A DNA stretch of 64,000 nt, taken from the NCBI RefSeq assembly GCF_001623075.1, contig NZ_LMCF01000016.1, positions 62,001-126,000 on the forward strand, written 5' to 3'. Positions 1-64,000 of the stretch are shown piece by piece; within the stretch, counting starts at the first letter, position 1; every line of letters begins with the position of its first letter. The position numbers and the translations under genes were made by a program. Origin of the DNA: Pseudovibrio sp. Ad37 (GTDB taxonomy: Bacteria > Pseudomonadota > Alphaproteobacteria > Rhizobiales > Stappiaceae). The notes under the pieces were generated by a model. The model ran no database searches. It was not told the DNA's origin and worked only from the letters and a program-made list of their open reading frames with translations.

Positions 1-142
1 TTTCTCACGTGGTGAAGAAATATTCTTATCTGATTTGGGGGAGTGCTCAGAAGCTCTGAAACTGAGCATTTCGGTAGGAAAATTGGGAATGGATTCTGGA
101 GGTATTTCCAGAAAGCCATATAGGAATATAAGAGGCTAGACC

Positions 143-1123
143 ATGAAGGCAGACGAATGGACCACATCTTTGGCCATTAGGGCCGCTTGGATGTCTTTCA
201 TTGGCCGAAGCACTCAGGGAGAGATTGCTGGCCGCCTTGGGGTTTCTCCTGCAAAAGTTCATCGCCTAATAGCACATGCTCAAAAAGAAGGCTTGATAAA
301 ATTTCATATCGAAGCCCGGCCTTCTGAATGCGTTGAATTAGAACAATTTCTCTGCAAGCGAATGAATCTGGAAAATTGCTTTATTGCTCCGGATCTTGGC
401 AGCGGTGACGAAACAGACTCTTTCACGGCAGTTTCATCTTTTGCTGGCCAATACCTTCATTCACTTTTTACAACGAATCCACCTAAGCGCATTGGCGTAG
501 GCATGGGGCGCACGCTCCAGTCCACCATCGAGGCAATGCCTCGTGTGCATCTTCCAGAGCTTGAGCTGCTGTCCGTATCCGGCTCGCTCACCCGTCGTCT
601 TTCTGCCAACCCGTATGATGTTGTGCAGCAGCTATGTGCGAAGACGGGCGGTGAAGGTTTCTATCTTCCTGTTCCTTATATTGCTGAAACCAAAGCAGAA
701 AGAGACACCTTTGTGTCTCAGGGCGCTGTACAGGAGCTGCTCGCGAGAGCTAAGGCCGCAGAACTCTTCATCATCGGCATCGGGTCCGTTGAGAAGGAAG
801 GCCACCTTGTACAACGCAAGCTGATTACCTCTGAAGAACGTGAAGAACTGCTGGAAAGCGGCGCTTGTTCTGACGTGATGGGCCGCTTTGTCGACATTGA
901 CGGCAACGAAGTGGCCTGTTCTCTAAACGAAAAAGCAGTTGGATTGCACTTTGATGACGTCCGTAAGGCGCATGTTGTCGCGATCGTTGGCGGTTACCGT
1001 AAGGCGAAAGCAACACTGGCAGCATTGGCGACCGGCATCATCAAAGATCTGATCATCGATGAGGTTTTGGCCAGAGAACTCGCTGGCCTGCTGAAAGAGA
1101 ACGAGCTCGAAGCAAAGACGTAA
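143..1123 (+). CDS. SorC/DeoR-type sugar-binding transcriptional regulator
   Basis: A 326-residue protein with an N-terminal helix-turn-helix (about residues 25-45, STQGEIAGRLGVSPAKVHRL) followed by a long effector domain of the SorC/DeoR-C sugar-binding type, including the GVGMGRTLQ stretch typical of that fold. Family members bind phosphorylated sugars and control adjacent catabolic operons. An AGAGG motif seven bases upstream supports the ATG start. It is the first gene in front of the nucleoside importer and the deo genes on the same strand, so the probable job is local control of that operon with a (deoxy)ribose phosphate as inducer; the ligand is inference. Confidence 0.88.
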   Translation: MKADEWTTSLAIRAAWMSFIGRSTQGEIAGRLGVSPAKVHRLIAHAQKEGLIKFHIEARPSECVELEQFLCKRMNLENCFIAPDLGSGDETDSFTAVSSFAGQYLHSLFTTNPPKRIGVGMGRTLQSTIEAMPRVHLPELELLSVSGSLTRRLSANPYDVVQQLCAKTGGEGFYLPVPYIAETKAERDTFVSQGAVQELLARAKAAELFIIGIGSVEKEGHLVQRKLITSEEREELLESGACSDVMGRFVDIDGNEVACSLNEKAVGLHFDDVRKAHVVAIVGGYRKAKATLAALATGIIKDLIIDEVLARELAGLLKENELEAKT

Positions 1124-1192
1124 GTTGGGAGTCTGTTCTTCTTAAGGGAGAATCCTTTCCGCTCTACGGGAAGATATAATAAGGAAGAAACC

Positions 1193-2191
1193 GTGAAAAC
1201 CACAACAATCCTCGGTGCAGTTGCTTTAGCAGCAGTCATGACGACTGGAGCTATGGCAGAAACTTTCAAGCCCGCAGTCGTTTATGATTTCGGCGGTCGT
1301 AATGACCGGTCTTTCAATGAAGCTGCTTACAAAGGCGCGTTGCAGTTCGAAGAACGTACAGGCATCAAGTTCCGCGATTTTGAGATCCAGAATCCATCTC
1401 AGCGTGAACAGGCTCTGCGTAACTTCGCGCGACGTGGACTGGACCCAATTATTACAATTGGTTTTGCACAAGCAACAGCACTGGAAAAAGTCGCGAAAGA
1501 ATTTCCAGACACTCACTTTGCTATCGTTGATGCCGTTGTCGATCTGCCAAATGTTCGTTCCATCGTTTTCAAGGAAGGGGAAGGCTCATTTCTTGTTGGT
1601 CTGTTAGCTGGGATGACAACGGAAACCAATACGATTGGTTTCGTCGGTGGTATGGATATTCCTTTGATCCGCAAGTTTGCATGCGGTTACAAGCAAGGTG
1701 CCAAATACGTCAAGCCAGATATTCAGGTTCTTGAAAATATGGTTGGTACCACTGGTGCTGCCTGGACTGACCCTCTGAAGGGGGGGGAACTTGCCCGTTC
1801 CCAGTTCGCTCGTGGGGCAGACATTGTTTTCCATGCTGCAGGTTCCACTGGCACAGGCGTTCTGCAAGCTGCAGCGGATGAGGGGAAGCTGGGTATTGGT
1901 GTTGACTCTAACCAGAACCATTTGCATCCAGGCTCTATTCTCACTTCTATGATTAAGGGCGTAGATGTTGCTGTTGATAAGGCACTGACAGACGCTAAAG
2001 AAGGCAAGTGGAGCTCAGGTGTTGAAGTTCTCGGCCTTGCTGAGAATGGTGTTTCCTGGTCTTACGACGAGTATAACAAGCCTCTCATCACAGCAGAAAT
2101 GCAGTCTGCAGTTGAACAGGCAAAGATGGATATTATTTCTGGCAAAGTAGAAGTTCACGATTACATGGTGGATTCTACCTGTCCGTTCTAA
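1193..2191 (+). CDS. BMP family ABC transporter substrate-binding protein (nucleoside type)
   Basis: A 332-residue periplasmic binding protein. It starts at GTG with AAGGAAG five bases upstream and has a cleavable signal peptide ending near AMAE, with no lipobox. The mature protein has the basic-membrane-protein (Med/BMP) pattern: FNEAAYKGA near the N-terminus, GFVGG in the hinge region, then GVDSNQN and TSMIKGVDVAV. BMP proteins of this type bind nucleosides. It is followed by the matching ATPase and two permeases and by nucleoside-degrading enzymes, which supports a nucleoside ligand. Three hairpins lie between it and the ATPase gene, an arrangement that often gives binding proteins higher expression than the membrane parts. 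Confidence 0.93.
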   Translation: MKTTTILGAVALAAVMTTGAMAETFKPAVVYDFGGRNDRSFNEAAYKGALQFEERTGIKFRDFEIQNPSQREQALRNFARRGLDPIITIGFAQATALEKVAKEFPDTHFAIVDAVVDLPNVRSIVFKEGEGSFLVGLLAGMTTETNTIGFVGGMDIPLIRKFACGYKQGAKYVKPDIQVLENMVGTTGAAWTDPLKGGELARSQFARGADIVFHAAGSTGTGVLQAAADEGKLGIGVDSNQNHLHPGSILTSMIKGVDVAVDKALTDAKEGKWSSGVEVLGLAENGVSWSYDEYNKPLITAEMQSAVEQAKMDIISGKVEVHDYMVDSTCPF

Positions 2192-2497
2192 TCTAATGGA
2201 AAGTGCCCGCACTGTCTGGTGTGGGCATTTTCGCTTACGGTGGTTCTTCGGAACGACCACTCCTTCCAGACTTTCAGTCTTGAAGGGATTTATGAGGGAC
2301 TTGCACCCCTGTAGCCCGAGTAGAGTTTTCAGCCTTTGGGAGCGAAGGTTGAGGAGGAAACGAGGATAACTGCATTGGGATCTGTTCTCTGCTTCTCCTG
2401 GGGGTGGGGCAACGCTTTTGAAACGGTGTACTTCGAAAGTAGGAACGAGATTGATGCGCAAGTTATTGATTTTATAGACCAGAAAGGCCGGGCAACA
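2192..2497. other. 306-bp gap between substrate-binding protein and ATPase genes
   Basis: Holds the three hairpins at 2201-2286. The rest (about 2290-2497) is open in the ATPase frame, but its translation has no ABC similarity and no ribosome binding site at an upstream start, so it is treated as untranslated leader. Confidence 0.6.
2201..2286 (+). promoter_or_regulatory. Three consecutive hairpins between binding-protein and ATPase genes
   Basis: Hairpin one pairs 2201-2212 with 2219-2230 (GC-rich, one or two G-U pairs) and is followed by TTTT, so it could end some transcripts. Hairpin two (2240-2260) pairs GTGG/CCAC and TTC/GAA around a C(TTCG)G tetraloop. Hairpin three (2262-2286) pairs CCTTC/GAAGG and AGACT/AGTCT around TTC with one mismatch. 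Such stacks protect or attenuate the upstream message; which applies here is not visible. Confidence 0.55.
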
Positions 2498-4036
2498 GTG
2501 GCTGAAAGCAATGTACCTGCCATCGAGTTAATTGGCGTAAGTAAAAGTTTTGGGCCTGTTCAAGCAAACAAGGACATTGACCTTGTTGTAGGAAAAGGGT
2601 CCATTCACGGCATCATTGGGGAGAACGGAGCGGGCAAATCCACCTTGATGTCGATCCTCTACGGTTTTTACCATGCCGATAGCGGAACAATTAAGATCGA
2701 TGACAAGACAACCACTATTCCTGATTCGAAGAGCGCGATTGCGCAGGGCATCGGTATGGTGCACCAGCATTTTATGCTCGTCGATCCATTCACAGTTCTA
2801 GAAAACGTTATTCTTGGCGCTGAGGGCGGCGCACTGTTGAAAGATGGTGTAGCAAACGCACGTCGCGAACTTAAGCGTTTGGCAGACGAATACGACATGA
2901 CAATTGACCCCGACGCAGTCGTGGGTGAGTTGCCAGTTGGTTTGCAGCAGCGAGTAGAGATCCTGAAGGCTCTGTACCGCGGTGCAGACATTCTCATTCT
3001 TGATGAGCCGACCGGTGTTTTGACACCGTCTGAGGCTGATCACCTCTTCCGCATTCTTCGCGTACTGCGCGATCAGGGTAAAACAGTTCTGCTGATCACC
3101 CACAAACTGCGTGAGATCATGGATGTAACCGATATGGTGTCTGTGATGCGTCGTGGTGAAATGGTGGCCTCTCGCAAAACTGCTCAAACCTCCATGGAAG
3201 AACTGGCTGAACTTATGGTTGGCCGCAGTGTTCTTCTGGAAGTGGACAAGCCTGAAGTCGAAGTTGGCAAGCCTCTCCTCAAAGTGGAAGGCCTCAACGT
3301 TCGGGATGATCGCGGCGTGATGCGCGTGAAGGATGTTTCCTTCGAAGTGCGTGCAGGTGAAGTTCTTGGTATCGCAGGCGTTTCCGGCAACGGTCAGTCT
3401 GAACTCCTCGCAGCTCTTTCCGGCATCACCCGCGCCGAAAGCGGCAAGATGGAGCTGTCAGGCGAGACGTTGGACCTCTCAGCGGCACATAATGCAGCTG
3501 AAATGCGCACCAAGGGAATGAGCCACGTACCTGAAGATCGCCACCGGATGGGGCTGGTCAACAAGTTCGCAGAGTATGAGAACTCCATTCTCGGCTACCA
3601 TCGCGAACCGAAATACTCAAAAGGTATGTTCCTCAATAAAGATGCGATCCGTAAGGAAGCTAAGGAACGCATCGAGAAATACGACATTCGCCCTCCAACC
3701 ACCGAAATGACAGCTGCAAAGTTCTCTGGCGGTAACCAGCAGAAAATCGTTCTGGCACGTGAAATTGAGTGCAACCCGGACGTTCTTCTGATCGGTCAGC
3801 CGACACGCGGTGTTGATATCGGTGCGATTGAGTACATCCACAACCGGATCATGGACATGCGCGCGCAGGGCAAAGCTGTCCTTCTTGTATCCGTGGAGCT
3901 TGAAGAAATTCGTTCACTCTCCGACCGCATCATTGTCATGTTTGATGGCAATGTGGTTGGTGAACGCGGGCCAGAAGCAACAGAGCAGGATCTTGGTCTT
4001 CTCATGGCTGGTGTCAATCAAGAGGCAGCAGAATGA
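2498..4036 (+). CDS. Nucleoside ABC transporter ATP-binding protein (two ATPase domains)
   Basis: A 512-residue double ATPase of the sugar/nucleoside importer class. Domain one has Walker A GENGAGKS (about residues 41-48), the LPVGLQQRVEILKAL signature region and Walker B ILILDEPTG. Domain two has the degenerate Walker A GVSGNGQS, SGGNQQKIVLAREI and LLIGQPTRGVD, as is usual for the second half of this class. The GTG start at 2498 gives family length and begins just before the conserved SKSFGPVQAN segment; the frame is open 54 codons further upstream, but that part looks unlike any ABC protein. The permeases follow at once. Confidence 0.93.
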   Translation: MAESNVPAIELIGVSKSFGPVQANKDIDLVVGKGSIHGIIGENGAGKSTLMSILYGFYHADSGTIKIDDKTTTIPDSKSAIAQGIGMVHQHFMLVDPFTVLENVILGAEGGALLKDGVANARRELKRLADEYDMTIDPDAVVGELPVGLQQRVEILKALYRGADILILDEPTGVLTPSEADHLFRILRVLRDQGKTVLLITHKLREIMDVTDMVSVMRRGEMVASRKTAQTSMEELAELMVGRSVLLEVDKPEVEVGKPLLKVEGLNVRDDRGVMRVKDVSFEVRAGEVLGIAGVSGNGQSELLAALSGITRAESGKMELSGETLDLSAAHNAAEMRTKGMSHVPEDRHRMGLVNKFAEYENSILGYHREPKYSKGMFLNKDAIRKEAKERIEKYDIRPPTTEMTAAKFSGGNQQKIVLAREIECNPDVLLIGQPTRGVDIGAIEYIHNRIMDMRAQGKAVLLVSVELEEIRSLSDRIIVMFDGNVVGERGPEATEQDLGLLMAGVNQEAAE

Positions 4037-4097
4037 TCATGAACTCCCTGTTTAACAACAAAATTTGCTTTGACCTGACATTTGGGGGAACACAGAA

Positions 4098-5201
4098 ATG
4101 AGTAAGGGGCAACTTCCTCGTTGGGTTGACTACGGTGTTTTACCGGCCCTCAACCTGCTCGCGGCATTCATCATCTCTGGCTTGGTCGTTGTAGTAATTG
4201 GCGAAGATCCATTCGAAGCCGTTAAATGGCTCGTCTGGGGCGCGCTGGGTTACGGTGAAGGCTTTGGCTATACCCTCTACTACGCAACCAACTTTATCTT
4301 TACGGGCCTGGCTGTGGCAGTCGCTTTCCACGCTGGTCTGTTTAACATTGGTGGTGAAGGTCAGGCCTATGTCGGCGGCCTGGGTATCGCTCTGGTCTGC
4401 CTTGCCATGGACCGCTTTGTTCCATGGTGGGTGACGTTCCCATTCGCGATTATCGGTGGTGCTGTATTCGGTGCAGCCTGGGCATTCATTCCGGGATACC
4501 TGCAGGCAAAGCGCGGCTCTCACATCGTTATTACGACGATCATGTTCAACTTCATCGCATCCGCGTTGATGGTGTACCTGCTGTCTAACATCCTGATCCC
4601 TCAGGGTACGATGTCCCCATCCTCTCGTAACTTCGAGGCTGGCGGTCAGCTTCCATTGCTCAGAAACGTCTTCTCAAGCTTCGACTTCGGTCAGTCTCCT
4701 GTGAATCTGGCGTTCTTCCTCGCTCTCGCTGTTTGCGTGGTGGTCTGGCTTTTGATCTGGCACACCAAACTTGGCTATGAAATCCGCAGCTTTGGTGCAA
4801 ACCCGGATGCAGCTGCCTACGCTGGTATCTCCCCGGTTCGCATCACTGTTGTAACCATGCTGATTTCCGGTGCTCTTGCTGGCTTGATGGGCATCAACGT
4901 TGTGATGGGTGAGCAGACACGCTTGCTTCTCGACTTCGCAGGTGGTGCAGGCTTCGTTGGTATCGCGGTAGCGCTGATGGGACGAGGGCATCCGATCGGG
5001 ATTATTCTCGCCTCCATGCTCTTTGGTTTGCTCTATCAGGGCGGCGCAGAGCTGGCGTTCGAAATCCCAACAATCTCACGCGACATGATCGTGGTCATTC
5101 AGGCCCTGGTTATTCTCTTCGCTGGTGCTCTTGAGCATATGTTCCGCCCAGCAGTCGTAGCGTTCTTCGATCGCTTCTCATCAAGCACAGCAGAAGCATA
5201 G
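4098..5201 (+). CDS. ABC transporter permease, nucleoside importer (first)
   Basis: A 367-residue polytopic inner-membrane protein of the BPD_transp_2 class. Hydrophobic helices alternate with short loops, and the family motif GLFNIGGEGQAYVGG follows the second or third helix; a later cytoplasmic loop reads GYEIRSFGANPDAAAYAGI, the ATPase-contact region. It lies 61 bases after the ATPase gene and 10 before the second permease. It should form the heterodimeric channel with that protein. Length and motif order are normal. Confidence 0.93.
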   Translation: MSKGQLPRWVDYGVLPALNLLAAFIISGLVVVVIGEDPFEAVKWLVWGALGYGEGFGYTLYYATNFIFTGLAVAVAFHAGLFNIGGEGQAYVGGLGIALVCLAMDRFVPWWVTFPFAIIGGAVFGAAWAFIPGYLQAKRGSHIVITTIMFNFIASALMVYLLSNILIPQGTMSPSSRNFEAGGQLPLLRNVFSSFDFGQSPVNLAFFLALAVCVVVWLLIWHTKLGYEIRSFGANPDAAAYAGISPVRITVVTMLISGALAGLMGINVVMGEQTRLLLDFAGGAGFVGIAVALMGRGHPIGIILASMLFGLLYQGGAELAFEIPTISRDMIVVIQALVILFAGALEHMFRPAVVAFFDRFSSSTAEA

Positions 5202-5211
5202 GGAGACGGAC

Positions 5212-6180
5212 ATGTTAGACACAATCATTCTTGTTCTCGACAGCACATTCCGCCTGTCAACTCCTCTTCTGTTTGCGTGCCTTGCTGGCCTGTTTTCAGA
5301 GCGTTCCGGTATCGTTGATATCGGTCTGGAAGGTAAGATCCTCGGCGCAGCTTTTGCTGCCGCTGCCGCAGCCTACGTCTTCCAGAGCCCGTGGATTGGC
5401 CTTCTGGCGGGTATCATGGTTTCCGTTATGCTGGCATTGGTGCACGGTTATGCATCTATCAGCCAGCGCGGCAACCAAGTGGTTTCCGGTGTGGCGATCA
5501 ACTTCCTTGCAGCTGGTCTGACCGTATTGCTGGGTCAGGCATGGTTTTCTCAAGGTGGACGAACACCGGCTTTGTCTCCGGCAACCCGCTTCGAAAGCCT
5601 CACGCTGCCATTCGCTGACACTCTGGCAAACGTGCCTGTGCTCGGTCCGATCTATGCCAATCTGATCTCCGGTCACAATATTCTGGTTTATGCATCATTC
5701 GCTGCCGTACCGTTGACCTGGTGGATCATATTCAGAACTCGCTTTGGTCTGCGTCTTCGTGCAGTAGGCGAGAACCCTTCCGCAGCTGACACAGCAGGTC
5801 TATCAGTAACACTGCTACGTTACCGTGCGACAATCATTTGTGGTATTCTCTGCGGGTTCTCTGGTGCTTACCTGTCTGTTGCTCAGGGCGCCGGATTTAT
5901 TAAAGATATGAGTGCGGGCAAGGGCTTTATTGCTCTGGCAGCTCTTATCTTTGCAAAGTGGAAGCCAGTGAACGCCATGTTCACATGCCTTCTCTTTGGT
6001 TTCCTAGATGCATTGGCAATCCGTCTTCAGGGCCAGGAAATTCCTGGAATTGGTGAAGTGCCTGTTCAGGTCTTCCAGGCTCTGCCTTACGTGCTGACTG
6101 TGGTTCTTCTTGCCGGCTTTATCGGCCGCGCAATCCCACCGAAAGCATCTGGAATCCCATATGTTAAAGAGCGTACATAA
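5212..6180 (+). CDS. ABC transporter permease, nucleoside importer (second)
   Basis: A 322-residue inner-membrane permease homologous to the preceding one but shorter. The motif SERSGIVDIGLEGKIL occupies the place of GLFNIGGEG, and GLRLRAVGENPSAADTAGL matches the ATPase-contact loop. GGAGACGG directly before the ATG is a good ribosome binding site. Cytidine deaminase follows 11 bases downstream, so transport and the first catabolic step are co-transcribed. Nothing is truncated. Confidence 0.93.
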   Translation: MLDTIILVLDSTFRLSTPLLFACLAGLFSERSGIVDIGLEGKILGAAFAAAAAAYVFQSPWIGLLAGIMVSVMLALVHGYASISQRGNQVVSGVAINFLAAGLTVLLGQAWFSQGGRTPALSPATRFESLTLPFADTLANVPVLGPIYANLISGHNILVYASFAAVPLTWWIIFRTRFGLRLRAVGENPSAADTAGLSVTLLRYRATIICGILCGFSGAYLSVAQGAGFIKDMSAGKGFIALAALIFAKWKPVNAMFTCLLFGFLDALAIRLQGQEIPGIGEVPVQVFQALPYVLTVVLLAGFIGRAIPPKASGIPYVKERT

Positions 6181-6191
6181 GGACAATAATA

Positions 6192-6596
6192 ATGAGCGCA
6201 TTTGACAAGCTTTTTGAAGAAGCAAAGGCGGCACGAGAAACCGCCTATGCGCCATACTCCAATTTCAAGGTGGGCGCTGCATTGCTCACCTCTGATGGCA
6301 AAGTCGTCTCAGGGTGTAACGTCGAAAACGGCGCCTACCCGGAAGGCACCTGTGCTGAAGGCGGAGCAATCGCGGCAATGATCCGCGGTGGCTCCACCAA
6401 GATCAACGAAGTTGTAGTGCTGGCAGACGCCGCGCTTTGCACACCATGCGGTGGGTGTCGTCAAAAACTTTCTGAATTTGCAAGCAACAAGCAGATCAAG
6501 ATCCATGTAGCCAACCTCGAAGGTCTGCGTAAAACCTTCACCATGGAAGAACTGCTGCCTGCTGGCTTTGAATTGAATGAACAGATTGAGGATTGA
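6192..6596 (+). CDS. cdd: Cytidine deaminase
   Basis: A 134-residue enzyme of the short tetrameric class that converts (deoxy)cytidine to (deoxy)uridine in the cytoplasm. The zinc site is visible as TCAEGGAIAA (ligand Cys plus catalytic Glu) and PCGGCRQ (two Cys ligands); the CAE form replaces the HAE of the dimeric E. coli enzyme. The N-terminal AYAPYSNFKVGAAL and GCNVENGAYPEG match the substrate-binding region. Its stop codon is only two bases before the next start, so translation is coupled to pnp. Confidence 0.96.
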   Translation: MSAFDKLFEEAKAARETAYAPYSNFKVGAALLTSDGKVVSGCNVENGAYPEGTCAEGGAIAAMIRGGSTKINEVVVLADAALCTPCGGCRQKLSEFASNKQIKIHVANLEGLRKTFTMEELLPAGFELNEQIED

Positions 6597-6598
6597 TT

Positions 6599-7405
6599 AT
6601 GAGCGGATTTGGTAAGGAATCAGCGGAAATTGTACGCGCTGCTCGCCCTGGTGATTATAAAGTTGGGATGATCCTCGGTTCTGGTCTTGGCTCTCTGGCT
6701 GAGGAAGTGGAAGACGCGGTTCGCGTGTCTTACAACCGTCTCACTGGTTTCCCTGTTTCTTCTGTTACCGCGCACGCAAGTGAGCTGGTTGCAGGCACTC
6801 TGGAAGGTGTCCCGGTTGTTATTCTGTCCGGCCGTGCACACTACTATGAGAGCGGCAACCCATCCGTGATGCGCACTCCGCTTGAGACCCTCAAAGAGCT
6901 TGGCTGTGACACAATCGTTGCAACCAACGCTGCAGGCTCCCTGCGTGAAAACATCAAGCCGGGTTCTCCAATGCTGATCAATGACCACATCAACTGGTCT
7001 GGTCTGAACCCGCTCATCGGCGAAGAAGATGAGAGCCGTTTCCTCGATCTTTCCGCCGCATACGATCCAGAGCTTCGTGAGCAGCTCAAAAAAGCAGCTG
7101 CTGAAACAGGTGAAGACCTCGAAGAGGGCGTCTACATGTGGTTCTCCGGCCCGTCTTTCGAGACACCGGCAGAAATTCGCATGTCTCAGGTGCTCGGTGC
7201 TGATGCCGTTGGCATGTCCACCGTACCGGAAGTGATTATGTCTCGCTTCCTCGGCATGCGCGTCGCAGCAATCTCCACCATCACCAATATGGGAGCTGGC
7301 CTACAAGCCCACGGCCTCTCTCATGATGAAACCAAGGAAATGGCCCCGCTCGGAGCGGCCAAGATCAAAAAGATTTTGCGTGCCTTCCTCAAAAACATGG
7401 CTTGA
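6599..7405 (+). CDS. Purine-nucleoside phosphorylase (trimeric type)
   Basis: A 268-residue phosphorylase that splits purine (deoxy)nucleosides with phosphate into base and pentose-1-phosphate. Motifs: GSGLGSLAEE (phosphate loop), GRAHYYE, TNAAGS, GPSFETPAE, and ITNMGAG carrying the Asn that recognises 6-oxopurines. This places it in the mammalian-like trimeric class rather than the E. coli DeoD class. The ATG at 6599 is preferred to the TTG two codons earlier. It overlaps the open upstream end of the deoC frame, and the pentose phosphate it makes feeds deoB and deoC. Confidence 0.94.
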   Translation: MSGFGKESAEIVRAARPGDYKVGMILGSGLGSLAEEVEDAVRVSYNRLTGFPVSSVTAHASELVAGTLEGVPVVILSGRAHYYESGNPSVMRTPLETLKELGCDTIVATNAAGSLRENIKPGSPMLINDHINWSGLNPLIGEEDESRFLDLSAAYDPELREQLKKAAAETGEDLEEGVYMWFSGPSFETPAEIRMSQVLGADAVGMSTVPEVIMSRFLGMRVAAISTITNMGAGLQAHGLSHDETKEMAPLGAAKIKKILRAFLKNMA

Positions 7406-7419
7406 AGGAAACTGGCAAA

Positions 7420-8199
7420 ATGACCGAAGCATCAACAAAAGAAATAGCAAAGCGTGCTCTAGGACTTATCGATCTAACCAACCTGAATGATGACTGCACC
7501 GCAGAAGATGTAGCAGCACTTATTGAGCGCTCAACTACACCTTACGGTCACACTGCAGCCATCTGCATCTGGCCTCGCTTTGTAAAGCAGGCTGCTGAGC
7601 TTCTGAAGAACTCTCCAGTTCGCATCGCGACTGTTGTGAACTTCCCTGCTGGCGGTGAAGACACTGCAGCAGTGATCGAAGAAACCAAAAAGGCTGTTGC
7701 TGACGGCGCGGACGAAGTTGATCTCGTCATGCCATATCGCGCATTCGCAGAAGGCCGCCGTGGTTTCGCTGAAGATCAGATCAAACAGGTTCGTGGTGCA
7801 ATTCCTGCTCCAGCACAGCTCAAGGTTATCCTTGAAACCGGTGAGCTGAAGGATCCTCGTCTGATCCACCTGGCTTCTGAAATTGCAATTGCACAAGGCG
7901 CAGACTTCATCAAAACCTCAACAGGTAAAGTAGAAGTCAACGCAACTCTCGAAGCTGCGGAAATCATGCTCAACGTACTGCGTGAAACTTCCAAGGAAGA
8001 TCACCGTGTTGTTGGCTTCAAGCCAGCTGGTGGTGTGCGCACTTTAGAAGAAGCAGCTGAATACCTGAAACTGGCTGACGACTTGATGGGCAGCAACTGG
8101 GTATCCTCAGCAACGTTCCGTTTCGGCGCAAGTGGCCTGCTTGATGCAGTGCTCGCTGGCATCGAAGGCCGTGATAACGACACTAAAGAGACCTACTGA
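7420..8199 (+). CDS. deoC: Deoxyribose-phosphate aldolase
   Basis: A 259-residue class I aldolase, the same length as the E. coli enzyme, cleaving deoxyribose-5-phosphate into acetaldehyde and glyceraldehyde-3-phosphate. The Schiff-base lysine lies in FIKTSTGK, and [10 protein letters not shown] supplies the second catalytic lysine. The ATG at 7420 has AAGGAA nine bases upstream and is chosen over a TTG at 7402. The gene ends one base before the deoA start, typical of a tightly coupled deo operon. Confidence 0.96.
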
Positions 8200-8200
8200 T

Positions 8201-9517
8201 ATGCTTCCTCAAGAAATCGTTCGTAAGAAACGTGAAGGCGAAGTCCTGACAGCTGAAGAAATTCAGTTCTTTGTAAAGGGCATCACTGATAACAGCGTAA
8301 CCGAAGGACAGGTTGCTGCTCTGGCAATGGCCGTGTTCTTTCAGGGTCTCAGTGTTGACGAGCGTGTTGCACTGACACTCGGCATGCGTGACAGCGGTGA
8401 CGTTCTTGACTGGTCCGACATCGGTGCGCCGGTCGTTGACAAGCACTCTACGGGTGGTGTTGGCGACAACGTTTCTCTGATGCTTGCGCCTGCACTTGCT
8501 GCAAACGGTGCTGCTGTTCCAATGATCTCCGGTCGCGGCCTCGGCCACACCGGCGGTACTCTGGACAAGCTGGAAACCATTCCGGGCTACTCCGCAAAAC
8601 CATCCAACGAACTGTTCCGCAAGGTTGTTCGTGAAGTTGGTTGTGCGATCATCGGCCAGACTGGCGACCTCGCACCTGCTGACAAGCGCTTTTACGGTAT
8701 TCGTGACGTGACCGCGACTGTTGAGAGCATTGATCTCATCACCGCGTCCATCCTGTCCAAGAAGCTGGCGGCTGGCCTTGAAACTCTGGTTCTCGATGTT
8801 AAGTGGGGCACCGGCGCATTCATGGCGAACTACGAAGACGCGAAAGCTCTGGCTGAAAGTCTCGTTCTTGTTGCAAACGGTGCGGGTCTTAAAACCACCG
8901 CATTGCTCACAGATATGAACGAGTCTCTGGCATCTGCAGCTGGTAACGCGATCGAAGTTCAGAACGCTGTAGACTTCCTGAAAGGCACCCACGTTGACAA
9001 TCGTCTGTGGGATGTGACCGTTGCAATTGGTGCAGAAGGTCTTGCCAACTCAGGTCTTGCTGACAGCGTTGATGACGGTAAGAAGAAGATGGAAGAAGCC
9101 TTCACCTCTGGTAAGGCAGCTGAACTCTTCGGCAAGATGGTCGGCGAACTCGGCGGTCCAAACGACTTCATGGAGAAGCCAGAAGCATACCTTGCAAAGG
9201 CTCCGATCCAGCGCGCAATTCATGTGCCAGAAGCATCTTTGGTGACTGGTGTTGATGCACGTGCAGTTGGTCTCGCAGTTGTTGAACTTGGTGGTGGTCG
9301 TCGTGCCGCAGCGGACGAAATCGATCCTGCTGTTGGTCTCACAGACATCGCTGGTGTTGGCACGTCCGTAGACAGCGAAACTCCAATCGCCGTCATCCAC
9401 GCACACACCGAAGATCAGGTAGAGCGTGCAGAGAAAGTTCTGCGTGATGCTTACACCTTCGGTTCTGCAGCGGACGTTAAAGAGTTCGACACGATCCGTG
9501 ACCGTATTGCGCCTTAA
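8201..9517 (+). CDS. deoA: Thymidine phosphorylase
   Basis: A 438-residue protein close to the usual 440 that phosphorolyses thymidine and deoxyuridine to base and deoxyribose-1-phosphate. The signature [16 protein letters not shown] and the phosphate-binding KHSTGGVGD are intact. The ATG at 8201 lies one base after the deoC stop with AAAGAG upstream; the open frame extends further left but only inside deoC. A bulged hairpin separates it from deoB. Confidence 0.96.
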
Positions 9518-9541
9518 TCTGCGCAGCAATAATTAACTGGC

Positions 9542-9595
9542 AGGACAGCCTCTCACCTCTTTTGAGCAGACAATTATCTGATTGAGAGCTGTCCT
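9542..9595 (+). promoter_or_regulatory. Long bulged hairpin between deoA and deoB
   Basis: AGGACAG-C-CTCTCA at 9542-9555 pairs with TGAGAGCTGTCCT at 9583-9595: 13 base pairs with one bulged C. The 27-base loop contains a small CTC-TTTT-GAG hairpin. No T-run follows, so an mRNA-processing or stability element is more likely than a terminator. Confidence 0.45.
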
Positions 9596-9616
9596 CCAAA
9601 AACTAAGGAAACGCGA

Positions 9617-10837
9617 ATGCCACGCGCAATTATGTGTGTACTCGACAGCTTCGGTATCGGCGCAGCCGACGATGCTGACAAGTTTGGCGATGTCGGCTCC
9701 GACACCCTTGGTCACATTGCCGATGCATGTGCAGAAGGTAAAGGCGATAAAGAAGGTCTGCGCAGCGGTCCTCTCTCCTTGCCAAACATGGATCGTCTTG
9801 GACTGGGTGCTGCCGCTCGTGCATCCACTGGTAAAGACATTAAAGGTCTGGATTTCTCCGGCACGCCAGAATCCCATTGGGGTTTTGCTGCTGAAGTTTC
9901 CAACGGCAAAGACACGCCATCCGGTCACTGGGAAATTGCTGGCGTACCAGTCACATTCGACTGGGGCTACTTCCCGGATGAGAACCCGTCATTCCCTGCT
10001 GAACTGATCGAAAAGATCATCGAAGTTGGTGAACTGCCGGGCGTTCTGTGTCTGACGCATGGTTCTGGCACTGTTGTCATCGAGGAATTCGGTGAAGAGC
10101 ACGTCAAAACCGGCAAGCCAATCATCTACACCTCTGCTGACAGTGTTCTTCAGATCGCTGCCCACGAAGAGAGCTTTGGCCTTGAGCGCCTGCTGGATCT
10201 CTGCGTGAAATGCCGCACGCTGGTAGACGAATACAACATCGGTCGTGTGATTGCCCGCCCGTTTGAGGGGTCTGCTGAAGCTGGCTTCGAGCGGACTTCA
10301 AACCGTCGCGACTACTCTGTTCTGCCACCGGCTCCAACTGTTCTGGACCGTCTGGAAGATGCTGGCCGTCAGGTGATTGCAGTCGGTAAGATCTCCGACA
10401 TCTACGCAGCGCAAGGCATCACCAAACTGCTGAAGGGTGCTGGCAACGATCAGCTCTTTGACCGCACGTTGGAAGCAATGGATCTGGCGAAAGACGGAGA
10501 CCTTGTGTTCTCCAACTTCGTTGACTTCGACATGCTCTACGGTCACCGCCGTGACGTGCCGGGTTATGCCGCAGCTCTGGAACACTTCGACAAGCGCCTG
10601 CCAGAGATGATCGAAAAGATGAACGACGGCGACCTGCTCATTCTGACTGCCGACCACGGTTGTGACCCAACCTGGAAAGGCACAGACCACACACGTGAGC
10701 ATGTTCCTGTACTGGCTCTGGTGAAAGGCGAGAAGGGTTCCAACATCGGAAAACGCCCGACTTTCGCTGATATGGGCGAGTCCGTTGCCAAACATCTTGG
10801 AATTTCAACTGGCGAAAACGGAAATAGTTTTCTGTAG
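9617..10837 (+). CDS. deoB: Phosphopentomutase
   Basis: A 406-residue manganese enzyme of the alkaline phosphatase superfamily that interconverts (deoxy)ribose-1- and 5-phosphate, linking the phosphorylases to DeoC. Visible motifs are the N-terminal metal site [13 protein letters not shown], the SHWGF and GHWEIAG stretch, and the C-terminal metal ligands in [23 protein letters not shown] normal-length gene, preceded by AAGGAAA and followed by a strong hairpin terminator, so it probably closes the main nucleoside operon. Confidence 0.96.
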
Positions 10838-10863
10838 ATCCAGTAGGAAATTTTGAAAATAAG

Positions 10864-10890
10864 CCGGGCAAGCATTGTTTGCCCGGTTTA
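10864..10890 (+). terminator. Terminator after deoB
   Basis: CCGGGCAA (10864-10871) pairs perfectly with TTGCCCGG (10879-10886) around a seven-base loop, followed by TTTA. It lies 27 bases past the deoB stop. Confidence 0.75.
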
Positions 10891-11087
10891 GTGTACCGCG
10901 ATATATTTCTGAATTGCCTATGATTTGCAATTGTTAGAGTGCGTTCCGTTTGTTTGGACACAATCAAACGGCAAGAATTCACTCCAATAAAAATGTTGGA
11001 GCATGATGCGTGACTTTAAAGGAACGCGGCATGCTCTGAGGATGCTGGGAGAGGCATCCGTCGTGTTACATGAGAGGGGAATGCAGC

Positions 11088-11963
11088 ATGCAGGCTCGCA
11101 CGTTTACTGCACAGCAAGATGGAAGCTTAACGCCTGAGATGAAGCAGGCGTTCGAAGAGGATGGCTTCCTCGTTCTTGAAGGATTTGCATCGCCGGAAGA
11201 GTGCGATCAGTTGAAAGCACGCATGGCTCACCTGATTGACGAGTTTGACCCGTCAACAGTCGCGTCCGTGTTCGAGACCAATGCGCAGACGCATGCGAAG
11301 GACGCTTATTTCCGTGAAAGCGGTGATAAAATCCGTTTCTTCTTCGAGGCAGAAGCATTTGACGAAAATGGTGCTCTGACCAAAGACAAACATCAGGCAC
11401 TGAACAAAGTCGGCCATGCCCTGCATGACTATGACCCTGTGTTTGAACAGTTTTCACGCTCCCCTAAAATGGAACGCGTGGCCAAAGATATCGGACTGAC
11501 AGAGCCACTGCTCGCTCAATCCATGTACATCTTCAAACCGCCTCACATCGGCGGAGAAGTAAACAACCATCAAGACTCCACATTCCTCCACACAGCGCCG
11601 TTGACCTGCACAGGCTTCTGGTTCGCTTTGGAAGATGCGGATGAAACCAACGGTGGTTTGTATGGCGTTCCAGGTGGTCATCAAGGACCGCTTCGCAAAC
11701 GCTTCCATTACAATGGCGAAGGCCTTGTGATGGAGACCCTAGACGAAACCCCACTCGAAAAATCTGCAGATGATGCGGCGCCACTTGTTGCCCCCAAAGG
11801 GACCCTTGTTATCCTTCACGGACTTGTGCCGCACAAATCTGCTCCGAACCGCTCTGATAAGTCCCGTCATGCCTATGCTGTACATATGGTAGATGGAACC
11901 GCAAAATGGTCGGATGACAACTGGATTACTCGGGCTAAAGACAAGCCAATGCACGGATTTTAA
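11088..11963 (+). CDS. PHYHD1-like Fe(II)/2-oxoglutarate dioxygenase (phytanoyl-CoA dioxygenase family)
   Basis: A 291-residue non-haem iron oxygenase. The facial triad reads H161-x-D163 in NNHQDSTF with the distal H249 in LVPHKS, and R260 in DKSRHAY is the expected 2-oxoglutarate-binding Arg. From memory the whole protein follows animal PHYHD1 closely: EDGFLVLEGF, SGDKIRFFFE, QSMYIFKPP, GGEV, HKSxxNxSDKSR. The ATG at 11088 has GAGAGGGGAA seven bases upstream and is preferred to 11070. Adenosine deaminase starts three bases after its stop, inside a nucleoside salvage array, so a nucleoside- or base-related substrate is my inference; the substrate of this subfamily is not known to me. Confidence 0.88.
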   Translation: MQARTFTAQQDGSLTPEMKQAFEEDGFLVLEGFASPEECDQLKARMAHLIDEFDPSTVASVFETNAQTHAKDAYFRESGDKIRFFFEAEAFDENGALTKDKHQALNKVGHALHDYDPVFEQFSRSPKMERVAKDIGLTEPLLAQSMYIFKPPHIGGEVNNHQDSTFLHTAPLTCTGFWFALEDADETNGGLYGVPGGHQGPLRKRFHYNGEGLVMETLDETPLEKSADDAAPLVAPKGTLVILHGLVPHKSAPNRSDKSRHAYAVHMVDGTAKWSDDNWITRAKDKPMHGF

Positions 11964-11966
11964 GAA

Positions 11967-12968
11967 ATGAGACCAAAGCAGAACGTGGTGCCACGTGCCG
12001 AACTGCACTGCCACATTGAAGGTGCAGCACCTCCAACGCTCGTAAGAAAGCTGGCTCAACGCTATGATGTAGATCTGGGTGATCTGTTCGACACCAACGG
12101 AGCCTACAGCTGGCATGACTTTACCACCTTTATTCAGCAGTACGATGTTGCAGCATCTCTGTTCCGCCGCCCGGGCGACTATGCAGAACTGGCTGAAACC
12201 TACTACAAGATGCTGGCAGCTGAAGGCGTGATCTATGCGGAGGTGTTTATCTCTCCTGATCATGCAATCAAAGCAGGCCTGAGCTACAACTCTTATCTGG
12301 AAGGCCTCATAGCCGGTCTGGAACGCGCGAAAGCAGACACAGGCATCGAAGGCCGTCTGGTTCCACTCGGCGTGCGTCATGAAGGCGCTGAGTCCGTTGA
12401 AGGTGCAGTCAAGGCCGTCATCGACAATCCACACCCAATGGTGACGGGTTTCGGTCTGGCAGGTGACGAGCGCATCGGCCCGGCAAAGGACTTCGAAAAA
12501 GCCTTCGCTATGGCCCGCGAAGCTGGTCTCGGCCTCACAGCCCATGCTGGTGAGTTCGGTGGTGCTGAAAGCGTGCGTGATGCACTGGATTACCTGAAGA
12601 TCACTCGTATTGGTCACGGTGTGCGTGCCGTAGAAGACGACGCTCTGGTTCAACGTCTGGTAGATGAGGAAATTACCCTCGAGGTATGCCCACATTCCAA
12701 CATTGCGCTCGGTGTCTACTCAAACCTGCGCTTCCACCCGGTAAACATGCTGCGTCAGGCAGGTGTGCGTATCACCCTCAATTCCGATGATCCGCCATTC
12801 TTTCACACAACGCTTGGCCATGAGTATGTTGAAACATCTCGTGTGTTTGGCTGGACGCGTGACATCCAGAAATCCATCACAAAGAATGCGCTGGAAGCAG
12901 CGTTTGTTGATGAGGAAACCCGTGCTGTTCTTCTAAAGCGTTTGGACACTTTAACTGAAGAAGCATGA
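11967..12968 (+). CDS. add: Adenosine deaminase
   Basis: A 333-residue zinc enzyme of the amidohydrolase fold, deaminating adenosine to inosine, the substrate of the upstream Pnp. Metal and catalytic residues are visible in AELHCHIEG (HxH), TAHAGEFGG (His plus catalytic Glu region), IGHGVRA and LNSDDPPFF (Asp). Adenine deaminases of the same fold are an alternative, but the length and the nucleoside context favour adenosine. It follows the dioxygenase gene by three bases without a clear ribosome site, implying translational coupling. Confidence 0.9.
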   Translation: MRPKQNVVPRAELHCHIEGAAPPTLVRKLAQRYDVDLGDLFDTNGAYSWHDFTTFIQQYDVAASLFRRPGDYAELAETYYKMLAAEGVIYAEVFISPDHAIKAGLSYNSYLEGLIAGLERAKADTGIEGRLVPLGVRHEGAESVEGAVKAVIDNPHPMVTGFGLAGDERIGPAKDFEKAFAMAREAGLGLTAHAGEFGGAESVRDALDYLKITRIGHGVRAVEDDALVQRLVDEEITLEVCPHSNIALGVYSNLRFHPVNMLRQAGVRITLNSDDPPFFHTTLGHEYVETSRVFGWTRDIQKSITKNALEAAFVDEETRAVLLKRLDTLTEEA

Positions 12969-13054
12969 GTTTTTGCTTGAGTTGAGTGTGCATAAGCAGG
13001 AAAACTGGCATAGCCGGGTTTCTTATGCTCAAAACCTCAGAGCATAGATTGCAA

Positions 13055-13090
13055 AAAGCCCGTACCTTCATAAAAAGGTGCGGGCTTTAT
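13055..13090 (+). terminator. Terminator after adenosine deaminase gene
   Basis: AAAGCCCGTACCTT (13055-13068) pairs with AAGGTGCGGGCTTT (13075-13088), 14 pairs with one G-U, with a six-base loop and a T-rich 3' end. Confidence 0.8.
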
Positions 13091-13211
13091 AGCGTAGATC
13101 ACTGGGGCATTTTAGGCTTCGGGGCAGACGTTGCATAAGGCCGATTCCGGCAAACCAGAAATACGAGTGCTTTACAGGCCTCACCAGGCAAAACGATAGG
13201 AACCGACGAAG

Positions 13212-14447
13212 ATGGAGATGCAAGCATCGCAGGCTTTGTCCTTGCTCAACGCAAAAGCAGTACGTGAACGCTCACATATGCTTTTGGAGCTGGGATTGCA
13301 GGGCGAACTTGAGCATTTTGCTGTTGATCTGTCTCACCTTGCAGAAGCTGCCCGCAGAACACTCGCTGCGACCGACAACACCTATCCAGACCGGCAAATT
13401 CCGTTTCATGCCCGCTGGCGCCAGTTTGAGACCGGTGGCATAGACCGCTGGGGCATGCTGGCTGGTGCACGACGCTTTTCTGATGTGCAGGGCATGGGCC
13501 GTGCAGCCTGCGATCTGGCAATTGTTTCAGCGCTGCTTGATGCCGCTGCTGGTGAACACTGGACGTATCGCGAAGCAATCACCAATGAGACCTTCAATCA
13601 TTCTGAGGGATTGGCGATCGGTTCACTGGCCATGTTCTCGGCTGGCTTCTTTTCTCACGAGCCGCTGGACCCACTCAGGGCAGATGCCATCACCTTGTTC
13701 CGTCTGGACAAGGATGAACTCGCAGAAGGCTTACAAATCACAGAGAAGAACCAGCTCATCGGGCTGGATGGGCGACTGTCTTTGCTGAACCGTCTGGGAG
13801 AGGCTGTTTCTCTTCGTGATGATCTGTTTGGTAAAGAAGATGAGCCACGTCCGGGCGGTCTCTTTGATATCCTCTATGAGGAAGGGCAAAAGGGCCCTCT
13901 GGATGCAGAACGTATTCTGGAGCTGGTTCTGGACGGATTAGGGCCGATCTGGCCCAATCGTGAGCAGATTGACGGTGTGATCCTCGGGGACACATGGCGT
14001 CATTCCAAAGTCACAACTCAGGACAAAACCACCAATCTTGTCCCTCTTCACAAACTTTCTCAATGGATTGCTTATTCTTTAGTTGAACCTCTGTCGTGGG
14101 CTGGTATTGAGATGACAAACATTGATGGTTTGACTGGCCTTGCTGAGCATCGCAATGGCGGATTGTTTTTGGACACGGGCGTGCTGCGCCTGAAAGATCA
14201 AAAGCAGTTCCTGAACAAACACGAAGTAAGCAGCGAGCTGGTTGTTGAATGGAGAGCGCTCACGATCGCTCTTCTCGATAAGCTCGCGGATTGGATTCGG
14301 GCAGATTTGTCTGTCTCCCGGGACCAGCTTCCACTGGCATGTGTGCTGGAAGGTGGGTCTTGGGCTGCAGGACGACAAATTGCCCTTGAAAAACGAGGTG
14401 ATGGATCTCCACCCCTGATGATTATCAGTGATGGAACCGTTTTTTGA
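13212..14447 (+). CDS. URC4/Urg3 family uracil catabolism protein (DUF1688)
   Basis: A 411-residue protein matching the DUF1688/URC4 family, recognised from VRERSHMLLELG, HARWRHFE-like HARWRQFE, DRWGMLAG and the terminal block GGSWAAGRQIA...SDGTVF. In the yeast URC pathway URC4 acts with URC1 and a uracil phosphoribosyltransferase to open and degrade uracil through ribosylurea-type intermediates. Here the uracil phosphoribosyltransferase gene follows directly, reproducing the URC4-URC6 pairing; no URC1 (GTP cyclohydrolase II-like) gene is in the window. A second ATG at 13218 is possible. The exact reaction is unsettled to my knowledge. Confidence 0.85.
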   Translation: MEMQASQALSLLNAKAVRERSHMLLELGLQGELEHFAVDLSHLAEAARRTLAATDNTYPDRQIPFHARWRQFETGGIDRWGMLAGARRFSDVQGMGRAACDLAIVSALLDAAAGEHWTYREAITNETFNHSEGLAIGSLAMFSAGFFSHEPLDPLRADAITLFRLDKDELAEGLQITEKNQLIGLDGRLSLLNRLGEAVSLRDDLFGKEDEPRPGGLFDILYEEGQKGPLDAERILELVLDGLGPIWPNREQIDGVILGDTWRHSKVTTQDKTTNLVPLHKLSQWIAYSLVEPLSWAGIEMTNIDGLTGLAEHRNGGLFLDTGVLRLKDQKQFLNKHEVSSELVVEWRALTIALLDKLADWIRADLSVSRDQLPLACVLEGGSWAAGRQIALEKRGDGSPPLMIISDGTVF

Positions 14448-14467
14448 TCTATAACCTTTCGTCAATT

Positions 14468-14488
14468 GCACCTGAGAATATCAGGTGC
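14468..14488 (+). promoter_or_regulatory. Perfect hairpin between URC4-like gene and upp
   Basis: GCACCTGA (14468-14475) pairs with TCAGGTGC (14481-14488) around GAATA. There is no T-run, so it may be an attenuator or processing site rather than a terminator. Confidence 0.4.
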
Positions 14489-14574
14489 CTAACTAAGACA
14501 CGCACTGCCATGTACATGCTGACAAAAGGCAGCTGCATATAAAAGACCCGACTGGGTTGAAAAAGAGGAACACG

Positions 14575-15204
14575 ATGTCCGGCGCAACCGTAATCGCACA
14601 CCCGCTGGTCCAGCATAAGCTGACCCACATGCGGAGAAAAACAACCCCGACGCAGGACTTCCGCCGCTTGCTGCGCGAAATCTCTTTGTTGCTGTGCTAC
14701 GAAGTAACACGCGACCTGAAGATGACCACCCAGTCCATCGAGACACCAGTTGCTGAAATGGATGCACCGGTTCTGGCTGGTAAAAAGCTTTGCTTCGCCT
14801 CCATCCTGCGTGCTGGTAACGGCCTGCTGGAAGGCATGCTTGAGCTGATCCCGTCTGCGCGCGTTGCGCATATCGGTCTCTACCGCGATCCTAAGACCCT
14901 TGAAGCCGTTGAATACTACTTCAAAGCGCCTCAGGAGCTGGAAGAGCGTCTGGTGATCGTTGTTGACCCAATGCTGGCAACTGCAAACTCTGCGATTTCT
15001 GCTGTAGACCGCCTGAAGAAGCGCGGCGCAAAGAACATGGTGTTCGTTTGCTTGCTGGCTGCTCCTGAAGGTGTTGCGCGCTTCAACGAAGCACATCCTG
15101 ACGTGCCAATCTACACCGCCTCCATCGATGAAAAGCTCAACGAAAAGGGCTACATCATCCCGGGTCTCGGTGATGCTGGTGACCGGATGTACGGTACAAA
15201 ATAA
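14575..15204 (+). CDS. upp: Uracil phosphoribosyltransferase
   Basis: A 209-residue enzyme making UMP from uracil and PRPP, the length of E. coli Upp. The PRPP-binding loop appears as [18 protein letters not shown] and the uracil site as the C-terminal [15 protein letters not shown]. The ATG at 14575 has AAAGAGG six bases upstream; a TTG 18 bases earlier is less likely. Next to a URC4-like gene it can serve both salvage and the first step of URC-type uracil breakdown. Confidence 0.96.
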
Positions 15205-15219
15205 ACTTTCTTGGTTTAG

Positions 15220-15250
15220 AAGCGTCAGGCATCAGGTCTGGCGCTTTTTT
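15220..15250 (+). terminator. Terminator after upp
   Basis: AAGCGTCAG (15220-15228) pairs with CTGGCGCTT (15238-15246) with one G-U, followed directly by TTTT; a classical intrinsic terminator. Confidence 0.85.
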
Positions 15251-15375
15251 CTTGAAGGCATCCTCAAGAAATACAGACAGAAATACCGGAGACGATACGC
15301 ATCTCAAAACTGTGTATTCGTCCTTTATGAGGTGTAGACCGTGTTGTAAGGTCATGCGCGCAAGGGGATGATGGA

Positions 15376-16038
15376 ATGCCTAATAAAGCTCGTACCCGTT
15401 TGAAGGTTTGCTGTATTTCAACATCGGGTGAAGCAGCCACCGCTGTTGCTTGCGGCGCCGATGCTGTCGGCCTTGTTGCCCACATGCCGTCCGGTCCCGG
15501 TGTGATCGAAGATGACCTCATTCTCAATATTGCCCGGCAAATCCCACCAGCTGTAGCAACCTGGCTCCTCACATCACGTACCACTGCAAAAGACATCGTC
15601 GAACATGTGCTCACCTGCGGCACCAACACGGTTCAAATTGTCAAACCAATTGACCCAGGCGAATATCAGGAACTACGCTTGGACCTGCCTGCCTGCACAC
15701 GCATCGTGCAAGTTGTTCATGTCGAAGACGAGTACTCCTTTGAAATCGCGCAGGAATATAGCCGCGTTGCAGATGCGGTTCTGCTCGATTCAGGCCGCCC
15801 TTCAGAAAACGAACTCGGCGGAACAGGCCGAACGCACAACTGGGATCTAAGCCGCCATATTGTCGAGAAGCTCGATATTCCGGTATTCCTTGCCGGTGGG
15901 CTGACCCCTCAGAACATCATCGAAGCAGTTGAGACTGTAAAACCCTACGGCGTAGATGTTTGCAGCGGCGTACGCGTGAATGGTCGCCTCAACCGAACTC
16001 GACTGTCAGAATTTGCTGCGGCAATCGCCTGTACCTGA
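15376..16038 (+). CDS. Phosphoribosylanthranilate isomerase-like protein
   Basis: A 220-residue (beta-alpha)8 protein of the TrpF family. The catalytic Cys is in LKVCCIST (usually KICG), the catalytic Asp in LLDSG, and the phosphate loops in GGTGRTHNWDLS, LAGGLTPQN and GVDVCSGV. TrpF makes the Amadori rearrangement of phosphoribosylanthranilate. No other trp gene is nearby; it lies alone after the upp terminator. It may be a genuine TrpF displaced from the trp operon, or a relative acting on another phosphoribosyl compound. The KVCC and SGVRVNGRLN variants make me hold back the symbol. Confidence 0.8.
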   Translation: MPNKARTRLKVCCISTSGEAATAVACGADAVGLVAHMPSGPGVIEDDLILNIARQIPPAVATWLLTSRTTAKDIVEHVLTCGTNTVQIVKPIDPGEYQELRLDLPACTRIVQVVHVEDEYSFEIAQEYSRVADAVLLDSGRPSENELGGTGRTHNWDLSRHIVEKLDIPVFLAGGLTPQNIIEAVETVKPYGVDVCSGVRVNGRLNRTRLSEFAAAIACT

Positions 16039-16169
16039 GTTCTAGGTAGATCTCCGGAAATCTTAGGTTTTTAATTAGAATTCTTGCCTTTTTCTTCGGC
16101 TCGGCTGTATACCTATGAAAAGTAATGGGCAAAACACTGAGTGATCTCTGAACACGGCGAAAGACCGGG

Positions 16170-16712
16170 ATGTTGTGGTGCCCAGAAGATGTGGGGGCGC
16201 ACGTGCAACGTTATATCTGGGTCATGGTTGTCGTCATTTGTGTCGCGTTGATCGTGCCCAAGGTGCTCGAAGAGCGCTTGCTGGGCGTCGTTGAGGTGCA
16301 CGAATCTCAGAGTGTAAACGAGCCTCAGAAAACCTCAAAACGCATCACCAGAATTCGCAAGTCTCCCAACGGCCACTTCATGGCGACCATCAAGATCAAT
16401 GGTCACAAGACGTCAGCTCTGATTGATACGGGTGCAAGTTTGCTCGCCATACCTTACAGCATCGCACGTAAGGCTGGCATAAGGGTGCGCAACGAAGATT
16501 TCACTGTCGAAGTGCGCACAGCAAACGGCATCACATCGGGGGCATCAGCCTCTATTTCAAATCTCTATCTGGGTTCAATTCATATACGCAACGTTAAAAG
16601 CCTAATCCTTAAAGATGAAGCGCTCTCACAGGTGCTTTTAGGGATGTCTGCGTTGAACAGGCTTGGCAAAATCACGCTCGGCAACAAAGAGCTCGTGATC
16701 GCACCAAGATAA
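16170..16712 (+). CDS. TIGR02281-type retropepsin-like aspartic protease, membrane anchored
   Basis: A 180-residue protein with one transmembrane segment (about residues 15-33) and a C-terminal clan AA aspartic protease domain. The single active-site motif is D86-T87-G88 in ALIDTGAS, followed by IPYSIARKAGI and the closing LLGMSALNRLGKITLG. Bacterial members work as dimers because each chain gives one Asp. Such proteins are common in alphaproteobacteria; their substrates are poorly known. The domain would face the periplasm. Confidence 0.85.
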   Translation: MLWCPEDVGAHVQRYIWVMVVVICVALIVPKVLEERLLGVVEVHESQSVNEPQKTSKRITRIRKSPNGHFMATIKINGHKTSALIDTGASLLAIPYSIARKAGIRVRNEDFTVEVRTANGITSGASASISNLYLGSIHIRNVKSLILKDEALSQVLLGMSALNRLGKITLGNKELVIAPR

Positions 16713-16854
16713 CCAAAAAAATAAACCCTGCTTTCTGCTGCTCTTAGACTGGCGGTATCCTTTTGTCTTGCTTGTACTAATTCTCGTTTCATAGGAGGTT
16801 GGTATGGAATGAATGACCTGACGGGAGGCAGGTCTGCAATGGAAAGGGAAAGCA

Positions 16855-17847
16855 GTGGCTATTCGTGATTTCGGTGAACTGGAAAACCGGGAAATTGTCA
16901 AAGAAGTGACACTGCATGGCGGCAACCTTACCGCAAGCATCCTCACCTATGGCGCCACAGTTCGCAGACTGCAACTGGGAGATCGCGACCTGACACTCGG
17001 CTTTGACAATCTGCGCGACTATGAACTTCACTCCCCGCACATGGGCGCGACTGCAGGCCGCTGCGCCAACCGCATCGCAAGCGGTTGTTTCTCAATTGGC
17101 TCTGAAGAATTTCAGCTCTCTGTGAACGAAGGCGGACGACATCACCTGCACGGTGGGCACAAAGGCTTCGCCCATCGGATCTGGACCATTGAAGAAGCCA
17201 GCGAGGACAGCGTTTTACTCTCTTTGGAATCTCCGGATGGCGAAGAGGGATATCCGGGCACTGTCCAGATCACCTGCCGCTATACCCTGACCAAAGATAA
17301 CACGCTGCGCATTGAGTTTTCCGGCACCACGGACAAGCCAACCCTGCTGAATCCGGCACACCACAGCTACTTTAATCTGGGCGATCATGAGGATGTTACC
17401 AGGCATCAGATCATGATCCCGGCACGCTCTTACCTCCCTGTTTCTGATCAGCTGATCCCGACTGGTGAGATCGTTGATGTTGCAGGAACACCCTATGATT
17501 TCCGCGAGATGCGCGAGATTGCCGACGCGCAGGATTCGCGCTTCGATAACAATTTCTGCCTCAGGCAGTTCCGTCTGAAAAAGCCTGAGCTATCCGCTGT
17601 AGTGTTTGAACCTGAGACCGAGCTCAAGATGGAAGTCTGGTCAACAGAGCCCGGCATCCAGTTCTATGACGGCAGTTCCCTCAATACCCCGGTTCCGGGC
17701 TTTGGCGGCAAAATGTATGGCCCAAGAGCGGGTCTGTGTCTGGAACCCCAATGCTGGCCGGACAGTCCAAACCATGAAGAATTTGCGTGTTCCACGCTTC
17801 AACCCACTGAGCACTATCTACAAGTAACCGAGTACCGTTTCATCTGA
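16855..17847 (+). CDS. Aldose 1-epimerase family protein
   Basis: A 330-residue galactose mutarotase-like protein interconverting alpha and beta anomers of aldoses. Motifs: TYGATVRRLQL, GRCANRIASG, HHLHGGHKGF (catalytic His region), NPAHHSYFNLGD (second His), and the C-terminal CLEPQCWPDSPNH with the catalytic Glu. The GTG start has GGAAAGGGA about six bases upstream. Substrate range cannot be read from sequence. It is followed 47 bases later by the acetylpolyamine amidohydrolase gene. Confidence 0.93.
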   Translation: MAIRDFGELENREIVKEVTLHGGNLTASILTYGATVRRLQLGDRDLTLGFDNLRDYELHSPHMGATAGRCANRIASGCFSIGSEEFQLSVNEGGRHHLHGGHKGFAHRIWTIEEASEDSVLLSLESPDGEEGYPGTVQITCRYTLTKDNTLRIEFSGTTDKPTLLNPAHHSYFNLGDHEDVTRHQIMIPARSYLPVSDQLIPTGEIVDVAGTPYDFREMREIADAQDSRFDNNFCLRQFRLKKPELSAVVFEPETELKMEVWSTEPGIQFYDGSSLNTPVPGFGGKMYGPRAGLCLEPQCWPDSPNHEEFACSTLQPTEHYLQVTEYRFI

Positions 17848-17894
17848 TGTGCAAAGGAGAGACAGCACATCAGTTGTTGTAAAGGACGATAACA

Positions 17895-18944
17895 GTGAAG
17901 ACCATTTTCTCACCTGATCAGCTGTTGCATGCCCCGACCAAAGAAATCTCTGATGGGCAGTTGATTCCTGCCAATGAGATCCCGTCTCGTGCCGAAATTG
18001 TTCTTGCGCACCTCAAAAAAGCGCAGTTCGGTGAGGTGCTTACACCAAATGAGTTTTCTCTGGACCCAATCCTCAAAGTACATGATGCAGATTATGTCAC
18101 CTTTCTGCAGGATTTCTGGAAGCTTTGGCTGGCAGAGGGGCGCACAGTAGAAGAGGTCTTCCCGTTCGTCTGGCCCGTACATGGCCTCAGACATGACATT
18201 GTGCCCGATCACATCGACGGAAAGCTTGGTTTTTACTCGTTCGATGCTGGCTCTCCCATGGGCGAGCACACATGGGTCGCAGCGCGCAAAAGTGCGGAAA
18301 CCGCTCTGACAGGGGCAGAACTGATCCTGTCAGGCGACAACGCTGCCTTCGCGCTCTGCCGTCCTCCGGGTCACCACGCGCACCGTCGCCTCTATGGTGG
18401 CTACTGCTTCCTGAACAACGCAGCGATTGCCGCGCAATATCTGCGCGATCAGGGCGTTGGCAAGGTGACGATCTTTGACGTGGACTACCACCACGGCAAC
18501 GGCACTCAGGCAATCTTCTATGACCGCGCTGACGTGCAGTTCCTCTCTATCCATGCAGACCCGAAGGTTGAGTTCCCTTATTATCTCGGCCATGCAAATG
18601 AACGGGGCTTGAAAGAGGGTGCAGGATACAACCACAATTATCCTCTACCACACGGTACTGCATGGGCTCAGTGGGAAGAGGCGATGGAAGACGCCTGCCG
18701 CTCCATCGAGAAGTTTGCACCGGATGTCATCATAATCTCTTTGGGCATGGACCCTTACGAGAATGACCCGATTTCTCAGTTCAAGCTGAAGACGGATGAT
18801 TTCACAAAAATCGGCGCACGCATTGCCAAACTGGGCAAGCCCACCTTATTTGTGATGGAAGGTGGATATGCTGTAGGGGACTTGGGCATCAATTGCACCA
18901 AAGCGTTGAGCGGATATCTCGATACTGTGAAGGTTGGGTCCTAG
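17895..18944 (+). CDS. Acetylpolyamine amidohydrolase (histone deacetylase family)
   Basis: A 349-residue zinc deacetylase. The active site shows the His pair H160-H161 in RPPGHHAH, zinc ligands D197 and H199 in FDVDYHHGNGTQ, a third Asp in LGMDPYEND, and the transition-state Tyr in EGGYAV. Length and residue spacing match acetylpolyamine amidohydrolases better than the shorter acetoin utilisation (AcuC) type. It would deacetylate acetylated putrescine, cadaverine or related amines in the cytoplasm. A 16-base palindrome lies 42 bases after the stop. Confidence 0.87.
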   Translation: MKTIFSPDQLLHAPTKEISDGQLIPANEIPSRAEIVLAHLKKAQFGEVLTPNEFSLDPILKVHDADYVTFLQDFWKLWLAEGRTVEEVFPFVWPVHGLRHDIVPDHIDGKLGFYSFDAGSPMGEHTWVAARKSAETALTGAELILSGDNAAFALCRPPGHHAHRRLYGGYCFLNNAAIAAQYLRDQGVGKVTIFDVDYHHGNGTQAIFYDRADVQFLSIHADPKVEFPYYLGHANERGLKEGAGYNHNYPLPHGTAWAQWEEAMEDACRSIEKFAPDVIIISLGMDPYENDPISQFKLKTDDFTKIGARIAKLGKPTLFVMEGGYAVGDLGINCTKALSGYLDTVKVGS

Positions 18945-18985
18945 TTAGCTAACCCACTCTGAATGCGATGTTTTATGCAGTGACG

Positions 18986-19001
18986 GGGAAAGATCTTTCC
19001 C
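18986..19001. repeat. 16-base perfect palindrome after the deacetylase gene
   Basis: GGGAAAGATCTTTCCC is fully self-complementary. It could be a weak hairpin at the end of the upstream transcript or a protein-binding site; no T-run follows. Confidence 0.4.
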
Positions 19002-19194
19002 GCCACCTGTGTCTTGCTGGAATGCCCCTCTTGAAAGCGGCTCACAATATGCGTACATCCTTGCGAACTGAAATTTCATAAAGCGTATTCCCGTAAGGTG
19101 GGGAACGGTTTACGGATAACAACACGCGAGACCACGAGGGATTAAAGCGGCACAGCCAGTCTGACGAAAGGCGGCTGCTTTAAGTGATCAAAGA

Positions 19195-19632
19195 ATGCCA
19201 GAGCAAAATCTAAGAAAAACGAGCCTTCTGTGGTTATTTTTCAATCCGTTTGGGCGCATCACTAAAGGCGTATACTGGCTTGCAATTGGGTTGATCTCCT
19301 GTGTTATGATCATCGTTGCGAATATTTCTGCCAGCTCGCTTACCTACACCGAAAATGATGCAGCAAATCTCACGTTGGCGCAGGTTTACAGCGATTTGCT
19401 GGCTGCAAACCCGCTGTTGTTCCCATTTATACTCCTCACAAACTTCATGGTGCTTATGCTAGTGTTCAAACGGCTACAGGACCGTGGCATCACCGGTTTC
19501 GTCGCACTGATAATTTTCTTGCCATTCTTGAACTTTCTGGTTCCAATCATTGTTGGTTTCCTGAAGAGCGAGAAAGGCCCGAACAAATACGGTCCGGCAT
19601 CCAACACCCGCCCATTACAACGCAAAAAATAA
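19195..19632 (+). CDS. DUF805 family small membrane protein
   Basis: A 145-residue membrane protein of the DUF805 type: the opener LFNPFGRITKGVYWLAIG corresponds to the usual F-x-GRxxRxxYW motif, and MLVFKRLQDRGITGFVAL to the family's xRRLHDxGxSG. Three to four transmembrane segments are visible, with a basic C-terminus. The molecular role of the family is unknown. It lies just before dapE. Confidence 0.8.
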   Translation: MPEQNLRKTSLLWLFFNPFGRITKGVYWLAIGLISCVMIIVANISASSLTYTENDAANLTLAQVYSDLLAANPLLFPFILLTNFMVLMLVFKRLQDRGITGFVALIIFLPFLNFLVPIIVGFLKSEKGPNKYGPASNTRPLQRKK

Positions 19633-19734
19633 GCGTTTATGTTGAGATTTTGCGTTGCTATGTGCCAGTGAAAATCACGAAGTGCTGGCAACTCGTGATT
19701 GACCATCAGGCGCAGCACAGCTAAATCTCGAAGC

Positions 19735-20904
19735 ATGACTGATACGCTTTCTCCTGCGGTACAGATCTGCCGCGACTTAATCCACTGTCCAAGTGTCACA
19801 CCAGCTGAAGGTGGTGCTCTCACCACGCTCGAAAAGCTGCTCGCTGACGCAGGTTTCGAAGTCTCCCGTGTGATGTTCTCCGACGAGAACACACCCGACA
19901 TCGAAAACTTATTCGCAACCATCGGCTCCGGCAAACCGCACTTCGTGTTTGCAGGCCATACCGATGTTGTGCCAGTTGGTGATGAAGCAGCCTGGACCCA
20001 TGGCCCGTTTGACGGAATCATTGCAGATGGCATGCTCCATGGCCGCGGAACTGCAGATATGAAAGGCGGCGTAGCAGCGTTTGCCGCTGCTGCAATCGAC
20101 TACGTTAAAGCGCATCCAGATGGAATTCCCGGCCAAATCTCCTTCCTGATCACAGGTGATGAAGAGGGGCCGGCAATCAATGGCACCGTCAAACTGCTGG
20201 AATGGGCCAAAGAGCAGGGACATGTTTTCGATGCCTGCATCGTTGGCGAACCAACCAATTCGGATGCTCTGGGAGATGCGATCAAAGTTGGCCGTCGCGG
20301 GTCTTTGACAGGCACGTTAAAAGTCAACGGAACCCAAGGCCATGTTGCCTATCAACACCTTGCGGACAATCCGGTCCCGGGCATGCTCAAGCTTCTGAGT
20401 GCCGTTGCTGAGGTTGAGCTTGACAAAGGCAACGAGCGGTTCCAGCCATCCAATCTGGAAATCACCACGGTTGATGTCGGCAACACTGCAACCAACGTCA
20501 TTCCAGCTCACGTTATGGCGAAATTCAATATTCGCTTTAATGATCAATGGTCTGTCAGTTCACTGAGCCAGCACATAGAGAAGCTTCTGAATGATGCAGC
20601 TCCAGACGGCCTCGACTGGAGCATTGAGTTTGCCAGAGAAGCCACCGACAGCTTCCTGACACACGACGAAGCGTTGATCCAGACCCTATCCAATTCCATC
20701 AAAACGGTCACTGGTCGCACACCAGAACTGTCCACTGGCGGCGGAACCTCTGATGCACGTTTCATCAAGAACTATTGTGCAGTCGTTGAGTTCGGCCTTG
20801 TCGGCCAGACCATGCACAAAGTTGACGAGCACGTTGCTGTGGCTGACATTGAACAGCTCGCAGACATCTACCTCCGCTTCCTGCAAGATTACTTTCAGGC
20901 TTAA
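19735..20904 (+). CDS. dapE: Succinyl-diaminopimelate desuccinylase
   Basis: A 389-residue M20 family metalloenzyme of lysine and peptidoglycan biosynthesis, hydrolysing N-succinyl-LL-diaminopimelate. Zinc-site motifs: FAGHTDVVPVGD, GRGTADMKGG, TGDEEGPA, EPTNSD, and STGGGTSDARF near the C-terminus. The ATG at 19735 gives MTDTLSPAVQICRDL, the normal start; an in-frame TTG 36 bases earlier lacks a ribosome site. Two membrane protein genes follow on the same strand. Its partner dapD is about 33 kb away in this window. Confidence 0.95.
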   Translation: MTDTLSPAVQICRDLIHCPSVTPAEGGALTTLEKLLADAGFEVSRVMFSDENTPDIENLFATIGSGKPHFVFAGHTDVVPVGDEAAWTHGPFDGIIADGMLHGRGTADMKGGVAAFAAAAIDYVKAHPDGIPGQISFLITGDEEGPAINGTVKLLEWAKEQGHVFDACIVGEPTNSDALGDAIKVGRRGSLTGTLKVNGTQGHVAYQHLADNPVPGMLKLLSAVAEVELDKGNERFQPSNLEITTVDVGNTATNVIPAHVMAKFNIRFNDQWSVSSLSQHIEKLLNDAAPDGLDWSIEFAREATDSFLTHDEALIQTLSNSIKTVTGRTPELSTGGGTSDARFIKNYCAVVEFGLVGQTMHKVDEHVAVADIEQLADIYLRFLQDYFQA

Positions 20905-20928
20905 GCTAATAAGGAACAGGGTGTTTTG

Positions 20929-21537
20929 ATGGTTCTTGGCACACAGGAAATTCGCCAGTCCTGCATTGCATCCTGGAGGATCATGAGGGGCGAGACGGAA
21001 GCCTTGCAGCAGTTTGATCTGTCTGCAGATGGCTTCTGGCGCTCCTTTCTGGTCATCTTCCTCCTGCTTCCGTTCTATCTGCTGAGTCTGATCGCAGAGC
21101 ATGCGTTGATGGTTGAGCATTTCACCACGCAGGGACAAGAGAGCACTGAGATGGTTGCTGGGGGCTTCCAGCTGTATTTCGGTAAATTCCTCTCCCTGTT
21201 TGTCGACTGGATCACATTCCCGATCGTTGTTGGGCTTCTCGCTGGATCGTTAGGGCTGAAACGCAACTACGGACCATACATCATCGTCCGCAACTGGAGC
21301 ACGCTCATCATCCTGCTCCCGCAGACGCTGCTGTATCTGCTTTATATGGCGGGGCTCATTCCCTCAGAACTGCTGATCATGTTGACCTTCCCGATCATCG
21401 GGTGGGTACTGTGGTACAGATTCCAGATTGCCCGTGTTGCAGGGGACTGCAGCTTCTCAATCTCGATTGGTCTGGTGGTTCTGGATCTGGTGCTTTCCAT
21501 CCTGATCAGTGCGTCACTTGACCGACTATTTACGTAA
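20929..21537 (+). CDS. Polytopic membrane protein of unknown function
   Basis: A 202-residue protein I do not recognise. Residues from about 35 onward hold four or five hydrophobic helices (e.g. FLVIFLLLPFYLLSLIA, ITFPIVVGLLAGSLGL, LIILLPQTLLYLLYMAGL, SIGLVVLDLVLSILISASL) with short polar loops and a soluble N-terminus. AAGGAACAGG precedes the ATG at 20929. It starts 24 bases after dapE and is probably co-transcribed with it. No catalytic motif is visible. Confidence 0.75.
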   Translation: MVLGTQEIRQSCIASWRIMRGETEALQQFDLSADGFWRSFLVIFLLLPFYLLSLIAEHALMVEHFTTQGQESTEMVAGGFQLYFGKFLSLFVDWITFPIVVGLLAGSLGLKRNYGPYIIVRNWSTLIILLPQTLLYLLYMAGLIPSELLIMLTFPIIGWVLWYRFQIARVAGDCSFSISIGLVVLDLVLSILISASLDRLFT

Positions 21538-21632
21538 TAATACCTATTTTTCACGCACCCCTTTAAATTTTCAGTAGCGCTCATCCCAGTTTCCGCGCAC
21601 ACTTAACGTGGAGGAAAATTGGGAGGGACGGA

Positions 21633-22451
21633 ATGTCAGACAATCATCTGACTGTGCCTGCGGGTGCGCAAAACTCACAGCACAAACTGGCGAAACCGAT
21701 CGTGCGTCAGGTTACTCTGGAGGATATAACAAGCTCCCTGAAGCTTGGAATTTTGGACTTTGTGAAGACGCCGGTTATTGGCCTGACCTTTGGCGCCTTC
21801 TTTGTCGTCGGAGGGGTACTGGTCACGCTGCTCTCGTTCTGGGTGGACATGAGCTACATCAGCTACCCACTGGCCTGTGGCTTCCTGCTTCTGGGACCAT
21901 ACGCAGCTTTGGGGCTCTATGAGGTTTCCAGACGACTGCAGGCAGGCGAGACACCGCGCATGAGCGGCCTGTTTACGCTGATGTGGGAGCAACGCCGCGG
22001 CGAGATAGCCTGGATGGCCTTTGTCGTTATCTTCATCCAGTTCCTATGGATGTTTAAAGTCCACCTGCTGCTAGCCCTCTTTTTGGGAATGCAGGGCTAC
22101 GGCACATTTCTGCAGTTTGCGCAGACGATCTTTGAGACCTCTGATGGTCTCCTGTTTCTGTTGGCTGGTCACCTTGTCGGAGCGTTTTTCGCCATGCTGC
22201 TGTTCGCAGTCAGTGTGGTGTCATTCCCGATGCTGCTGGACACGGAAGTGGATTTCGTGACTGCAATGATCACAAGCTTCAAGGTGGTGACGGGAAGTCC
22301 GGTGATCATGGTGGGCTGGGGATTGCTCATCACGGCGATATTGATGGCTTCAATGATCCCTATGTTTGTCGGCTTACTGGTTACATTGCCAGTGCTCGGC
22401 CACACAACGTGGCACCTTTACAAACGGGTTGTGTCATTCGAAGGAAAGTAA
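21633..22451 (+). CDS. DUF2189 domain-containing membrane protein
   Basis: A 272-residue inner-membrane protein matching the DUF2189 pattern: an N-terminal VRQVTLEDITSSLKLGILDF segment, then about six helices, a conserved GPYAALGLYEVSRRLQAGE loop and VSVVSFPMLLDTEVDFVTAM, where the DxxxD cluster is family-typical. Function unknown. It is separated by 95 bases from the preceding membrane protein and has its own upstream GGAGG-like motif. A terminator shared with convergent truA follows. Confidence 0.85.
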   Translation: MSDNHLTVPAGAQNSQHKLAKPIVRQVTLEDITSSLKLGILDFVKTPVIGLTFGAFFVVGGVLVTLLSFWVDMSYISYPLACGFLLLGPYAALGLYEVSRRLQAGETPRMSGLFTLMWEQRRGEIAWMAFVVIFIQFLWMFKVHLLLALFLGMQGYGTFLQFAQTIFETSDGLLFLLAGHLVGAFFAMLLFAVSVVSFPMLLDTEVDFVTAMITSFKVVTGSPVIMVGWGLLITAILMASMIPMFVGLLVTLPVLGHTTWHLYKRVVSFEGK

Positions 22452-22459
22452 GCTCATGT

Positions 22460-22486
22460 AACCGGAGGTGGACGGCCTCCGGTTTC
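22460..22486. terminator. Terminator between DUF2189 gene and convergent truA
   Basis: AACCGGAGG (22460-22468) pairs with CCTCCGGTT (22476-22484) around seven bases, ending TTTCC. It sits between two converging genes and may work in both directions. Confidence 0.75.
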
Positions 22487-22513
22487 CTATTAAGCTAACA
22501 GGTTGAAGAGAAC

Positions 22514-23344
22514 CTAGTCTTCTTCATCCGCCGGGGCTTCATCAGCACCAACGCTCTTCAAGCTATCCTGATAGGCAAGGAACGACGCCTCATCCTCTTT
22601 TGGGGTGCGATAATCGACCTGCGTGAGATAAAGCCCCTCAGGCACAGCAACAGGTCCACACGCTTGTCTGTCACAGGCTTCCAGTGCTGCTCTCAGATCG
22701 TCTTTAGTCCAGCGGCCTTCACCCACAAGACGAAGGCTACCCACCATGGAACGAACCTGATTGTGCAGGAATGAGCGGGAGCTGCATTCTAGGAACACGT
22801 GATAGCCTTGACGATATACACAGATGCGCTCCATCGTCTTCCACGGGCTCTTCGCCTGACAACGCGTATGGCGGAAGGTCGTGAAATCATGATGACCCAG
22901 CAGCACTTGCGCAGCGTCGTTCATGGCCTCCGCATCCAGCTCCGGCTTCACATGCCATGCCAGCCCAAGGTCGTGGGTCAGCGGCTCAAGACGGTTTGCG
23001 ATCTTAAAGCGATAATGACGGCGGATTGCTGAAAACCGGGCATCAAAGCCCAGACCTGCCTTCTCACAAGCCAGAATGGCAACTGGGTCCGGTTGCGTAT
23101 GAAAGTTCAGCGCATTCTTCACGGTTTCTGCAGGCCAATCCTTTGCAAGATCCAGATGGGCCACCTGTCCGGTCGCATGCACACCAGAGTCCGTGCGTCC
23201 GGCACCGCCAATGGTCACTGTCTCACCCGTGAAGGACTTGATTGCGCGCTCAATAACACCCTGGGCTGTCGGCCCGTTGTCCTGACGCTGCCAGCCAACA
23301 AAAGGGCGTCCGTCATAATCAATGGTAATTTTGTAACGCGGCAT
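22514..23344 (-). CDS. truA: tRNA pseudouridine(38-40) synthase
   Basis: A 276-residue pseudouridine synthase acting on the anticodon arm of many tRNAs. The catalytic Asp is in GGAGRTDSGVHATGQVAH, and FLHNQVRSMVGSL is the conserved C-terminal RNA-binding segment. The start MPRYKITIDYDG is family-typical and lies five codons inside the open frame. It has an acidic C-terminal tail (ADEAPADEED). It converges on the DUF2189 gene. Confidence 0.96.
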   Translation of the reverse strand: MPRYKITIDYDGRPFVGWQRQDNGPTAQGVIERAIKSFTGETVTIGGAGRTDSGVHATGQVAHLDLAKDWPAETVKNALNFHTQPDPVAILACEKAGLGFDARFSAIRRHYRFKIANRLEPLTHDLGLAWHVKPELDAEAMNDAAQVLLGHHDFTTFRHTRCQAKSPWKTMERICVYRQGYHVFLECSSRSFLHNQVRSMVGSLRLVGEGRWTKDDLRAALEACDRQACGPVAVPEGLYLTQVDYRTPKEDEASFLAYQDSLKSVGADEAPADEED

Positions 23345-23496
23345 TCTTGTTCTTTGCAAAGGTTAGGCAAGCAGACTGTAAGCCAGTTTGCAGGGCGTGA
23401 GACAAGCATGAGCTTGCAGGATATCTCTGAAATTTTGCGCTGTACTATCAGATTTGAAAGGGCAAGACCAGACCTGACGGTAAGCCTGAAAGGAAC

Positions 23497-24036
23497 CTAT
23501 TCGAACTCTCGGAAAGGTGTGGCATAGGTAACCTCAACCGGCAGGTCTTCGCGCCCCGCCTGCGTAAAAGGCAATGCCATGAAGATAGGCCCGGCATATG
23601 GTCCTTGCACCTTCTTGGCCAGTTCGCTGTCAAAGCCAAAGCGGGAATAGTAATCAGGAGCCCCCAACACCAGAACCAGGTCTTCCCCCAGCCCTTGTAA
23701 GTCATCCAGAGCTTCCTGAATGAGTTTCGTGCCTACGCCCTTGTTTTGAGAGGCGGGATCAACGCAAACTGGTGCAAGGCAGCTGATTTTCAGGCGGTGT
23801 CCTTCTCCCGTACCCGTCACACGAGAAAACGCGAGGTGGCCGAGTAATTTGCCATCATCATCCGTTGCAATCCGCTCAAGAACCAGCGCACCACAAGCAC
23901 GCAGTCGCTCAACCAGACGTCCTTCGTTGCTCTGACCAAAGGCTTTGACGAGCAAAGACAAAATGGCAGGCTCGTCTTTCTTTTCTGGCGTACGGAGACC
24001 AACTTGATCCTCTCCAATCTGGTGGAATTCAACCAT
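23497..24036 (-). CDS. GNAT family N-acetyltransferase
   Basis: A 179-residue single-domain acetyltransferase. The acetyl-CoA site is the segment LAPVCVDPASQNKGVGTKLIQEALDDL with the Q-x-x-G-x-G core, preceded by the strand GKLLGHLAFSRV. YYSRFGFDSEL matches the C-terminal beta-bulge region of the YhbS-like subgroup. The substrate cannot be told. It sits between fmt and truA on the same strand. Confidence 0.85.
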   Translation of the reverse strand: MVEFHQIGEDQVGLRTPEKKDEPAILSLLVKAFGQSNEGRLVERLRACGALVLERIATDDDGKLLGHLAFSRVTGTGEGHRLKISCLAPVCVDPASQNKGVGTKLIQEALDDLQGLGEDLVLVLGAPDYYSRFGFDSELAKKVQGPYAGPIFMALPFTQAGREDLPVEVTYATPFREFE

Positions 24037-24091
24037 GATGCCTCCGTGTTTCCTGATGTTTCTTAAGAAAAGCCTATATGATTAATCAGGG

Positions 24092-25036
24092 TCAGGAAAC
24101 CGTGTCTCCGGCACTAAGCTTAGAGCCACGTAAAAATTCCTCAGCAGACATCGCCTTTTTGCCAGCCCGTTGAACCTGAACCAGCTTGATCGCGTCAGAA
24201 CCACACGCAATCGTCAGCGTAGTATCGTCAACAACCAGAACCTCACCAGCTGCACCAGAACCATCGGCTAAGCTGCTGCGCAGGATCTTCACACGTTCAG
24301 GGTTCTTGCCACCCAACTCCATCTCGCACCAGGCGCCAGGGAACGGAGATAGGCCACGAATGTGGTTGTGCACTTGTTCAGCTGGCAAAGACCAGTCGAT
24401 GCGTGTTTCGCTCTTCTGGATCTTCTTAGCGTAGGTCACGCCCTCATCAGGTTGAGGCGTTGCACCAAGACCACCACGAGACAGAGCAGAAAGTGCACGC
24501 ATCATCAAATCGCCGCCCAAAGCAGACAGGCGGTCATGCAGCTCGCCTGCTGTCATGTCCGGGGTGATTGCGACGGTCTCAGACATGCAGACCGGACCAG
24601 TGTCCAGTCCTTCTTCCATCTGCATCACCTGAATGCCGGAAGCTTTGTCTCCAGCCATGATAGCCCGGTTGATAGGCGCAGCACCGCGCCAGCGTGGAAG
24701 CAGCGAGGCATGGCCATTCAAACAGCCGTGCTCGGTGCCCTCCAGAATGGCTTTCGGCAGCAACAAGCCATAAGCGACCACAACAGCCACATCCGCTTCA
24801 AAGGAGCGGAACCGTTCCTGCTCTTCTTCGCTCTTCAGTGATGTTGGTGTGAAAACAGGAATACCGAGGCTTTCAGCAGCTTCGTGCACAGGCGTCTTTT
24901 TCAGCTCCATGCCGCGTCCGGCTTTGCGTGGTGGCTGCGAGTAACAAGCGACCACATCCCAACCTTGCCCGACGATCTCAAAGAGTGTCGGAACGGAGAA
25001 ATCAGGAGTACCCATAAAGATGACGCGCAATGACAT
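24092..25036 (-). CDS. fmt: Methionyl-tRNA formyltransferase
   Basis: A 314-residue enzyme that formylates initiator Met-tRNA, about E. coli length. Motifs: [12 protein letters not shown] at the start, the formyl-folate loop [20 protein letters not shown] with the catalytic Asn-His, and [11 protein letters not shown]. The start giving [13 protein letters not shown] is chosen over a frame extension of 14 codons. Peptide deformylase lies upstream on the same strand, but a terminator separates the two. Confidence 0.96.
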
Positions 25037-25114
25037 AGCTGACCTGCTTGGCTGTAATTCTTGTATTCCAGACTTCATGCGTCAGCTGGTGGGGAAGGAC
25101 AAGGAAAAAACAAC

Positions 25115-25146
25115 AAAAAAAAGCGGCTCTCCAAAGAAGGCCGCTT
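25115..25146 (-). terminator. Terminator of def, between def and fmt
   Basis: On the - strand, the arms at 25146-25140 and 25127-25121 (AAGCGGC/GCCGCTT) form a hairpin followed by a run of U (the A-run at 25115-25122). It separates def from fmt, which are co-transcribed in many bacteria. Confidence 0.7.
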
Positions 25147-25170
25147 AATCCACTCGCAATACCAGGATGA

Positions 25171-25698
25171 TCAGGCTTGTTTCGCCTGCTTGATCATCTT
25201 CTTCACGATCCGGTCACGCTTCAGTCGGGACAGGTAATCGATGAACAGCACACCGTTCAGATGGTCCAGCTCATGCTGAATGCAGGTGGCAAGCAAACCG
25301 CCAGCTTCAATTTCCTGCTTCTCGCCTTCAATGTTGAGGAAGGAAACGCGCACTTCGCTTGGCCGCTCAACATCCTCATAAACGCCAGGGATGGACAGGC
25401 AACCTTCCTGATAAGTGCTCTTCTCCTCAGATGACCACGTGATCTCTGGGTTGATGAACACCATTGGCTCTTTCTCGACGGAATCGTCTTCTTCGCTCTC
25501 GCGCTCTGCAACATCAAGAACGAACATACGTTTCAAAACGCCAATCTGACTTGCTGCAAGGCCAATGCCCGGCGCGTCATACATGGTCGCCAGCATATCG
25601 TCGGCAAGTTTTCTGATTTCGTCGTTGATGTCTTCAATCGGAGCGCACTTCTCGCGAAGGCAGTTTTCCGGGACAAATTTTATCTCGCGAATCGTCAT
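25171..25698 (-). CDS. def: Peptide deformylase
   Basis: A 175-residue metalloprotease removing the formyl group from nascent proteins. All three family motifs are intact: GIGLAASQIG (motif 1), EGCLSIPG (motif 2 with the Cys metal ligand) and QHELDHLNG (motif 3, two His ligands and the catalytic Glu). An acidic loop EREESEEDDSVEKE-like insertion lies before motif 2. Pairs functionally with fmt downstream. Confidence 0.96.
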   Translation of the reverse strand: MTIREIKFVPENCLREKCAPIEDINDEIRKLADDMLATMYDAPGIGLAASQIGVLKRMFVLDVAERESEEDDSVEKEPMVFINPEITWSSEEKSTYQEGCLSIPGVYEDVERPSEVRVSFLNIEGEKQEIEAGGLLATCIQHELDHLNGVLFIDYLSRLKRDRIVKKMIKQAKQA

Positions 25699-26129
25699 AA
25701 TTACTTTTGAAGTTGTTCTCGTTGCAAAGCTGTCTGCTCAACGTGAGGCCAGCTGATAGTGTTATTTACGCTTCATATCCTCTTATAAGAACTTTGCCAA
25801 GTCGTTGACTATAGGCTTTTGGTTAGCGGCTATTAATGGATATTGTGGGATGGAAATAAAGTATCATTTCCCAAAATATAGTTTCATCCTAATGTACGTA
25901 TTATCAAAATAAAATATCATCCTATTTCTTTCTGATATATGACCGCTTCACAACGGAATTTTGTGGAGTCGGCCTAATGGCTGGGTAATCCCGGCGTTGT
26001 TGCATAAAGGGCGAAGGCGCCTTTATGCAACAACGCCGATACTCCCCATCAATTGAAGGATGTGGGTTGCAGTGCATCCAAGAAAGCTGAGAGGTATCGC
26101 GGTGTTGCAAAGTGTTCTATGTTTGTTTC
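25699..26129. other. 431-bp gap between def and rmuC
   Basis: Divergent promoter region. The part nearest def is AT-rich (25780-25930) with loosely repeated TATCATCCTA/TTTCATCCTA words. A 47-base near-complete palindrome lies at 25992-26038. No convincing coding sequence. Confidence 0.6.
25992..26038. repeat. 47-base inverted repeat with IS-end-like arms
   Basis: CGGCGTTGTTGCATAAAGG (25992-26010) is perfectly repeated in inverse at 26020-26038 with a nine-base spacer. The GGCxxTGTTGCAxAAA form resembles the terminal inverted repeats of IS6- and IS5-type elements. It looks like two element ends joined head to head with nothing between, or a very small mobile palindrome. No transposase is present and no T-run follows. 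Confidence 0.6.
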
Positions 26130-27338
26130 ATGGAACAGACAGTCTTCACATACGGTGCATTCACCCTCTCATATATTCAGGCAGCCATAGTCAGTGGAGG
26201 CCTTTTTTTCCTTTTGCTGCTCATCTGGATCATGAGCCTGCGCGCAAAACTTAACAAAGTGCGTGGTACATCGGTGCTGGAGCAAAAGCGGGCAGAATAC
26301 ACAGAAGCCGCACTGGCAGATCTGGTCCGCTCTCAAGGAGAAATGACAGGCCGTATGCAAACCATGGCAGAGGTTTTTGGCTCCCGTCAGTCAGATCTGA
26401 TGCGTGTGGTGAATGATCGCCTTGATGGTCTTGGTAAAACGCTGGGTGCGTCTGTTCTGGAAACCCATCGTCAAACCCATGCCAGTCTGACAGGCCTGCA
26501 GGAGCGTATGGCACTGCTCGACAAAGCGAATAAAACCATGGGTGAGCTGGCAGGGCAGGTGACTGATCTGCAGATGGTTTTGAATGACAAGCAAACCCGG
26601 GGTGCATTTGGTCAAGGACGTATGGAGGCAATCATTGATGACGCATTGCCACCAACAAGCTTCTCGTTTCAAAGCTCACTCTCCAATCGCTCCCGGCCTG
26701 ACTGTCTGATCCATATGCCGACGGGTGCCCCGCCGTTGGTGGTGGATGCCAAGTTCCCCCTGGAAGCTTTCGCTGCCATCAAGGATGCAGAAACCAAGCA
26801 GGACTTGAAAGAAGCTGCCGCTCGCTTCCGAAAGGATATCTCCAAGCATCTAGAAGACATCGCAGGTAAGTATTTGCTTCCGGGTGAGACGCAGGACACG
26901 GCGCTTATGTTTGTGCCCTCTGAGAGCCTTTTCGCTGAGATCCACGAAGGTTTCCCTGACCTGACGCAAAAAGCCCACCGCCTGCGCGTGGTCATCGTCT
27001 CACCGTCTCTGCTTGTTCTTGCTGTGCAGGTTATTCAATCTGTGCTGCGCGATGCCCGCATGCGCGAACAGGCTCATTTCATTCAGGCTGAAGTTGGTAA
27101 ACTCCTGCTGGATGTTGGCCGTCTGACAGAGCGTGTCTCCAAACTGCAAACCCATTTTGCCCAGACCAACAAAGATCTGGATCAGATCATGATCTCAGGC
27201 GACAAAATCGGCAATCGAGCTCGCAAGATTGATGAGATGCAATTGGGCGGCAAAGCAACAGATCACGTCTCCTCAGCTGCATCACAAGCCCCACAAACAA
27301 CACACCTTGCAGAAGATGAGTTGCCATCCCCCTTTTAG
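26130..27338 (+). CDS. rmuC: DNA recombination protein RmuC
   Basis: A 402-residue protein with one N-terminal transmembrane helix (about residues 12-34), a coiled-coil segment and a C-terminal nuclease-fold domain. The family core VVDAKFPLEAF (catalytic Asp/Lys region) and ALMFVPSESLFAEI are clear, followed by ILVLAVQ-like VIVSPSLLVLAVQVIQ. RmuC limits inversions and rearrangements at short inverted repeats in E. coli. An ATG at 26130 is preferred to GTG 26112. The large palindrome lies 92 bases upstream of it. Confidence 0.93.
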   Translation: MEQTVFTYGAFTLSYIQAAIVSGGLFFLLLLIWIMSLRAKLNKVRGTSVLEQKRAEYTEAALADLVRSQGEMTGRMQTMAEVFGSRQSDLMRVVNDRLDGLGKTLGASVLETHRQTHASLTGLQERMALLDKANKTMGELAGQVTDLQMVLNDKQTRGAFGQGRMEAIIDDALPPTSFSFQSSLSNRSRPDCLIHMPTGAPPLVVDAKFPLEAFAAIKDAETKQDLKEAAARFRKDISKHLEDIAGKYLLPGETQDTALMFVPSESLFAEIHEGFPDLTQKAHRLRVVIVSPSLLVLAVQVIQSVLRDARMREQAHFIQAEVGKLLLDVGRLTERVSKLQTHFAQTNKDLDQIMISGDKIGNRARKIDEMQLGGKATDHVSSAASQAPQTTHLAEDELPSPF

Positions 27339-27357
27339 TTTGATCGGCGATAAGCAG

Positions 27358-28275
27358 CTACTCGATCTGTAGAAGATGATCACGCAAGGCAGCCACTGCC
27401 GGCCGCCTCCAGGCAGCTGAACTCCCAACAATGTAATAGGTGTTCCCCGTCATATGCCGTGCAGAGACTGGCTCGATCAGTGTCCCATCCGCCAGATCTT
27501 TCTCAATGAGCAAAGAGGGAAGCAAGGCAAGGCCAAGGCCCTGACGCGTAGCCTCCAATACCATGAAGAAATGCTCGAAGGAAAGGGAGGTGTCTCCGGG
27601 CAAGTAGCTTGAAAGCTTATGTGCCTCCGCCCAGTATTCCCAACTGCCCAGGCGCGTGGAGTGAATGAGTCGGGGGAGACCCAGAAGATCTTTTATGCTC
27701 TCCGGCTGGGTATCCCCCAACAGGCTTGGATGACAGACCAGAACCATTTCTTCATCACAAATCCGGAAGCTCTCCAGAGCAGGCCAACTGCCACGCCCCA
27801 CAGTAAGTGCCACATCCACACTGGAAGGATCCCAGTTGACCGGATCTTTATGACCAGCTGAAAAGTCGGCTGGGATGGTAACAAGATCAACGCTGATGGC
27901 GGGATAGGCCTGCTTAAAGCCTTTGATCCGCTCCATGAACCAGAGATTGGCAAGTGAGGGTAGCGTCCCGATACGCAGCTGACCTGAAACAGACCCCTTC
28001 AATTCATGCTCAAGATCTTCAACCAGCTTCAATGCATTCTTTGCCTTCTGGCTCAGCAGCAGCCCATCTTGAGTAAGTGCCAGCGTTTTCCCCTGACGCG
28101 AAAACAGCACCAGTCCCAACTGCTCTTCCAAATTCTGAATGCGGCGGGACACAGCCCCTTGCGTAATGCCAAGCTCCCGTGCCGCCCGGGTAAAGCTCCC
28201 ATGGCGCGCTGCTGCATCAAAAACAGGAAGAACAGAGAGGATCTGCGAAGTGATCGAAAGACTATGTCGGCTCAT
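27358..28275 (-). CDS. LysR family transcriptional regulator (divergent from nitrilase cluster)
   Basis: A 305-residue LysR protein: N-terminal winged helix (about residues 17-75, FDAAARHGSFTRAARELGITQGAVSRRI) and a C-terminal periplasmic-binding-protein-like effector domain; the GcvA-like ending is typical. It is divergent from the VOC, nitrilase and reductase genes, the usual layout for a regulator and its targets. A perfect T-N11-A palindrome lies four bases upstream of its start, consistent with autoregulation. Confidence 0.92.
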   Translation of the reverse strand: MSRHSLSITSQILSVLPVFDAAARHGSFTRAARELGITQGAVSRRIQNLEEQLGLVLFSRQGKTLALTQDGLLLSQKAKNALKLVEDLEHELKGSVSGQLRIGTLPSLANLWFMERIKGFKQAYPAISVDLVTIPADFSAGHKDPVNWDPSSVDVALTVGRGSWPALESFRICDEEMVLVCHPSLLGDTQPESIKDLLGLPRLIHSTRLGSWEYWAEAHKLSSYLPGDTSLSFEHFFMVLEATRQGLGLALLPSLLIEKDLADGTLIEPVSARHMTGNTYYIVGSSAAWRRPAVAALRDHLLQIE

Positions 28276-28278
28276 GCT

Positions 28279-28293
28279 ATGAGTTTAACTCAT
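28279..28293. promoter_or_regulatory. Candidate LysR operator
   Basis: ATGAGTTTAACTCAT is a perfect palindrome that contains T-N11-A, the LysR-type recognition form. It overlaps the leader of the LysR gene. A half copy, CATGAGTTT, recurs about 60 bases toward the VOC gene (near 28352), where a promoter-proximal site would be expected. Confidence 0.6.
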
Positions 28294-28447
28294 GTCTATG
28301 TGACTGTCATTGGTCTATCTATGAGATTTTACGTAGTTTAAAACAACTCCAGCATGAGTTTTGGGTATAGAGCCTATTCTAGGTAAGTGGCCTTCAAGGT
28401 TTCTACCAGAATACGGATTTTAGTTTGCAAGTAAGGTGAGGCTGAAC

Positions 28448-28873
28448 ATGGCGCGTCCATTCCATCTGGCATTTCCGATTGATGATCTGGAACAGACCAA
28501 AACGTTCTACATGGGCGTGCTTGGGTGTAAGCAAGGCCGAGAACTTGAAGGCAAGTGGGTCGATTTTGACCTGTTCGGACACCAGATGTCCGCCCACCTT
28601 CGTGAAAAAACACAGTTTCCCCTTGGAGTCACTGGTGTCGTTGATGGCGACGCTGTGCCCATTCCTCACTTTGGCGTTGTTTTGCCAATGGATGAATGGA
28701 AGATGCTTGCTGATCGACTGAAAACACATGAAACTATTGAATGGTTGCTGGAGCCTAAGATCAGGTTCGAAGGGCAACCGGGAGAGCAGGGAACTTTTTT
28801 CATTAAAGACCCCTCGGGCAATGCTCTCGAATTCAAGGCATTCGCCAGTGACTCCGATATTTTCGCAACCTGA
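28448..28873 (+). CDS. VOC (glyoxalase/dioxygenase fold) family protein
   Basis: A 141-residue single VOC-fold protein. Opening FHLAFPIDDLEQTKTFYMGVLGC is typical, and candidate metal ligands are the His in RPFHLAF, the His in VPIPHFGV and the Glu in NALEFKAF. The ATG at 28448 has AAGGTGAGG upstream. It starts the operon divergent from LysR, with the first nitrilase 11 bases downstream, so it may process the same unknown substrate. Confidence 0.87.
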   Translation: MARPFHLAFPIDDLEQTKTFYMGVLGCKQGRELEGKWVDFDLFGHQMSAHLREKTQFPLGVTGVVDGDAVPIPHFGVVLPMDEWKMLADRLKTHETIEWLLEPKIRFEGQPGEQGTFFIKDPSGNALEFKAFASDSDIFAT

Positions 28874-28883
28874 GTAGATCCCC

Positions 28884-29882
28884 ATGGAAATTTTAGAAGC
28901 AACACATACAACACAAAACCCTGCCGCATCTGACAAGATCAAAGTCGCGCTCGCACAGATCGCTCCGGTCTGGTTGAAGCGCGATGAAACACTGAAAAAA
29001 GTGGCTGATGCGGTAGAACTTGCAGGAAAACAAGGCTGCCAGCTTGTCACCTTTGGCGAAGCGTTGGTTCCGGGCTACCCGTTCTGGATAGAACGCACAG
29101 ACGGTGCACGTTTCAACGACCCGAAGCAAAAAGCAATTTACGCGGAGTATCTTGAGCAAGGCGTCGTGATCGAAGACGGTCACCTGGACGATATTTGCGC
29201 GATTGCGAAAAAGTATAGCATCGCTGTGTATCTCGGTGTCATGGAGCGGGCTGCAAACAGAAGCGGTCATAGTCTCTATTGTTCGCTGGTCTACATCGAC
29301 CAGAATGGTGAGATCGGCTCCTCACACCGCAAACTCCAACCAACCTACGAAGAGCGCCTTGCATGGGCGCCGGGCGACGGCAATGGCTTACGTGTCCATC
29401 CGCTGGGCCGCTTCACCGTAGGTGGTCTCAACTGCTTCGAAAACTGGATGCCTCTGTCCCGTGCTGCTCTTTATGCGCAAGGAGAAGATCTGCACGTCGC
29501 AGTTTGGCCGGGTGGACTGCACAACACCGAAGATACAACCCGCTTTGTTGCCAAAGAAAGCAGAAGCTATGTGATTTCAGTCTCTGGCCTCATGCGACCA
29601 AAGGACTTCCCGGAAGACACGCTGGAGCTTGCAAAGATCCTCGAGAACAGCGATGACTTTCTCGCAAACGGTGGTTCTTGCATCTCTGCGCCAGATGGGT
29701 CTTGGGTTGTTGAGCCACAAGTCGGTAAGGAAGTTCTGATCACAGCAGAACTGGATCATGCCGTGGTACGCGGTGAACGCCAGAACTTTGATCCAACGGG
29801 CCATTACAGCCGACCAGATGTGACGCGCTTGGTCGTTGATCGGAAACGTCAACAACTCGCGGATTTCATCGACGCTGAATAA
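28884..29882 (+). CDS. Nitrilase (carbon-nitrogen hydrolase), copy 1
   Basis: A 332-residue nitrilase-superfamily enzyme. The catalytic triad is E59 in VTFGEALVPGYPFW, K150 in HRKLQPTYEERLAW and C184 in GGLNCFENWMPL. The PGYPFW and CxENxMPL motifs place it in the true nitrilase/cyanide-hydratase branch, hydrolysing nitriles to acid and ammonia. The residue after the Cys is Phe where Trp is usual. A closely similar copy lies 255 bases downstream. Both probably belong to the LysR-controlled cluster. Substrate unknown. Confidence 0.93.
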   Translation: MEILEATHTTQNPAASDKIKVALAQIAPVWLKRDETLKKVADAVELAGKQGCQLVTFGEALVPGYPFWIERTDGARFNDPKQKAIYAEYLEQGVVIEDGHLDDICAIAKKYSIAVYLGVMERAANRSGHSLYCSLVYIDQNGEIGSSHRKLQPTYEERLAWAPGDGNGLRVHPLGRFTVGGLNCFENWMPLSRAALYAQGEDLHVAVWPGGLHNTEDTTRFVAKESRSYVISVSGLMRPKDFPEDTLELAKILENSDDFLANGGSCISAPDGSWVVEPQVGKEVLITAELDHAVVRGERQNFDPTGHYSRPDVTRLVVDRKRQQLADFIDAE

Positions 29883-30137
29883 ATTTAAGTACTCAGGCGG
29901 ATTTATTGGGGCAGGGTTTTGATTAGCTTAGGTTTCTTCTCTCAAAAAATTCAGTAAAGTTGAGTGATCCAACCAGCTACAGGCACCCCTGCCTCATAGT
30001 AAGATCAAGATCTGAAACAATAGAATCTCAAAGCAGGTAGTGCTGACGTGCTTCATTGCCTGAATGATAGACTCTGTTGTTTGCAGCCCCGCCAAACCCG
30101 AGTGTGATCTTCGCATCTGCAAGCTGAGTATTGAATC

Positions 30138-31136
30138 ATGGAAATTTTAGAAGCAACGCATTTATCTCACAATCCGTCCGCATCTGACAAAATCAAAGTC
30201 GCGCTCGCACAGATCGCTCCAGTTTGGCTGAAGCGTGAAGCGACCTTGGACAAAGTGATTGATGCAGTCGAGCTTGCTGGCAAACAGGGCTGCCAGCTTG
30301 TGGCGTTTGGAGAGACACTGGTCCCGGGCTATCCGTTCTGGATAGAACGCACAGACGGTGCTCGCTTCAATGACCCAAAGCAAAAGGCCATGTACGCCAA
30401 ATGCCTTGATCAAGCCGTGGTGATTGAGGACGGTCATCTGGATGCACTTTGCGCTGCGGCGAAGAAACACAGCATCTCAGTCTATCTCGGCGTAATGGAG
30501 CGGGCCGCAAACCGAAGCGGACACAGCCTTTATTGCACGCTGGTCTATATCGACCAGAATGGTGGGATCGGTTCCGCGCATCGCAAATTGCAGCCAAGCT
30601 ATGCAGAACGTCTGGCTTGGGCTCCAGGAGATGGCAACGGCTTACGTGTCCATCCGTTGGGCCGCTTTACGGTTGGTGGTCTGAACTGTGCTGAAAACTG
30701 GATGCCATTGTCACGCGTTGCTCTGTATGCGCAAGGAGAAGACCTGCACGTAGCCGTCTGGCCGGGTGGCCTGCGAAACACAGAGGATCCAACACGTTTT
30801 GTTGCCAAAGAAAGCAGAAGCTACGTGCTGTCAGTCTCAGGGCTGATGCGCGCTGCAGACTTTCCAAAGGATACGCCTGAGCTGGCTGAAATCCTTGAAA
30901 ACAGCGGTGAGTTTCTTGCTGACGGTGGATCTTGCATCGCTGCGCCAGATGGATCCTGGGTGATGGCGCCACAAGTTGGCAAAGAACTCTTGATCACAGC
31001 ACAACTGGACCACGCCTTGGTGCGAGCAGACCGCCAACTCTTTGATCCGACCGGTCATTACAGCCGACCGGATGTTACCCGTCTTGTCGTCGACCGTAAG
31101 CGCCAACAGCTTGCTGAATTCGTCGATTCTGAATAA
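30138..31136 (+). CDS. Nitrilase (carbon-nitrogen hydrolase), copy 2
   Basis: A 332-residue paralogue of the preceding gene, aligning without gaps. The triad is conserved (E59, K150, C184), but the residue after the nucleophile is Ala (GGLNCAENWMPL) instead of Phe in copy 1 and Trp in most nitrilases. Other differences are scattered (near residues 87-91, 103-113 and 240-262), so the copy looks functional and diverged rather than decaying. GAGTA nine bases before the ATG is a weak ribosome site. It likely has a different nitrile preference. Confidence 0.93.
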   Translation: MEILEATHLSHNPSASDKIKVALAQIAPVWLKREATLDKVIDAVELAGKQGCQLVAFGETLVPGYPFWIERTDGARFNDPKQKAMYAKCLDQAVVIEDGHLDALCAAAKKHSISVYLGVMERAANRSGHSLYCTLVYIDQNGGIGSAHRKLQPSYAERLAWAPGDGNGLRVHPLGRFTVGGLNCAENWMPLSRVALYAQGEDLHVAVWPGGLRNTEDPTRFVAKESRSYVLSVSGLMRAADFPKDTPELAEILENSGEFLADGGSCIAAPDGSWVMAPQVGKELLITAQLDHALVRADRQLFDPTGHYSRPDVTRLVVDRKRQQLAEFVDSE

Positions 31137-31225
31137 AACAAAAACCAGATTGATATATTACAGCGTGTTTAACAGATGGGCCTGCTGGGTCTCAAATAAG
31201 AATACGCTCAACAATGGAGTGCTGC

Positions 31226-32170
31226 ATGAACCTGGTCTTATCTCTCAAAAGCTTCAACGAACCTGAGTGGATCGACCGTTTGCTGGCGCTTCTTCCCAAT
31301 CGAAAGATCGAGGGTTGGAACGGGGGTGTATCTGAGCCAGAAAAAGCAGAGTATCTCCTTGCTTGGAAGCCGGATCCTGCCGCCTTTTCCGCGCTGCCCA
31401 ACCTCAAAGTAATCTTCTCGCTAGGGGCTGGTGTCGACCATTTGACCTCGTTGCCAGAGCTCCCCAGCCTCCCGTTGGTTCGGATTGTTGATCCAGATCT
31501 CACCAGTCGCATGACAGAATGGGTGGTCTTCCAAACGTTACTCCACCATCGTCAACACCTGACTTACGCGGCTCAGCAAGAAGCAGGTGTTTGGAATGGA
31601 CACAGGCAGTGGGCAGCAAAAGATGTGCGCGTTGGTATTCTGGGGCTTGGTGAGCTGGGTTTAGATTCAGCAAAAGCACTCAAAGCGCTGGGCTTCAACG
31701 TTGCCGGCTGGTCTCGCACGCCAAAAGATGCTGACGGTATTGAGAGCTTTTCCGGTGAAGACCAGCTGGAGCCGTTTTTGAATCGCACAGACATTCTGGT
31801 CAATCTGTTGCCCTCCACACCTGCCACACACAAGCTGGTAAATGCAGACCGGTTGGCCATGTTGTCTCATACCGGAGCGTTAGGTGGTCCTGTTTACATC
31901 AACGCCGGACGCGGGGCGACTCAGGATGAAACCGCGATCGATGCGGCTCTGACATCCGGCCAGCTCAAAGGCGCAAGCCTTGACGTGTTCGCTATTGAGC
32001 CTCTGGTGGACACAAGTCCTCTTTGGCAACAGAAAAACTGCATCATCACGCCACATGTCGCGGCTGAGAGCGACCTGCAAGCTCTTTCAGAATATGTTGC
32101 GCAGCAAATCAAGGGCTTTGAACGTGGTGACGCGCTCGAAAACCTCGTCGACCTTGATGTTGGATACTAG
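31226..32170 (+). CDS. Glyoxylate/hydroxypyruvate reductase A-like dehydrogenase
   Basis: A 314-residue D-2-hydroxyacid dehydrogenase of the GhrA branch. The NAD(P) Rossmann motif is ILGLGELGLDSAKALKALGFNVAGWSR, with catalytic Arg in INAGRGATQDE, Glu in LDVFAIEPL and His in TPHVAAESD. The ATG at 31226 has TGGAGTG upstream. It lies 89 bases after the second nitrilase and may reduce a 2-oxo acid produced from the nitrilase product; this link is inference. Confidence 0.9.
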   Translation: MNLVLSLKSFNEPEWIDRLLALLPNRKIEGWNGGVSEPEKAEYLLAWKPDPAAFSALPNLKVIFSLGAGVDHLTSLPELPSLPLVRIVDPDLTSRMTEWVVFQTLLHHRQHLTYAAQQEAGVWNGHRQWAAKDVRVGILGLGELGLDSAKALKALGFNVAGWSRTPKDADGIESFSGEDQLEPFLNRTDILVNLLPSTPATHKLVNADRLAMLSHTGALGGPVYINAGRGATQDETAIDAALTSGQLKGASLDVFAIEPLVDTSPLWQQKNCIITPHVAAESDLQALSEYVAQQIKGFERGDALENLVDLDVGY

Positions 32171-32302
32171 GTTTATCAAATTCTTGATGAAACCTTAGTT
32201 TAGAGTGCCAAATATCTGAAGAAGTTGAGTGCGCGGATCAATCTAAGGTTTAGCTGCTAGGGGTAGCATCAAACACAACTATAACAATTAGATTGTGACC
32301 TG

Positions 32303-32518
32303 ATGCTCTCCATACTCCGAGGTTTGTTCCAGCGAGATCTGGGCAGCGCGACTATTGAATTCAGCCTCATCTCCGGCCTCATTGCTCTGGCGATTCTTGC
32401 CATGGTGTCCGCGCCAACGCTCACCAACTCCTCCTTTATTGCTGAGAATGCGACTTCGCAGCCCAATGCAGCCGAGCCCGATCTTCAATTGTGGGAACTC
32501 GTGAAACCAAACAATTAA
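32303..32518 (+). CDS. Flp-like type IVb pilin
   Basis: A 71-residue prepilin. A short basic leader ends at G14 and is followed by SATIEFSLISGLIALAILAMVS: the class III prepilin site with Glu at +5 and a hydrophobic N-helix. Phe replaces the usual Tyr at +6. The mature chain would be about 57 residues, as expected for Flp. It directly precedes the prepilin peptidase gene and the tad operon. The ribosome site is weak, and the polar tail NATSQPNAAEPDLQLWELVKP is longer than in many Flp pilins. Confidence 0.78.
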   Translation: MLSILRGLFQRDLGSATIEFSLISGLIALAILAMVSAPTLTNSSFIAENATSQPNAAEPDLQLWELVKPNN

Positions 32519-32627
32519 ATTTGTAAATAAATGAGTTTTAACGAGATAAAAATATCAGGTGTTAAGGCCTTCTTTGGAATTACCCCTGCAAAACCTTAAC
32601 ATGGTATTTGTTGGGGGAGATCACGAC

Positions 32628-33140
32628 ATGATTGCAAATGGACTACTGATCATTTTTCCATTGCTGCTTGCAATCGCTGCATTCTTTGATCTCTTCACAA
32701 TGACGATTCCAAATAAGCTCAACCTGATTATTGTCGTTGCCTTTGTCAGTTTAGCTTTCATATCGCAATTACCCTTGGAACAGGTCGGCATGAGCTTCGC
32801 ACTCGGGCTCAGCGTGATGGTTGTCGGCTTCGGATTGTTCGCGCTCGGTGTCATGGGCGGCGGAGATGTGAAGTTTCTCGCCGCAAACTCTCTTTGGCTC
32901 GGCCTTTCGATGAACATGCTGGACTTCATTTTGCTGACCAGCATTTATGGCGGTGCATTAACGCTTGTTATCTTGGCCTTGCGCAAGGTTCCGTACTTCC
33001 CGCAGTTCATGCATGGGCAAGAATGGCTCTTAAGATTGCATGACAGAAAAGCAGGTGTCCCATACGGGATTGCAATCGCAATTGCGGGGATTCAGGTGTA
33101 CCCGAATACCTTCTGGTTTGCTCAAATTCCAACTTTCTGA
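32628..33140 (+). CDS. cpaA: Prepilin peptidase CpaA/TadV
   Basis: A 170-residue A24 aspartic peptidase of the inner membrane that cleaves Flp and TadE/F prepilins. Catalytic Asp residues are in AAFFDLFTMTIPNKL and GVMGGGDVKFLAA (GxGD-type motif). Six transmembrane segments are visible. The ATG at 32628 with GGGGGAG upstream gives normal family length; earlier in-frame ATGs at 32601 and 32559 lack support. It sits between the Flp-like pilin gene and cpaB. Confidence 0.92.
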   Translation: MIANGLLIIFPLLLAIAAFFDLFTMTIPNKLNLIIVVAFVSLAFISQLPLEQVGMSFALGLSVMVVGFGLFALGVMGGGDVKFLAANSLWLGLSMNMLDFILLTSIYGGALTLVILALRKVPYFPQFMHGQEWLLRLHDRKAGVPYGIAIAIAGIQVYPNTFWFAQIPTF

Positions 33141-33300
33141 GCATTTCACGAGCAAATCATCTTAGTAAAGTATTAATGTTTTAAACTAGTGTGCTTTCAC
33201 TAGCGCTAACCTATTGCTGTTCATGCATATTCCTAATTTGACTCTATGCACATAAGTAAAAAATACAAATGTAGTAATGTTACGGAATATTAACTATGTC

Positions 33301-33329
33301 TTGACAGTTTTTGCTCAAATTAAGGTTAA
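33301..33329 (+). promoter_or_regulatory. Possible promoter of the cpaB-tadC operon
   Basis: TTGACA at 33301 is a perfect -35 box. The best -10 candidates 17-19 bases on (GGTTAA, TTAACG) are weak. It lies in the AT-rich 230-base gap before cpaB, the natural place for the main tad promoter. Confidence 0.35.
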
Positions 33330-33370
33330 CGAATGCTGTTAAGCTAAATCTCTTAGAGGGTGGGTGCCAC

Positions 33371-34150
33371 ATGAAGGCCTCCAGATTACTAGTTTTAATT
33401 ATTGCTTTAAGCGCCGGTGGGTTGGCCGCCTGGTTGAACCTGTCTTCCGGTTCCCGGGAGCAGTCACCAACCATTGTTGTGCAGGAACAAGAGATACCGT
33501 CACTGGAAATTCTTGTTGCAGCGCAAGACCTCAAAGTCGGCACCTCTCTAACAAAGGGTGACTTAGCCTGGGCTAAGTGGCCAGAAGAGTCTGTATCTGA
33601 CGGTGTAATCTTGCGCCGCTCAAGTCCAAATGCAAACAACGAGTTTCTGGGGCAGATCATCAAAGCAGCGATGTTCGGCGGGGAACCAATTCGCGCAGAG
33701 CGTCTCATCGATACGGATAAAGGCTTCCTGGCAGCGATCCTCCCAAAAGGAAAGCGCGCCGTTGCTGTTCCGGTTGACGCAGTCTCTACCGCAGGTGGTT
33801 TCATCCTTCCCGGAGACAAAGTCGATGTGCTGGTTACCATGCAAGCCAAGAAACGCGAAGACGGCTTCATCAGTGAAACGCTCCTCGAGAACATTAAGGT
33901 GCTCGCCATCGATACCACGACAGCCTCTGAAAATAGTGAGAAGGCGATGTCGCCAGACCAGACCGCTACACTGGAACTCTTGCCTCACGAGGCTGAGACT
34001 ATCGCTCGCGCAACCCAGATGGGAACTCTCTCGCTCTCATTGCGCAGCGCAGCAGATTCCAGAGACGGTTTGAAGCAACCACCCCGCGTCAAAGGTGGTG
34101 TGAAGTTCGTAAAGTACGGGATTGCCTCCCAGTCTGTTAACGGAAATTAG
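33371..34150 (+). CDS. cpaB: Flp pilus assembly protein CpaB/RcpC
   Basis: A 259-residue periplasmic protein with an N-terminal membrane anchor (ASRLLVLIIALSAGGLAAWL) and a SAF/antifreeze-like domain (EILVAAQDLKVGTSLTKGDLAWAKWP) followed by AVAVPVDAVSTAGGFILPGDKVDVL, the conserved RcpC core. It supports the secretin in the outer envelope. The start at 33371 follows GAGGGTGGG. First gene of a compact run through tadC. Confidence 0.93.
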   Translation: MKASRLLVLIIALSAGGLAAWLNLSSGSREQSPTIVVQEQEIPSLEILVAAQDLKVGTSLTKGDLAWAKWPEESVSDGVILRRSSPNANNEFLGQIIKAAMFGGEPIRAERLIDTDKGFLAAILPKGKRAVAVPVDAVSTAGGFILPGDKVDVLVTMQAKKREDGFISETLLENIKVLAIDTTTASENSEKAMSPDQTATLELLPHEAETIARATQMGTLSLSLRSAADSRDGLKQPPRVKGGVKFVKYGIASQSVNGN

Positions 34151-34160
34151 TAGGTAAACT

Positions 34161-35612
34161 ATGGTTTTTCATCGACAAATTAGTCTGGCGAGAAGTTTAC
34201 CGCAAAAATGTCGCCTCAATAGAACTCTTATGCAGTTCCTTCTGATTTTTGCTCTAGTGCTTGTAGGACCGCAGATCTCATTCGCTCAAAGCAATTTCGA
34301 AGCGACTGTGGAAGTCACCTCTCAGCATCGCGGAAAAGTTCGCCAGCTGAATGTTGGTGAGGGCAGATCTATCGTCCTCAATACAAACGAGGAAGTCCGT
34401 GATGTCCTTGTCTCGAATCCAGAAATTGCAGATGCTGTTGTTCGCACCAGAACCCGCGTTTTTGTCTTCGGAAACAAGATAGGTCAGGCGTCATTGGTTC
34501 TGTTCGGCAATGGTGGCCGCCAACTGGCATCGTTTAACCTAAGCGTACAGCCTGATCCGTCAGGCCTGGTCGAACTCATCAAACGATTGCTGCCAAACTC
34601 TGCAATCAATGCAGACATCGTCAATCAAAGCGTTGTCCTCTCGGGAACAGCAATCTCCGCCCTCGAAGCACAACAGGCCTACGATATCGCGCTGAAGTTT
34701 GTGGGTAACGATGAAAGAAAGATCGTCAACACAATTGCAGTCGCCGAGAAAGATCAAGTCCAGCTCAAAGTAACAGTTGCTGAAGTCAACCGGACGACGA
34801 TTAAGCAGCTTGGTGTTAACCTTCAGGGTTCACTCAAAATCGGCGCACTTGATGTCAATTTTAACACCTCACCTGCTTATAATGTCAATCCTTCTGCTGT
34901 GAATGCCGGGTCTCTTGTCGGGAAGCTGGGATTTGATGGCGGTACGTTCAATCCGACAGTCAAAGCGCTTGAACGTGAAGGCGTTATGAGAACGCTTGCA
35001 GAGCCAACACTGGTGGCGGTCTCAGGTGAAAACGCCAGCTTCCTCGCCGGTGGTGAGTTCCCGATCCCGGTTGCTTACGAAGATAATAAGGTAAGCCTTG
35101 AGTTTAAACATTTTGGTGTTGGGTTGGATTTCACTCCTGTTGTTCTTTCCGGAGGACGCATCAAACTGCGAGTAAAAACCGAAGTCAGTGAGTTGAGTTC
35201 TGAAGGGGCTGTAAGTATCGCGGGCGCTATCGCTGTTTCCGCGCTTAAAGTGCGCCGCGCAGAATCTACACTAGAACTCCCTTCCGGAGGCACCTTGGTA
35301 ATGGCAGGCCTTCTGAAGCAGAATTATGGGCAGGAGATTGACGGGATACCTGGCTTAAAGAATATCCCAATTCTCGGTACCATGTTTAAGAGCCGCGATT
35401 ATATCAATCGCCAAACTGAGCTTGTAATTTTTGTGACGCCTTATGTTGTGAGACCAATCGCGCGATCTCAAGTTGCGCGACCTGATGATAATTTTGCAGC
35501 ACCAAGTGATCAGTCAACAATCTTTTTAAACCAATTAAGCCGGATTTACAGGGGAACAGACGCTCCTGTGAAAGGGAATTATCACGGCAAAATTGGCTAC
35601 ATTTACGAGTGA
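34161..35612 (+). CDS. cpaC: Outer-membrane secretin CpaC/RcpA
   Basis: A 483-residue type II/IV secretin-family protein. A long signal region ends at SFAQ. An N-terminal domain of the T2SS/T3SS_N type follows (GRSIVLNTNEEVRDVLVSNPEIADAVV...VFVFGNKIGQASLVLF), then a BON-like segment and the secretin core with EGVMRTLAEPTLVAVSGENASFLAGGEFPIPV and GIPGLKNIPILGTMFKSRDY. It forms the pilus channel. Its stop overlaps the cpaD frame. Confidence 0.95.
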   Translation: MVFHRQISLARSLPQKCRLNRTLMQFLLIFALVLVGPQISFAQSNFEATVEVTSQHRGKVRQLNVGEGRSIVLNTNEEVRDVLVSNPEIADAVVRTRTRVFVFGNKIGQASLVLFGNGGRQLASFNLSVQPDPSGLVELIKRLLPNSAINADIVNQSVVLSGTAISALEAQQAYDIALKFVGNDERKIVNTIAVAEKDQVQLKVTVAEVNRTTIKQLGVNLQGSLKIGALDVNFNTSPAYNVNPSAVNAGSLVGKLGFDGGTFNPTVKALEREGVMRTLAEPTLVAVSGENASFLAGGEFPIPVAYEDNKVSLEFKHFGVGLDFTPVVLSGGRIKLRVKTEVSELSSEGAVSIAGAIAVSALKVRRAESTLELPSGGTLVMAGLLKQNYGQEIDGIPGLKNIPILGTMFKSRDYINRQTELVIFVTPYVVRPIARSQVARPDDNFAAPSDQSTIFLNQLSRIYRGTDAPVKGNYHGKIGYIYE

Positions 35613-35623
35613 GGACAAGAGAA

Positions 35624-36358
35624 ATGAATACCCTACTGTCACCCACTTTGAAATGCGTACGCAAATTGAGAGAAGCTTCAGTAGTGCTCGGCACTGTTGC
35701 TATGCTTGGAGCATGTCAGTCACAACCATCATATGTTGAACATCAGTCGATTGCAGATTTTGACTATCGGAAAAGGCATCCGATTGTCATTACAGAAGCG
35801 CCTGAAAACTTTGATATTCCCATAGCTGGTGAGACGCGCAATTTGAACGGGTCCATGAAAACGGCCATTGCTGCGTTCGGCAAACAAGCAGACATAGATG
35901 GAAATGGATTTGTTGAAGTTTTGACACCATCAGGTTCAGCGAATGAAATTGCAGCAAAAACGGTTTCTCCTCAGATCCGTGCGGCTTTAAAAAAGGGCGG
36001 GGTAGCTGCAGATCACATTGTTATGAGGAGTTATGCGATATCAGATATGGTTGCATCGGCACCTGTCCGGCTCTCATTTATGCGAATTAAAGGTGTTGTT
36101 CGTGATTGCGGCAATTGGCCTGAGGCAATGGTCGGTGATAGCCAAAACGCGGATTACTACAATTTTGGATGTGCTTCACAGTCAAACCTAGCCGCCATGG
36201 TGGATAATCCAAGTGATCTGTTGCGGCCACGTCCATTGGGTCCAGGTGATCCAGCAAGAACAAATGTTATCCTGACAAACAACCGTTCGGGTGCTGTAAC
36301 AGCAGGTGAATACAAAACTGGCGTCGGGGCAAGTGTTTCAACCGTTGGACAGAATTAG
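35624..36358 (+). CDS. cpaD: Pilus assembly lipoprotein CpaD
   Basis: A 244-residue protein with a lipoprotein signal peptide ending in the lipobox LGAC. The family segment FDYRKRHPIVITEAPENFDIPI and a porin-like (OmpA-type) middle with SGSANEIAAKTVSPQIRAALKKGG are visible, ending with FGCASQSNLAAMVDNPSDLLRPRP. It helps the secretin assemble. The ATG at 35624 with GAGGA eight bases upstream is chosen over GTG 35609. Confidence 0.93.
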   Translation: MNTLLSPTLKCVRKLREASVVLGTVAMLGACQSQPSYVEHQSIADFDYRKRHPIVITEAPENFDIPIAGETRNLNGSMKTAIAAFGKQADIDGNGFVEVLTPSGSANEIAAKTVSPQIRAALKKGGVAADHIVMRSYAISDMVASAPVRLSFMRIKGVVRDCGNWPEAMVGDSQNADYYNFGCASQSNLAAMVDNPSDLLRPRPLGPGDPARTNVILTNNRSGAVTAGEYKTGVGASVSTVGQN

Positions 36359-37650
36359 TGGGCCAAAATATGAGTGATTTTGTACATTCTAAATTGGATG
36401 TTGAACAGAACCATAATGTATCTGGTCAGCTTTCTACTTCAGACTTTAATCTTGTTAGTATTCCGCGGATTTCAGTACAGGCCTTTTGCTTGGATTCTCA
36501 AACTGCAGAGACAGTTCAGAAGGCGAGTATAGATCGTCGGATGTCCAAGACACACACCATGGTGCGGCAAGGAGGTATCGCAGCAGCTGTTGAGACATTC
36601 CAAAATGCGGCTACCCCCAATTTTCTCATAGTAGAGTCACTTGCAAGCTCAAGTGAAATGATCGAAGAGCTTGATCGACTTGCTGAGGTCTGTGATGCCG
36701 GTACCAATGTGTTGGTTGTAGGGCGTGTTAATGATGTGAGCCTTTATCGTGCGCTTATTTATCGAGGCGTAGGAGAATACATCGTTGGGCCCATTGATAT
36801 CGCGCAGCTTATCAATACGATTGGTCAGTTTTACGCAAATACTGACGCGGAACCCTTCGGTCGAACTGTGGCTGTGATCGGTGCTAAAGGTGGGTGTGGT
36901 GCATCGTCAGTTGCACACAATTTGTCTTGGTCAATTGCGAAAACACTCGACAACGATGTTGCAATTGCTGATTTGGATTTGCCATTTGGAACGGCAGGTT
37001 TAGATTTTAATCAAGACCCACTGCAAGGCATATTGGAAGCAATCGCATCTCCTGAGCGGCTTGATGACACGTTACTGGATCGCCTTCTTGCCAAATGTAA
37101 TGACCGTCTCAGATTGTTAGCAGCACCAGCTACGCTTGATCAAACCTACGACTTTGACACTGAGAAGTTTGATCAGGTTATTGAGGTCATGCAAAAAGGA
37201 ACGCCAACTGTCGTTCTTGACTTACCGCACACATGGAACAGCTGGGTTCGGCATATCCTTGCTCAAGTAGATGAAGTTCTGATCGTAGCTGAGCCTGACT
37301 TAGCAAACCTTCGAAATGCAAAAAACCTGGTCGACAGCATTGGTCAACTTCGACCAAATGACACAAAACCATATTTGGTTTTGAACAAGGTTGGCATTCC
37401 GAAGCGACCAGAAATTAAGCCCGATGAGTTTAGTAGTGCTTTAGATGTGGTTTCTTTAGCGGTAATGCCGTTTGAGCCTGCATTGTTTGGGACTGCATCC
37501 AACAATGGTCAGATGATTGCAGAGTTTGATAGCAAACACGCTGTTGCAGGTTTATTTGAAGAGATTGCAGCCAAGGTCACGGGCAAGGCTGAAACGTATA
37601 CAAAAAACAAGTCGCTCATCGCATCTCTCATTAAAAAAGTCCGCAAATAG
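36358..37650 (+). CDS. cpaE: Pilus assembly protein CpaE/TadZ (ParA-like ATPase)
   Basis: A 430-residue protein with an N-terminal degenerate receiver-like domain (to about residue 155) and a C-terminal MinD/ParA ATPase. The deviant Walker A reads GAKGGCGASSVAHNL, with ADLDLPFGTAGLDF as the switch region. CpaE/TadZ localises the pilus machine at the pole. The GTG start overlaps the cpaD stop by one base and has GGAC eight bases upstream; ATG 36370 is the alternative. The gene is AT-richer than the flanking housekeeping genes. Confidence 0.93.
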   Translation: MGQNMSDFVHSKLDVEQNHNVSGQLSTSDFNLVSIPRISVQAFCLDSQTAETVQKASIDRRMSKTHTMVRQGGIAAAVETFQNAATPNFLIVESLASSSEMIEELDRLAEVCDAGTNVLVVGRVNDVSLYRALIYRGVGEYIVGPIDIAQLINTIGQFYANTDAEPFGRTVAVIGAKGGCGASSVAHNLSWSIAKTLDNDVAIADLDLPFGTAGLDFNQDPLQGILEAIASPERLDDTLLDRLLAKCNDRLRLLAAPATLDQTYDFDTEKFDQVIEVMQKGTPTVVLDLPHTWNSWVRHILAQVDEVLIVAEPDLANLRNAKNLVDSIGQLRPNDTKPYLVLNKVGIPKRPEIKPDEFSSALDVVSLAVMPFEPALFGTASNNGQMIAEFDSKHAVAGLFEEIAAKVTGKAETYTKNKSLIASLIKKVRK

Positions 37651-37691
37651 TCCTCTGGTTGATTTTGTGCTGATTTCAAAGGCGGAAGAAT

Positions 37692-39173
37692 ATGTTTGGT
37701 AGACGTGGCAACGGTGAATTTGGAAACAAAAATCCAAAGTCTGCTCCAGTAAATCCTGCGATACAGAAACAGACAACAAAGACTGCTGTCCAGGACACAC
37801 CAAGCACTGCAAAACCTAAGTCGTCTGGCTCCGAAATTCAGCAGGAAAAGCCCAAAGAAACTGCTCCTGAAACACAACGAACTCAGGAGTACTACGCAAC
37901 CAAGGCATCGATCTTTAATGCGTTGGTGGAGGCAATTGACCTTTCGCAGTTAAGCCGTCTTGATCAAGAGGATGCCCGCGATGAGATCCGGGATGTCGTC
38001 AATGACATTATCGCTCTCAAAAATCTCGTCATGTCGATTGCTGAGCAGGAGGACCTGCTCGAAGATATTTGTAACGATGTGTTGGGCTATGGACCACTTG
38101 AGCCGCTTTTAGCCCGTGATGACATTGCCGATATCATGGTGAACGGGGCGAACACCATCTACATCGAAACAGCTGGCATGGTGGAGCAAACAAACATTCA
38201 GTTTCGCGATAATCGTCAGCTGATGAACATCTGCCAGCGGATTGTGTCTCAGGTTGGTCGTCGTGTGGATGAAGCCAGCCCGATATGTGATGCGCGCCTT
38301 CCTGATGGCTCTCGTGTGAACGTGATCGCCCCGCCTCTGTCATTAGACGGGCCTGCATTGACAATTCGTAAGTTTAAGAAAGACAAGCTTACGCTCGATC
38401 AGCTGGTGAATTTTGGTTCGATTTCGCGTGAAGGCGCTGAGATCCTGGAAATCATCGGCCGAGTACAATGTAACACGGTTATTTCTGGTGGTACGGGCTC
38501 AGGCAAAACCACACTTCTCAACTGCTTGACGCGCTATATCGATAGCACGGAGCGCATTATCACTTGCGAAGATAGTGCCGAACTCCAACTTCAGCAGCCA
38601 CATGTCGTCAGATTGGAAACCAGACCTCCAAACCTGGAAGGTGAGGGTGAGATCACTATGCGTGATCTTGTAAAAAACTGTCTGCGTATGCGTCCTGAAC
38701 GTATCATCGTAGGTGAGGTTCGTGGCCCGGAAGTATTTGATTTGCTTCAGGCAATGAACACAGGCCATGATGGCTCAATGGGCACGATCCACTCTAACTC
38801 ACCACGTGAGTGTCTAAAGCGTATTGAATCCATGATCGCTCTTGGGGGGTTCTCTCTTCCATCTAAAACTGTACGTGAGATTATTGTTGGTTCTATTGAT
38901 GTGATTGTCCAGGCAGCACGCCTGAGAGATGGCTCACGCCGGATTACTCACATTACCGAAGTCGTAGGAATGGAGGGAGATGTCATCACGACACAAGACC
39001 TCTTCACCTATGAAATCACGGGAGAAGACGCGAATGGCAAAATCATAGGCCAGCATCGCTCCACTGGTATAGGACGTCCGCTCTTCTGGGAAAGAGCAAG
39101 ATACTTCAACGAGGAAGAGCGGCTAGCCCGCGCGCTGGATGCTTCAGACGTTTCTGGAGGATTACATGGCTGA
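37692..39173 (+). CDS. cpaF: Pilus assembly ATPase CpaF/TadA
   Basis: A 493-residue secretion ATPase. A low-complexity Pro/Thr/Lys-rich N-terminal tail precedes the conserved N-domain and the ATPase domain with Walker [13 protein letters not shown], Asp box [11 protein letters not shown], Walker B region [14 protein letters not shown] and His box [13 protein letters not shown]. It powers pilus extension from the cytoplasm. GGCGGA precedes the ATG. It overlaps tadB by eight bases. Confidence 0.96.
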
Positions 39174-40185
39174 CTTGGATAACTTCTTGGCCTCTCCGCT
39201 CGCTGATTATCTGATTACAGTTTTGATTATGGTGAGTGTCGTTGGTGTCACATTCACACTCTTGATGCCTCTCTTTTCCAAAGACAAACTTGGGAAACGA
39301 AAAGAGGGCCTTGTTCAGAAAAATAGAACTCAACCAAACGGGCAATCTCAGAAGGTTGATGTTACAGCTCGTAGAAAAACCGTTCAGGATCAGCTTAATG
39401 CTATGGAGGCCGCGCAAGCTGCCAAGAAAAAAAATGCAGACAAGCCGATTTTTACCGACTGGATTGGGCAAGCTGGCCTATCCTGGTCTAAGCCCAAATT
39501 CTATTTCATCTCAATGGTGTGTGGCTGCATTGTCTTTACTTTAAGTTTTTTCTCCGGGCAGCCTTTATGGATTTCAATTGCTCTTCTTTTTGTGGGCGTG
39601 TTCGGATTACCTCGATTCTATGTTTCGAGGCGGCGAAAAAAACGGTTCAACCAATTCCTTGATGAGTTTCCCAATGCAGTCGATATCATTGTTCGTGGCA
39701 TCAAATCAGGCATGCCTTTAGGAGATTGCATGCATATTGCTGCTTCTGAGGCGAAAGACCCTGTTGGGTTAGAATTCTCACTTGTACTGGATAAGATGCA
39801 AATGGGGATACCGCTGGCTGAAGCAATCCAGAACATGCCGAAAAGAGTACCACTGCAAGAAACAAACTTCCTTGCGATTGTAATTGCTATTCAAGCGCAA
39901 GCCGGTGGTAGCCTCTCAGATGCGCTCAATAACCTTTCAAAGACGTTGCGTCAGCGTAAAGAGATGAAAGGAAAAATTCGAGCCGTCAGCCAGGAAGCAA
40001 AATCATCGGCAGCAATCATCGGCTCTCTGCCCTTCTTAGTGACGATCATGTTGTACTTAATCGCACCAAGTTACATTCGCTTACTCGTGGATACAGATAT
40101 TGGCTTAATTCTCATCGCTGTTGGTTTAACTTGGATGACACTTGGAATCTTGGTCATGCGTAAAATGATTGATTTCAAGATATAG
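39166..40185 (+). CDS. tadB: Tad inner-membrane platform protein TadB
   Basis: A 339-residue membrane protein with a T2SS_F domain (RFNQFLDEFPNAVDIIVRGIKSGMPL...) between two pairs of transmembrane helices, and an N-terminal helix followed by a charged linker. The ATG at 39166, with GGAGG five bases upstream inside cpaF, is preferred to 39139. TadB and TadC together form the platform that couples CpaF to the pilus. Confidence 0.94.
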   Translation: MADLDNFLASPLADYLITVLIMVSVVGVTFTLLMPLFSKDKLGKRKEGLVQKNRTQPNGQSQKVDVTARRKTVQDQLNAMEAAQAAKKKNADKPIFTDWIGQAGLSWSKPKFYFISMVCGCIVFTLSFFSGQPLWISIALLFVGVFGLPRFYVSRRRKKRFNQFLDEFPNAVDIIVRGIKSGMPLGDCMHIAASEAKDPVGLEFSLVLDKMQMGIPLAEAIQNMPKRVPLQETNFLAIVIAIQAQAGGSLSDALNNLSKTLRQRKEMKGKIRAVSQEAKSSAAIIGSLPFLVTIMLYLIAPSYIRLLVDTDIGLILIAVGLTWMTLGILVMRKMIDFKI

Positions 40186-40195
40186 GAGCCCAGAG

Positions 40196-41170
40196 ATGTC
40201 AATTGCAGATCTTGGAAACAGCAACTTATTTGTAGTCATTCTCACATTACTTGCGGTATCAGGAACAGCCTATACGCTTTTAATGCCTCTATTTGAGCGC
40301 GATGAACTTAAAAGCCGTATGAAATCGGTTGCTCTTGAGAGGGATAAAATTCGAGCACGTGAACGTAATCGATTAGCCAACAGTAAAGAGGTTGAACGTG
40401 CTTCCCTTCGAAGTAGCCCTAAAGAAAGTGTGCGAGAATTTGTCGATAAATATAACCTTAAAAATACTTTATCGAATGATGGGTTAGTTAGAAAACTAAA
40501 AATGGCAGGATATAGAGGATCATCTCCTCTCTATTCATATTTGTTTATGCAGATTATGTTGCCTATAGGTTTTTTTATTCTTGCATTTGTTTATCTCGCT
40601 GCCATTTTGAAGTTAGATGTTCCCGTCTTGGGTGTGCTTTGTATTAGTTTGCTATTCTCGGCGATCGGATTCTATGCACCTAGTATTTCTGTGCAAAATC
40701 AAATTTCGAAACGACAAGAAACCATTCGATTAGCGTGGCCGGATGCCATGGATTTGATGCTCATCTGTGTCGAGTCTGGCATGTCGATTGAGGCTGCTTT
40801 TAAGAAAGTTGCAGAAGAAATTGGAGCTCAATCTGCAGCACTCGCTGAAGAACTTGTTCTAGCTAATGCAGAGCTTTCTTACTTAGATGAGCGAAAGAAA
40901 GCTTACCAAAATCTGGCAGAACGAACAGGCCTTGACGGTGTGAAGAATGTTGTTATCGCGCTCACACAGGCTGAGAGATACGGGACACCAATTGGGAATG
41001 CCCTTAGAGTTCTGTCAGATGAAAACCGTCAAGCTCGTATGCAGGAAGCCGAACGCAAAGCGGCGGGATTACCACCTAAGCTAACCGTTCCTATGATGCT
41101 ATTTTTCATGCCTGTTCTGTTTATAGTTATTATTGGTCCTGCAGTAATTCAAGTCATGCAAACATTTTAA
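40196..41170 (+). CDS. tadC: Tad inner-membrane platform protein TadC
   Basis: A 324-residue homologue of TadB: N-terminal helix, charged linker, then helices around a T2SS_F domain (RLAWPDAMDLMLICVESGMSIEAAFKKVAEE). The ending PPKLTVPMMLFFMPVLFIVIIGPAVI is family-typical. AGGAG eight bases before the ATG at 40196. It closes the + strand block; tadD follows on the opposite strand four bases away. Codon use is AT-rich. Confidence 0.94.
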   Translation: MSIADLGNSNLFVVILTLLAVSGTAYTLLMPLFERDELKSRMKSVALERDKIRARERNRLANSKEVERASLRSSPKESVREFVDKYNLKNTLSNDGLVRKLKMAGYRGSSPLYSYLFMQIMLPIGFFILAFVYLAAILKLDVPVLGVLCISLLFSAIGFYAPSISVQNQISKRQETIRLAWPDAMDLMLICVESGMSIEAAFKKVAEEIGAQSAALAEELVLANAELSYLDERKKAYQNLAERTGLDGVKNVVIALTQAERYGTPIGNALRVLSDENRQARMQEAERKAAGLPPKLTVPMMLFFMPVLFIVIIGPAVIQVMQTF

Positions 41171-41174
41171 CCCG

Positions 41175-41957
41175 TCACGCCTTGCCTAGCATGGTCTTCA
41201 AATACGCTACATTCTCTGCTGCTTGGCGTGGGTTTATGTCGGATTGGGCGAGGCGGACGGCTTCGTCAAACCGGCCTTGCAGTCCAAGGGTCAGAGCAAG
41301 GTTCTGGCGAACCTGACTGCCAGCTTCGCCGGTATCCAGTGCTGTTCGTAAAGTTGTCTCTGCGTTGCGCAGATCGCCTCCCAGCAGGTAGGACATTCCC
41401 AGGTTATTCAAAACAGTTGGCTCATTTGGCGAAAGCTTCAGCGCTTGCTGGTAGGTTGAGCGTGCTTGTTTAGTCTCACCAAGCTGATCCAGAATAGCCG
41501 CCTTGGCAGAAAGCATCTTCCAGTTTGGCTGTGCTGGGTCGAACGCATTGTCGATGACATTGAGCGCTTCCTGCAACTTGCCGTTTTCAGCTAGCACTTT
41601 GCCATAGCTTGCCGCAATCGTGTTGTTATCAGCATTGGCGATGACACCACGTCGTAAAATTGCTTCTGCTTGTTGGCCTTGGCCATCAATTCTCAAAGCT
41701 GCTGCAAAGTTCAGGATTGTACGTGGGCTTTTCTGGTCCTTGGCATACGCTCCGCCCCAGTAGGCGAGGGCTTGTTGCATCTCTTGTGAGCCGGGCTCAA
41801 GTTGCTGACTCTGAGAGATAGATGCCTGAGCGCGTTGTTTGTTGGTTGCGCAGCCGGAAAGTGCAAGCCCGCAAACCAGCAGCAGTGAAACAGCTGTTGC
41901 ACTTCTTAAAATGCCACAAAACATCTTGGTTGTGTGTGTGCGGTCAAATACGGCCAT
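41175..41957 (-). CDS. tadD: Tad pilus lipoprotein TadD (TPR repeats)
   Basis: A 260-residue lipoprotein (lipobox LSGC) with at least four tetratricopeptide repeats, e.g. PRTILNFAAALRIDGQGQQAEAIL and PTVLNNLGMSYLLGGDLRNAETTLR. TadD acts as a pilotin or assembly scaffold at the inner face of the outer membrane. GAGGG precedes the ATG at 41957. Its stop is four bases from the end of tadC, so the two are convergent; it must have its own promoter in the gap shared with the aminopeptidase gene. Confidence 0.88.
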   Translation of the reverse strand: MAVFDRTHTTKMFCGILRSATAVSLLLVCGLALSGCATNKQRAQASISQSQQLEPGSQEMQQALAYWGGAYAKDQKSPRTILNFAAALRIDGQGQQAEAILRRGVIANADNNTIAASYGKVLAENGKLQEALNVIDNAFDPAQPNWKMLSAKAAILDQLGETKQARSTYQQALKLSPNEPTVLNNLGMSYLLGGDLRNAETTLRTALDTGEAGSQVRQNLALTLGLQGRFDEAVRLAQSDINPRQAAENVAYLKTMLGKA

Positions 41958-42156
41958 GGAACCCTCAGCAACGAAGCAATTCAAATATTGTTTGAAAATC
42001 TAATATTATCCCTAATTTCTGGTTAATTTGGCTTAGCTAAGCCCTTGGTTGGACGGGGAGCAGCAAGCCGAATGTCTTGCGCAGAACCAGTAACGTCGTT
42101 AGGTTGCCACAAAGCTGCCCGAATAGGACAGAACACAAATTTCAAACATCTCATAA

Positions 42157-43551
42157 ATGGAGCTCCCGGTGCACGGTCCGTTAATTTCTGCCGATGAAAC
42201 AGTAAATCCAATCCCGGTTGTAGCGCTCTCCGCGAGTGAGTTGGACGCGCATCTTGATGCCTCTGGTGCCATGGCAAAGTCTTGGGCAAAAGCGCAGGAG
42301 TTTACAGCTGCTTTTGGAGAAACTCTGGCAGTTCCAAATGAAGCCGGTGAGATTGAAACCATTCTGTTCGGCTACGGCGAAAGCCAGAGAGACGCTTTAG
42401 AAACAGGCGCTGCTCTTAACAAAAAGCTCCCAACTGGCGTGTTTGAACTGTCGAAAGGTTTTGAAGATCCAGCTGGTATCGCTCTCGGTTTCTCTCTCGC
42501 AGCCTACCGTTTTGATGCCTATAAGAAAATTCCTGCGCCGAAGTCTCAGCTAGTCATCAGCGAGCCGGGCATTTTGGAAGAGCTGGCACCAATTATCGCT
42601 GGTGCGCACCTTGCAAAAGATCTCATCAATACCCCTGCAAATGATATGGGGCCGGAAGAACTAGCCGCAGCAGCTTGTCAGCTTTTTGAAGATCACGGCG
42701 GATCCTCAAAAATCATCATGGGTGATGTTCTGGAGAACGAGTTTCCGCTTGTGCATGCTGTCGGCAATGGCAGTGACAGAGCGCCGCGTCTGATTGATGC
42801 GACCTGGGGTAAAGAGACTGATCCGAAAATCACGTTGGTCGGCAAAGGCGTAATTTTCGACAGTGGTGGCTTGGACGTGAAGCCAGCTGCCGGCATGATC
42901 CTTATGAAAAAGGATATGGGTGGCGCGGCAAATGTTCTTGGCCTAGCAGCAATGATCATGAAAGCCGAGCTGCCAATGCGCTTGCGCGTGATTATTCCTG
43001 CAGTTGAAAATGCGATCTCGGGCCGCTCATTCCGCCCGTCAGACATTTTTACAAGTCGTAAGGGCCTTTCTGTCGAGATCGGTAACACAGATGCTGAAGG
43101 ACGCTTGGTCCTGGCAGATGCACTTGCGCTGGCTGATGAAGAGAGCCCGGAGCTGATTGTTGATATGGCAACGCTGACGGGTGCAGCCCGTGTCGCACTG
43201 GGGCCTGATTTGCCGCCATACTATACAGATGATGAGGACTTGGCTGAAACGATCGCTGTTCACAGTGAAGCGGTGAATGATCCTTTGTGGCGCTTGCCGC
43301 TCTGGAAGCCATACAAAAAGTACATCACCTCCAAAACAGCTGATCTGGCAAACATCAACACAAGCGGAGCAGGTTTTGCAGGCTCAATCACTGCAGCCTT
43401 GTTCCTTCAGAGATTCGTTGAAAACGCAGGCAGCTGGGTGCATCTTGATATCTACGGTTGGACCCCAATTGAGAAAGATTTTAGGACCCATGGCGGAGAA
43501 GCCCAGGCAATTCGGGCACTTTTTGACATGTTGAAGACCCGATTTGGCTAA
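42157..43551 (+). CDS. M17 family leucyl aminopeptidase
   Basis: A 464-residue cytosolic aminopeptidase with two metal ions. The signature NTDAEGRLVLADAL is intact, with GKGVIFDSGGLDVKPA, MKKDMGGAANVLGLA and HLDIYGWTP. It is slightly shorter than E. coli PepA and resembles the alphaproteobacterial branch with a shorter N-domain. Located between the two tad blocks and divergent from tadD; probably unrelated to piliation. Confidence 0.92.
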   Translation: MELPVHGPLISADETVNPIPVVALSASELDAHLDASGAMAKSWAKAQEFTAAFGETLAVPNEAGEIETILFGYGESQRDALETGAALNKKLPTGVFELSKGFEDPAGIALGFSLAAYRFDAYKKIPAPKSQLVISEPGILEELAPIIAGAHLAKDLINTPANDMGPEELAAAACQLFEDHGGSSKIIMGDVLENEFPLVHAVGNGSDRAPRLIDATWGKETDPKITLVGKGVIFDSGGLDVKPAAGMILMKKDMGGAANVLGLAAMIMKAELPMRLRVIIPAVENAISGRSFRPSDIFTSRKGLSVEIGNTDAEGRLVLADALALADEESPELIVDMATLTGAARVALGPDLPPYYTDDEDLAETIAVHSEAVNDPLWRLPLWKPYKKYITSKTADLANINTSGAGFAGSITAALFLQRFVENAGSWVHLDIYGWTPIEKDFRTHGGEAQAIRALFDMLKTRFG

Positions 43552-43662
43552 GCAAAGTACGGATTGCGCTGTCAAAATTACTTAATACCTCAATCTGGTA
43601 AGGGTCCCGAAATGATTTGCAGGCTAGGTTTTAGCCTGCAATAGGGATTAGGACGAATAAAT

Positions 43663-44013
43663 ATGCCCGTAGAGATCCGCCCGTCGCAGGCGCTTAAGCT
43701 ATGGCATGATGTAGTGTTGGAATTGGTGCGCGCAGCAGATCAGGATTTGACTGCTCGCCAAATGTCTATTCTTTTAACTGTATATCTTGAGCCTCCACCA
43801 CATACCGTGCGCGGACTTGCGCAAAAGCTAGGGGTTACCAAGCCTGCAATTACGCGTGCCTTGGATACCCTTGGAACAAACAAGCTGCTTTCCAGAAAGC
43901 GTGATGAAAATGATCGACGCAATGTCGTTGTCACACGCACAGTTGCAGGGGCGCTGTATCTGGAACAGCTTGGTGATCTGGTATCAGAAAAAGCTCAAGA
44001 CCTTTCGCGTTGA
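43663..44013 (+). CDS. MarR family winged-helix regulator
   Basis: A 116-residue protein with a winged helix: TVRGLAQKLGVTKPAITRALDTLGTNKLLSRKRDENDRRNVVVTRT is the recognition helix plus wing. It is shorter than typical MarR proteins (about 140-150), lacking part of the C-terminal dimer helix. GGATTAGGACG is the upstream site. The NlpC/P60 gene follows 63 bases downstream. Target unknown. Confidence 0.83.
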   Translation: MPVEIRPSQALKLWHDVVLELVRAADQDLTARQMSILLTVYLEPPPHTVRGLAQKLGVTKPAITRALDTLGTNKLLSRKRDENDRRNVVVTRTVAGALYLEQLGDLVSEKAQDLSR

Positions 44014-44076
44014 TCGAAAGGCGGAACCAAGACATTATCAATCCGCTATGCCATTCTGATTGGAGAGAGCTCCCAT

Positions 44077-44946
44077 ATGACTGTTCAACTTGACCGCCGT
44101 TTACATCCGGTAAGGCCAGATCTGGCTTCGACTGACTATCGCGGTCAGGTGCAATCCGAGCGCTTTGTCGAGGGGACAAACTATTCTGTAAAAGCAGACA
44201 AGGTTGAACTACGCGCTCGGCCAGACTTTGCATGCGGGATCGATACCGAACTGAATTTCGGCGAAACCTTTCGTGTATTCGAGACAACGAAAGAAGGATG
44301 GACTTGGGGCCAGCTGCAAACAGACGGATATGTTGGCTGGTTGCCGACAAACGTGCTGGGGCCTGTTGAACAAGCAACTCACAGAGTGATTGCCCTTCGC
44401 ACCTATCGTTATCCGGAAGCTGAAATGAAACGTGCAGCCCTGGGGCAGGTCTCAATGGGAGCACTCGTAAGCGTTGTGGGAAATGAGACCACGCGCGGGC
44501 TGGAATTTGCAAAGCTTGCTGATGGCTCGTTTATGGTCAAAAAACACTTGGTAGAGCAGACTGATAAAGCTGCCGACTGGGTGAAAGCAGCAGAAGCTAT
44601 GGTCGGAACGCCATATCTTTGGGGTGGACGCTCTACTCTAGGTCTGGATTGCTCCGGCTTGATCCAACTTGCACTCCAGACCGGCGGTATAAATGCCCCA
44701 CGTGACGCGGATATGCAGGAAGCCATGCTGGGCGAACAACTCGACCTCTCCAGTGGCCTGCCAACTTTGCGGCGCGGCGACTTGATGTTCTGGAAAGGGC
44801 ATGTGGGCGTTATGTCTGATTCTGAGACCTTGTTACATGCCAACGGTTACACAATGACGGTCGCTTATGAAGGGCTTCAGGCAGCTCTTAAACGCATTGG
44901 CGAGAACGAATTTGGCCAGCTCACCTCTGTGAAGAGGCTAAGTTGA
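44077..44946 (+). CDS. C40 (NlpC/P60) peptidase with bacterial SH3 domains
   Basis: A 289-residue cell-wall peptidase. Two SH3-like modules (about residues 30-160, e.g. GWTWGQLQTDGYVGWLP) precede an NlpC/P60 domain with catalytic Cys in GLDCSGLIQLAL, His in WKGHVGVM and the third polar residue near LLHANGY. Such enzymes cut the D-Glu-diaminopimelate bond in peptide stems or murein peptides. No signal peptide is visible, suggesting a role in murein peptide recycling in the cytoplasm (inference). Confidence 0.9.
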   Translation: MTVQLDRRLHPVRPDLASTDYRGQVQSERFVEGTNYSVKADKVELRARPDFACGIDTELNFGETFRVFETTKEGWTWGQLQTDGYVGWLPTNVLGPVEQATHRVIALRTYRYPEAEMKRAALGQVSMGALVSVVGNETTRGLEFAKLADGSFMVKKHLVEQTDKAADWVKAAEAMVGTPYLWGGRSTLGLDCSGLIQLALQTGGINAPRDADMQEAMLGEQLDLSSGLPTLRRGDLMFWKGHVGVMSDSETLLHANGYTMTVAYEGLQAALKRIGENEFGQLTSVKRLS

Positions 44947-45086
44947 AACGATGTTTACCCGTGCTTAACCATAAAGCGTATTATCGGCATATCTGACCCG
45001 TCAATTCGCGCAAATTAGGTTTTCGTTCACTAAAATAATCGCACAAATAACTAGTAAAATTTAACAGTTATTCGGTGGGGTTTGCC

Positions 45087-45596
45087 GTGTTTTGGAAGCT
45101 GCAAAAACAGGTCTCTGATCGTTCGTCAAAAATTGCCTCTGTCGCAATCTCTACTGCGATGATCGCAGGCATCTCCGCTACCTCAATCACACCCGCCTCT
45201 GCGGATGTTGAGGTGGTCGCCGACCAGGCAAAAGTCTTCCGTCTCGAAGAGCCTGCCGAAACCATCATTCTTGGAAACCCAAGTATCGCAGATGTGACAG
45301 TGCACGACCGCCTGACAATCGTGATCACCGGCAAATCCTACGGCACCACTAATCTGGTTGTCCTGAACGATGCCTCTGAGCCCGTTGTAGAAGAGCTGAT
45401 CACCGTAACAGCAGAAATGGCCGGCTACGTTGCCGTCCACCGCAACAACAGCCGCTTCACCTACTCCTGCAACCCCGACTGCCATGAAGTCCTACGTCTA
45501 GGTGACAATAAGAAAAAGATCGAGGATGTCGCCGCGACCATCAGCATGCGCAACGAACTGGCAGAAAATGGGATTGTAGCAAAAGGCAGTCAGTAA
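45087..45596 (+). CDS. Pilus assembly protein with isolated CpaC/RcpA N-terminal domain
   Basis: A 169-residue exported protein: signal peptide ending near ASADV, then a single T2SS/T3SS_N-type domain (AKVFRLEEPAETIILGNPSIADVTVHDRLTIVITGKSYGTTNLVVL) that parallels the N-domain of the secretin at 34161. The C-terminal part has a Cys pair YSCNPDCHEVL that could form a disulfide. GGTGGGG lies six bases before the GTG at 45087; GTG 45075 is an alternative. It begins the second tad block before two pseudopilin genes. Confidence 0.85.
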   Translation: MFWKLQKQVSDRSSKIASVAISTAMIAGISATSITPASADVEVVADQAKVFRLEEPAETIILGNPSIADVTVHDRLTIVITGKSYGTTNLVVLNDASEPVVEELITVTAEMAGYVAVHRNNSRFTYSCNPDCHEVLRLGDNKKKIEDVAATISMRNELAENGIVAKGSQ

Positions 45597-45655
45597 ATTG
45601 GAACAGTCCAATACCCCTCATTACAGTTAGAAAGTTGCGCTGAAGGGAACGAAGG

Positions 45656-46189
45656 GTGGGATATTCAAAGTCGAGAAAATTACTCTCTGACAACAAAGGT
45701 GTCACGGCAATTGAGTTTGCAATAGTCGCTCCGATGTTGTTTGCAATTATATTGGCTATAATCGAACTTGGTATTTCGTTTCTTGTTGAGGTGCTATTGG
45801 ACAATGCTTTAGCTGATGCTGCGAGGCAAATTAGGACTGGGCAAGTTTACTATGCCGAAAAAGATGGAAACTACAGCAAAACTAAGTTCAAGAACGTAAT
45901 TCTTGATGGGGGGACGGGACTTCTTAAGTCGGTGGAAGATAAGCTTTATATTGATGTCGTATCTTTTAAAAATTTTGAAGACATCCCAAAACCAAAGCCG
46001 ATAATCAAGGAAGGCAAAGTCGTAATGGAGCAGAATTGGAAGCCAGGGGGCCCCAGCAATGTAGTCTTGGTTAGAGTAGTTTGTGCTTGGCCAATGATTA
46101 CCTCCATGATGGCAGAAATATTCGGACAAGCTACGAACGGCAACCGAATTCTTGTTGCAACAGAAGTTTTTAGAAATGAGCCTTTCTAA
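45656..46189 (+). CDS. TadE-like pseudopilin
   Basis: A 177-residue protein with a short basic leader, then G-VTAIEFAIVAPMLFAIILAIIELGISF: the TadE-like motif with Glu at +5 and a hydrophobic N-helix, a probable substrate of CpaA. The rest is a small periplasmic domain without a recognised motif. GTG start after AAGGGAACGAAGG. Clearly AT-rich. It is followed 10 bases later by a second pseudopilin. Confidence 0.87.
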   Translation: MGYSKSRKLLSDNKGVTAIEFAIVAPMLFAIILAIIELGISFLVEVLLDNALADAARQIRTGQVYYAEKDGNYSKTKFKNVILDGGTGLLKSVEDKLYIDVVSFKNFEDIPKPKPIIKEGKVVMEQNWKPGGPSNVVLVRVVCAWPMITSMMAEIFGQATNGNRILVATEVFRNEPF

Positions 46190-46199
46190 CAACTGACGA

Positions 46200-46826
46200 G
46201 TGAAGCTGCTTATGAAATTTCGTGCAAGATTACTCAATTTAGTAGGTGGCTTTTCCAAAAGCCAAGCGGGTGTGGCCGCAATCGAATTTGCAATGACAAT
46301 CCCATTTTTGTTGTTTTTGTTTGTCGGTATGGTCGAGCTGATAACGGCAATTTCATATGATCGCCGTGTTAGTAAAACTGGCTCGTCGATTGCAGATCTT
46401 GTTGCACGTTCTAGTGACGTGACTGGCAAAATGGATGATATCGAAAGAGCAATCGCACATCAAATGACACCGTATGATGATGCAGATATTGATGTAAGAA
46501 TTGGGATGGTTTTGATCAAGGCCAACTCTCCTGAAATTGTTTGGAGTTGGGGAAACAAGGTTCCTGTTCCCTGGGCTAAGGGAAGTAAACCTGATGGTGT
46601 AAGCTTCTCCGCCAATATGAAAAGCAATGGGCAGTATTACCTCATTTCAACATCAAGCCTTGATTACAACTTCATTCTAGGGAAATTGCTTTCTAACCTA
46701 AGTCAGGTTTTAACTGGAGAGAGTGATCAATTTACATCTATCGCTCTCAGTGACAGCTTTGTACTTCATCCACGGAAAGTCTCATGTGTGGAATATTACA
46801 ACAGCTGCGCCAACTATCCATCATAA
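46200..46826 (+). CDS. TadE/TadF-like pseudopilin
   Basis: A 208-residue protein with leader ...SQAG followed by VAAIEFAMTIPFLLFLFVGMVELI and YDRRVSKTGSSIADLVARSSD, as in TadF/TadE-like minor pilins. Two Cys near the C-terminus (CVEYYNSC) could form a disulfide. Start at GTG 46200 or ATG 46212. No TadG-like von Willebrand gene follows; the next 270 bases are non-coding. Confidence 0.85.
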   Translation: MKLLMKFRARLLNLVGGFSKSQAGVAAIEFAMTIPFLLFLFVGMVELITAISYDRRVSKTGSSIADLVARSSDVTGKMDDIERAIAHQMTPYDDADIDVRIGMVLIKANSPEIVWSWGNKVPVPWAKGSKPDGVSFSANMKSNGQYYLISTSSLDYNFILGKLLSNLSQVLTGESDQFTSIALSDSFVLHPRKVSCVEYYNSCANYPS

Positions 46827-47099
46827 TAACAACTACGTAAGATTTAGTGCTGTAATCTAAATATTGATGTGTCATAACTTCGCAGATCGCCAAAAACTGC
46901 TGTTTTGTGATCTTTACCGATAGATTTGTTAGCTCAAATGTTGAATAAGCGCCCCAAGCTTGGCGAAGAATTTAACGCACATATCGCTGAACAGTCACAG
47001 AGCTGCGATAGTATGGCTGAGACCTCCCCTTAAGAGCCCTATCGCAACACTCTTGAGCTCGGGCTGGTGCGGTATGTGGAAAATGAAAAGAGGCTATCA

Positions 47100-48521
47100 A
47101 TGGCTACCAATCGGACCTATGACCAAATCCAGGTCGGAGATTCCGTCACTCGCTCCCGCATCTGTACAGCAAACGATCTTTACGTTTTTGCGCACGCGTC
47201 TGGCAACATCAATCCACTGCATCTGCCAAACGCGCAGTGGGAAGGCATTGAGAAGAAAGATGGCCCATCCGCACCGTTCATGTGGGGCGCTACTCTGATT
47301 TCAGCAGTCGTCGGCAACTACCTCCCAGGTCCTGGCTGCGTATACCGCGATCAGACACTTTCCTTCCATAACAAGGTGAAAGTGGATCAAGTTCTCGACG
47401 TCACTGTAACCGTTCTGGAAAAACTGCCAGATAACATCATCCGCCTTGCAACAAGTGTGAAAGTTGATGATGGCACTCTGGTTGCTGAAGGTGAAGCTCG
47501 GGTAGAAGCACCAACTAAGTCAATCTCTTACGATGCAGAAGAGCTGCCAGGCCTGCTGATGAAGCGCCACCAGCACTTTGATCGTCTCGTTGCAACTGCT
47601 GCCCAGCTGCCAGCAATCCCGACTTCTGTTGTGTGTCCAGACGATGCAAACTCCCTCGGTGGTGCAGTCATGGCCGCTCAGGCTGGCCTGATCATTCCGA
47701 TCCTGTGTGGTCCTGAAAAACGCATTCAGGCTGCTGCTGAAAAAATCGGTGCAGACATCTCCGGTTACGAGTTGATCGACACACCTGATGAAGGTTCTGC
47801 GGCTGCTAAAGCTGTTGCATTGGTTCATGAAGGCCGCGTACGGTCCGTTATGAAGGGGCACCTTCATACAGATGACCTGCTGCGCCACGTTGTGAAGCGC
47901 GAAGGTGGTCTGCGCACCAAACGTCGCCTGTCACATGCGTTCGTAATGGATGTTCCAGGTCGTGAAACACCGCTCATCGTCTCTGATGCGGCAATCAACA
48001 TTGCACCAGACCTGATGTCAAAAGTTGATATCACTCAGAACGCAATCGACGTTGCTCGTGCTATCGGCATTGAGCCTCCAAAAGTCGGCATCCTGTCCGC
48101 TCTTGAAACCGTAAACCCGGCGATCCCATCCACCATCGATGCAGCTGTGCTGTCCAAGATGGCTGAGCGTGGTCAGATCAAAGGCGGTATCGTTGACGGT
48201 CCTCTGGCGATGGATAACGCGATTGACCTTGAAGCTGCTCGCACCAAAGGCATCGAATCCGTTGTTGCAGGTCGCGCAGAAGTGCTGATCGTGCCAAATC
48301 TCGAAGCTGGCAACATGGTTGTGAAAGAGCTGACCTTCCTTGCTCATGCAGAAACAGCTGGCCTTGTAACCGGTGCACGCGTGCCAATCATCCTCACCAG
48401 CCGCGCTGACAACGATCGTGCGCGTCTCGTTTCTTGTGCTCTGGCATCCATGTACGACTACTACCTACGCAACGGTGCTGCGTATGTTGGTGAACAGGAT
48501 CTGGCAGAAGCTGCAGAGTAA
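47100..48521 (+). CDS. Bifunctional MaoC-like enoyl-CoA hydratase / phosphate acetyltransferase
   Basis: A 473-residue fusion. The N-terminal hot-dog MaoC-like domain spans about residues 1-145 (VTRSRICTANDLYVFAHASGNINPLH carries the hydratase Asp/His motif). The C-terminal PTA/PTB domain spans 155-473 (VMKGHLHTDDLLRHVV, HAFVMDVPGRETPL, VDGPLAMDNAID). It makes acyl phosphate from acyl-CoA, and acetate kinase follows 25 bases downstream, completing ATP formation from acyl-CoA. AGAGG precedes the ATG at 47100. The fusion is established in alphaproteobacteria; acetyl versus butyryl preference is not readable. Confidence 0.92.
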   Translation: MATNRTYDQIQVGDSVTRSRICTANDLYVFAHASGNINPLHLPNAQWEGIEKKDGPSAPFMWGATLISAVVGNYLPGPGCVYRDQTLSFHNKVKVDQVLDVTVTVLEKLPDNIIRLATSVKVDDGTLVAEGEARVEAPTKSISYDAEELPGLLMKRHQHFDRLVATAAQLPAIPTSVVCPDDANSLGGAVMAAQAGLIIPILCGPEKRIQAAAEKIGADISGYELIDTPDEGSAAAKAVALVHEGRVRSVMKGHLHTDDLLRHVVKREGGLRTKRRLSHAFVMDVPGRETPLIVSDAAINIAPDLMSKVDITQNAIDVARAIGIEPPKVGILSALETVNPAIPSTIDAAVLSKMAERGQIKGGIVDGPLAMDNAIDLEAARTKGIESVVAGRAEVLIVPNLEAGNMVVKELTFLAHAETAGLVTGARVPIILTSRADNDRARLVSCALASMYDYYLRNGAAYVGEQDLAEAAE

Positions 48522-48546
48522 TTTCGGGATAGCTGAGAAAACAATA

Positions 48547-49728
48547 ATGACAATCGAAACAATCCTTGTACTGAACGCTGGGTCTTCCTCCATCAAATTC
48601 CAGTTGTTCAAAGGCGAAGAAAGTGTGCTTTCCGGCCAGATCGACGGTTTGGGAGCATCTGCTTGGGTTAAAGGCAAATCCGCTGAAGGCGCAACGATCA
48701 TGGATCGTGCGCTCTCAGACGAAGAAGCACAGAACCACAACACGGCTCTGCAGGTTATCCTTGCTCTGCTGAAAGAGTTCGATCCGAACCTCGAAGTGGA
48801 CGCTATTGGTCACCGTGTGGTTCATGGCTCTTCCAAATATTCTGCACCTGTGCTGGTCACTGAAGAAGTTGCCGCGGAACTTGAAACATTCAATCCGCTT
48901 GCACCTCTGCATAACCCGCATAACCTTGCAGGTATTGCTGGGTCCAAAGCGGCATTCCCGGGCAAGCCGAACGTTGCGTGTTTTGACACCGCGTTCCACC
49001 GCACGCAGGAATTCAAGAACGAAGCCTACGCGATCCCGACCAAATACTACGACGAAGGCATTCGTCGCTATGGTATGCACGGCCAGTCCTTCCACTTCAT
49101 CGCGGAAGAGCTGCACAACGTGGCGCCAGAAGTGGCAGATGGCAAAGTTGTCGTCGCTCACCTCGGCAACGGCGCATCCATGTGTGCGATCAAAAATGGC
49201 AAATCTGTCACCACCACCATGGGCTTTACCCCGGTTGATGGTTTGGCAATGGGCACACGTTCCGGTTTGATCGATCCGGGTGTCATCTTCTACCTGATGG
49301 AAGAAAAAGGCATGTCCGTGAAAGAAGTCGCGAACCTGCTGAACAAGGAATCCGGCATGAAGGGTCTTTCCGGCATCTCGCAGGATATGCGTGATCTGGA
49401 AAATTCTGACAGCCCTGATGCAAAACGCGCACTCGACTATTACGACAACCGCATCAAGCGCGAGCTGGGTGCTCTGGTTGCTGTCATGGGTGGTCTGGAC
49501 GCAATCGTCTTCACCGGTGGCATCGGCGAGAATTCCTCTCAAACCCGCGCTGGTGTTTGTAAGGGCCTTGAGTTCCTCGGCGTAGAAATCGACGAAGAAG
49601 CCAACAAGGCGCGCGCGAAGGAAGCAATCACAATTTCCAAAGCATCTTCCAAGGTTAAGGTCATGGCGATCCCAACCAACGAAGAAGCCATGATTGCTCG
49701 CCAGACCCGCGCGATTTGCGAGTCGTAA
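48547..49728 (+). CDS. ackA: Acetate kinase
   Basis: A 393-residue enzyme of the acetate/propionate kinase family. Signatures: VLNAGSSSIKFQ (N-terminal), GHRVVHGSSKY, VVAHLGNGASMCAI, GLAMGTRSGLIDPG and VFTGGIGENSSQTR. It phosphorylates acetate or makes ATP from acetyl phosphate supplied by the upstream fusion. The ATG at 48547 gives the normal start; 58 earlier in-frame codons overlap the pta gene. A strong terminator follows. Confidence 0.95.
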   Translation: MTIETILVLNAGSSSIKFQLFKGEESVLSGQIDGLGASAWVKGKSAEGATIMDRALSDEEAQNHNTALQVILALLKEFDPNLEVDAIGHRVVHGSSKYSAPVLVTEEVAAELETFNPLAPLHNPHNLAGIAGSKAAFPGKPNVACFDTAFHRTQEFKNEAYAIPTKYYDEGIRRYGMHGQSFHFIAEELHNVAPEVADGKVVVAHLGNGASMCAIKNGKSVTTTMGFTPVDGLAMGTRSGLIDPGVIFYLMEEKGMSVKEVANLLNKESGMKGLSGISQDMRDLENSDSPDAKRALDYYDNRIKRELGALVAVMGGLDAIVFTGGIGENSSQTRAGVCKGLEFLGVEIDEEANKARAKEAITISKASSKVKVMAIPTNEEAMIARQTRAICES

Positions 49729-49760
49729 TCGACCTAAAAGTGGTGTTGATCACAGCGTTT

Positions 49761-49801
49761 AAGCCGCACTTTTCTTAAAGGAGAAGTGCGGCTTCTTTTT
49801 T
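49761..49801 (+). terminator. Terminator after ackA
   Basis: AAGCCGCACTT (49761-49771) pairs perfectly with AAGTGCGGCTT (49784-49794), followed by CTTTTTT. Confidence 0.88.
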
Positions 49802-49882
49802 GTTTGCCTATACGTACAAGAGCAGACAGGATAGTTGCACAAACATATTTGCATAGGTTGAATTATCAAAATAAGTTATATA

Positions 49883-50404
49883 TTGAGGCGTGCATCTCTA
49901 TTATATATAGCTTCAATAAACACTGGCATTCCTATGATCATCGCTGCAACTACATTAGCGCTACCAGCCTCTTTGCAGGCTGCTGAGCTGCGTCTGGTGG
50001 AATACCATCAAAGAAATTTAGCCTACATCATTGTACCTCGGACAGATAAGAAACTGCCTGCACTTGTGTTGTTTCATGACTGGGCAGGATTGACCGAAGA
50101 AGCAATCCTGCAAGCTGCGAAAATCGCAGAACAAGGCTATGCAGTGTTCCTTCCTGATCTGTTTGGTGGCAAGGCCCCACAGTCAAAAGAAGAAGCTCAG
50201 CCACTGGTTGAAGCGATCCTGGAAACGGACCATCAGCAAGAGCTTATGGCAAATGTCCATTCAGGTTTGCAGGTGCTGGAAAATGTTGAAGAAGTAGAGC
50301 CAGTGGACGTCTCCATTTCTGGTCTTGGTATTGGTGAACAGGTTGCCAGTTACATCTCAAAAAGTGATATGACGCCCGCGCTGCCAATGCTCACCCATGC
50401 ATAA
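49883..50404 (+). pseudogene. Truncated dienelactone hydrolase-like protein
   Basis: Up to 173 residues (TTG start; ATG 49934 possible) with a signal-like N-terminus ending SLQAAE and the first half of a dienelactone hydrolase fold: PALVLFHDWAGLTEEAILQAAKIAEQGYAVFLPDLFGG. The nucleophile elbow, normally G-x-C-x-G, reads SGLGIGEQ, so the Cys is missing. The chain ends before the Asp and His of the triad (family length is about 230-290). It is either a remnant or a repurposed non-catalytic protein. Confidence 0.6.
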
Positions 50405-50510
50405 GTCAGCGTGTCCGGCTGATTGCATTTTGTAATCCCACGCATTGCATCCCGCATGCTGAGACAATACTACTGGGCCAACTCAATCTTTATATCTGAA
50501 GGAGGGGCTC

Positions 50511-51128
50511 ATGTCCTCACCGGTCACTGCTGTCGTGTTTGATATTGGCAATGTCTTGATCTCTTGGGATCCGGAGAACCTGTATAAGGACTTGATCCCG
50601 GACGCATCAGAGCGCCAGTTCTTTCTTGATGAAGTTTGCCCCTACGACTGGAATCTGGAGCAAGACAGAGGGCGCCCTTGGGGAGATGCCATCGCCGAAC
50701 GTCTGGCCAAATTTCCTCAGTATGAAGAGTGGATCAAAGCCTATTACGAACGCTGGGAAGAAATGCTGGCCGGCGCGATTGAGGCGAATGTCGCGCTCCT
50801 GAAAGAACTCAAGGATAAGGGCATCTCTCTGTATGCCATCACCAACTTCTCTACTGAGAAGTTCGAGGATGCCAAACGCCTGTTCCCATTCCTTGCGGAC
50901 AGTTTCATCGATACCGTGATCTCTGGCGATGAGAAGCTCCTGAAGCCGGATGCTGCCATCTACAACGTGCTGTTGGAAAGAAATCAGCTTGAAGCATCCA
51001 ACCTCGTCTTCATTGATGACACGCTGAAGAACGTTGAAGCCGCCCAGGGCGTTGGTATGAAAGCGCTCCACTTCTCCGAAGCAGACAAACTCCGCTCAGA
51101 ACTAAAGCAGCTTGGCCTGCCGCTGTAA
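50511..51128 (+). CDS. HAD family hydrolase (subfamily IA, YihX-like)
   Basis: A 205-residue haloacid-dehalogenase-fold hydrolase. Motif I is VVFDIGNVLI (second Asp of DxD replaced by Asn, as in several YihX/epoxide-hydrolase-N relatives), motif II YAITNFS, motif III K in DEKLLKPD, motif IV FIDDTLKN. The cap LYKDLIPDASERQFFLDEVC is of C1 type. GGAGG lies before the ATG. Related enzymes are sugar-phosphate phosphatases; the substrate here is unknown. Confidence 0.88.
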   Translation: MSSPVTAVVFDIGNVLISWDPENLYKDLIPDASERQFFLDEVCPYDWNLEQDRGRPWGDAIAERLAKFPQYEEWIKAYYERWEEMLAGAIEANVALLKELKDKGISLYAITNFSTEKFEDAKRLFPFLADSFIDTVISGDEKLLKPDAAIYNVLLERNQLEASNLVFIDDTLKNVEAAQGVGMKALHFSEADKLRSELKQLGLPL

Positions 51129-51135
51129 GCACTTC

Positions 51136-51182
51136 ACACAACAGGTGAGGGGAGTTCCTACCCCCTCACCTGTTGTGTTTTG
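51136..51182. terminator. Terminator after HAD gene (convergent pair)
   Basis: Arms 51136-51152 and 51162-51178 form 17 perfect base pairs (core CAACAGGTGAGGGG) around nine bases, with TTTT at the 3' end. The gene on the other strand ends at 51213, so it may serve both directions. Confidence 0.88.
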
Positions 51183-51212
51183 AGAAGGATGAGTTCGCAA
51201 ATTAGTGTGAAC

Positions 51213-51641
51213 TCAAAAAGCTCTGCTGATCAAAGCGCCTATTGAGAGGCGAGGCAGTTCAATGCTTTGGAAGAAATCAGGATTGATGTATGGGGCGGAA
51301 ACAAACAAAAGTGGACCTATGATTGCGATAACTAGCAGCCAGTACAGCAGATAGACCCACCATCTGTTATAGGACTTGACCTCAACCTCCTCCTCAAAAT
51401 ACGCAATGCGTGCCGCATCCACCGTGAAAAAGATGGAAAGCAGTGCTTGTAGTACAGAAAGAAGAGTTGCTTGCGTTTGAAAATCGATAAACCTCAAGGG
51501 CGGAAGGCATATCATGGTAATCGAGAGGATCAGGAAAGCCACATACAATGCCAGCCGCTTGAGACGCCCTACATATATGTAGCCACTTGCAAAATAAAAT
51601 TGTAGCAGAAGCGCAATCCACCACTTACGTTTTACCGTCAT
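51213..51641 (-). CDS. Small membrane protein of unknown function
   Basis: A 142-residue protein with about four transmembrane helices: KWWIALLLQFYFASGYIYVG, LALYVAFLILSITMI, LSVLQALLSIFFTVDAARIAY and WWVYLLYWLLVIAIIGPLLF. The opening resembles the TM segments that precede some signal peptidase I domains (RKPWxAxLLSxxxxGxGxxYxG then YNRWWVY), but the catalytic Ser/Lys region is absent, so it may be a shortened relative. That comparison is from memory. I do not recognise a family. Confidence 0.6.
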   Translation of the reverse strand: MTVKRKWWIALLLQFYFASGYIYVGRLKRLALYVAFLILSITMICLPPLRFIDFQTQATLLSVLQALLSIFFTVDAARIAYFEEEVEVKSYNRWWVYLLYWLLVIAIIGPLLFVSAPYINPDFFQSIELPRLSIGALISRAF

Positions 51642-51818
51642 TCCATAACTTCTAATTGCTGATGTCGAGTTACCTCAATCAGTAATGGAAAGTAGGTTCA
51701 ATAGAAACCCTAATCTCTCAGCTTTGCTTGTTCTAGGTGACGTCAGAGAATTTAGGTGCTGTATTGCCAAGAAACTTATCCCCCTCTTCGAAAATGCCCT
51801 TACGCTTGATCTCGTGCC

Positions 51819-52066
51819 CACGCATTCGGGCAGGAGTGGACCGTCCATTCCGCGGCGTGGGTGGGGTTGGGCTGCTGGTACGAGGTAACGTATCGTGTCA
51901 GGAGGTCCGGTGAAGCGCCATACCCTATTGAGACCACAGTGGTATTAGGGAGTTTGGGGTCGTTCCGGAGGGCGTCCGGTGGTGACAGGAAACTGTCAAA
52001 GGTACGGCAACGTGCCAGTGACACGGGAACGTGTCATTCACGTCTGTCCGAGAGGGAGCCCGCGTG
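51819..52066 (+). ncRNA. Candidate structured RNA with tandem GNRA-capped hairpins
   Basis: A closing stem pairs 51819-51822 with 52063-52066 and 51827-51831 with 52058-52062 (nine pairs, four-base bulge). Inside lie consecutive hairpins: 51833-51851 (8 pairs, loop CCG), 51877-51894 (6 pairs, loop AGGTAA), 51923-51950 (CCCTA/TAGGG plus ACCA/TGGT), 51965-51979 (CCGGA/TCCGG), 51983-51998 (6 pairs, loop GAAA), 52001-52016 (6 pairs, loop GCAA), 52017-52038 (9 pairs, loop GGAA) and 52044-52057 (short, loop GAGA). The four GNRA loops exist only when read on +; on - they would be TTTC, TTGC, TTCC and TCTC. It does not show the conserved cores of RNase P RNA, tmRNA, SRP RNA or a group II intron domain V. 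Promoter not evident. Pairings were found by eye. Confidence 0.65.
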
Positions 52067-52085
52067 TTCATGATAAAAGGCCCGG

Positions 52086-52154
52086 GCGAGGCGAACAGCC
52101 AATGCCGAAGAAACATATCTAACAAGTAGCGCAGGCAAAGCCTGTTCGCCTTGC
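52086..52154. repeat. 13-base-pair inverted repeat next to the RNA candidate
   Basis: GCGAGGCGAACAG (52086-52098) pairs with CTGTTCGCCTTGC (52142-52154), 12 Watson-Crick pairs and one G-U, around 43 bases. A competing local hairpin CAGGC-AAA-GCCTG (52132-52144) shares part of the right arm, so two alternative folds are possible. CCCGT-TTA-ACGGG (52159-52171) follows. Confidence 0.55.
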
Positions 52155-52186
52155 TCCACCCGTTTAACGGGATCCTCAAACACAAA

Positions 52187-52210
52187 CACCGCAGGGATGA
52201 TCCAGCGGTG
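52187..52210 (-). terminator. Possible terminator of the DUF4265 gene
   Basis: CACCGC (52187-52192) pairs with GCGGTG (52205-52210). Read on -, it lies 36 bases past the stop of the DUF4265 gene and is followed by a U-rich TTTGTGTTTG. Confidence 0.4.
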
Positions 52211-52245
52211 ATATTCGTGCTTGTCAGTTTAAGCAGGCTGAAATG

Positions 52246-52704
52246 CTAGACCTTATGCCCGCAGTGGCCTTCTTCAAAAGCCCAGATGCCAAGGCCTTCG
52301 CCTTCTTCAAGAATGGAGTAGGCGACGTGGATGTCGACATTTGCCGGAATATCTACGCTGAACAGCGGTGGATCAGCGTCAATGTCCTCGCATGTACAAC
52401 CAAGCTTTTCCAGCTTGGACCACTGCTTGGAGAATTCTTCCGGCTGTGTCGTCTCTTCCACCATGATCCGGTAGGTGGAATGACCCGATGCTTTATCGAC
52501 CCTGTCAAAAACAAGCTGCCCTTTTTGCCGGTTGGCAAGCAGCTCATCACCATTGGCAACGCCGCAAGCAAAGAAGGGTGTGTTTTCAAGCTTGTAGCGA
52601 TTGCCACCGAGCGAGCGTACCCACACAGTTTCACTGTCAATGCCGTGCCAGTCATGTGGATCCAGCTGGAAAACAAGTTTGTGCAGATTGCTATTCTTAT
52701 TCAT
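52246..52704 (-). CDS. DUF4265 domain-containing protein
   Basis: A 152-residue soluble protein matching the DUF4265 pattern: HKLVFQLDPHDWHGIDSETVWVRSLGGNRYKLENTPFFACGVANGDEL is the conserved N-terminal beta domain, and the second half carries an alpha/beta segment ending FEEGHCGHKV. Function unknown; members are scattered and often next to accessory genes. It is monocistronic, with the hairpin-rich region beyond its 3' end. Confidence 0.82.
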   Translation of the reverse strand: MNKNSNLHKLVFQLDPHDWHGIDSETVWVRSLGGNRYKLENTPFFACGVANGDELLANRQKGQLVFDRVDKASGHSTYRIMVEETTQPEEFSKQWSKLEKLGCTCEDIDADPPLFSVDIPANVDIHVAYSILEEGEGLGIWAFEEGHCGHKV

Positions 52705-52851
52705 GGGGCCTCACAAATTCTAAGCGCAATATACTCATGCGTTCCAGCGAAGCAACAAACATCTTGAGGTAATGTGTTCATAGCCTAACAGAGCCGGTTT
52801 TTAGGTTAAGAGGCGCGTTTAAACACGTGGAACCCGCACCGATTAGGCAAG

Positions 52852-52880
52852 AAAAAAGCCGAAGCAATCGCCCCGGCTTT
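52852..52880 (-). terminator. Terminator of dapD
   Basis: AAAGCCG/CGGCTTT arms at 52855-52861 and 52874-52880; on the - strand the hairpin is followed by a U-run (A-run at 52852-52857). It starts 25 bases past the dapD stop. Confidence 0.75.
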
Positions 52881-52904
52881 AATCGATCAGATCTGATCTA
52901 AAAC

Positions 52905-53756
52905 TTAGTCGCGCAGAAGATCGTTCACAGAGGTCTTTGCACGGGTCTGTGCATCAACACGCTTCACGATAACCGCACAGCCCAGGTTTGGACCCGGAGT
53001 GCCGTCTGGAAGCGGTTTGCCTGGCATGGAGCCCGGAACAACAACGGAGTACGCAGGAACTTCACCGTAGAAGATTTCACCGGTCGCGCGGTCGACGATT
53101 TTGGTGGTTGCGGAGATGAACACGCCCATGGAGAGCACTGCGCCTTCACGAACAACAACGCCTTCAACAACCTCGGAGCGAGCGCCGATGAAGCAGTTGT
53201 CTTCAATGATAACCGGACCAGCCTGAAGTGGCTCAAGAACACCACCAATGCCAACGCCGCCGGAAAGGTGAACGTTTTTACCGATCTGAGCGCAAGAACC
53301 AACAGTCACCCAAGTGTCAACCATAGTGCCTTCGTCAACAAACGCACCAAGGTTTACGAAGGAAGGCATCAAAACAGCGGATTTGCCAACGAATGCAGAG
53401 CGACGAACAATGGAACCTGGAACAGCGCGGAAGCCAGCTTCTTCAAAGTCGATAGCGCCCCAGCCGTCAAACTTGGAAGGAACTTTATCCCACCAGGGAG
53501 CTTGATCCGGACCACCTTTGATAATCTGCATTGGGTTCAGGCGGAATGAGAGCAGAACAGCTTTCTTGGCCCACTGATTAACAACCCAATCGCCAGAGGA
53601 TTTTTCCGCAACGCGCAGCTTGCCGTGATCCATAAGGTTCAGTGCGGTGTTTACTGCATCACGCACGTCACCTGTAGTGTCAGTGCTGATGTTGTCACGG
53701 TCATCAAATGCAGCGTTGATGGTGGCCTCAAGGGCAGCAAGATCAATCTGGCTCAT
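52905..53756 (-). CDS. dapD: 2,3,4,5-tetrahydropyridine-2,6-dicarboxylate N-succinyltransferase
   Basis: A 283-residue left-handed beta-helix acyltransferase of lysine/diaminopimelate synthesis, using succinyl-CoA. Hexapeptide repeats run through the middle ([40 protein letters not shown]), and the family-typical SPxxFDxWGAIDFE-like [22 protein letters not shown] precedes them. Length is typical. The succinyl group it adds is removed by DapE, encoded at 19.7 kb. Confidence 0.96.
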
Positions 53757-53866
53757 TGGCGGCAGACTCTCATAATTAATGGGTTTCGAATTAGAGCTAC
53801 CGAGGGGTACGCAAGCCCCAACCAGAAGTCAATACTCTCAGACTTCCGGTTGTCTCATGTATCAAT

Positions 53867-54760
53867 TTAGGTTGCTTCATGTGCCTTGAATGGCTGCTGG
53901 GACTGTTCCATCAGCCATTTGTGGAAGGAAGCTACCGGACGGGTCAAAGGACGGTTCGCATTACGTACAAACCAATAACCGCTTTCCAAAGAAAGGCGCG
54001 GCCAGTCCGGAACCACCAGATGACCTGCAGCCACTTCCTGTTCAACAAAGCGGGTATCAATCGCAATCGCACCCATGCCTGCAACAGCAGCCTGAATAGC
54101 CATGTTCCGGCTTTCAAACATCGCACCAGAGGTCTGATCCGGATGAGGCAGGCCAGTGCCATTCAACCAACGCGGCCAGTCTTCACGTCTGGAGGAGGTA
54201 TGCAGCAACTTCAGTTTATCAAGCAACTTGATATCAGGGTTCGGATCGCCGTTGCTCAGCTGAGGAGCAAAGGCAACAACCAGATCTTCCTGCCAGAGCT
54301 GGTGCCGCTCAACATGCGGCCAGGCCCCATCCCCCAACCGGATTGCGCAATCATAGGACTCCCGGTCAAGGTCCACGACGCGCATACTTGTCGAGATAAG
54401 CAGCTCAATATCCGGATGCTTTTCCTGAAAGTCCGGCAAGCGCGGAATAAGCCAACGTGTTGCAACTGTAGAAAGGGTAGAAATGCGTAACTCAGTCCGG
54501 CTTCTACGCCGGAACGCTTCAACAGCATGCTCGATCTGGTCAAACGAATTGCCGAGATTGGAAGACAGACGCTGCCCTTCTTCCGTCAATGCAAGCCCGC
54601 GGCCATCACGAATAACAAGCGCGGCGCCAAGTTCGTTTTCCAATGATCGGAGTAGGTGCGTCAGGGCTGATGGTGTAACGCCAAGATCCTCTGCGGCACG
54701 AGCTGCTCGACCGTGTTTGGCCAACAGTGAAAATGCGTGTAGCGCGCGCAGTGAAACCAT
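53867..54760 (-). CDS. LysR family transcriptional regulator (GcvA-like)
   Basis: A 297-residue LysR protein: winged helix at about residues 5-62 (LHAFSLLAKHGRAARAAEDLGVTPSALTHLLRSLE) and an effector domain of GcvA/AmpR style (STVATRWLIPRLPDFQEKHPDIELLIST). It lies upstream of dapD on the same strand, 110 bases away. No divergent partner exists, so the target is not evident. A 12-base palindrome lies 59 bases upstream of its start. Confidence 0.92.
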   Translation of the reverse strand: MVSLRALHAFSLLAKHGRAARAAEDLGVTPSALTHLLRSLENELGAALVIRDGRGLALTEEGQRLSSNLGNSFDQIEHAVEAFRRRSRTELRISTLSTVATRWLIPRLPDFQEKHPDIELLISTSMRVVDLDRESYDCAIRLGDGAWPHVERHQLWQEDLVVAFAPQLSNGDPNPDIKLLDKLKLLHTSSRREDWPRWLNGTGLPHPDQTSGAMFESRNMAIQAAVAGMGAIAIDTRFVEQEVAAGHLVVPDWPRLSLESGYWFVRNANRPLTRPVASFHKWLMEQSQQPFKAHEAT

Positions 54761-54818
54761 GACGAATGCCCTTCCTTATGAGTTCTTGAATTAATCTCAA
54801 TAAAGGGAAAAAAGGCAT

Positions 54819-54830
54819 TCGTCTAGACGA
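54819..54830. promoter_or_regulatory. 12-base palindrome upstream of LysR gene
   Basis: TCGTCTAGACGA is fully self-complementary, lies 59 bases before the LysR start, and is a reasonable candidate for an autoregulatory operator. It does not contain a spaced T-N11-A by itself. Confidence 0.35.
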
Positions 54831-54951
54831 TCGTGATATTTTTTCTCTTTGCACCTTATTATGCGCAAAAATTGCAATTTTTGGTCGAAACTGCCCCTAC
54901 AGGAGTTTGAGATGCGAAACAGAGGCACCTTCGTGTTTCGAAGGAATTACT

Positions 54952-55650
54952 CTAATTCTTGAGTTCCCCTAGGATATTATAGAGGAAGCCATCCAGATGA
55001 TCTGTCACAAAATCCACGTGAGGCTCGCTGCCGCTCGAAAGCTCCCAATCTTCGCGGAAAACCTCACGTGTTCCGTCCGGAATAACAAGAACAGTGCGCA
55101 TGCCAAGAGAGTTTGGAACAACCAGATTGCGTGAAAGGTCTTCAAACATGGCTGCTTTTTGCGGAAGAATGCCGTTCTTATCCAAAAAGCGCTGATAGGT
55201 TTCTTCAGCAGGTTTCGGGACTAAATCGGCCTCCATAATCCCGAAGATGTCTTCGAAGTGTTGTGTGATACCCAGACGATTGGCAACAGATTCCGCGTGT
55301 TTTCGCGTTCCGTTTGTCAGGATGTAGCACTTGCCCGGCAGTTGGTTGATCGCATCTGCAAGCTGAGGGTTGGGATCCAGCACAGAGTGATCAATGTCAT
55401 GCACGTATTCAAGAAACTCATCGGGCTCAATGTGATGCTCAAGCATCAAACCACGAAGTGTGGTTCCATACTTTTTGTAATAGGAGATCTGAAGCTCTCT
55501 CGCCTGCTCAACCGGCTTTCCGGTGAGCTTTTGTACAAACTCAGACATCCGCTGATCGATTTGATCAAACAGATTTGAATGGTGAGGGTAGAGAGTATTA
55601 TCCAGATCGAAAACCCAGCTTTCAACGCTGGCAAATGGGGAATTGGTCAT
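54952..55650 (-). CDS. Pyrimidine 5'-nucleotidase-like HAD hydrolase
   Basis: A 232-residue HAD enzyme with the SDT1/pyrimidine 5'-nucleotidase form: motif I WVFDLDNTLYPHHSNLF, cap YYKKYGTTLRGLMLEHHIEPDEFLEYVHDIDHS, motif II YILTNGTRKHA, motif III K in DLVPKP and motif IV MFEDLSRNLVVP. Relatives dephosphorylate UMP/CMP. In alphaproteobacteria this gene commonly sits beside argB, as here. An assignment to a specific nucleotide is family-based. Confidence 0.9.
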   Translation of the reverse strand: MTNSPFASVESWVFDLDNTLYPHHSNLFDQIDQRMSEFVQKLTGKPVEQARELQISYYKKYGTTLRGLMLEHHIEPDEFLEYVHDIDHSVLDPNPQLADAINQLPGKCYILTNGTRKHAESVANRLGITQHFEDIFGIMEADLVPKPAEETYQRFLDKNGILPQKAAMFEDLSRNLVVPNSLGMRTVLVIPDGTREVFREDWELSSGSEPHVDFVTDHLDGFLYNILGELKN

Positions 55651-55764
55651 GCTTATCCGTTCAGTTATCAGCTATGCCGATAAGTGTTGTTTGATACCAA
55701 GCAAAACAGGAAAGAATAAGGATAGCAAGAGAGGCGAGCGTCTTTCGCCTCCCTGCATCAGTTA

Positions 55765-56652
55765 TCAAGGTACGATCAGAGTACCAGCACCATGGTCGGT
55801 GAAGAGTTCCAGAAGAACGGCGTGGGCGACTTTTCCGTCAACAATAACAACGCCTTCAACGCCCTGTTCAAGGGCCTCGAGACAGGTCTCAACCTTCGGG
55901 ATCATGCCGCCGGAGATTGTACCATCCTCAATAAGAGCTCGGGCACCTGCGCGGGTCAGTTGCTTGATGAGCTTGCCGTCTTTGTCCAGAACGCCCGGAA
56001 CATCGGTCAGGAACAACAGGCGCTTAGCATTGAGCGAGCCAGCGATGGCTCCGGCAAATGTATCTGCATTGATGTTGTAGGTCGCACCATCACGACCCGG
56101 AGCAACAGGGGCAACAACAGGAATGAGGTCACGCTCAAGGATCAACTCAAGCACCTTGGCGTTCACAGCTTCGGGTTCGCCAACAAATCCAAGATCCAGA
56201 ACCTCTTCGATTTTGGAATCTGGATCACGGTGCTTGCGGTGCAGTTTGCGTGCAGTGACCATGTCGCCGTCTTTGCCGCAAAGGCCAACAGCACGTCCAC
56301 CTTCGCGGTTGATGCTTGCCACAATGCCTTTGTTGATGGAGCCAGCCAGCACCATCTCGACAACCTCAACGGTCGCCTGATCTGTCACACGAAGGCCGCC
56401 TTTAAACTCGCTCTTGATGTTGAGACGATCAAGCATAGAGCCGATCTGAGGACCACCACCGTGGACAACAACCGGATGCACACCAGACTGGCGTAACAGA
56501 GTTATATCTCGGGCAAAAGCACGGGAAAGGGAGTCATCTCCCATGGCATTGCCGCCGTATTTTACAACAACACGTCGGTCATCATAGCGCTGCATATAAG
56601 GGAGAGCTTGGGCAATGACGTGCGCACGATTACTGGATTCCGAGAAACTCAT
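55765..56652 (-). CDS. argB: Acetylglutamate kinase
   Basis: A 295-residue amino acid kinase catalysing the second step of arginine biosynthesis. Motifs: [11 protein letters not shown] (ATP phosphate), [34 protein letters not shown], and [17 protein letters not shown]. The extra N-terminal helix segment ([20 protein letters not shown]) is typical of the arginine-inhibited hexameric type, so feedback control by arginine is likely. The start giving MSFSESSN is preferred to a 14-codon extension. Confidence 0.96.
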
Positions 56653-56798
56653 AGCGATTTGTACACCTGGAGAAGACAAAGGACTGATACGCAAATCACA
56701 CGGACTGCGTGTGAAGTATATAGCCGCATTATGAACACGTCACAAATGTTCAGTCATCCCCACCTGCGTGGATTTACTCAAGTAATCGAGGAAATTGT

Positions 56799-57725
56799 CT
56801 AATGCCTCTCGCGTAAATAATCCGCAAAACCGTCTTCACCCGCTGGGGGGGAGAACAAAAAGCCCTGAGCATTGGTGCAGCCGCTGCTTTCCAGCAACTG
56901 CATCTGCTCTTCCGTCTCAACACCTTCAGCCGTCACTTCCATGTCGAGTAAGTGAGCCAGTTCAATCAGATGGGCGCAAGCGGTGCTGTGAACAGCAGAG
57001 GTTGGCACTCCAGATAGGAAACTGCGGTCGATCTTGATCCGGTCAACAGGGCAGTCCAACAAGTGCTTCATAGAAGCAAAGCCAGTGCCGAAGTCGTCAA
57101 AGGCGACTGAGATGCCCATCTGCTGTAGCTTGCGCATGCTCTTCATGGCATGAGGGGCTTTGTCCAGATCAATCCGTTCTGTGACTTCAAGCTCTAAGAA
57201 ATGCCCGGGTGTGCCAGTGTCCTGTAAAATCTTTTGGATGCGGGAGACGATGTATTGATCAACAAACATCCTGCCGCAAATGTTCACGGAGATCTTGAAA
57301 CTAGGATCAACAAGATTGCCCCATCCACTGCGTGCTTTGCAGGCCTCACGGATAACCCAGTAACCAACGTCCTTGCCAAGGCAGCTGCGGCATAGAGTGG
57401 TGATGAAACGGGAAGGGGGCAGCAAACCGTTCTCAGGATGCTCCCATCTGATCAGAGCCTCAGCCCCGACCAGCTTGCGATCTGTCACACGGACGATTGG
57501 CTGATAATGCAGCACGAACTCATCACGGAGATAGGCAGAGATCAGTGAGCGTTCCAGTGCGGTAGGCCCAAGCTGGCGTGCTTTGTACCACTTCTTCAAA
57601 TTCAGCCCTGCCAACAACAGCGTTGGTAGTGCATGAATGAAACGCCAAACATAGGTCAACGCATTGGTAATGGTATGCTCAGGTACAAGAGCCCAATGGT
57701 GACGGGGGGACGGAGTTGCACACAT
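56799..57725 (-). CDS. EAL domain cyclic-di-GMP phosphodiesterase
   Basis: A 308-residue protein that is almost only an EAL domain (about residues 60-305). Catalytic residues look complete: GAEALIRW, SVNICGR (Asn), LEVTER (Glu), FDDFGTGFAS (two Asp), DRIKIDRSF (Lys), TAEGVET (Glu) and NAQGFLF (Gln). The N-terminus has one hydrophobic stretch (FIHALPTLLLAGLNL) and no GGDEF or sensor domain; it resembles the membrane-proximal end of CSS-type EAL proteins and may be shortened. Located in an otherwise housekeeping cluster between argB and engB. Confidence 0.9.
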   Translation of the reverse strand: MCATPSPRHHWALVPEHTITNALTYVWRFIHALPTLLLAGLNLKKWYKARQLGPTALERSLISAYLRDEFVLHYQPIVRVTDRKLVGAEALIRWEHPENGLLPPSRFITTLCRSCLGKDVGYWVIREACKARSGWGNLVDPSFKISVNICGRMFVDQYIVSRIQKILQDTGTPGHFLELEVTERIDLDKAPHAMKSMRKLQQMGISVAFDDFGTGFASMKHLLDCPVDRIKIDRSFLSGVPTSAVHSTACAHLIELAHLLDMEVTAEGVETEEQMQLLESSGCTNAQGFLFSPPAGEDGFADYLRERH

Positions 57726-58008
57726 ACATCATCCCCTTTGACTGATCTTGGCACTGTGATTGTGATCTTGCTTGTCTTTTCCAGACATTCGACGATCTCC
57801 TCTTCGACGACGGTCTGTCTATATTCGGGGGGTAAATTGACCCAAGGTCAAGAAGAGGTTAAGGCGGGCTGGGGAAAAGGCAGCAAAACGTGAGAACAAG
57901 GGAAATTCTACAAATTGCAGGATGGACAAGGGGTTCTGGATATGTTTGTGCAGCCGCTGTCCGAAAGGGGAAGGCGCAGGGAAATATGAGCCCTGCACCT
58001 GCAATTGA

Positions 58009-58659
58009 TTAGCCGTAACTGACCAGCTGCGCAATCTCTGCGCGCAATTCATCCAGACCGTTGCCTTTTTCTGAAGAGGTGGCAATGACTTCCGGATGTG
58101 CAGCAGGACGTTTCGCGAGTACTTTCAGCGTATCGTCTTTCATGCGCTGCAGTTGCCCTGGCTTCAGTTTATCTGCCTTGGTGAGCACGACCTGATAAGG
58201 CACAGCGGACTTGTCCAGAATCGACATGGCATCAAGATCGTTCTTTTTGATGCCGTGACGTGAGTCGATCAAAGAGAACACACGGCGCAAGGTGCTTCGA
58301 CCACGTAGGTAGTCAAAAATAAGTGATGTCCACGCATCGACCATGCCTTTTGGTGCTTCAGCGTACCCGTAGCCCGGCATATCGACAATCTTGAGGATGG
58401 AGTGCTCTGCTCCAAAGAAGTTCAGCATCTGGGTCCGGCCAGGTGTGTTGGATGTACGAGCCAACGTTTTCTTACCGGTGAGCTTGTTGATCAGGCTGGA
58501 CTTACCAACGTTGGAACGACCGGCAAACGCGATCTCGATACCATCCAGCTCAGGAAGCTGATGCATCTCTTTCACACTGGTAATAAAATCCCAAGGACGC
58601 GCAAACAGAAGGCGTCCCGCCTCCAGTTGTTCTGCTGAATATTCTTTTTCTGAGCTCAT
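58009..58659 (-). CDS. engB: Ribosome biogenesis GTPase YsxC/EngB
   Basis: A 216-residue small GTPase required for large-subunit assembly. G1 is [14 protein letters not shown]2 NTPGRTQ, G3 DMPGYG, G4 LTKADK, G5 ATSSEKGNG. The start giving [15 protein letters not shown] is chosen; seven more codons are open upstream. It follows yidC in the standard alphaproteobacterial order. Confidence 0.95.
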
Positions 58660-58770
58660 GCCCTGCCTTTTAACCTGCAATCTCGATTTGGTCGAGTGCT
58701 GTTTTCCAAAGCGCAGCCTTAATGTTTGCTACGGTGAAGCTTCACCACAAAAGGTGTTAACCCCAAACAA

Positions 58771-58796
58771 AAAACGCGACCCTGAGGCCGCGTTTT
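58771..58796 (-). terminator. Terminator after yidC
   Basis: AAAACGCG (58771-58778) pairs with CGCGTTTT (58789-58796); read on -, the A-run at 58766-58774 gives the U-tail. It lies between yidC and engB, so engB may depend on readthrough or its own promoter. Confidence 0.7.
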
Positions 58797-58821
58797 CGAA
58801 GTCTTATTCAAAGAGGAAAGC

Positions 58822-60633
58822 TTACTTGCTTTCTTCCTTAGGCTTGCGCTTGAACATGCTCTTCAAGTTATCAAAGAGCTCAAGTTTCACGCCCTGACGA
58901 CGCATGATGATTCCCTGCTGTGCAACAGAAAGAGTGTTGTTCCATGCCCAGTAGATCACGAGACCAGCTGGGAAGGTTGCCAGCATGAAGGTGAACAGAA
59001 CAGGCATCCAGTTGAAGATCATCTGCTGTGCAGGCTCAGCTGGTGCTGGGTTCATCTTCATCTGCAGGAACATGGTTACACCCATGATCAGAGGCCAGAC
59101 ACCAATCATCAGGAAGCTTGGCGGATCCCATGGGATCAGGCCGAACAGATTGAAGACTGTGGTTGGGTCTGGAGCAGAAAGATCCTGAATCCATCCGAAG
59201 AATGGCGCATGACGCATCTCGATGGTAACGAACAGAACCTTATAGAGCGAGAAGAAGACGGGGATCTGAATGACCATCGGCAAACACCCTGCCAATGGGT
59301 TGATCTTTTCCTTCTTGTACAGCTCCATCATGGCTTGCTGCTGTTTCTGCTTGTCGTCCTTGAACTTCTCGCGGATCTCAGTCATCTGCGGCTGCACGAG
59401 CTTCATTTTACTCATGGAGACGTAGGACTTGTTTGCCAGCGGGAAGAACAGGGCCTTCACAATAACGGTCACAAGCAGGATAGCGACACCGAAGTTGCCA
59501 ACCAGAGAATAGAGCCAGTCAATTGCCCAGAACATCGGCTTGGTCAGGAAGTAGAACCAACCCCAGTCGATCATGAGATCGAAGCTTTCGATGTTGTAGG
59601 ATGCCTGATAGCCTTCGATCAGCTTGGTAACTTTTGCACCTGCATAGAGCAGTGATGAGCTGGTGATTTTAGTGCCATCAGCTATCTGAACCGCGTCACC
59701 AAGATAGTCACTCTGGAAGTTCTGAGTGCGGGCGTTGTAGGAGAAGTTTGGCTGGAACTCAGTGCCCGGAGTTGGGATCAGTGTTGCAGCCCAGTACTTA
59801 TCAGTAAAGCCGAGCCAACCCGTGTTAGCGCGACCTGGGCGAATGCTTCCATCCTCAATCAGGTCAGAATAGTTGATTTCCTGGAGGCCTTCTTCGCCGA
59901 TAACGCCGATAAGACCTTCATGCAGTACGAAGAAGCCAGCGGTTTCTGGCTCGCCGTTACGCGCAATCAAACCATAAGGATAAAGCTGAACGTTCTGGCC
60001 AGTGCTGTTCTGCACTTCCTGGTCAACAGTGAACATGTAGTTCTCGTCGACGGAGAAAGTGCGCTTGAACACCAGCCCTTCGCCATTGTCCCAGCTCAGA
60101 ACGATAGGGGAAGACGGTGTCAGGTTACCAGAAGTCTCTGCAGTCCAGACAGTTTCAGCATTCGGAAGCTTAACCTGTGCACCTGGATCCGCAACCCAAC
60201 CATGCTCAGCGTAGTATGGCTCTGGGCTGCCTTTCGGCGAGAAAAGAACAACAGTTTCACTGTCCTTGGCCTGTGTCTGACGGTAGTCATTCAGGCGAAG
60301 GTCATCCAGCTTCGCGCCTTGCAAATTGACAGAGCCGGAGAGGCTAGGGGTGTCAATGGTCAGGCGAGGAGATGCAGCCAGTGCTTGTGCGCGACTGACG
60401 AATGATTGCGCCGCGGTCCCGCTATCGGTGCCAGGAGCAGCCACTTGACCGGATGCACCTTCAGGCAGTGCAACGGGTGAGCTGGAACCGGCTTGTTGTG
60501 CATCGTCTGCCAGCTGCGCCTGTTGCGCTTCCTGCTGAGCTTCTAACTGTGGTCCGGCAATAAAATATTGCCAGCCCAATAGCACAACCAGCGACATTAC
60601 GATCGCTACGATCATATTGCGATTATCGTTCAT
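58822..60633 (-). CDS. yidC: Membrane protein insertase YidC
   Basis: A 603-residue inner-membrane insertase. An N-terminal helix (MIVAIVMSLVVLLGWQYF), a Gln/Ala-rich linker and the large periplasmic beta domain (to about residue 350) precede the five-helix core with the conserved Arg-bearing cytoplasmic hairpin KLVQPQMTEIREKFKDDKQKQQQAMMELYKKEKINPLAGCLPMVIQIP. The tail is basic (FKRKPKEESK). The start giving MNDNRNM is standard. Lies downstream of rnpA and rpmH. Confidence 0.96.
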   Translation of the reverse strand: MNDNRNMIVAIVMSLVVLLGWQYFIAGPQLEAQQEAQQAQLADDAQQAGSSSPVALPEGASGQVAAPGTDSGTAAQSFVSRAQALAASPRLTIDTPSLSGSVNLQGAKLDDLRLNDYRQTQAKDSETVVLFSPKGSPEPYYAEHGWVADPGAQVKLPNAETVWTAETSGNLTPSSPIVLSWDNGEGLVFKRTFSVDENYMFTVDQEVQNSTGQNVQLYPYGLIARNGEPETAGFFVLHEGLIGVIGEEGLQEINYSDLIEDGSIRPGRANTGWLGFTDKYWAATLIPTPGTEFQPNFSYNARTQNFQSDYLGDAVQIADGTKITSSSLLYAGAKVTKLIEGYQASYNIESFDLMIDWGWFYFLTKPMFWAIDWLYSLVGNFGVAILLVTVIVKALFFPLANKSYVSMSKMKLVQPQMTEIREKFKDDKQKQQQAMMELYKKEKINPLAGCLPMVIQIPVFFSLYKVLFVTIEMRHAPFFGWIQDLSAPDPTTVFNLFGLIPWDPPSFLMIGVWPLIMGVTMFLQMKMNPAPAEPAQQMIFNWMPVLFTFMLATFPAGLVIYWAWNNTLSVAQQGIIMRRQGVKLELFDNLKSMFKRKPKEESK

Positions 60634-60682
60634 CGACTGGATCACTCATTTTCAAAAGGGTGGAATAAATAGTCATCACTGG

Positions 60683-61087
60683 TCAGTTGGCCTCAACTTT
60701 ATCATGCGGAGGTTTAGAATTTGCCAGCGAGTTCGGTTTTGATCGGATAGGGCGAGGTTTACGAGGCTTGAACGCATTTCTTACACTACCTTTGAGGTCT
60801 TTTAGAAGATCGTCGAAAGGTTGCGAAAGTGCAGCTCTCCTGCCAACCAGAACATAGTCGGCGCCTATCTGGGCAATATCCAAATCAAGGGAGGCAACAG
60901 CGGCCCGAAGTCGGCGCTTTATTCGACTGCGCTCAACAGAGTTTCCGGTTTTCTTGGTGACCGTATAACCCATTCGAGGGTCGCCATCATTGCGGGTTTT
61001 AGCCGCTTGAAGCACAAAAGCACGCCGAGCTATCCTTCCGCCTTTTGCGACGGTAAGAAACTCGGAGCGCTTTTTGAGTGTTTTCAT
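60683..61087 (-). CDS. rnpA: Ribonuclease P protein component
   Basis: A 134-residue basic protein of RNase P, which matures tRNA 5' ends. The start giving MKTLKKRSEFLTVAKGGR is family-like; the open frame continues 18 codons upstream. The RNR motif region reads NSVERSRIKRRLRAA where the family consensus is ERNRxKRRLR, so the Asn of R-N-R is replaced by Ser. The C-terminal tail is Pro/Lys-rich. 62 bases after rpmH. Confidence 0.93.
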   Translation of the reverse strand: MKTLKKRSEFLTVAKGGRIARRAFVLQAAKTRNDGDPRMGYTVTKKTGNSVERSRIKRRLRAAVASLDLDIAQIGADYVLVGRRAALSQPFDDLLKDLKGSVRNAFKPRKPRPIRSKPNSLANSKPPHDKVEAN

Positions 61088-61149
61088 GTTTTTGCGGCGG
61101 AACTTTTGTTCAATGGATATGAAGTGAATGCCGCCGCGCAACGTCGCGA

Positions 61150-61284
61150 TTAAGCGCTAAGACGCTTACGGCCTTTAGCACGACGACGTGCCAGAACCTG
61201 GCGGCCATTTTTAGTTGCCATACGTGCCCGGAAGCCGTGGCGACGCTTGCGAACAAGGTTGCTCGGTTGGAAAGTACGCTTCAT
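61150..61284 (-). CDS. rpmH: 50S ribosomal protein L34
   Basis: A 44-residue, highly basic protein read directly from the - strand: it begins [18 protein letters not shown] and ends [12 protein letters not shown], with the invariant [14 protein letters not shown] block. It is complete and of normal length. It heads the rpmH-rnpA-yidC series; a good promoter lies 135 bases upstream. Confidence 0.97.
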
Positions 61285-61729
61285 TTTATTACCCTAGCAG
61301 AGCCGTTGGCTCCAACTTAAACGTTAATTTGGATTGTGCGTCTTCTCCCCGAAGTCACCGCGACTTTATTCAAGTTACAGGACTTTGCGCAGGGGATCCG
61401 CACTCCTATTCGTCGGCGCTTATATTAGTGTGCGTGCTTCAAGTCAATAATTGCTATGCCGGAATCTACGATATCCTGACTCTTTATTGCCTCACAGCCT
61501 CGTGTAGAGCTGTTACCCCTCATTCAAAACAGAGTGAAACTACGGGTAACGCACGAACCTGTGATAACACCGGAGGTCTTTCTGATTGTATGAAAATTGT
61601 AAGACATCAATTCACTAGGCGATTGAGCCTGCAAAAAACATAGTAACCTATTCAGTCTAGACTAGGCAAGAACACTGAGGTTTCGGTTCTTTTCAGGTCT
61701 GAACGTTGAAATCATCTAAGGAAAAGCAC
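61285..61729. other. 445-bp gap between rpmH and the TVP38 gene
   Basis: Divergent promoter region. The half nearest rpmH holds its promoter and leader; the rest has no clear gene. I looked for TTATCCACA-type DnaA boxes because rpmH can lie near oriC and saw none. Confidence 0.6.
61419..61447 (-). promoter_or_regulatory. Sigma-70-type promoter of rpmH
   Basis: Read on -, TTGACT (61447-61442), a 17-base spacer, and TATAAG (61424-61419). Box quality and spacing are close to consensus, and it points at rpmH, leaving a leader of roughly 125-130 bases. Confidence 0.65.
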
Positions 61730-62506
61730 ATGGGGATCACGGAACACAATGATAACAAGTCGCCAGCCGAGGGAGCTTTGGGCTTCATCAAACGCTGGGG
61801 ACTACTCTTTGTTATCCTTGCCGTGTCCGCCTATGGCATCTCTCAAGGCTGGCATCAGCAAATCACAATCAGCAACCTGATTAAAAATCAGCAACTGCTT
61901 TCTGGCTATCTGGCCGAGTATCCAATCCTGACCCCGCTGATCTATTTCGTCGTGTACACACTTGCTGTTGCGCTGTCTTTCCCGGGTGCATCCCTGCTCA
62001 CAATTGCAGGCGGCTTTTTGTTCGGATGGTTCTTCGGTGGTTTGCTCACCGTTCTGGCAGCAACAATTGGTGCTTCACTGTTGTTCATCGCTGCAAAAAC
62101 GTCTGTTGGTGCAACGCTCAAAGCAAGAGCAGGACCGTTCCTCGATAAAATGTCAGAAGGTTTCCGTAAAAACGCGTTCAGTTACCTTCTCTTTCTGCGT
62201 CTCACCCCAGTGTTTCCGTTCTGGCTCGTCAACATTGCGCCTGCGTTGTTCCATGTTCCGTTAAGCACATACCTGATCGCAACATTCGTCGGTATCATTC
62301 CAGGCACTTTCGCCTATGCCTTTGTTGGGGCTGGTCTGGATAGCGTGATCCTGGCGCAAGAGCAGGCAAATCCGGGTTGTTCGGCTGCTGGTACATGTGA
62401 AGTGGAGATTTCCGCACTCATCACGCCTGAGCTGATTTGGGCATTTGCGGCGCTAGGTTTGGTAGCGCTCATTCCACCGATTGTTCAGCGTTTTCGCGGC
62501 AAATAA
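61730..62506 (+). CDS. TVP38/TMEM64 (DedA-like) family membrane protein
   Basis: A 258-residue polytopic membrane protein of the VTT/SNARE-associated family. The conserved block is LSFPGASLLTIAGGFLFGWFFGGLLTVLAATIGASLLFIAAK followed by FLLFLRLTPVFPFWLVNIAPALFHVPL, where the Arg and Pro in the re-entrant loops are family hallmarks. The ATG at 61730 has AAGGA upstream. It precedes a flavoprotein reductase by 40 bases; the two are linked in many genomes. Lipid or ion transport is suspected for the family, but the substrate is unknown here. Confidence 0.9.
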   Translation: MGITEHNDNKSPAEGALGFIKRWGLLFVILAVSAYGISQGWHQQITISNLIKNQQLLSGYLAEYPILTPLIYFVVYTLAVALSFPGASLLTIAGGFLFGWFFGGLLTVLAATIGASLLFIAAKTSVGATLKARAGPFLDKMSEGFRKNAFSYLLFLRLTPVFPFWLVNIAPALFHVPLSTYLIATFVGIIPGTFAYAFVGAGLDSVILAQEQANPGCSAAGTCEVEISALITPELIWAFAALGLVALIPPIVQRFRGK

Positions 62507-62546
62507 ATCTCAGACCAGATCAATTTCGAAATGACGGATTTTCTCG

Positions 62547-63992
62547 ATGACAAATAACAATAATGCAAAAACATTGACCCCGGATATCTGTGTTATTGGC
62601 GCTGGCTCGGGCGGCCTCTCAGTCGCAGCAGCAGCAGCAGCCTTTGGCGTGGATGTTGTCCTGATTGAAAAGGGTAAGATGGGTGGTGACTGTCTGAACT
62701 ATGGCTGCGTCCCATCCAAAGCAATTATTGCAGCTGGTAAAGCCGCCGCTACCTTTCGGTCCTCAGAAAAATTTGGCGTTGGCGCTCAAGAGCCTGAGAT
62801 TGATTTCTATAAGGTGAATGATCACGTTCATGATGTGATCGCCACCATAGCTCCACATGACTCTGTTGAGCGCTTCGAAGGTTTGGGTGTGCACGTCATC
62901 CAGGGTGCAGGTGAGTTTACTTCCGCAGATACCGTGAGAGTCGGCGAGCAGATTATTAAAGCACGCCGCTTTGTCATTGCTACGGGCTCCAGCGCTGCGG
63001 TCCCTCCGATCCCTGGTATTGAAAACACACCGTACCTGACAAACGAAAACCTGTTTGAACTGAAAGAGTGCCCTGAGCACTTGATCATTATTGGTGCAGG
63101 GCCAATCGGCATGGAGATGGCACAGGCTCACCGTCGTCTGGGAAGCCGTGTCACAGTCATTGAAGCATTGCGTCCATTAGCAGTGACCGATCCTGCCCAT
63201 GCTACTCAAGTCATCGAGAAGATGGAATCCGAAGGTGTTGAGATTCTTGCAAACACCAAGGTCAACAGCGTTGAACGCACTGACGCTGGCGTAAAAGTCT
63301 CTATCAAAGTTGATGATGAAGCCGAAGGAACCGTTGAAGGCACACATCTGCTGATCGCGGCAGGTCGTGCCCCAAACGTCTCTTCTCTTGGTTTGGAAGC
63401 CGCTGGCATTGAGTATAGCCGCAAAGGCATCAAGGCAGATGACGGGCTACGCACAACAAACCGTAAAGTTTATGCGATCGGTGATGTCGCCGGTGGAGCG
63501 CAGTTTACACATGCCGCAGGAGCGCACGCTTCACTCGTCATTCGCTCAATCCTGTTCCGCATGCCGGTCAATCACAACAACATAACAATGCCTGCGGTGA
63601 CCTATACTGAGCCTGAGATTGGGCAGGTTGGTCTTTCAGAGCAGCAAGCACGCGAACAGCTGGGCGATAAGCTCAAAGTTCTGATAGCAGAGTTCTCCGG
63701 AAATGATAGGGCGCTGGCCGAAGGCAAAGGCAAAGGTCAGGTTAAGCTCCTGACCAACGGAAAAGGGCAGCTTGTTGGTGCGTCCATTGTAGGCCCAGGT
63801 GCTGGTGAGCAGATTGGTCTGTTGGCTCTGATGATCTCTCAAAAGTTGAAGGTCGGTGCTCTCTTGGGCGTGGTCTTCCCGTACCCGACACTAAATGAGG
63901 CAATTCGCAGAGCTGCACTTACGTATTATGCGGATGCCCCTAAAAATCCATGGCTCCGCAGAATTCTGGCGCTTCTGAGAAAGTTCGGATGA
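62547..63992 (+). CDS. Mercuric reductase-like FAD/NAD(P) disulfide oxidoreductase
   Basis: A 481-residue class I pyridine nucleotide-disulfide oxidoreductase. FAD motif CVIGAGSGGLSVA, redox pair GGDCLNYGCVPSK, NAD(P) motif IIGAGPIGMEMA, second FAD motif VYAIGDVAGGAQFTHAA, and C-terminal dimer domain with FPYPTLNEAIRRAA. It lacks the HxHPT motif of dihydrolipoamide dehydrogenase and the C-terminal vicinal Cys pair of true MerA, so it is a MerA-like reductase of unknown substrate. Complete; the gene ends eight bases before the window edge. Confidence 0.92.
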   Translation: MTNNNNAKTLTPDICVIGAGSGGLSVAAAAAAFGVDVVLIEKGKMGGDCLNYGCVPSKAIIAAGKAAATFRSSEKFGVGAQEPEIDFYKVNDHVHDVIATIAPHDSVERFEGLGVHVIQGAGEFTSADTVRVGEQIIKARRFVIATGSSAAVPPIPGIENTPYLTNENLFELKECPEHLIIIGAGPIGMEMAQAHRRLGSRVTVIEALRPLAVTDPAHATQVIEKMESEGVEILANTKVNSVERTDAGVKVSIKVDDEAEGTVEGTHLLIAAGRAPNVSSLGLEAAGIEYSRKGIKADDGLRTTNRKVYAIGDVAGGAQFTHAAGAHASLVIRSILFRMPVNHNNITMPAVTYTEPEIGQVGLSEQQAREQLGDKLKVLIAEFSGNDRALAEGKGKGQVKLLTNGKGQLVGASIVGPGAGEQIGLLALMISQKLKVGALLGVVFPYPTLNEAIRRAALTYYADAPKNPWLRRILALLRKFG

Positions 63993-64000
63993 CGCAGTTG

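Follow-up and report, generated by a model that had tools for sequence, protein, structure and literature searches.

A probable family of large structured RNA genes dispersed in the genomes of Stappiaceae

Known RNA families and the element of strain Ad37

Large structured bacterial RNAs are few, and several of them are without a known role. RNase P RNA, tmRNA, SRP RNA, 6S RNA, introns, HEARO, OLE, ROOL and GOLLD are all families in Rfam. HEARO/IscB omega RNA and the TnpB-derived RNAs are structured and occur in dispersed copies, some of them without an ORF, and ORF-less group II introns are multi-copy structured RNA elements. OLE, ROOL and GOLLD have been described as large RNAs with an intricate fold and a poorly understood function, ROOL having 659 nt and the GOLLDs over 800 nt (PMC12286853). 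The multicopy trans-encoded sRNA families of the Rhizobiales are described as having several paralogous copies per genome (PMC3927594).

The element described here was found in a stretch of 64,000 nt from Pseudovibrio sp. Ad37 (GCF_001623075.1, NZ_LMCF01000016.1, positions 62,001-126,000, forward strand), hereafter called the window. Pseudovibrio are culturable marine bacteria, placed by the NCBI taxonomy in the Stappiaceae, Hyphomicrobiales. Like OLE, ROOL and GOLLD the element is large, with an intricate fold and a poorly understood role, although it is shorter than the 659-nt ROOL and the over-800-nt GOLLDs (PMC12286853). Unlike these RNAs it has no Rfam match and no match in phage records, plasmids or (by exact pattern) viral contigs, and it is found in many copies between ordinary genes. 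It resembles the ornate RNAs in kind; membership was assessed through Rfam only, where none of them was matched.

Being a structured RNA in dispersed copies, the element is also similar to the HEARO, omega and TnpB-derived RNAs. An identity as HEARO/OMEGA or TnpB guide RNA was not supported, as there was no Rfam match, no nuclease domain in 40 flanking ORFs and no TnpB-type protein in any of 16 genomes of the genus, which were searched with PF07282. It shares its multi-copy, structured nature with the ORF-less group II introns, and this identity was not supported either, since Rfam, the sole test for domain V, gave no match and RT matches are unrelated to copy number. The multicopy sRNAs of the Rhizobiales are much smaller than the element. 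They likewise occur in paralogous copies and belong to the same order, and the main text of their description makes no mention of Pseudovibrio, Labrenzia or Stappia (PMC3927594). We class the element as a new family, unusual in that its copies are dispersed and exchangeable.

The preliminary description, made from the sequence of the window, had proposed an undescribed structured RNA on the + strand, to be checked against Rfam and in homologues. Its main claim is supported by both the Rfam negatives and the compensatory changes through which pairs are kept in homologues. No Rfam 15 family reached its gathering threshold in the window, the best match within 51600-52300 being no better than E 3. 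Permissive scans of 51600-52300 and of three other copies (L123, L009, L069) gave far sub-threshold matches only (E 0.39 or worse), and three weak sub-threshold hits in 12 homologue loci all fell outside the element. ARAGORN predicted 0 tRNA or tmRNA genes in the window. No description of the element was found in titles and the openings of abstracts, a search that covered few subscription papers.

Extent, parts and subfamilies of the element

The region first noticed, 51819-52066, is too small to be the unit; it is the middle part of an intergenic element with sharp ends, 51771-52224. A BLAST search of the strain's own genome using 51640-52245 as a query gave 28 matches, which resolve into 23 places, and a covariance model gave 25 matches. 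Profile HMMs found both the 5' and the 3' domain at 22 of the 23 places, one of these (L023) having a clear internal deletion. The remaining place (L019) has the 3' domain only; its contig stops about 130 bases upstream, and that stretch is unlike the element. In subfamilies A, B and C (see below) most of the first 15 bases of the element have a conservation of 1-2 bits each, whereas outside it is mostly below 0.3 bits per base, reaching up to 1.0 in the last two bases upstream. The element starts with (A)AAACTTATYCCCCT and ends near GTGCTTG, the length from the 5' motif to the end being 410 to 520 nt in 63 copies. The ends of the window copy do not form an inverted repeat. The features of the window copy are:

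51771..52224, + strand: whole element, delimited by conservation edges in subfamilies A, B, C and homologues; one of 23-25 copies in the genome
51771..51785, + strand: conserved 5' motif (A)AAACTTATYCCCCT, promoter-like; motif in 105 of 123 copies
51816..51823, + strand: 5' strand of P1, pairing with 51855-51862; two-sided changes at 8 of 8 pairs, 95.7% of cells paired in 59 sequences
51834..51850, + strand: P1a hairpin (51834-51839 with 51845-51850), apical GGACCGUCC-like; 98.6% of cells paired, two-sided changes at 4 of 6 pairs
51855..51862, + strand: 3' strand of P1, partner of 51816-51823
51869..51908, + strand: P2 (51869-51873 with 51904-51908) enclosing P3 (about 51878-51883 with 51893-51898); 95.2% and 90.7% of cells paired
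51910..52071, + strand: central domain, closed by 51910-51918 with 52062-52071; highly variable between subfamilies
51983..52038, + strand: GNRA hairpin array, three units in the window copy; compensatory changes in helices 8-11
52084..52156, + strand: 3' domain stem (52084-52098 with 52142-52156) with conserved internal TGCCGAAGA; 99.4% of cells paired in subfamily A
52187..52210, + strand: 3' terminal hairpin CACYGC...GCGGTG, terminator-like with a weak T run; 100% of cells paired (helix 15)

The 5' motif is followed by a spacer that varies even among copies about 90% alike elsewhere, and in most copies by a TATNCT-like hexamer (near 51799-51804 in the window copy). The best TATACT-like hexamer lies 20-21 nt after CTTATC in 93 of the 105 copies, the hexamer having been selected from spacings of 15-21. 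Read this way, the gap exceeds the spacing of a sigma-70 pair, and a consensus scan found no sigma-70 promoter on the + strand of the window copy. A consensus scan for intrinsic terminators likewise called none on this strand of the window copy, the 3' hairpin included. All of 59 sequences carry UAACG without variation in the loop of P3 (51886-51890), and every base of GCCGAAGA in the 3' domain has a conservation of 90% or more (alignment A1, 55 sequences).

Altogether 123 distinct copies were compared, with 24, 43 and 26 in the Pseudovibrio subfamilies A, B and C, which have the core in common and differ in the centre. The GNRA array is a feature of subfamily A, with 2 to 4 units per copy; the mean number of strict GNRA hairpins in a copy is 1.79 for A, 0.58 for B and 0 for C. 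The hairpins are thus a variable insert of one subfamily and not part of the core. The run of GNRA loops had been taken to suggest a compact tertiary fold, as in ribozymes or large ornate RNAs; being a variable-number insert, it provides no argument by itself for a ribozyme. The loops GAAA (51989-51992), GCAA (52007-52010) and GGAA (52026-52029) do cap stems of at least five pairs on the + strand, whereas the fourth loop listed, GAGA, is present on a stem of only about 3 pairs and was not counted. With the strict definition (stem of at least 5 pairs) there are three such hairpins on the + strand and none on the - strand, the restriction to one strand being as had been claimed, and their number is beyond chance, 2000 dinucleotide shuffles averaging 0.05 and never reaching 3.

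The reported richness in GC was also confirmed (0.56-0.62 in most of the core, compared with 0.40-0.51 on its immediate left and 0.50-0.55 on its immediate right), and so was the lack of coding, a frame open over more than 90% of the length being found in only 2 of 93 copies of subfamilies A, B and C. Such a frame is present in 7 of 9 copies of the GC-rich Roseibium-like set, but on differing strands and in differing frames, and protein coding is rejected here too, as none of the four pairs compared shows a codon-phase bias. No conserved ORF is kept inside the element.

Second 5' domains in tandem were observed in L059 (129-264 and 563-704, about 430 bp apart) of genome G014, and L145 also has a second 5' domain, so tandem copies seem to exist. 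In the Roseibium-group genome G072 (L197, contig C2) two 3' domain matches in the same direction lie near 1385776 and 1388690, 2.9 kb apart.

Fold, covariation and strand

For 51807-52075, none of 200 shuffles folds as well as the + strand (z -3.77), while for the - strand z is -1.63 and 12 of 200 shuffles are equally good. For the whole element in the window copy both strands fold well (z -4.39 on +, -5.56 on -, 30 shuffles), and energy alone therefore cannot fix the strand. The z value was clearly lower on the + strand in 12 of 14 copies tested, including L069, in which stability is no better than that of shuffles on either strand. The closing stem originally drawn, 51819-51831 with 52058-52066, proved to be wrong: 51816-51823 pairs locally with 51855-51862 instead.

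The single-sequence fold of the window copy, with added 3' helices, was applied to 24 homologues. In these 95.9% of the cells are paired against 38.6-46.4% in slid controls, and two-sided changes occur at 18 pairs against 4-6, the structure including one pair with a one-base loop (helix 14) that is unpaired in 13 of the 24. The shuffle control is weaker (185 of 500 shuffles reach the observed count of pair types, and on average they already have 94.7% of cells paired), since a large part of this subfamily is invariant. Within subfamily A, helices 4 and 7 of the central domain are paired in 99.5% and 99.3% of cells, and helices 10 and 11 of the GNRA array in only 85.0% and 79.4%.

A broader set, with 59 sequences of the 5' core from Pseudovibrio and other genera, gave 95.3% paired cells against 39-52% in controls and 192 two-sided cells against 18-57, and none of 500 shuffles reached any of the five observed values. 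This structure is a favoured one, as 24 of the 38 fold pairs were kept after inspection; the 14 excluded pairs include the outer six of the window fold and the lower pairs of P1a, and several fail across subfamilies. RNAalifold structures within subfamilies have 14, 46, 37 and 29 pairs with two-sided changes and 93.6-98.6% of cells paired, scored on the same alignments that produced them. Compensatory changes beyond controls, as in a conserved structured ncRNA gene, are thus present.

Departures at mostly Watson-Crick pairs are G-U in 131 and A-C in 18 cases in alignment A3 (one of its 60 prepared rows, L134, left out), and 128 and 24 in alignment A2. This excess of G-U over A-C points to the + strand as the RNA.

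Between orthologous copies pairing is kept in 272 of 401 one-sided and 111 of 130 two-sided changes, whereas a random single change would keep it in 26% (G-C, A-U) to 52% (G-U) of cases. Of 38 comparisons named, two have members outside the aligned sets and at most 36 are counted; they are not independent of each other, and structure and counts come from the same alignments. These counts may be taken as supportive of selection on resident copies but not as decisive, because exchange between copies and the use of a single alignment for structure and count could inflate pairing.

Genomic places, distribution and interpretation

Using DNA similarity, the element was found in 14 of 16 Pseudovibrio genomes and in 1 of 25 other genomes searched. 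R1, a covariance model of the 3' domain built on 55 sequences, matched 35 of 87 genomes of the family; about 31 of these are convincing by sequence, in four of seven genera. Matches in three genomes (G065, G068 and G019; L141-L143) were dropped as chance-like, being without the CCGAAGA core or most of the domain, and G075 is doubtful. Relatives are found in Roseibium/Labrenzia, and two further Stappiaceae genera (G017, G041) have 3' domain matches, the 3' domain alone being supported there as the 5' profile falls short of E 0.001. With 36 candidates scored per genome, the R1 counts in Pseudovibrio are lower bounds: 0 (G001, G013), at least 1-2 (G012, G011, G007), at least 10-11 (G004, G008, G010) and at least 22-30 in eight of the 16 genomes. 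As no copy was detected in two of the 16 genomes, the genus can do without the RNA.

Outside the family, where 397 genomes of the order and 385 of the class were sampled, there were two hits only (E 1.6e-4 and 5.7e-4), both chance-like, the former falling within a long ORF; with 7 or 8 candidates scored per genome and stricter filters, weak relatives could escape these searches. A further scan, of records with names, returned at least 107 stretches. Among the 80 that are named, 63 from Pseudovibrio and 4 from Roseibium/Labrenzia match the element HMMs and 13 scattered others match neither, and of the 27 not named 22 match and 5 do not. Phage records and plasmids (BLAST) and viral contigs (exact pattern only) gave no match, and an origin from phage, plasmid or virus was rejected on these searches. 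As far as searched, the family thus appears confined to Stappiaceae and amplified in Pseudovibrio.

The neighbours of the copies in the strain's own genome are all ordinary and differ between places: Pfam families were assigned to 30 of the 40 flanking ORFs that were scanned, including DUF4265, CreA, aldo-keto reductase, chorismate synthase, MutS, TsaD, DapB and Cu/Zn superoxide dismutase, with GNAT acetyltransferases adjoining two copies. No transposase or recombinase was found among the Pfam families of these 40 ORFs. Comparing 23 stretches of G002 (25 matches) and 21 of G009 (28 matches), and accepting as orthologous a matching flank of at least 170 nt on at least one side, we found an orthologous copy at no fewer than 20 of the 23 places in G002 and 16 of the 23 in G009, counts that are lower bounds. 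The subfamily is the same at 19 of 20 such places in G002 and 12 of 16 in G009. In both comparisons the deleted copy L023, which is labelled apart, accounts for one mismatch, and the true subfamily switches (L007, L017, L018) are all in G009. In 4 of 20 (G002) and 8 of 16 (G009) cases a paralogue resembles the copy more closely than the orthologue does. Stable orthologous places, together with subfamily switches and closer paralogues, therefore suggest that the addresses are stable and the contents exchangeable.

At the locus of the window copy, G006 has a subfamily C copy directly after the HAD gene, and G004 is empty, with 17 nt between two stop codons. The L168 locus is occupied in G000, G002, G015, G005 and G009 and empty in G003, G014, G006 and G004. 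No clean target-site duplication was obtained at the empty sites, because their flanks have diverged.

With its conserved fold and about 25 copies the element looks like a new RNA gene family of about 370 to 480 bases, probably a working one. We hold, with moderate confidence, that it is a self-contained gene for a large structured ncRNA of a dispersed Stappiaceae family, most likely acting in trans, and we infer its transcription and role. The RNA would be about 420 nt long in the window copy (51806-52224, + strand), starting a few bases past the promoter-like motif and ending after the 3' hairpin. Its constant core (P1/P1a, P2/P3 with UAACG, and the 3' domain with CCGAAGA) would be the working part, and the central hairpins a tolerant, copy-variable insert. 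The folded RNA may act in trans as a scaffold or decoy for a protein or as an RNA assembly, the many copies would raise the RNA dose, and the copies may be partly homogenised or exchanged by recombination. Several findings speak against this reading: the gap of 20-21 nt before the hexamer and the lack of a consensus promoter or + strand terminator call in the window copy, the two genus genomes in which no copy was detected, and L069, whose fold is no better than that of its shuffles.

The main rival to such a gene is a non-autonomous mobile element, whose RNA structure would serve its own copying via a helper enzyme encoded elsewhere and bring no benefit to the cell. Sharp ends, 22-30 copies in eight of 16 genus genomes, restriction to one family, empty sites at the window locus (G004) and the L168 locus (G003, G014, G006, G004), and differing subfamilies at the same locus are all in its favour, and empty and filled sites as well as inter-locus exchange also fit a selfish element. 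However, the places have long been occupied stably (at least 20 of 23 common to G002, at least 16 of 23 to G009), and among the 22 places in the strain's own genome that have both domains a clear internal deletion is seen in one (L023). The copies keep no ORF, and the window copy has no terminal inverted repeat. Nor do RT-family or TnpB-type proteins follow the element. PF00078, the RT family, occurs in six of the 16 genomes without relation to copy number, being absent from G015, G006, G009 and G005, each with 24-30 copies, and most frequent (20 matches) in G004, which has 10; spread driven by RT or by TnpB, the latter with matches in 0 of 16 genomes, is not supported. We regard the mobile element as unlikely, though a serious competitor.

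The remaining explanations are less probable still. An intergenic termination or insulation module between convergent genes would suit the 3' hairpin and the neighbours, the downstream one being on the opposite strand at 14 of 23 places and within 22 nt at 10 of these 14 (by an ORF heuristic, the neighbour of the window copy corrected to the DUF4265 gene). A downstream ORF on the same strand at 9 of 23 places, the weak T run without a + strand terminator call, and a 400 nt covarying fold with invariant loops, far beyond the needs of a terminator, make this quite improbable. A Csr/Rsm-type sponge, in which repeated hairpins titrate a GGA-binding regulator, would explain the hairpin array of variable number and the multi-copy dosage, and ANGGA is somewhat above shuffles in subfamily A (3.12 vs 1.75, sd 1.24). 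Yet ANGGA lies within one sd in subfamilies B and C and the Roseibium-like set, GGA does so in four sets, which is not what marks a member of that class, and by the strict count a copy of B has 0.58 GNRA hairpins on average and C has none; we give the sponge very little weight. Anti-Shine-Dalgarno CCUCC motifs were considered too and rejected, their enrichment not exceeding one sd. The least probable reading, DNA palindromes for protein binding or chance inverted repeats without an RNA, would account for the good fold of the - strand of the whole window copy, and is already contradicted by the G-U to A-C asymmetry (131:18 and 128:24), GNRA loops on one strand only and compensatory changes in nested helices.

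Returning to the trans-acting RNA gene, a bolder version of it can be offered tentatively: a new class of large trans-acting RNA machine, without kinship to curated RNA families, that has a constant core for catalysis or binding and a centre particular to each copy. A genome would keep as many as about 30 such loci, their contents exchangeable because recombination carries variants from one fixed chromosomal address to another. If true, this would be the bacterial counterpart of RNA gene families under concerted evolution, differing from them in its diversified inserts. Up to 30 copies of an RNA of about 370-480 nt offer abundant natural variants for structure work, and why one genome keeps so many copies at fixed addresses is a question for genetics. 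The range from 0 to 30 copies among species of the genus makes the choice between a cellular machine and a selfish element testable.

Several minor observations concern the surroundings of the copies. Many of the 20 RT matches in G004 (L345 and others) have identical scores and probably stem from a recent, separate expansion of elements that carry an RT. In the window a 142-aa membrane-like ORF on the - strand (51213-51641), without a Pfam hit, separates the HAD gene from the element; as only about 150 bp lie between these two in G002, this part of the window seems to be a local insertion or replacement. Just past the HAD gene, a strong hairpin at 51137-51180 (ACAACAGGTGAGGGG...CCCCTCACCTGTTGTG) followed by a T-rich stretch resembles a terminator for that gene. 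A second dispersed repeat, TGTCATCCC...GGGATGACA, is located just upstream of the element in L168 (580-700), and words resembling it also precede L021 and L022, so that repeats seem to accumulate at these intergenic sites.
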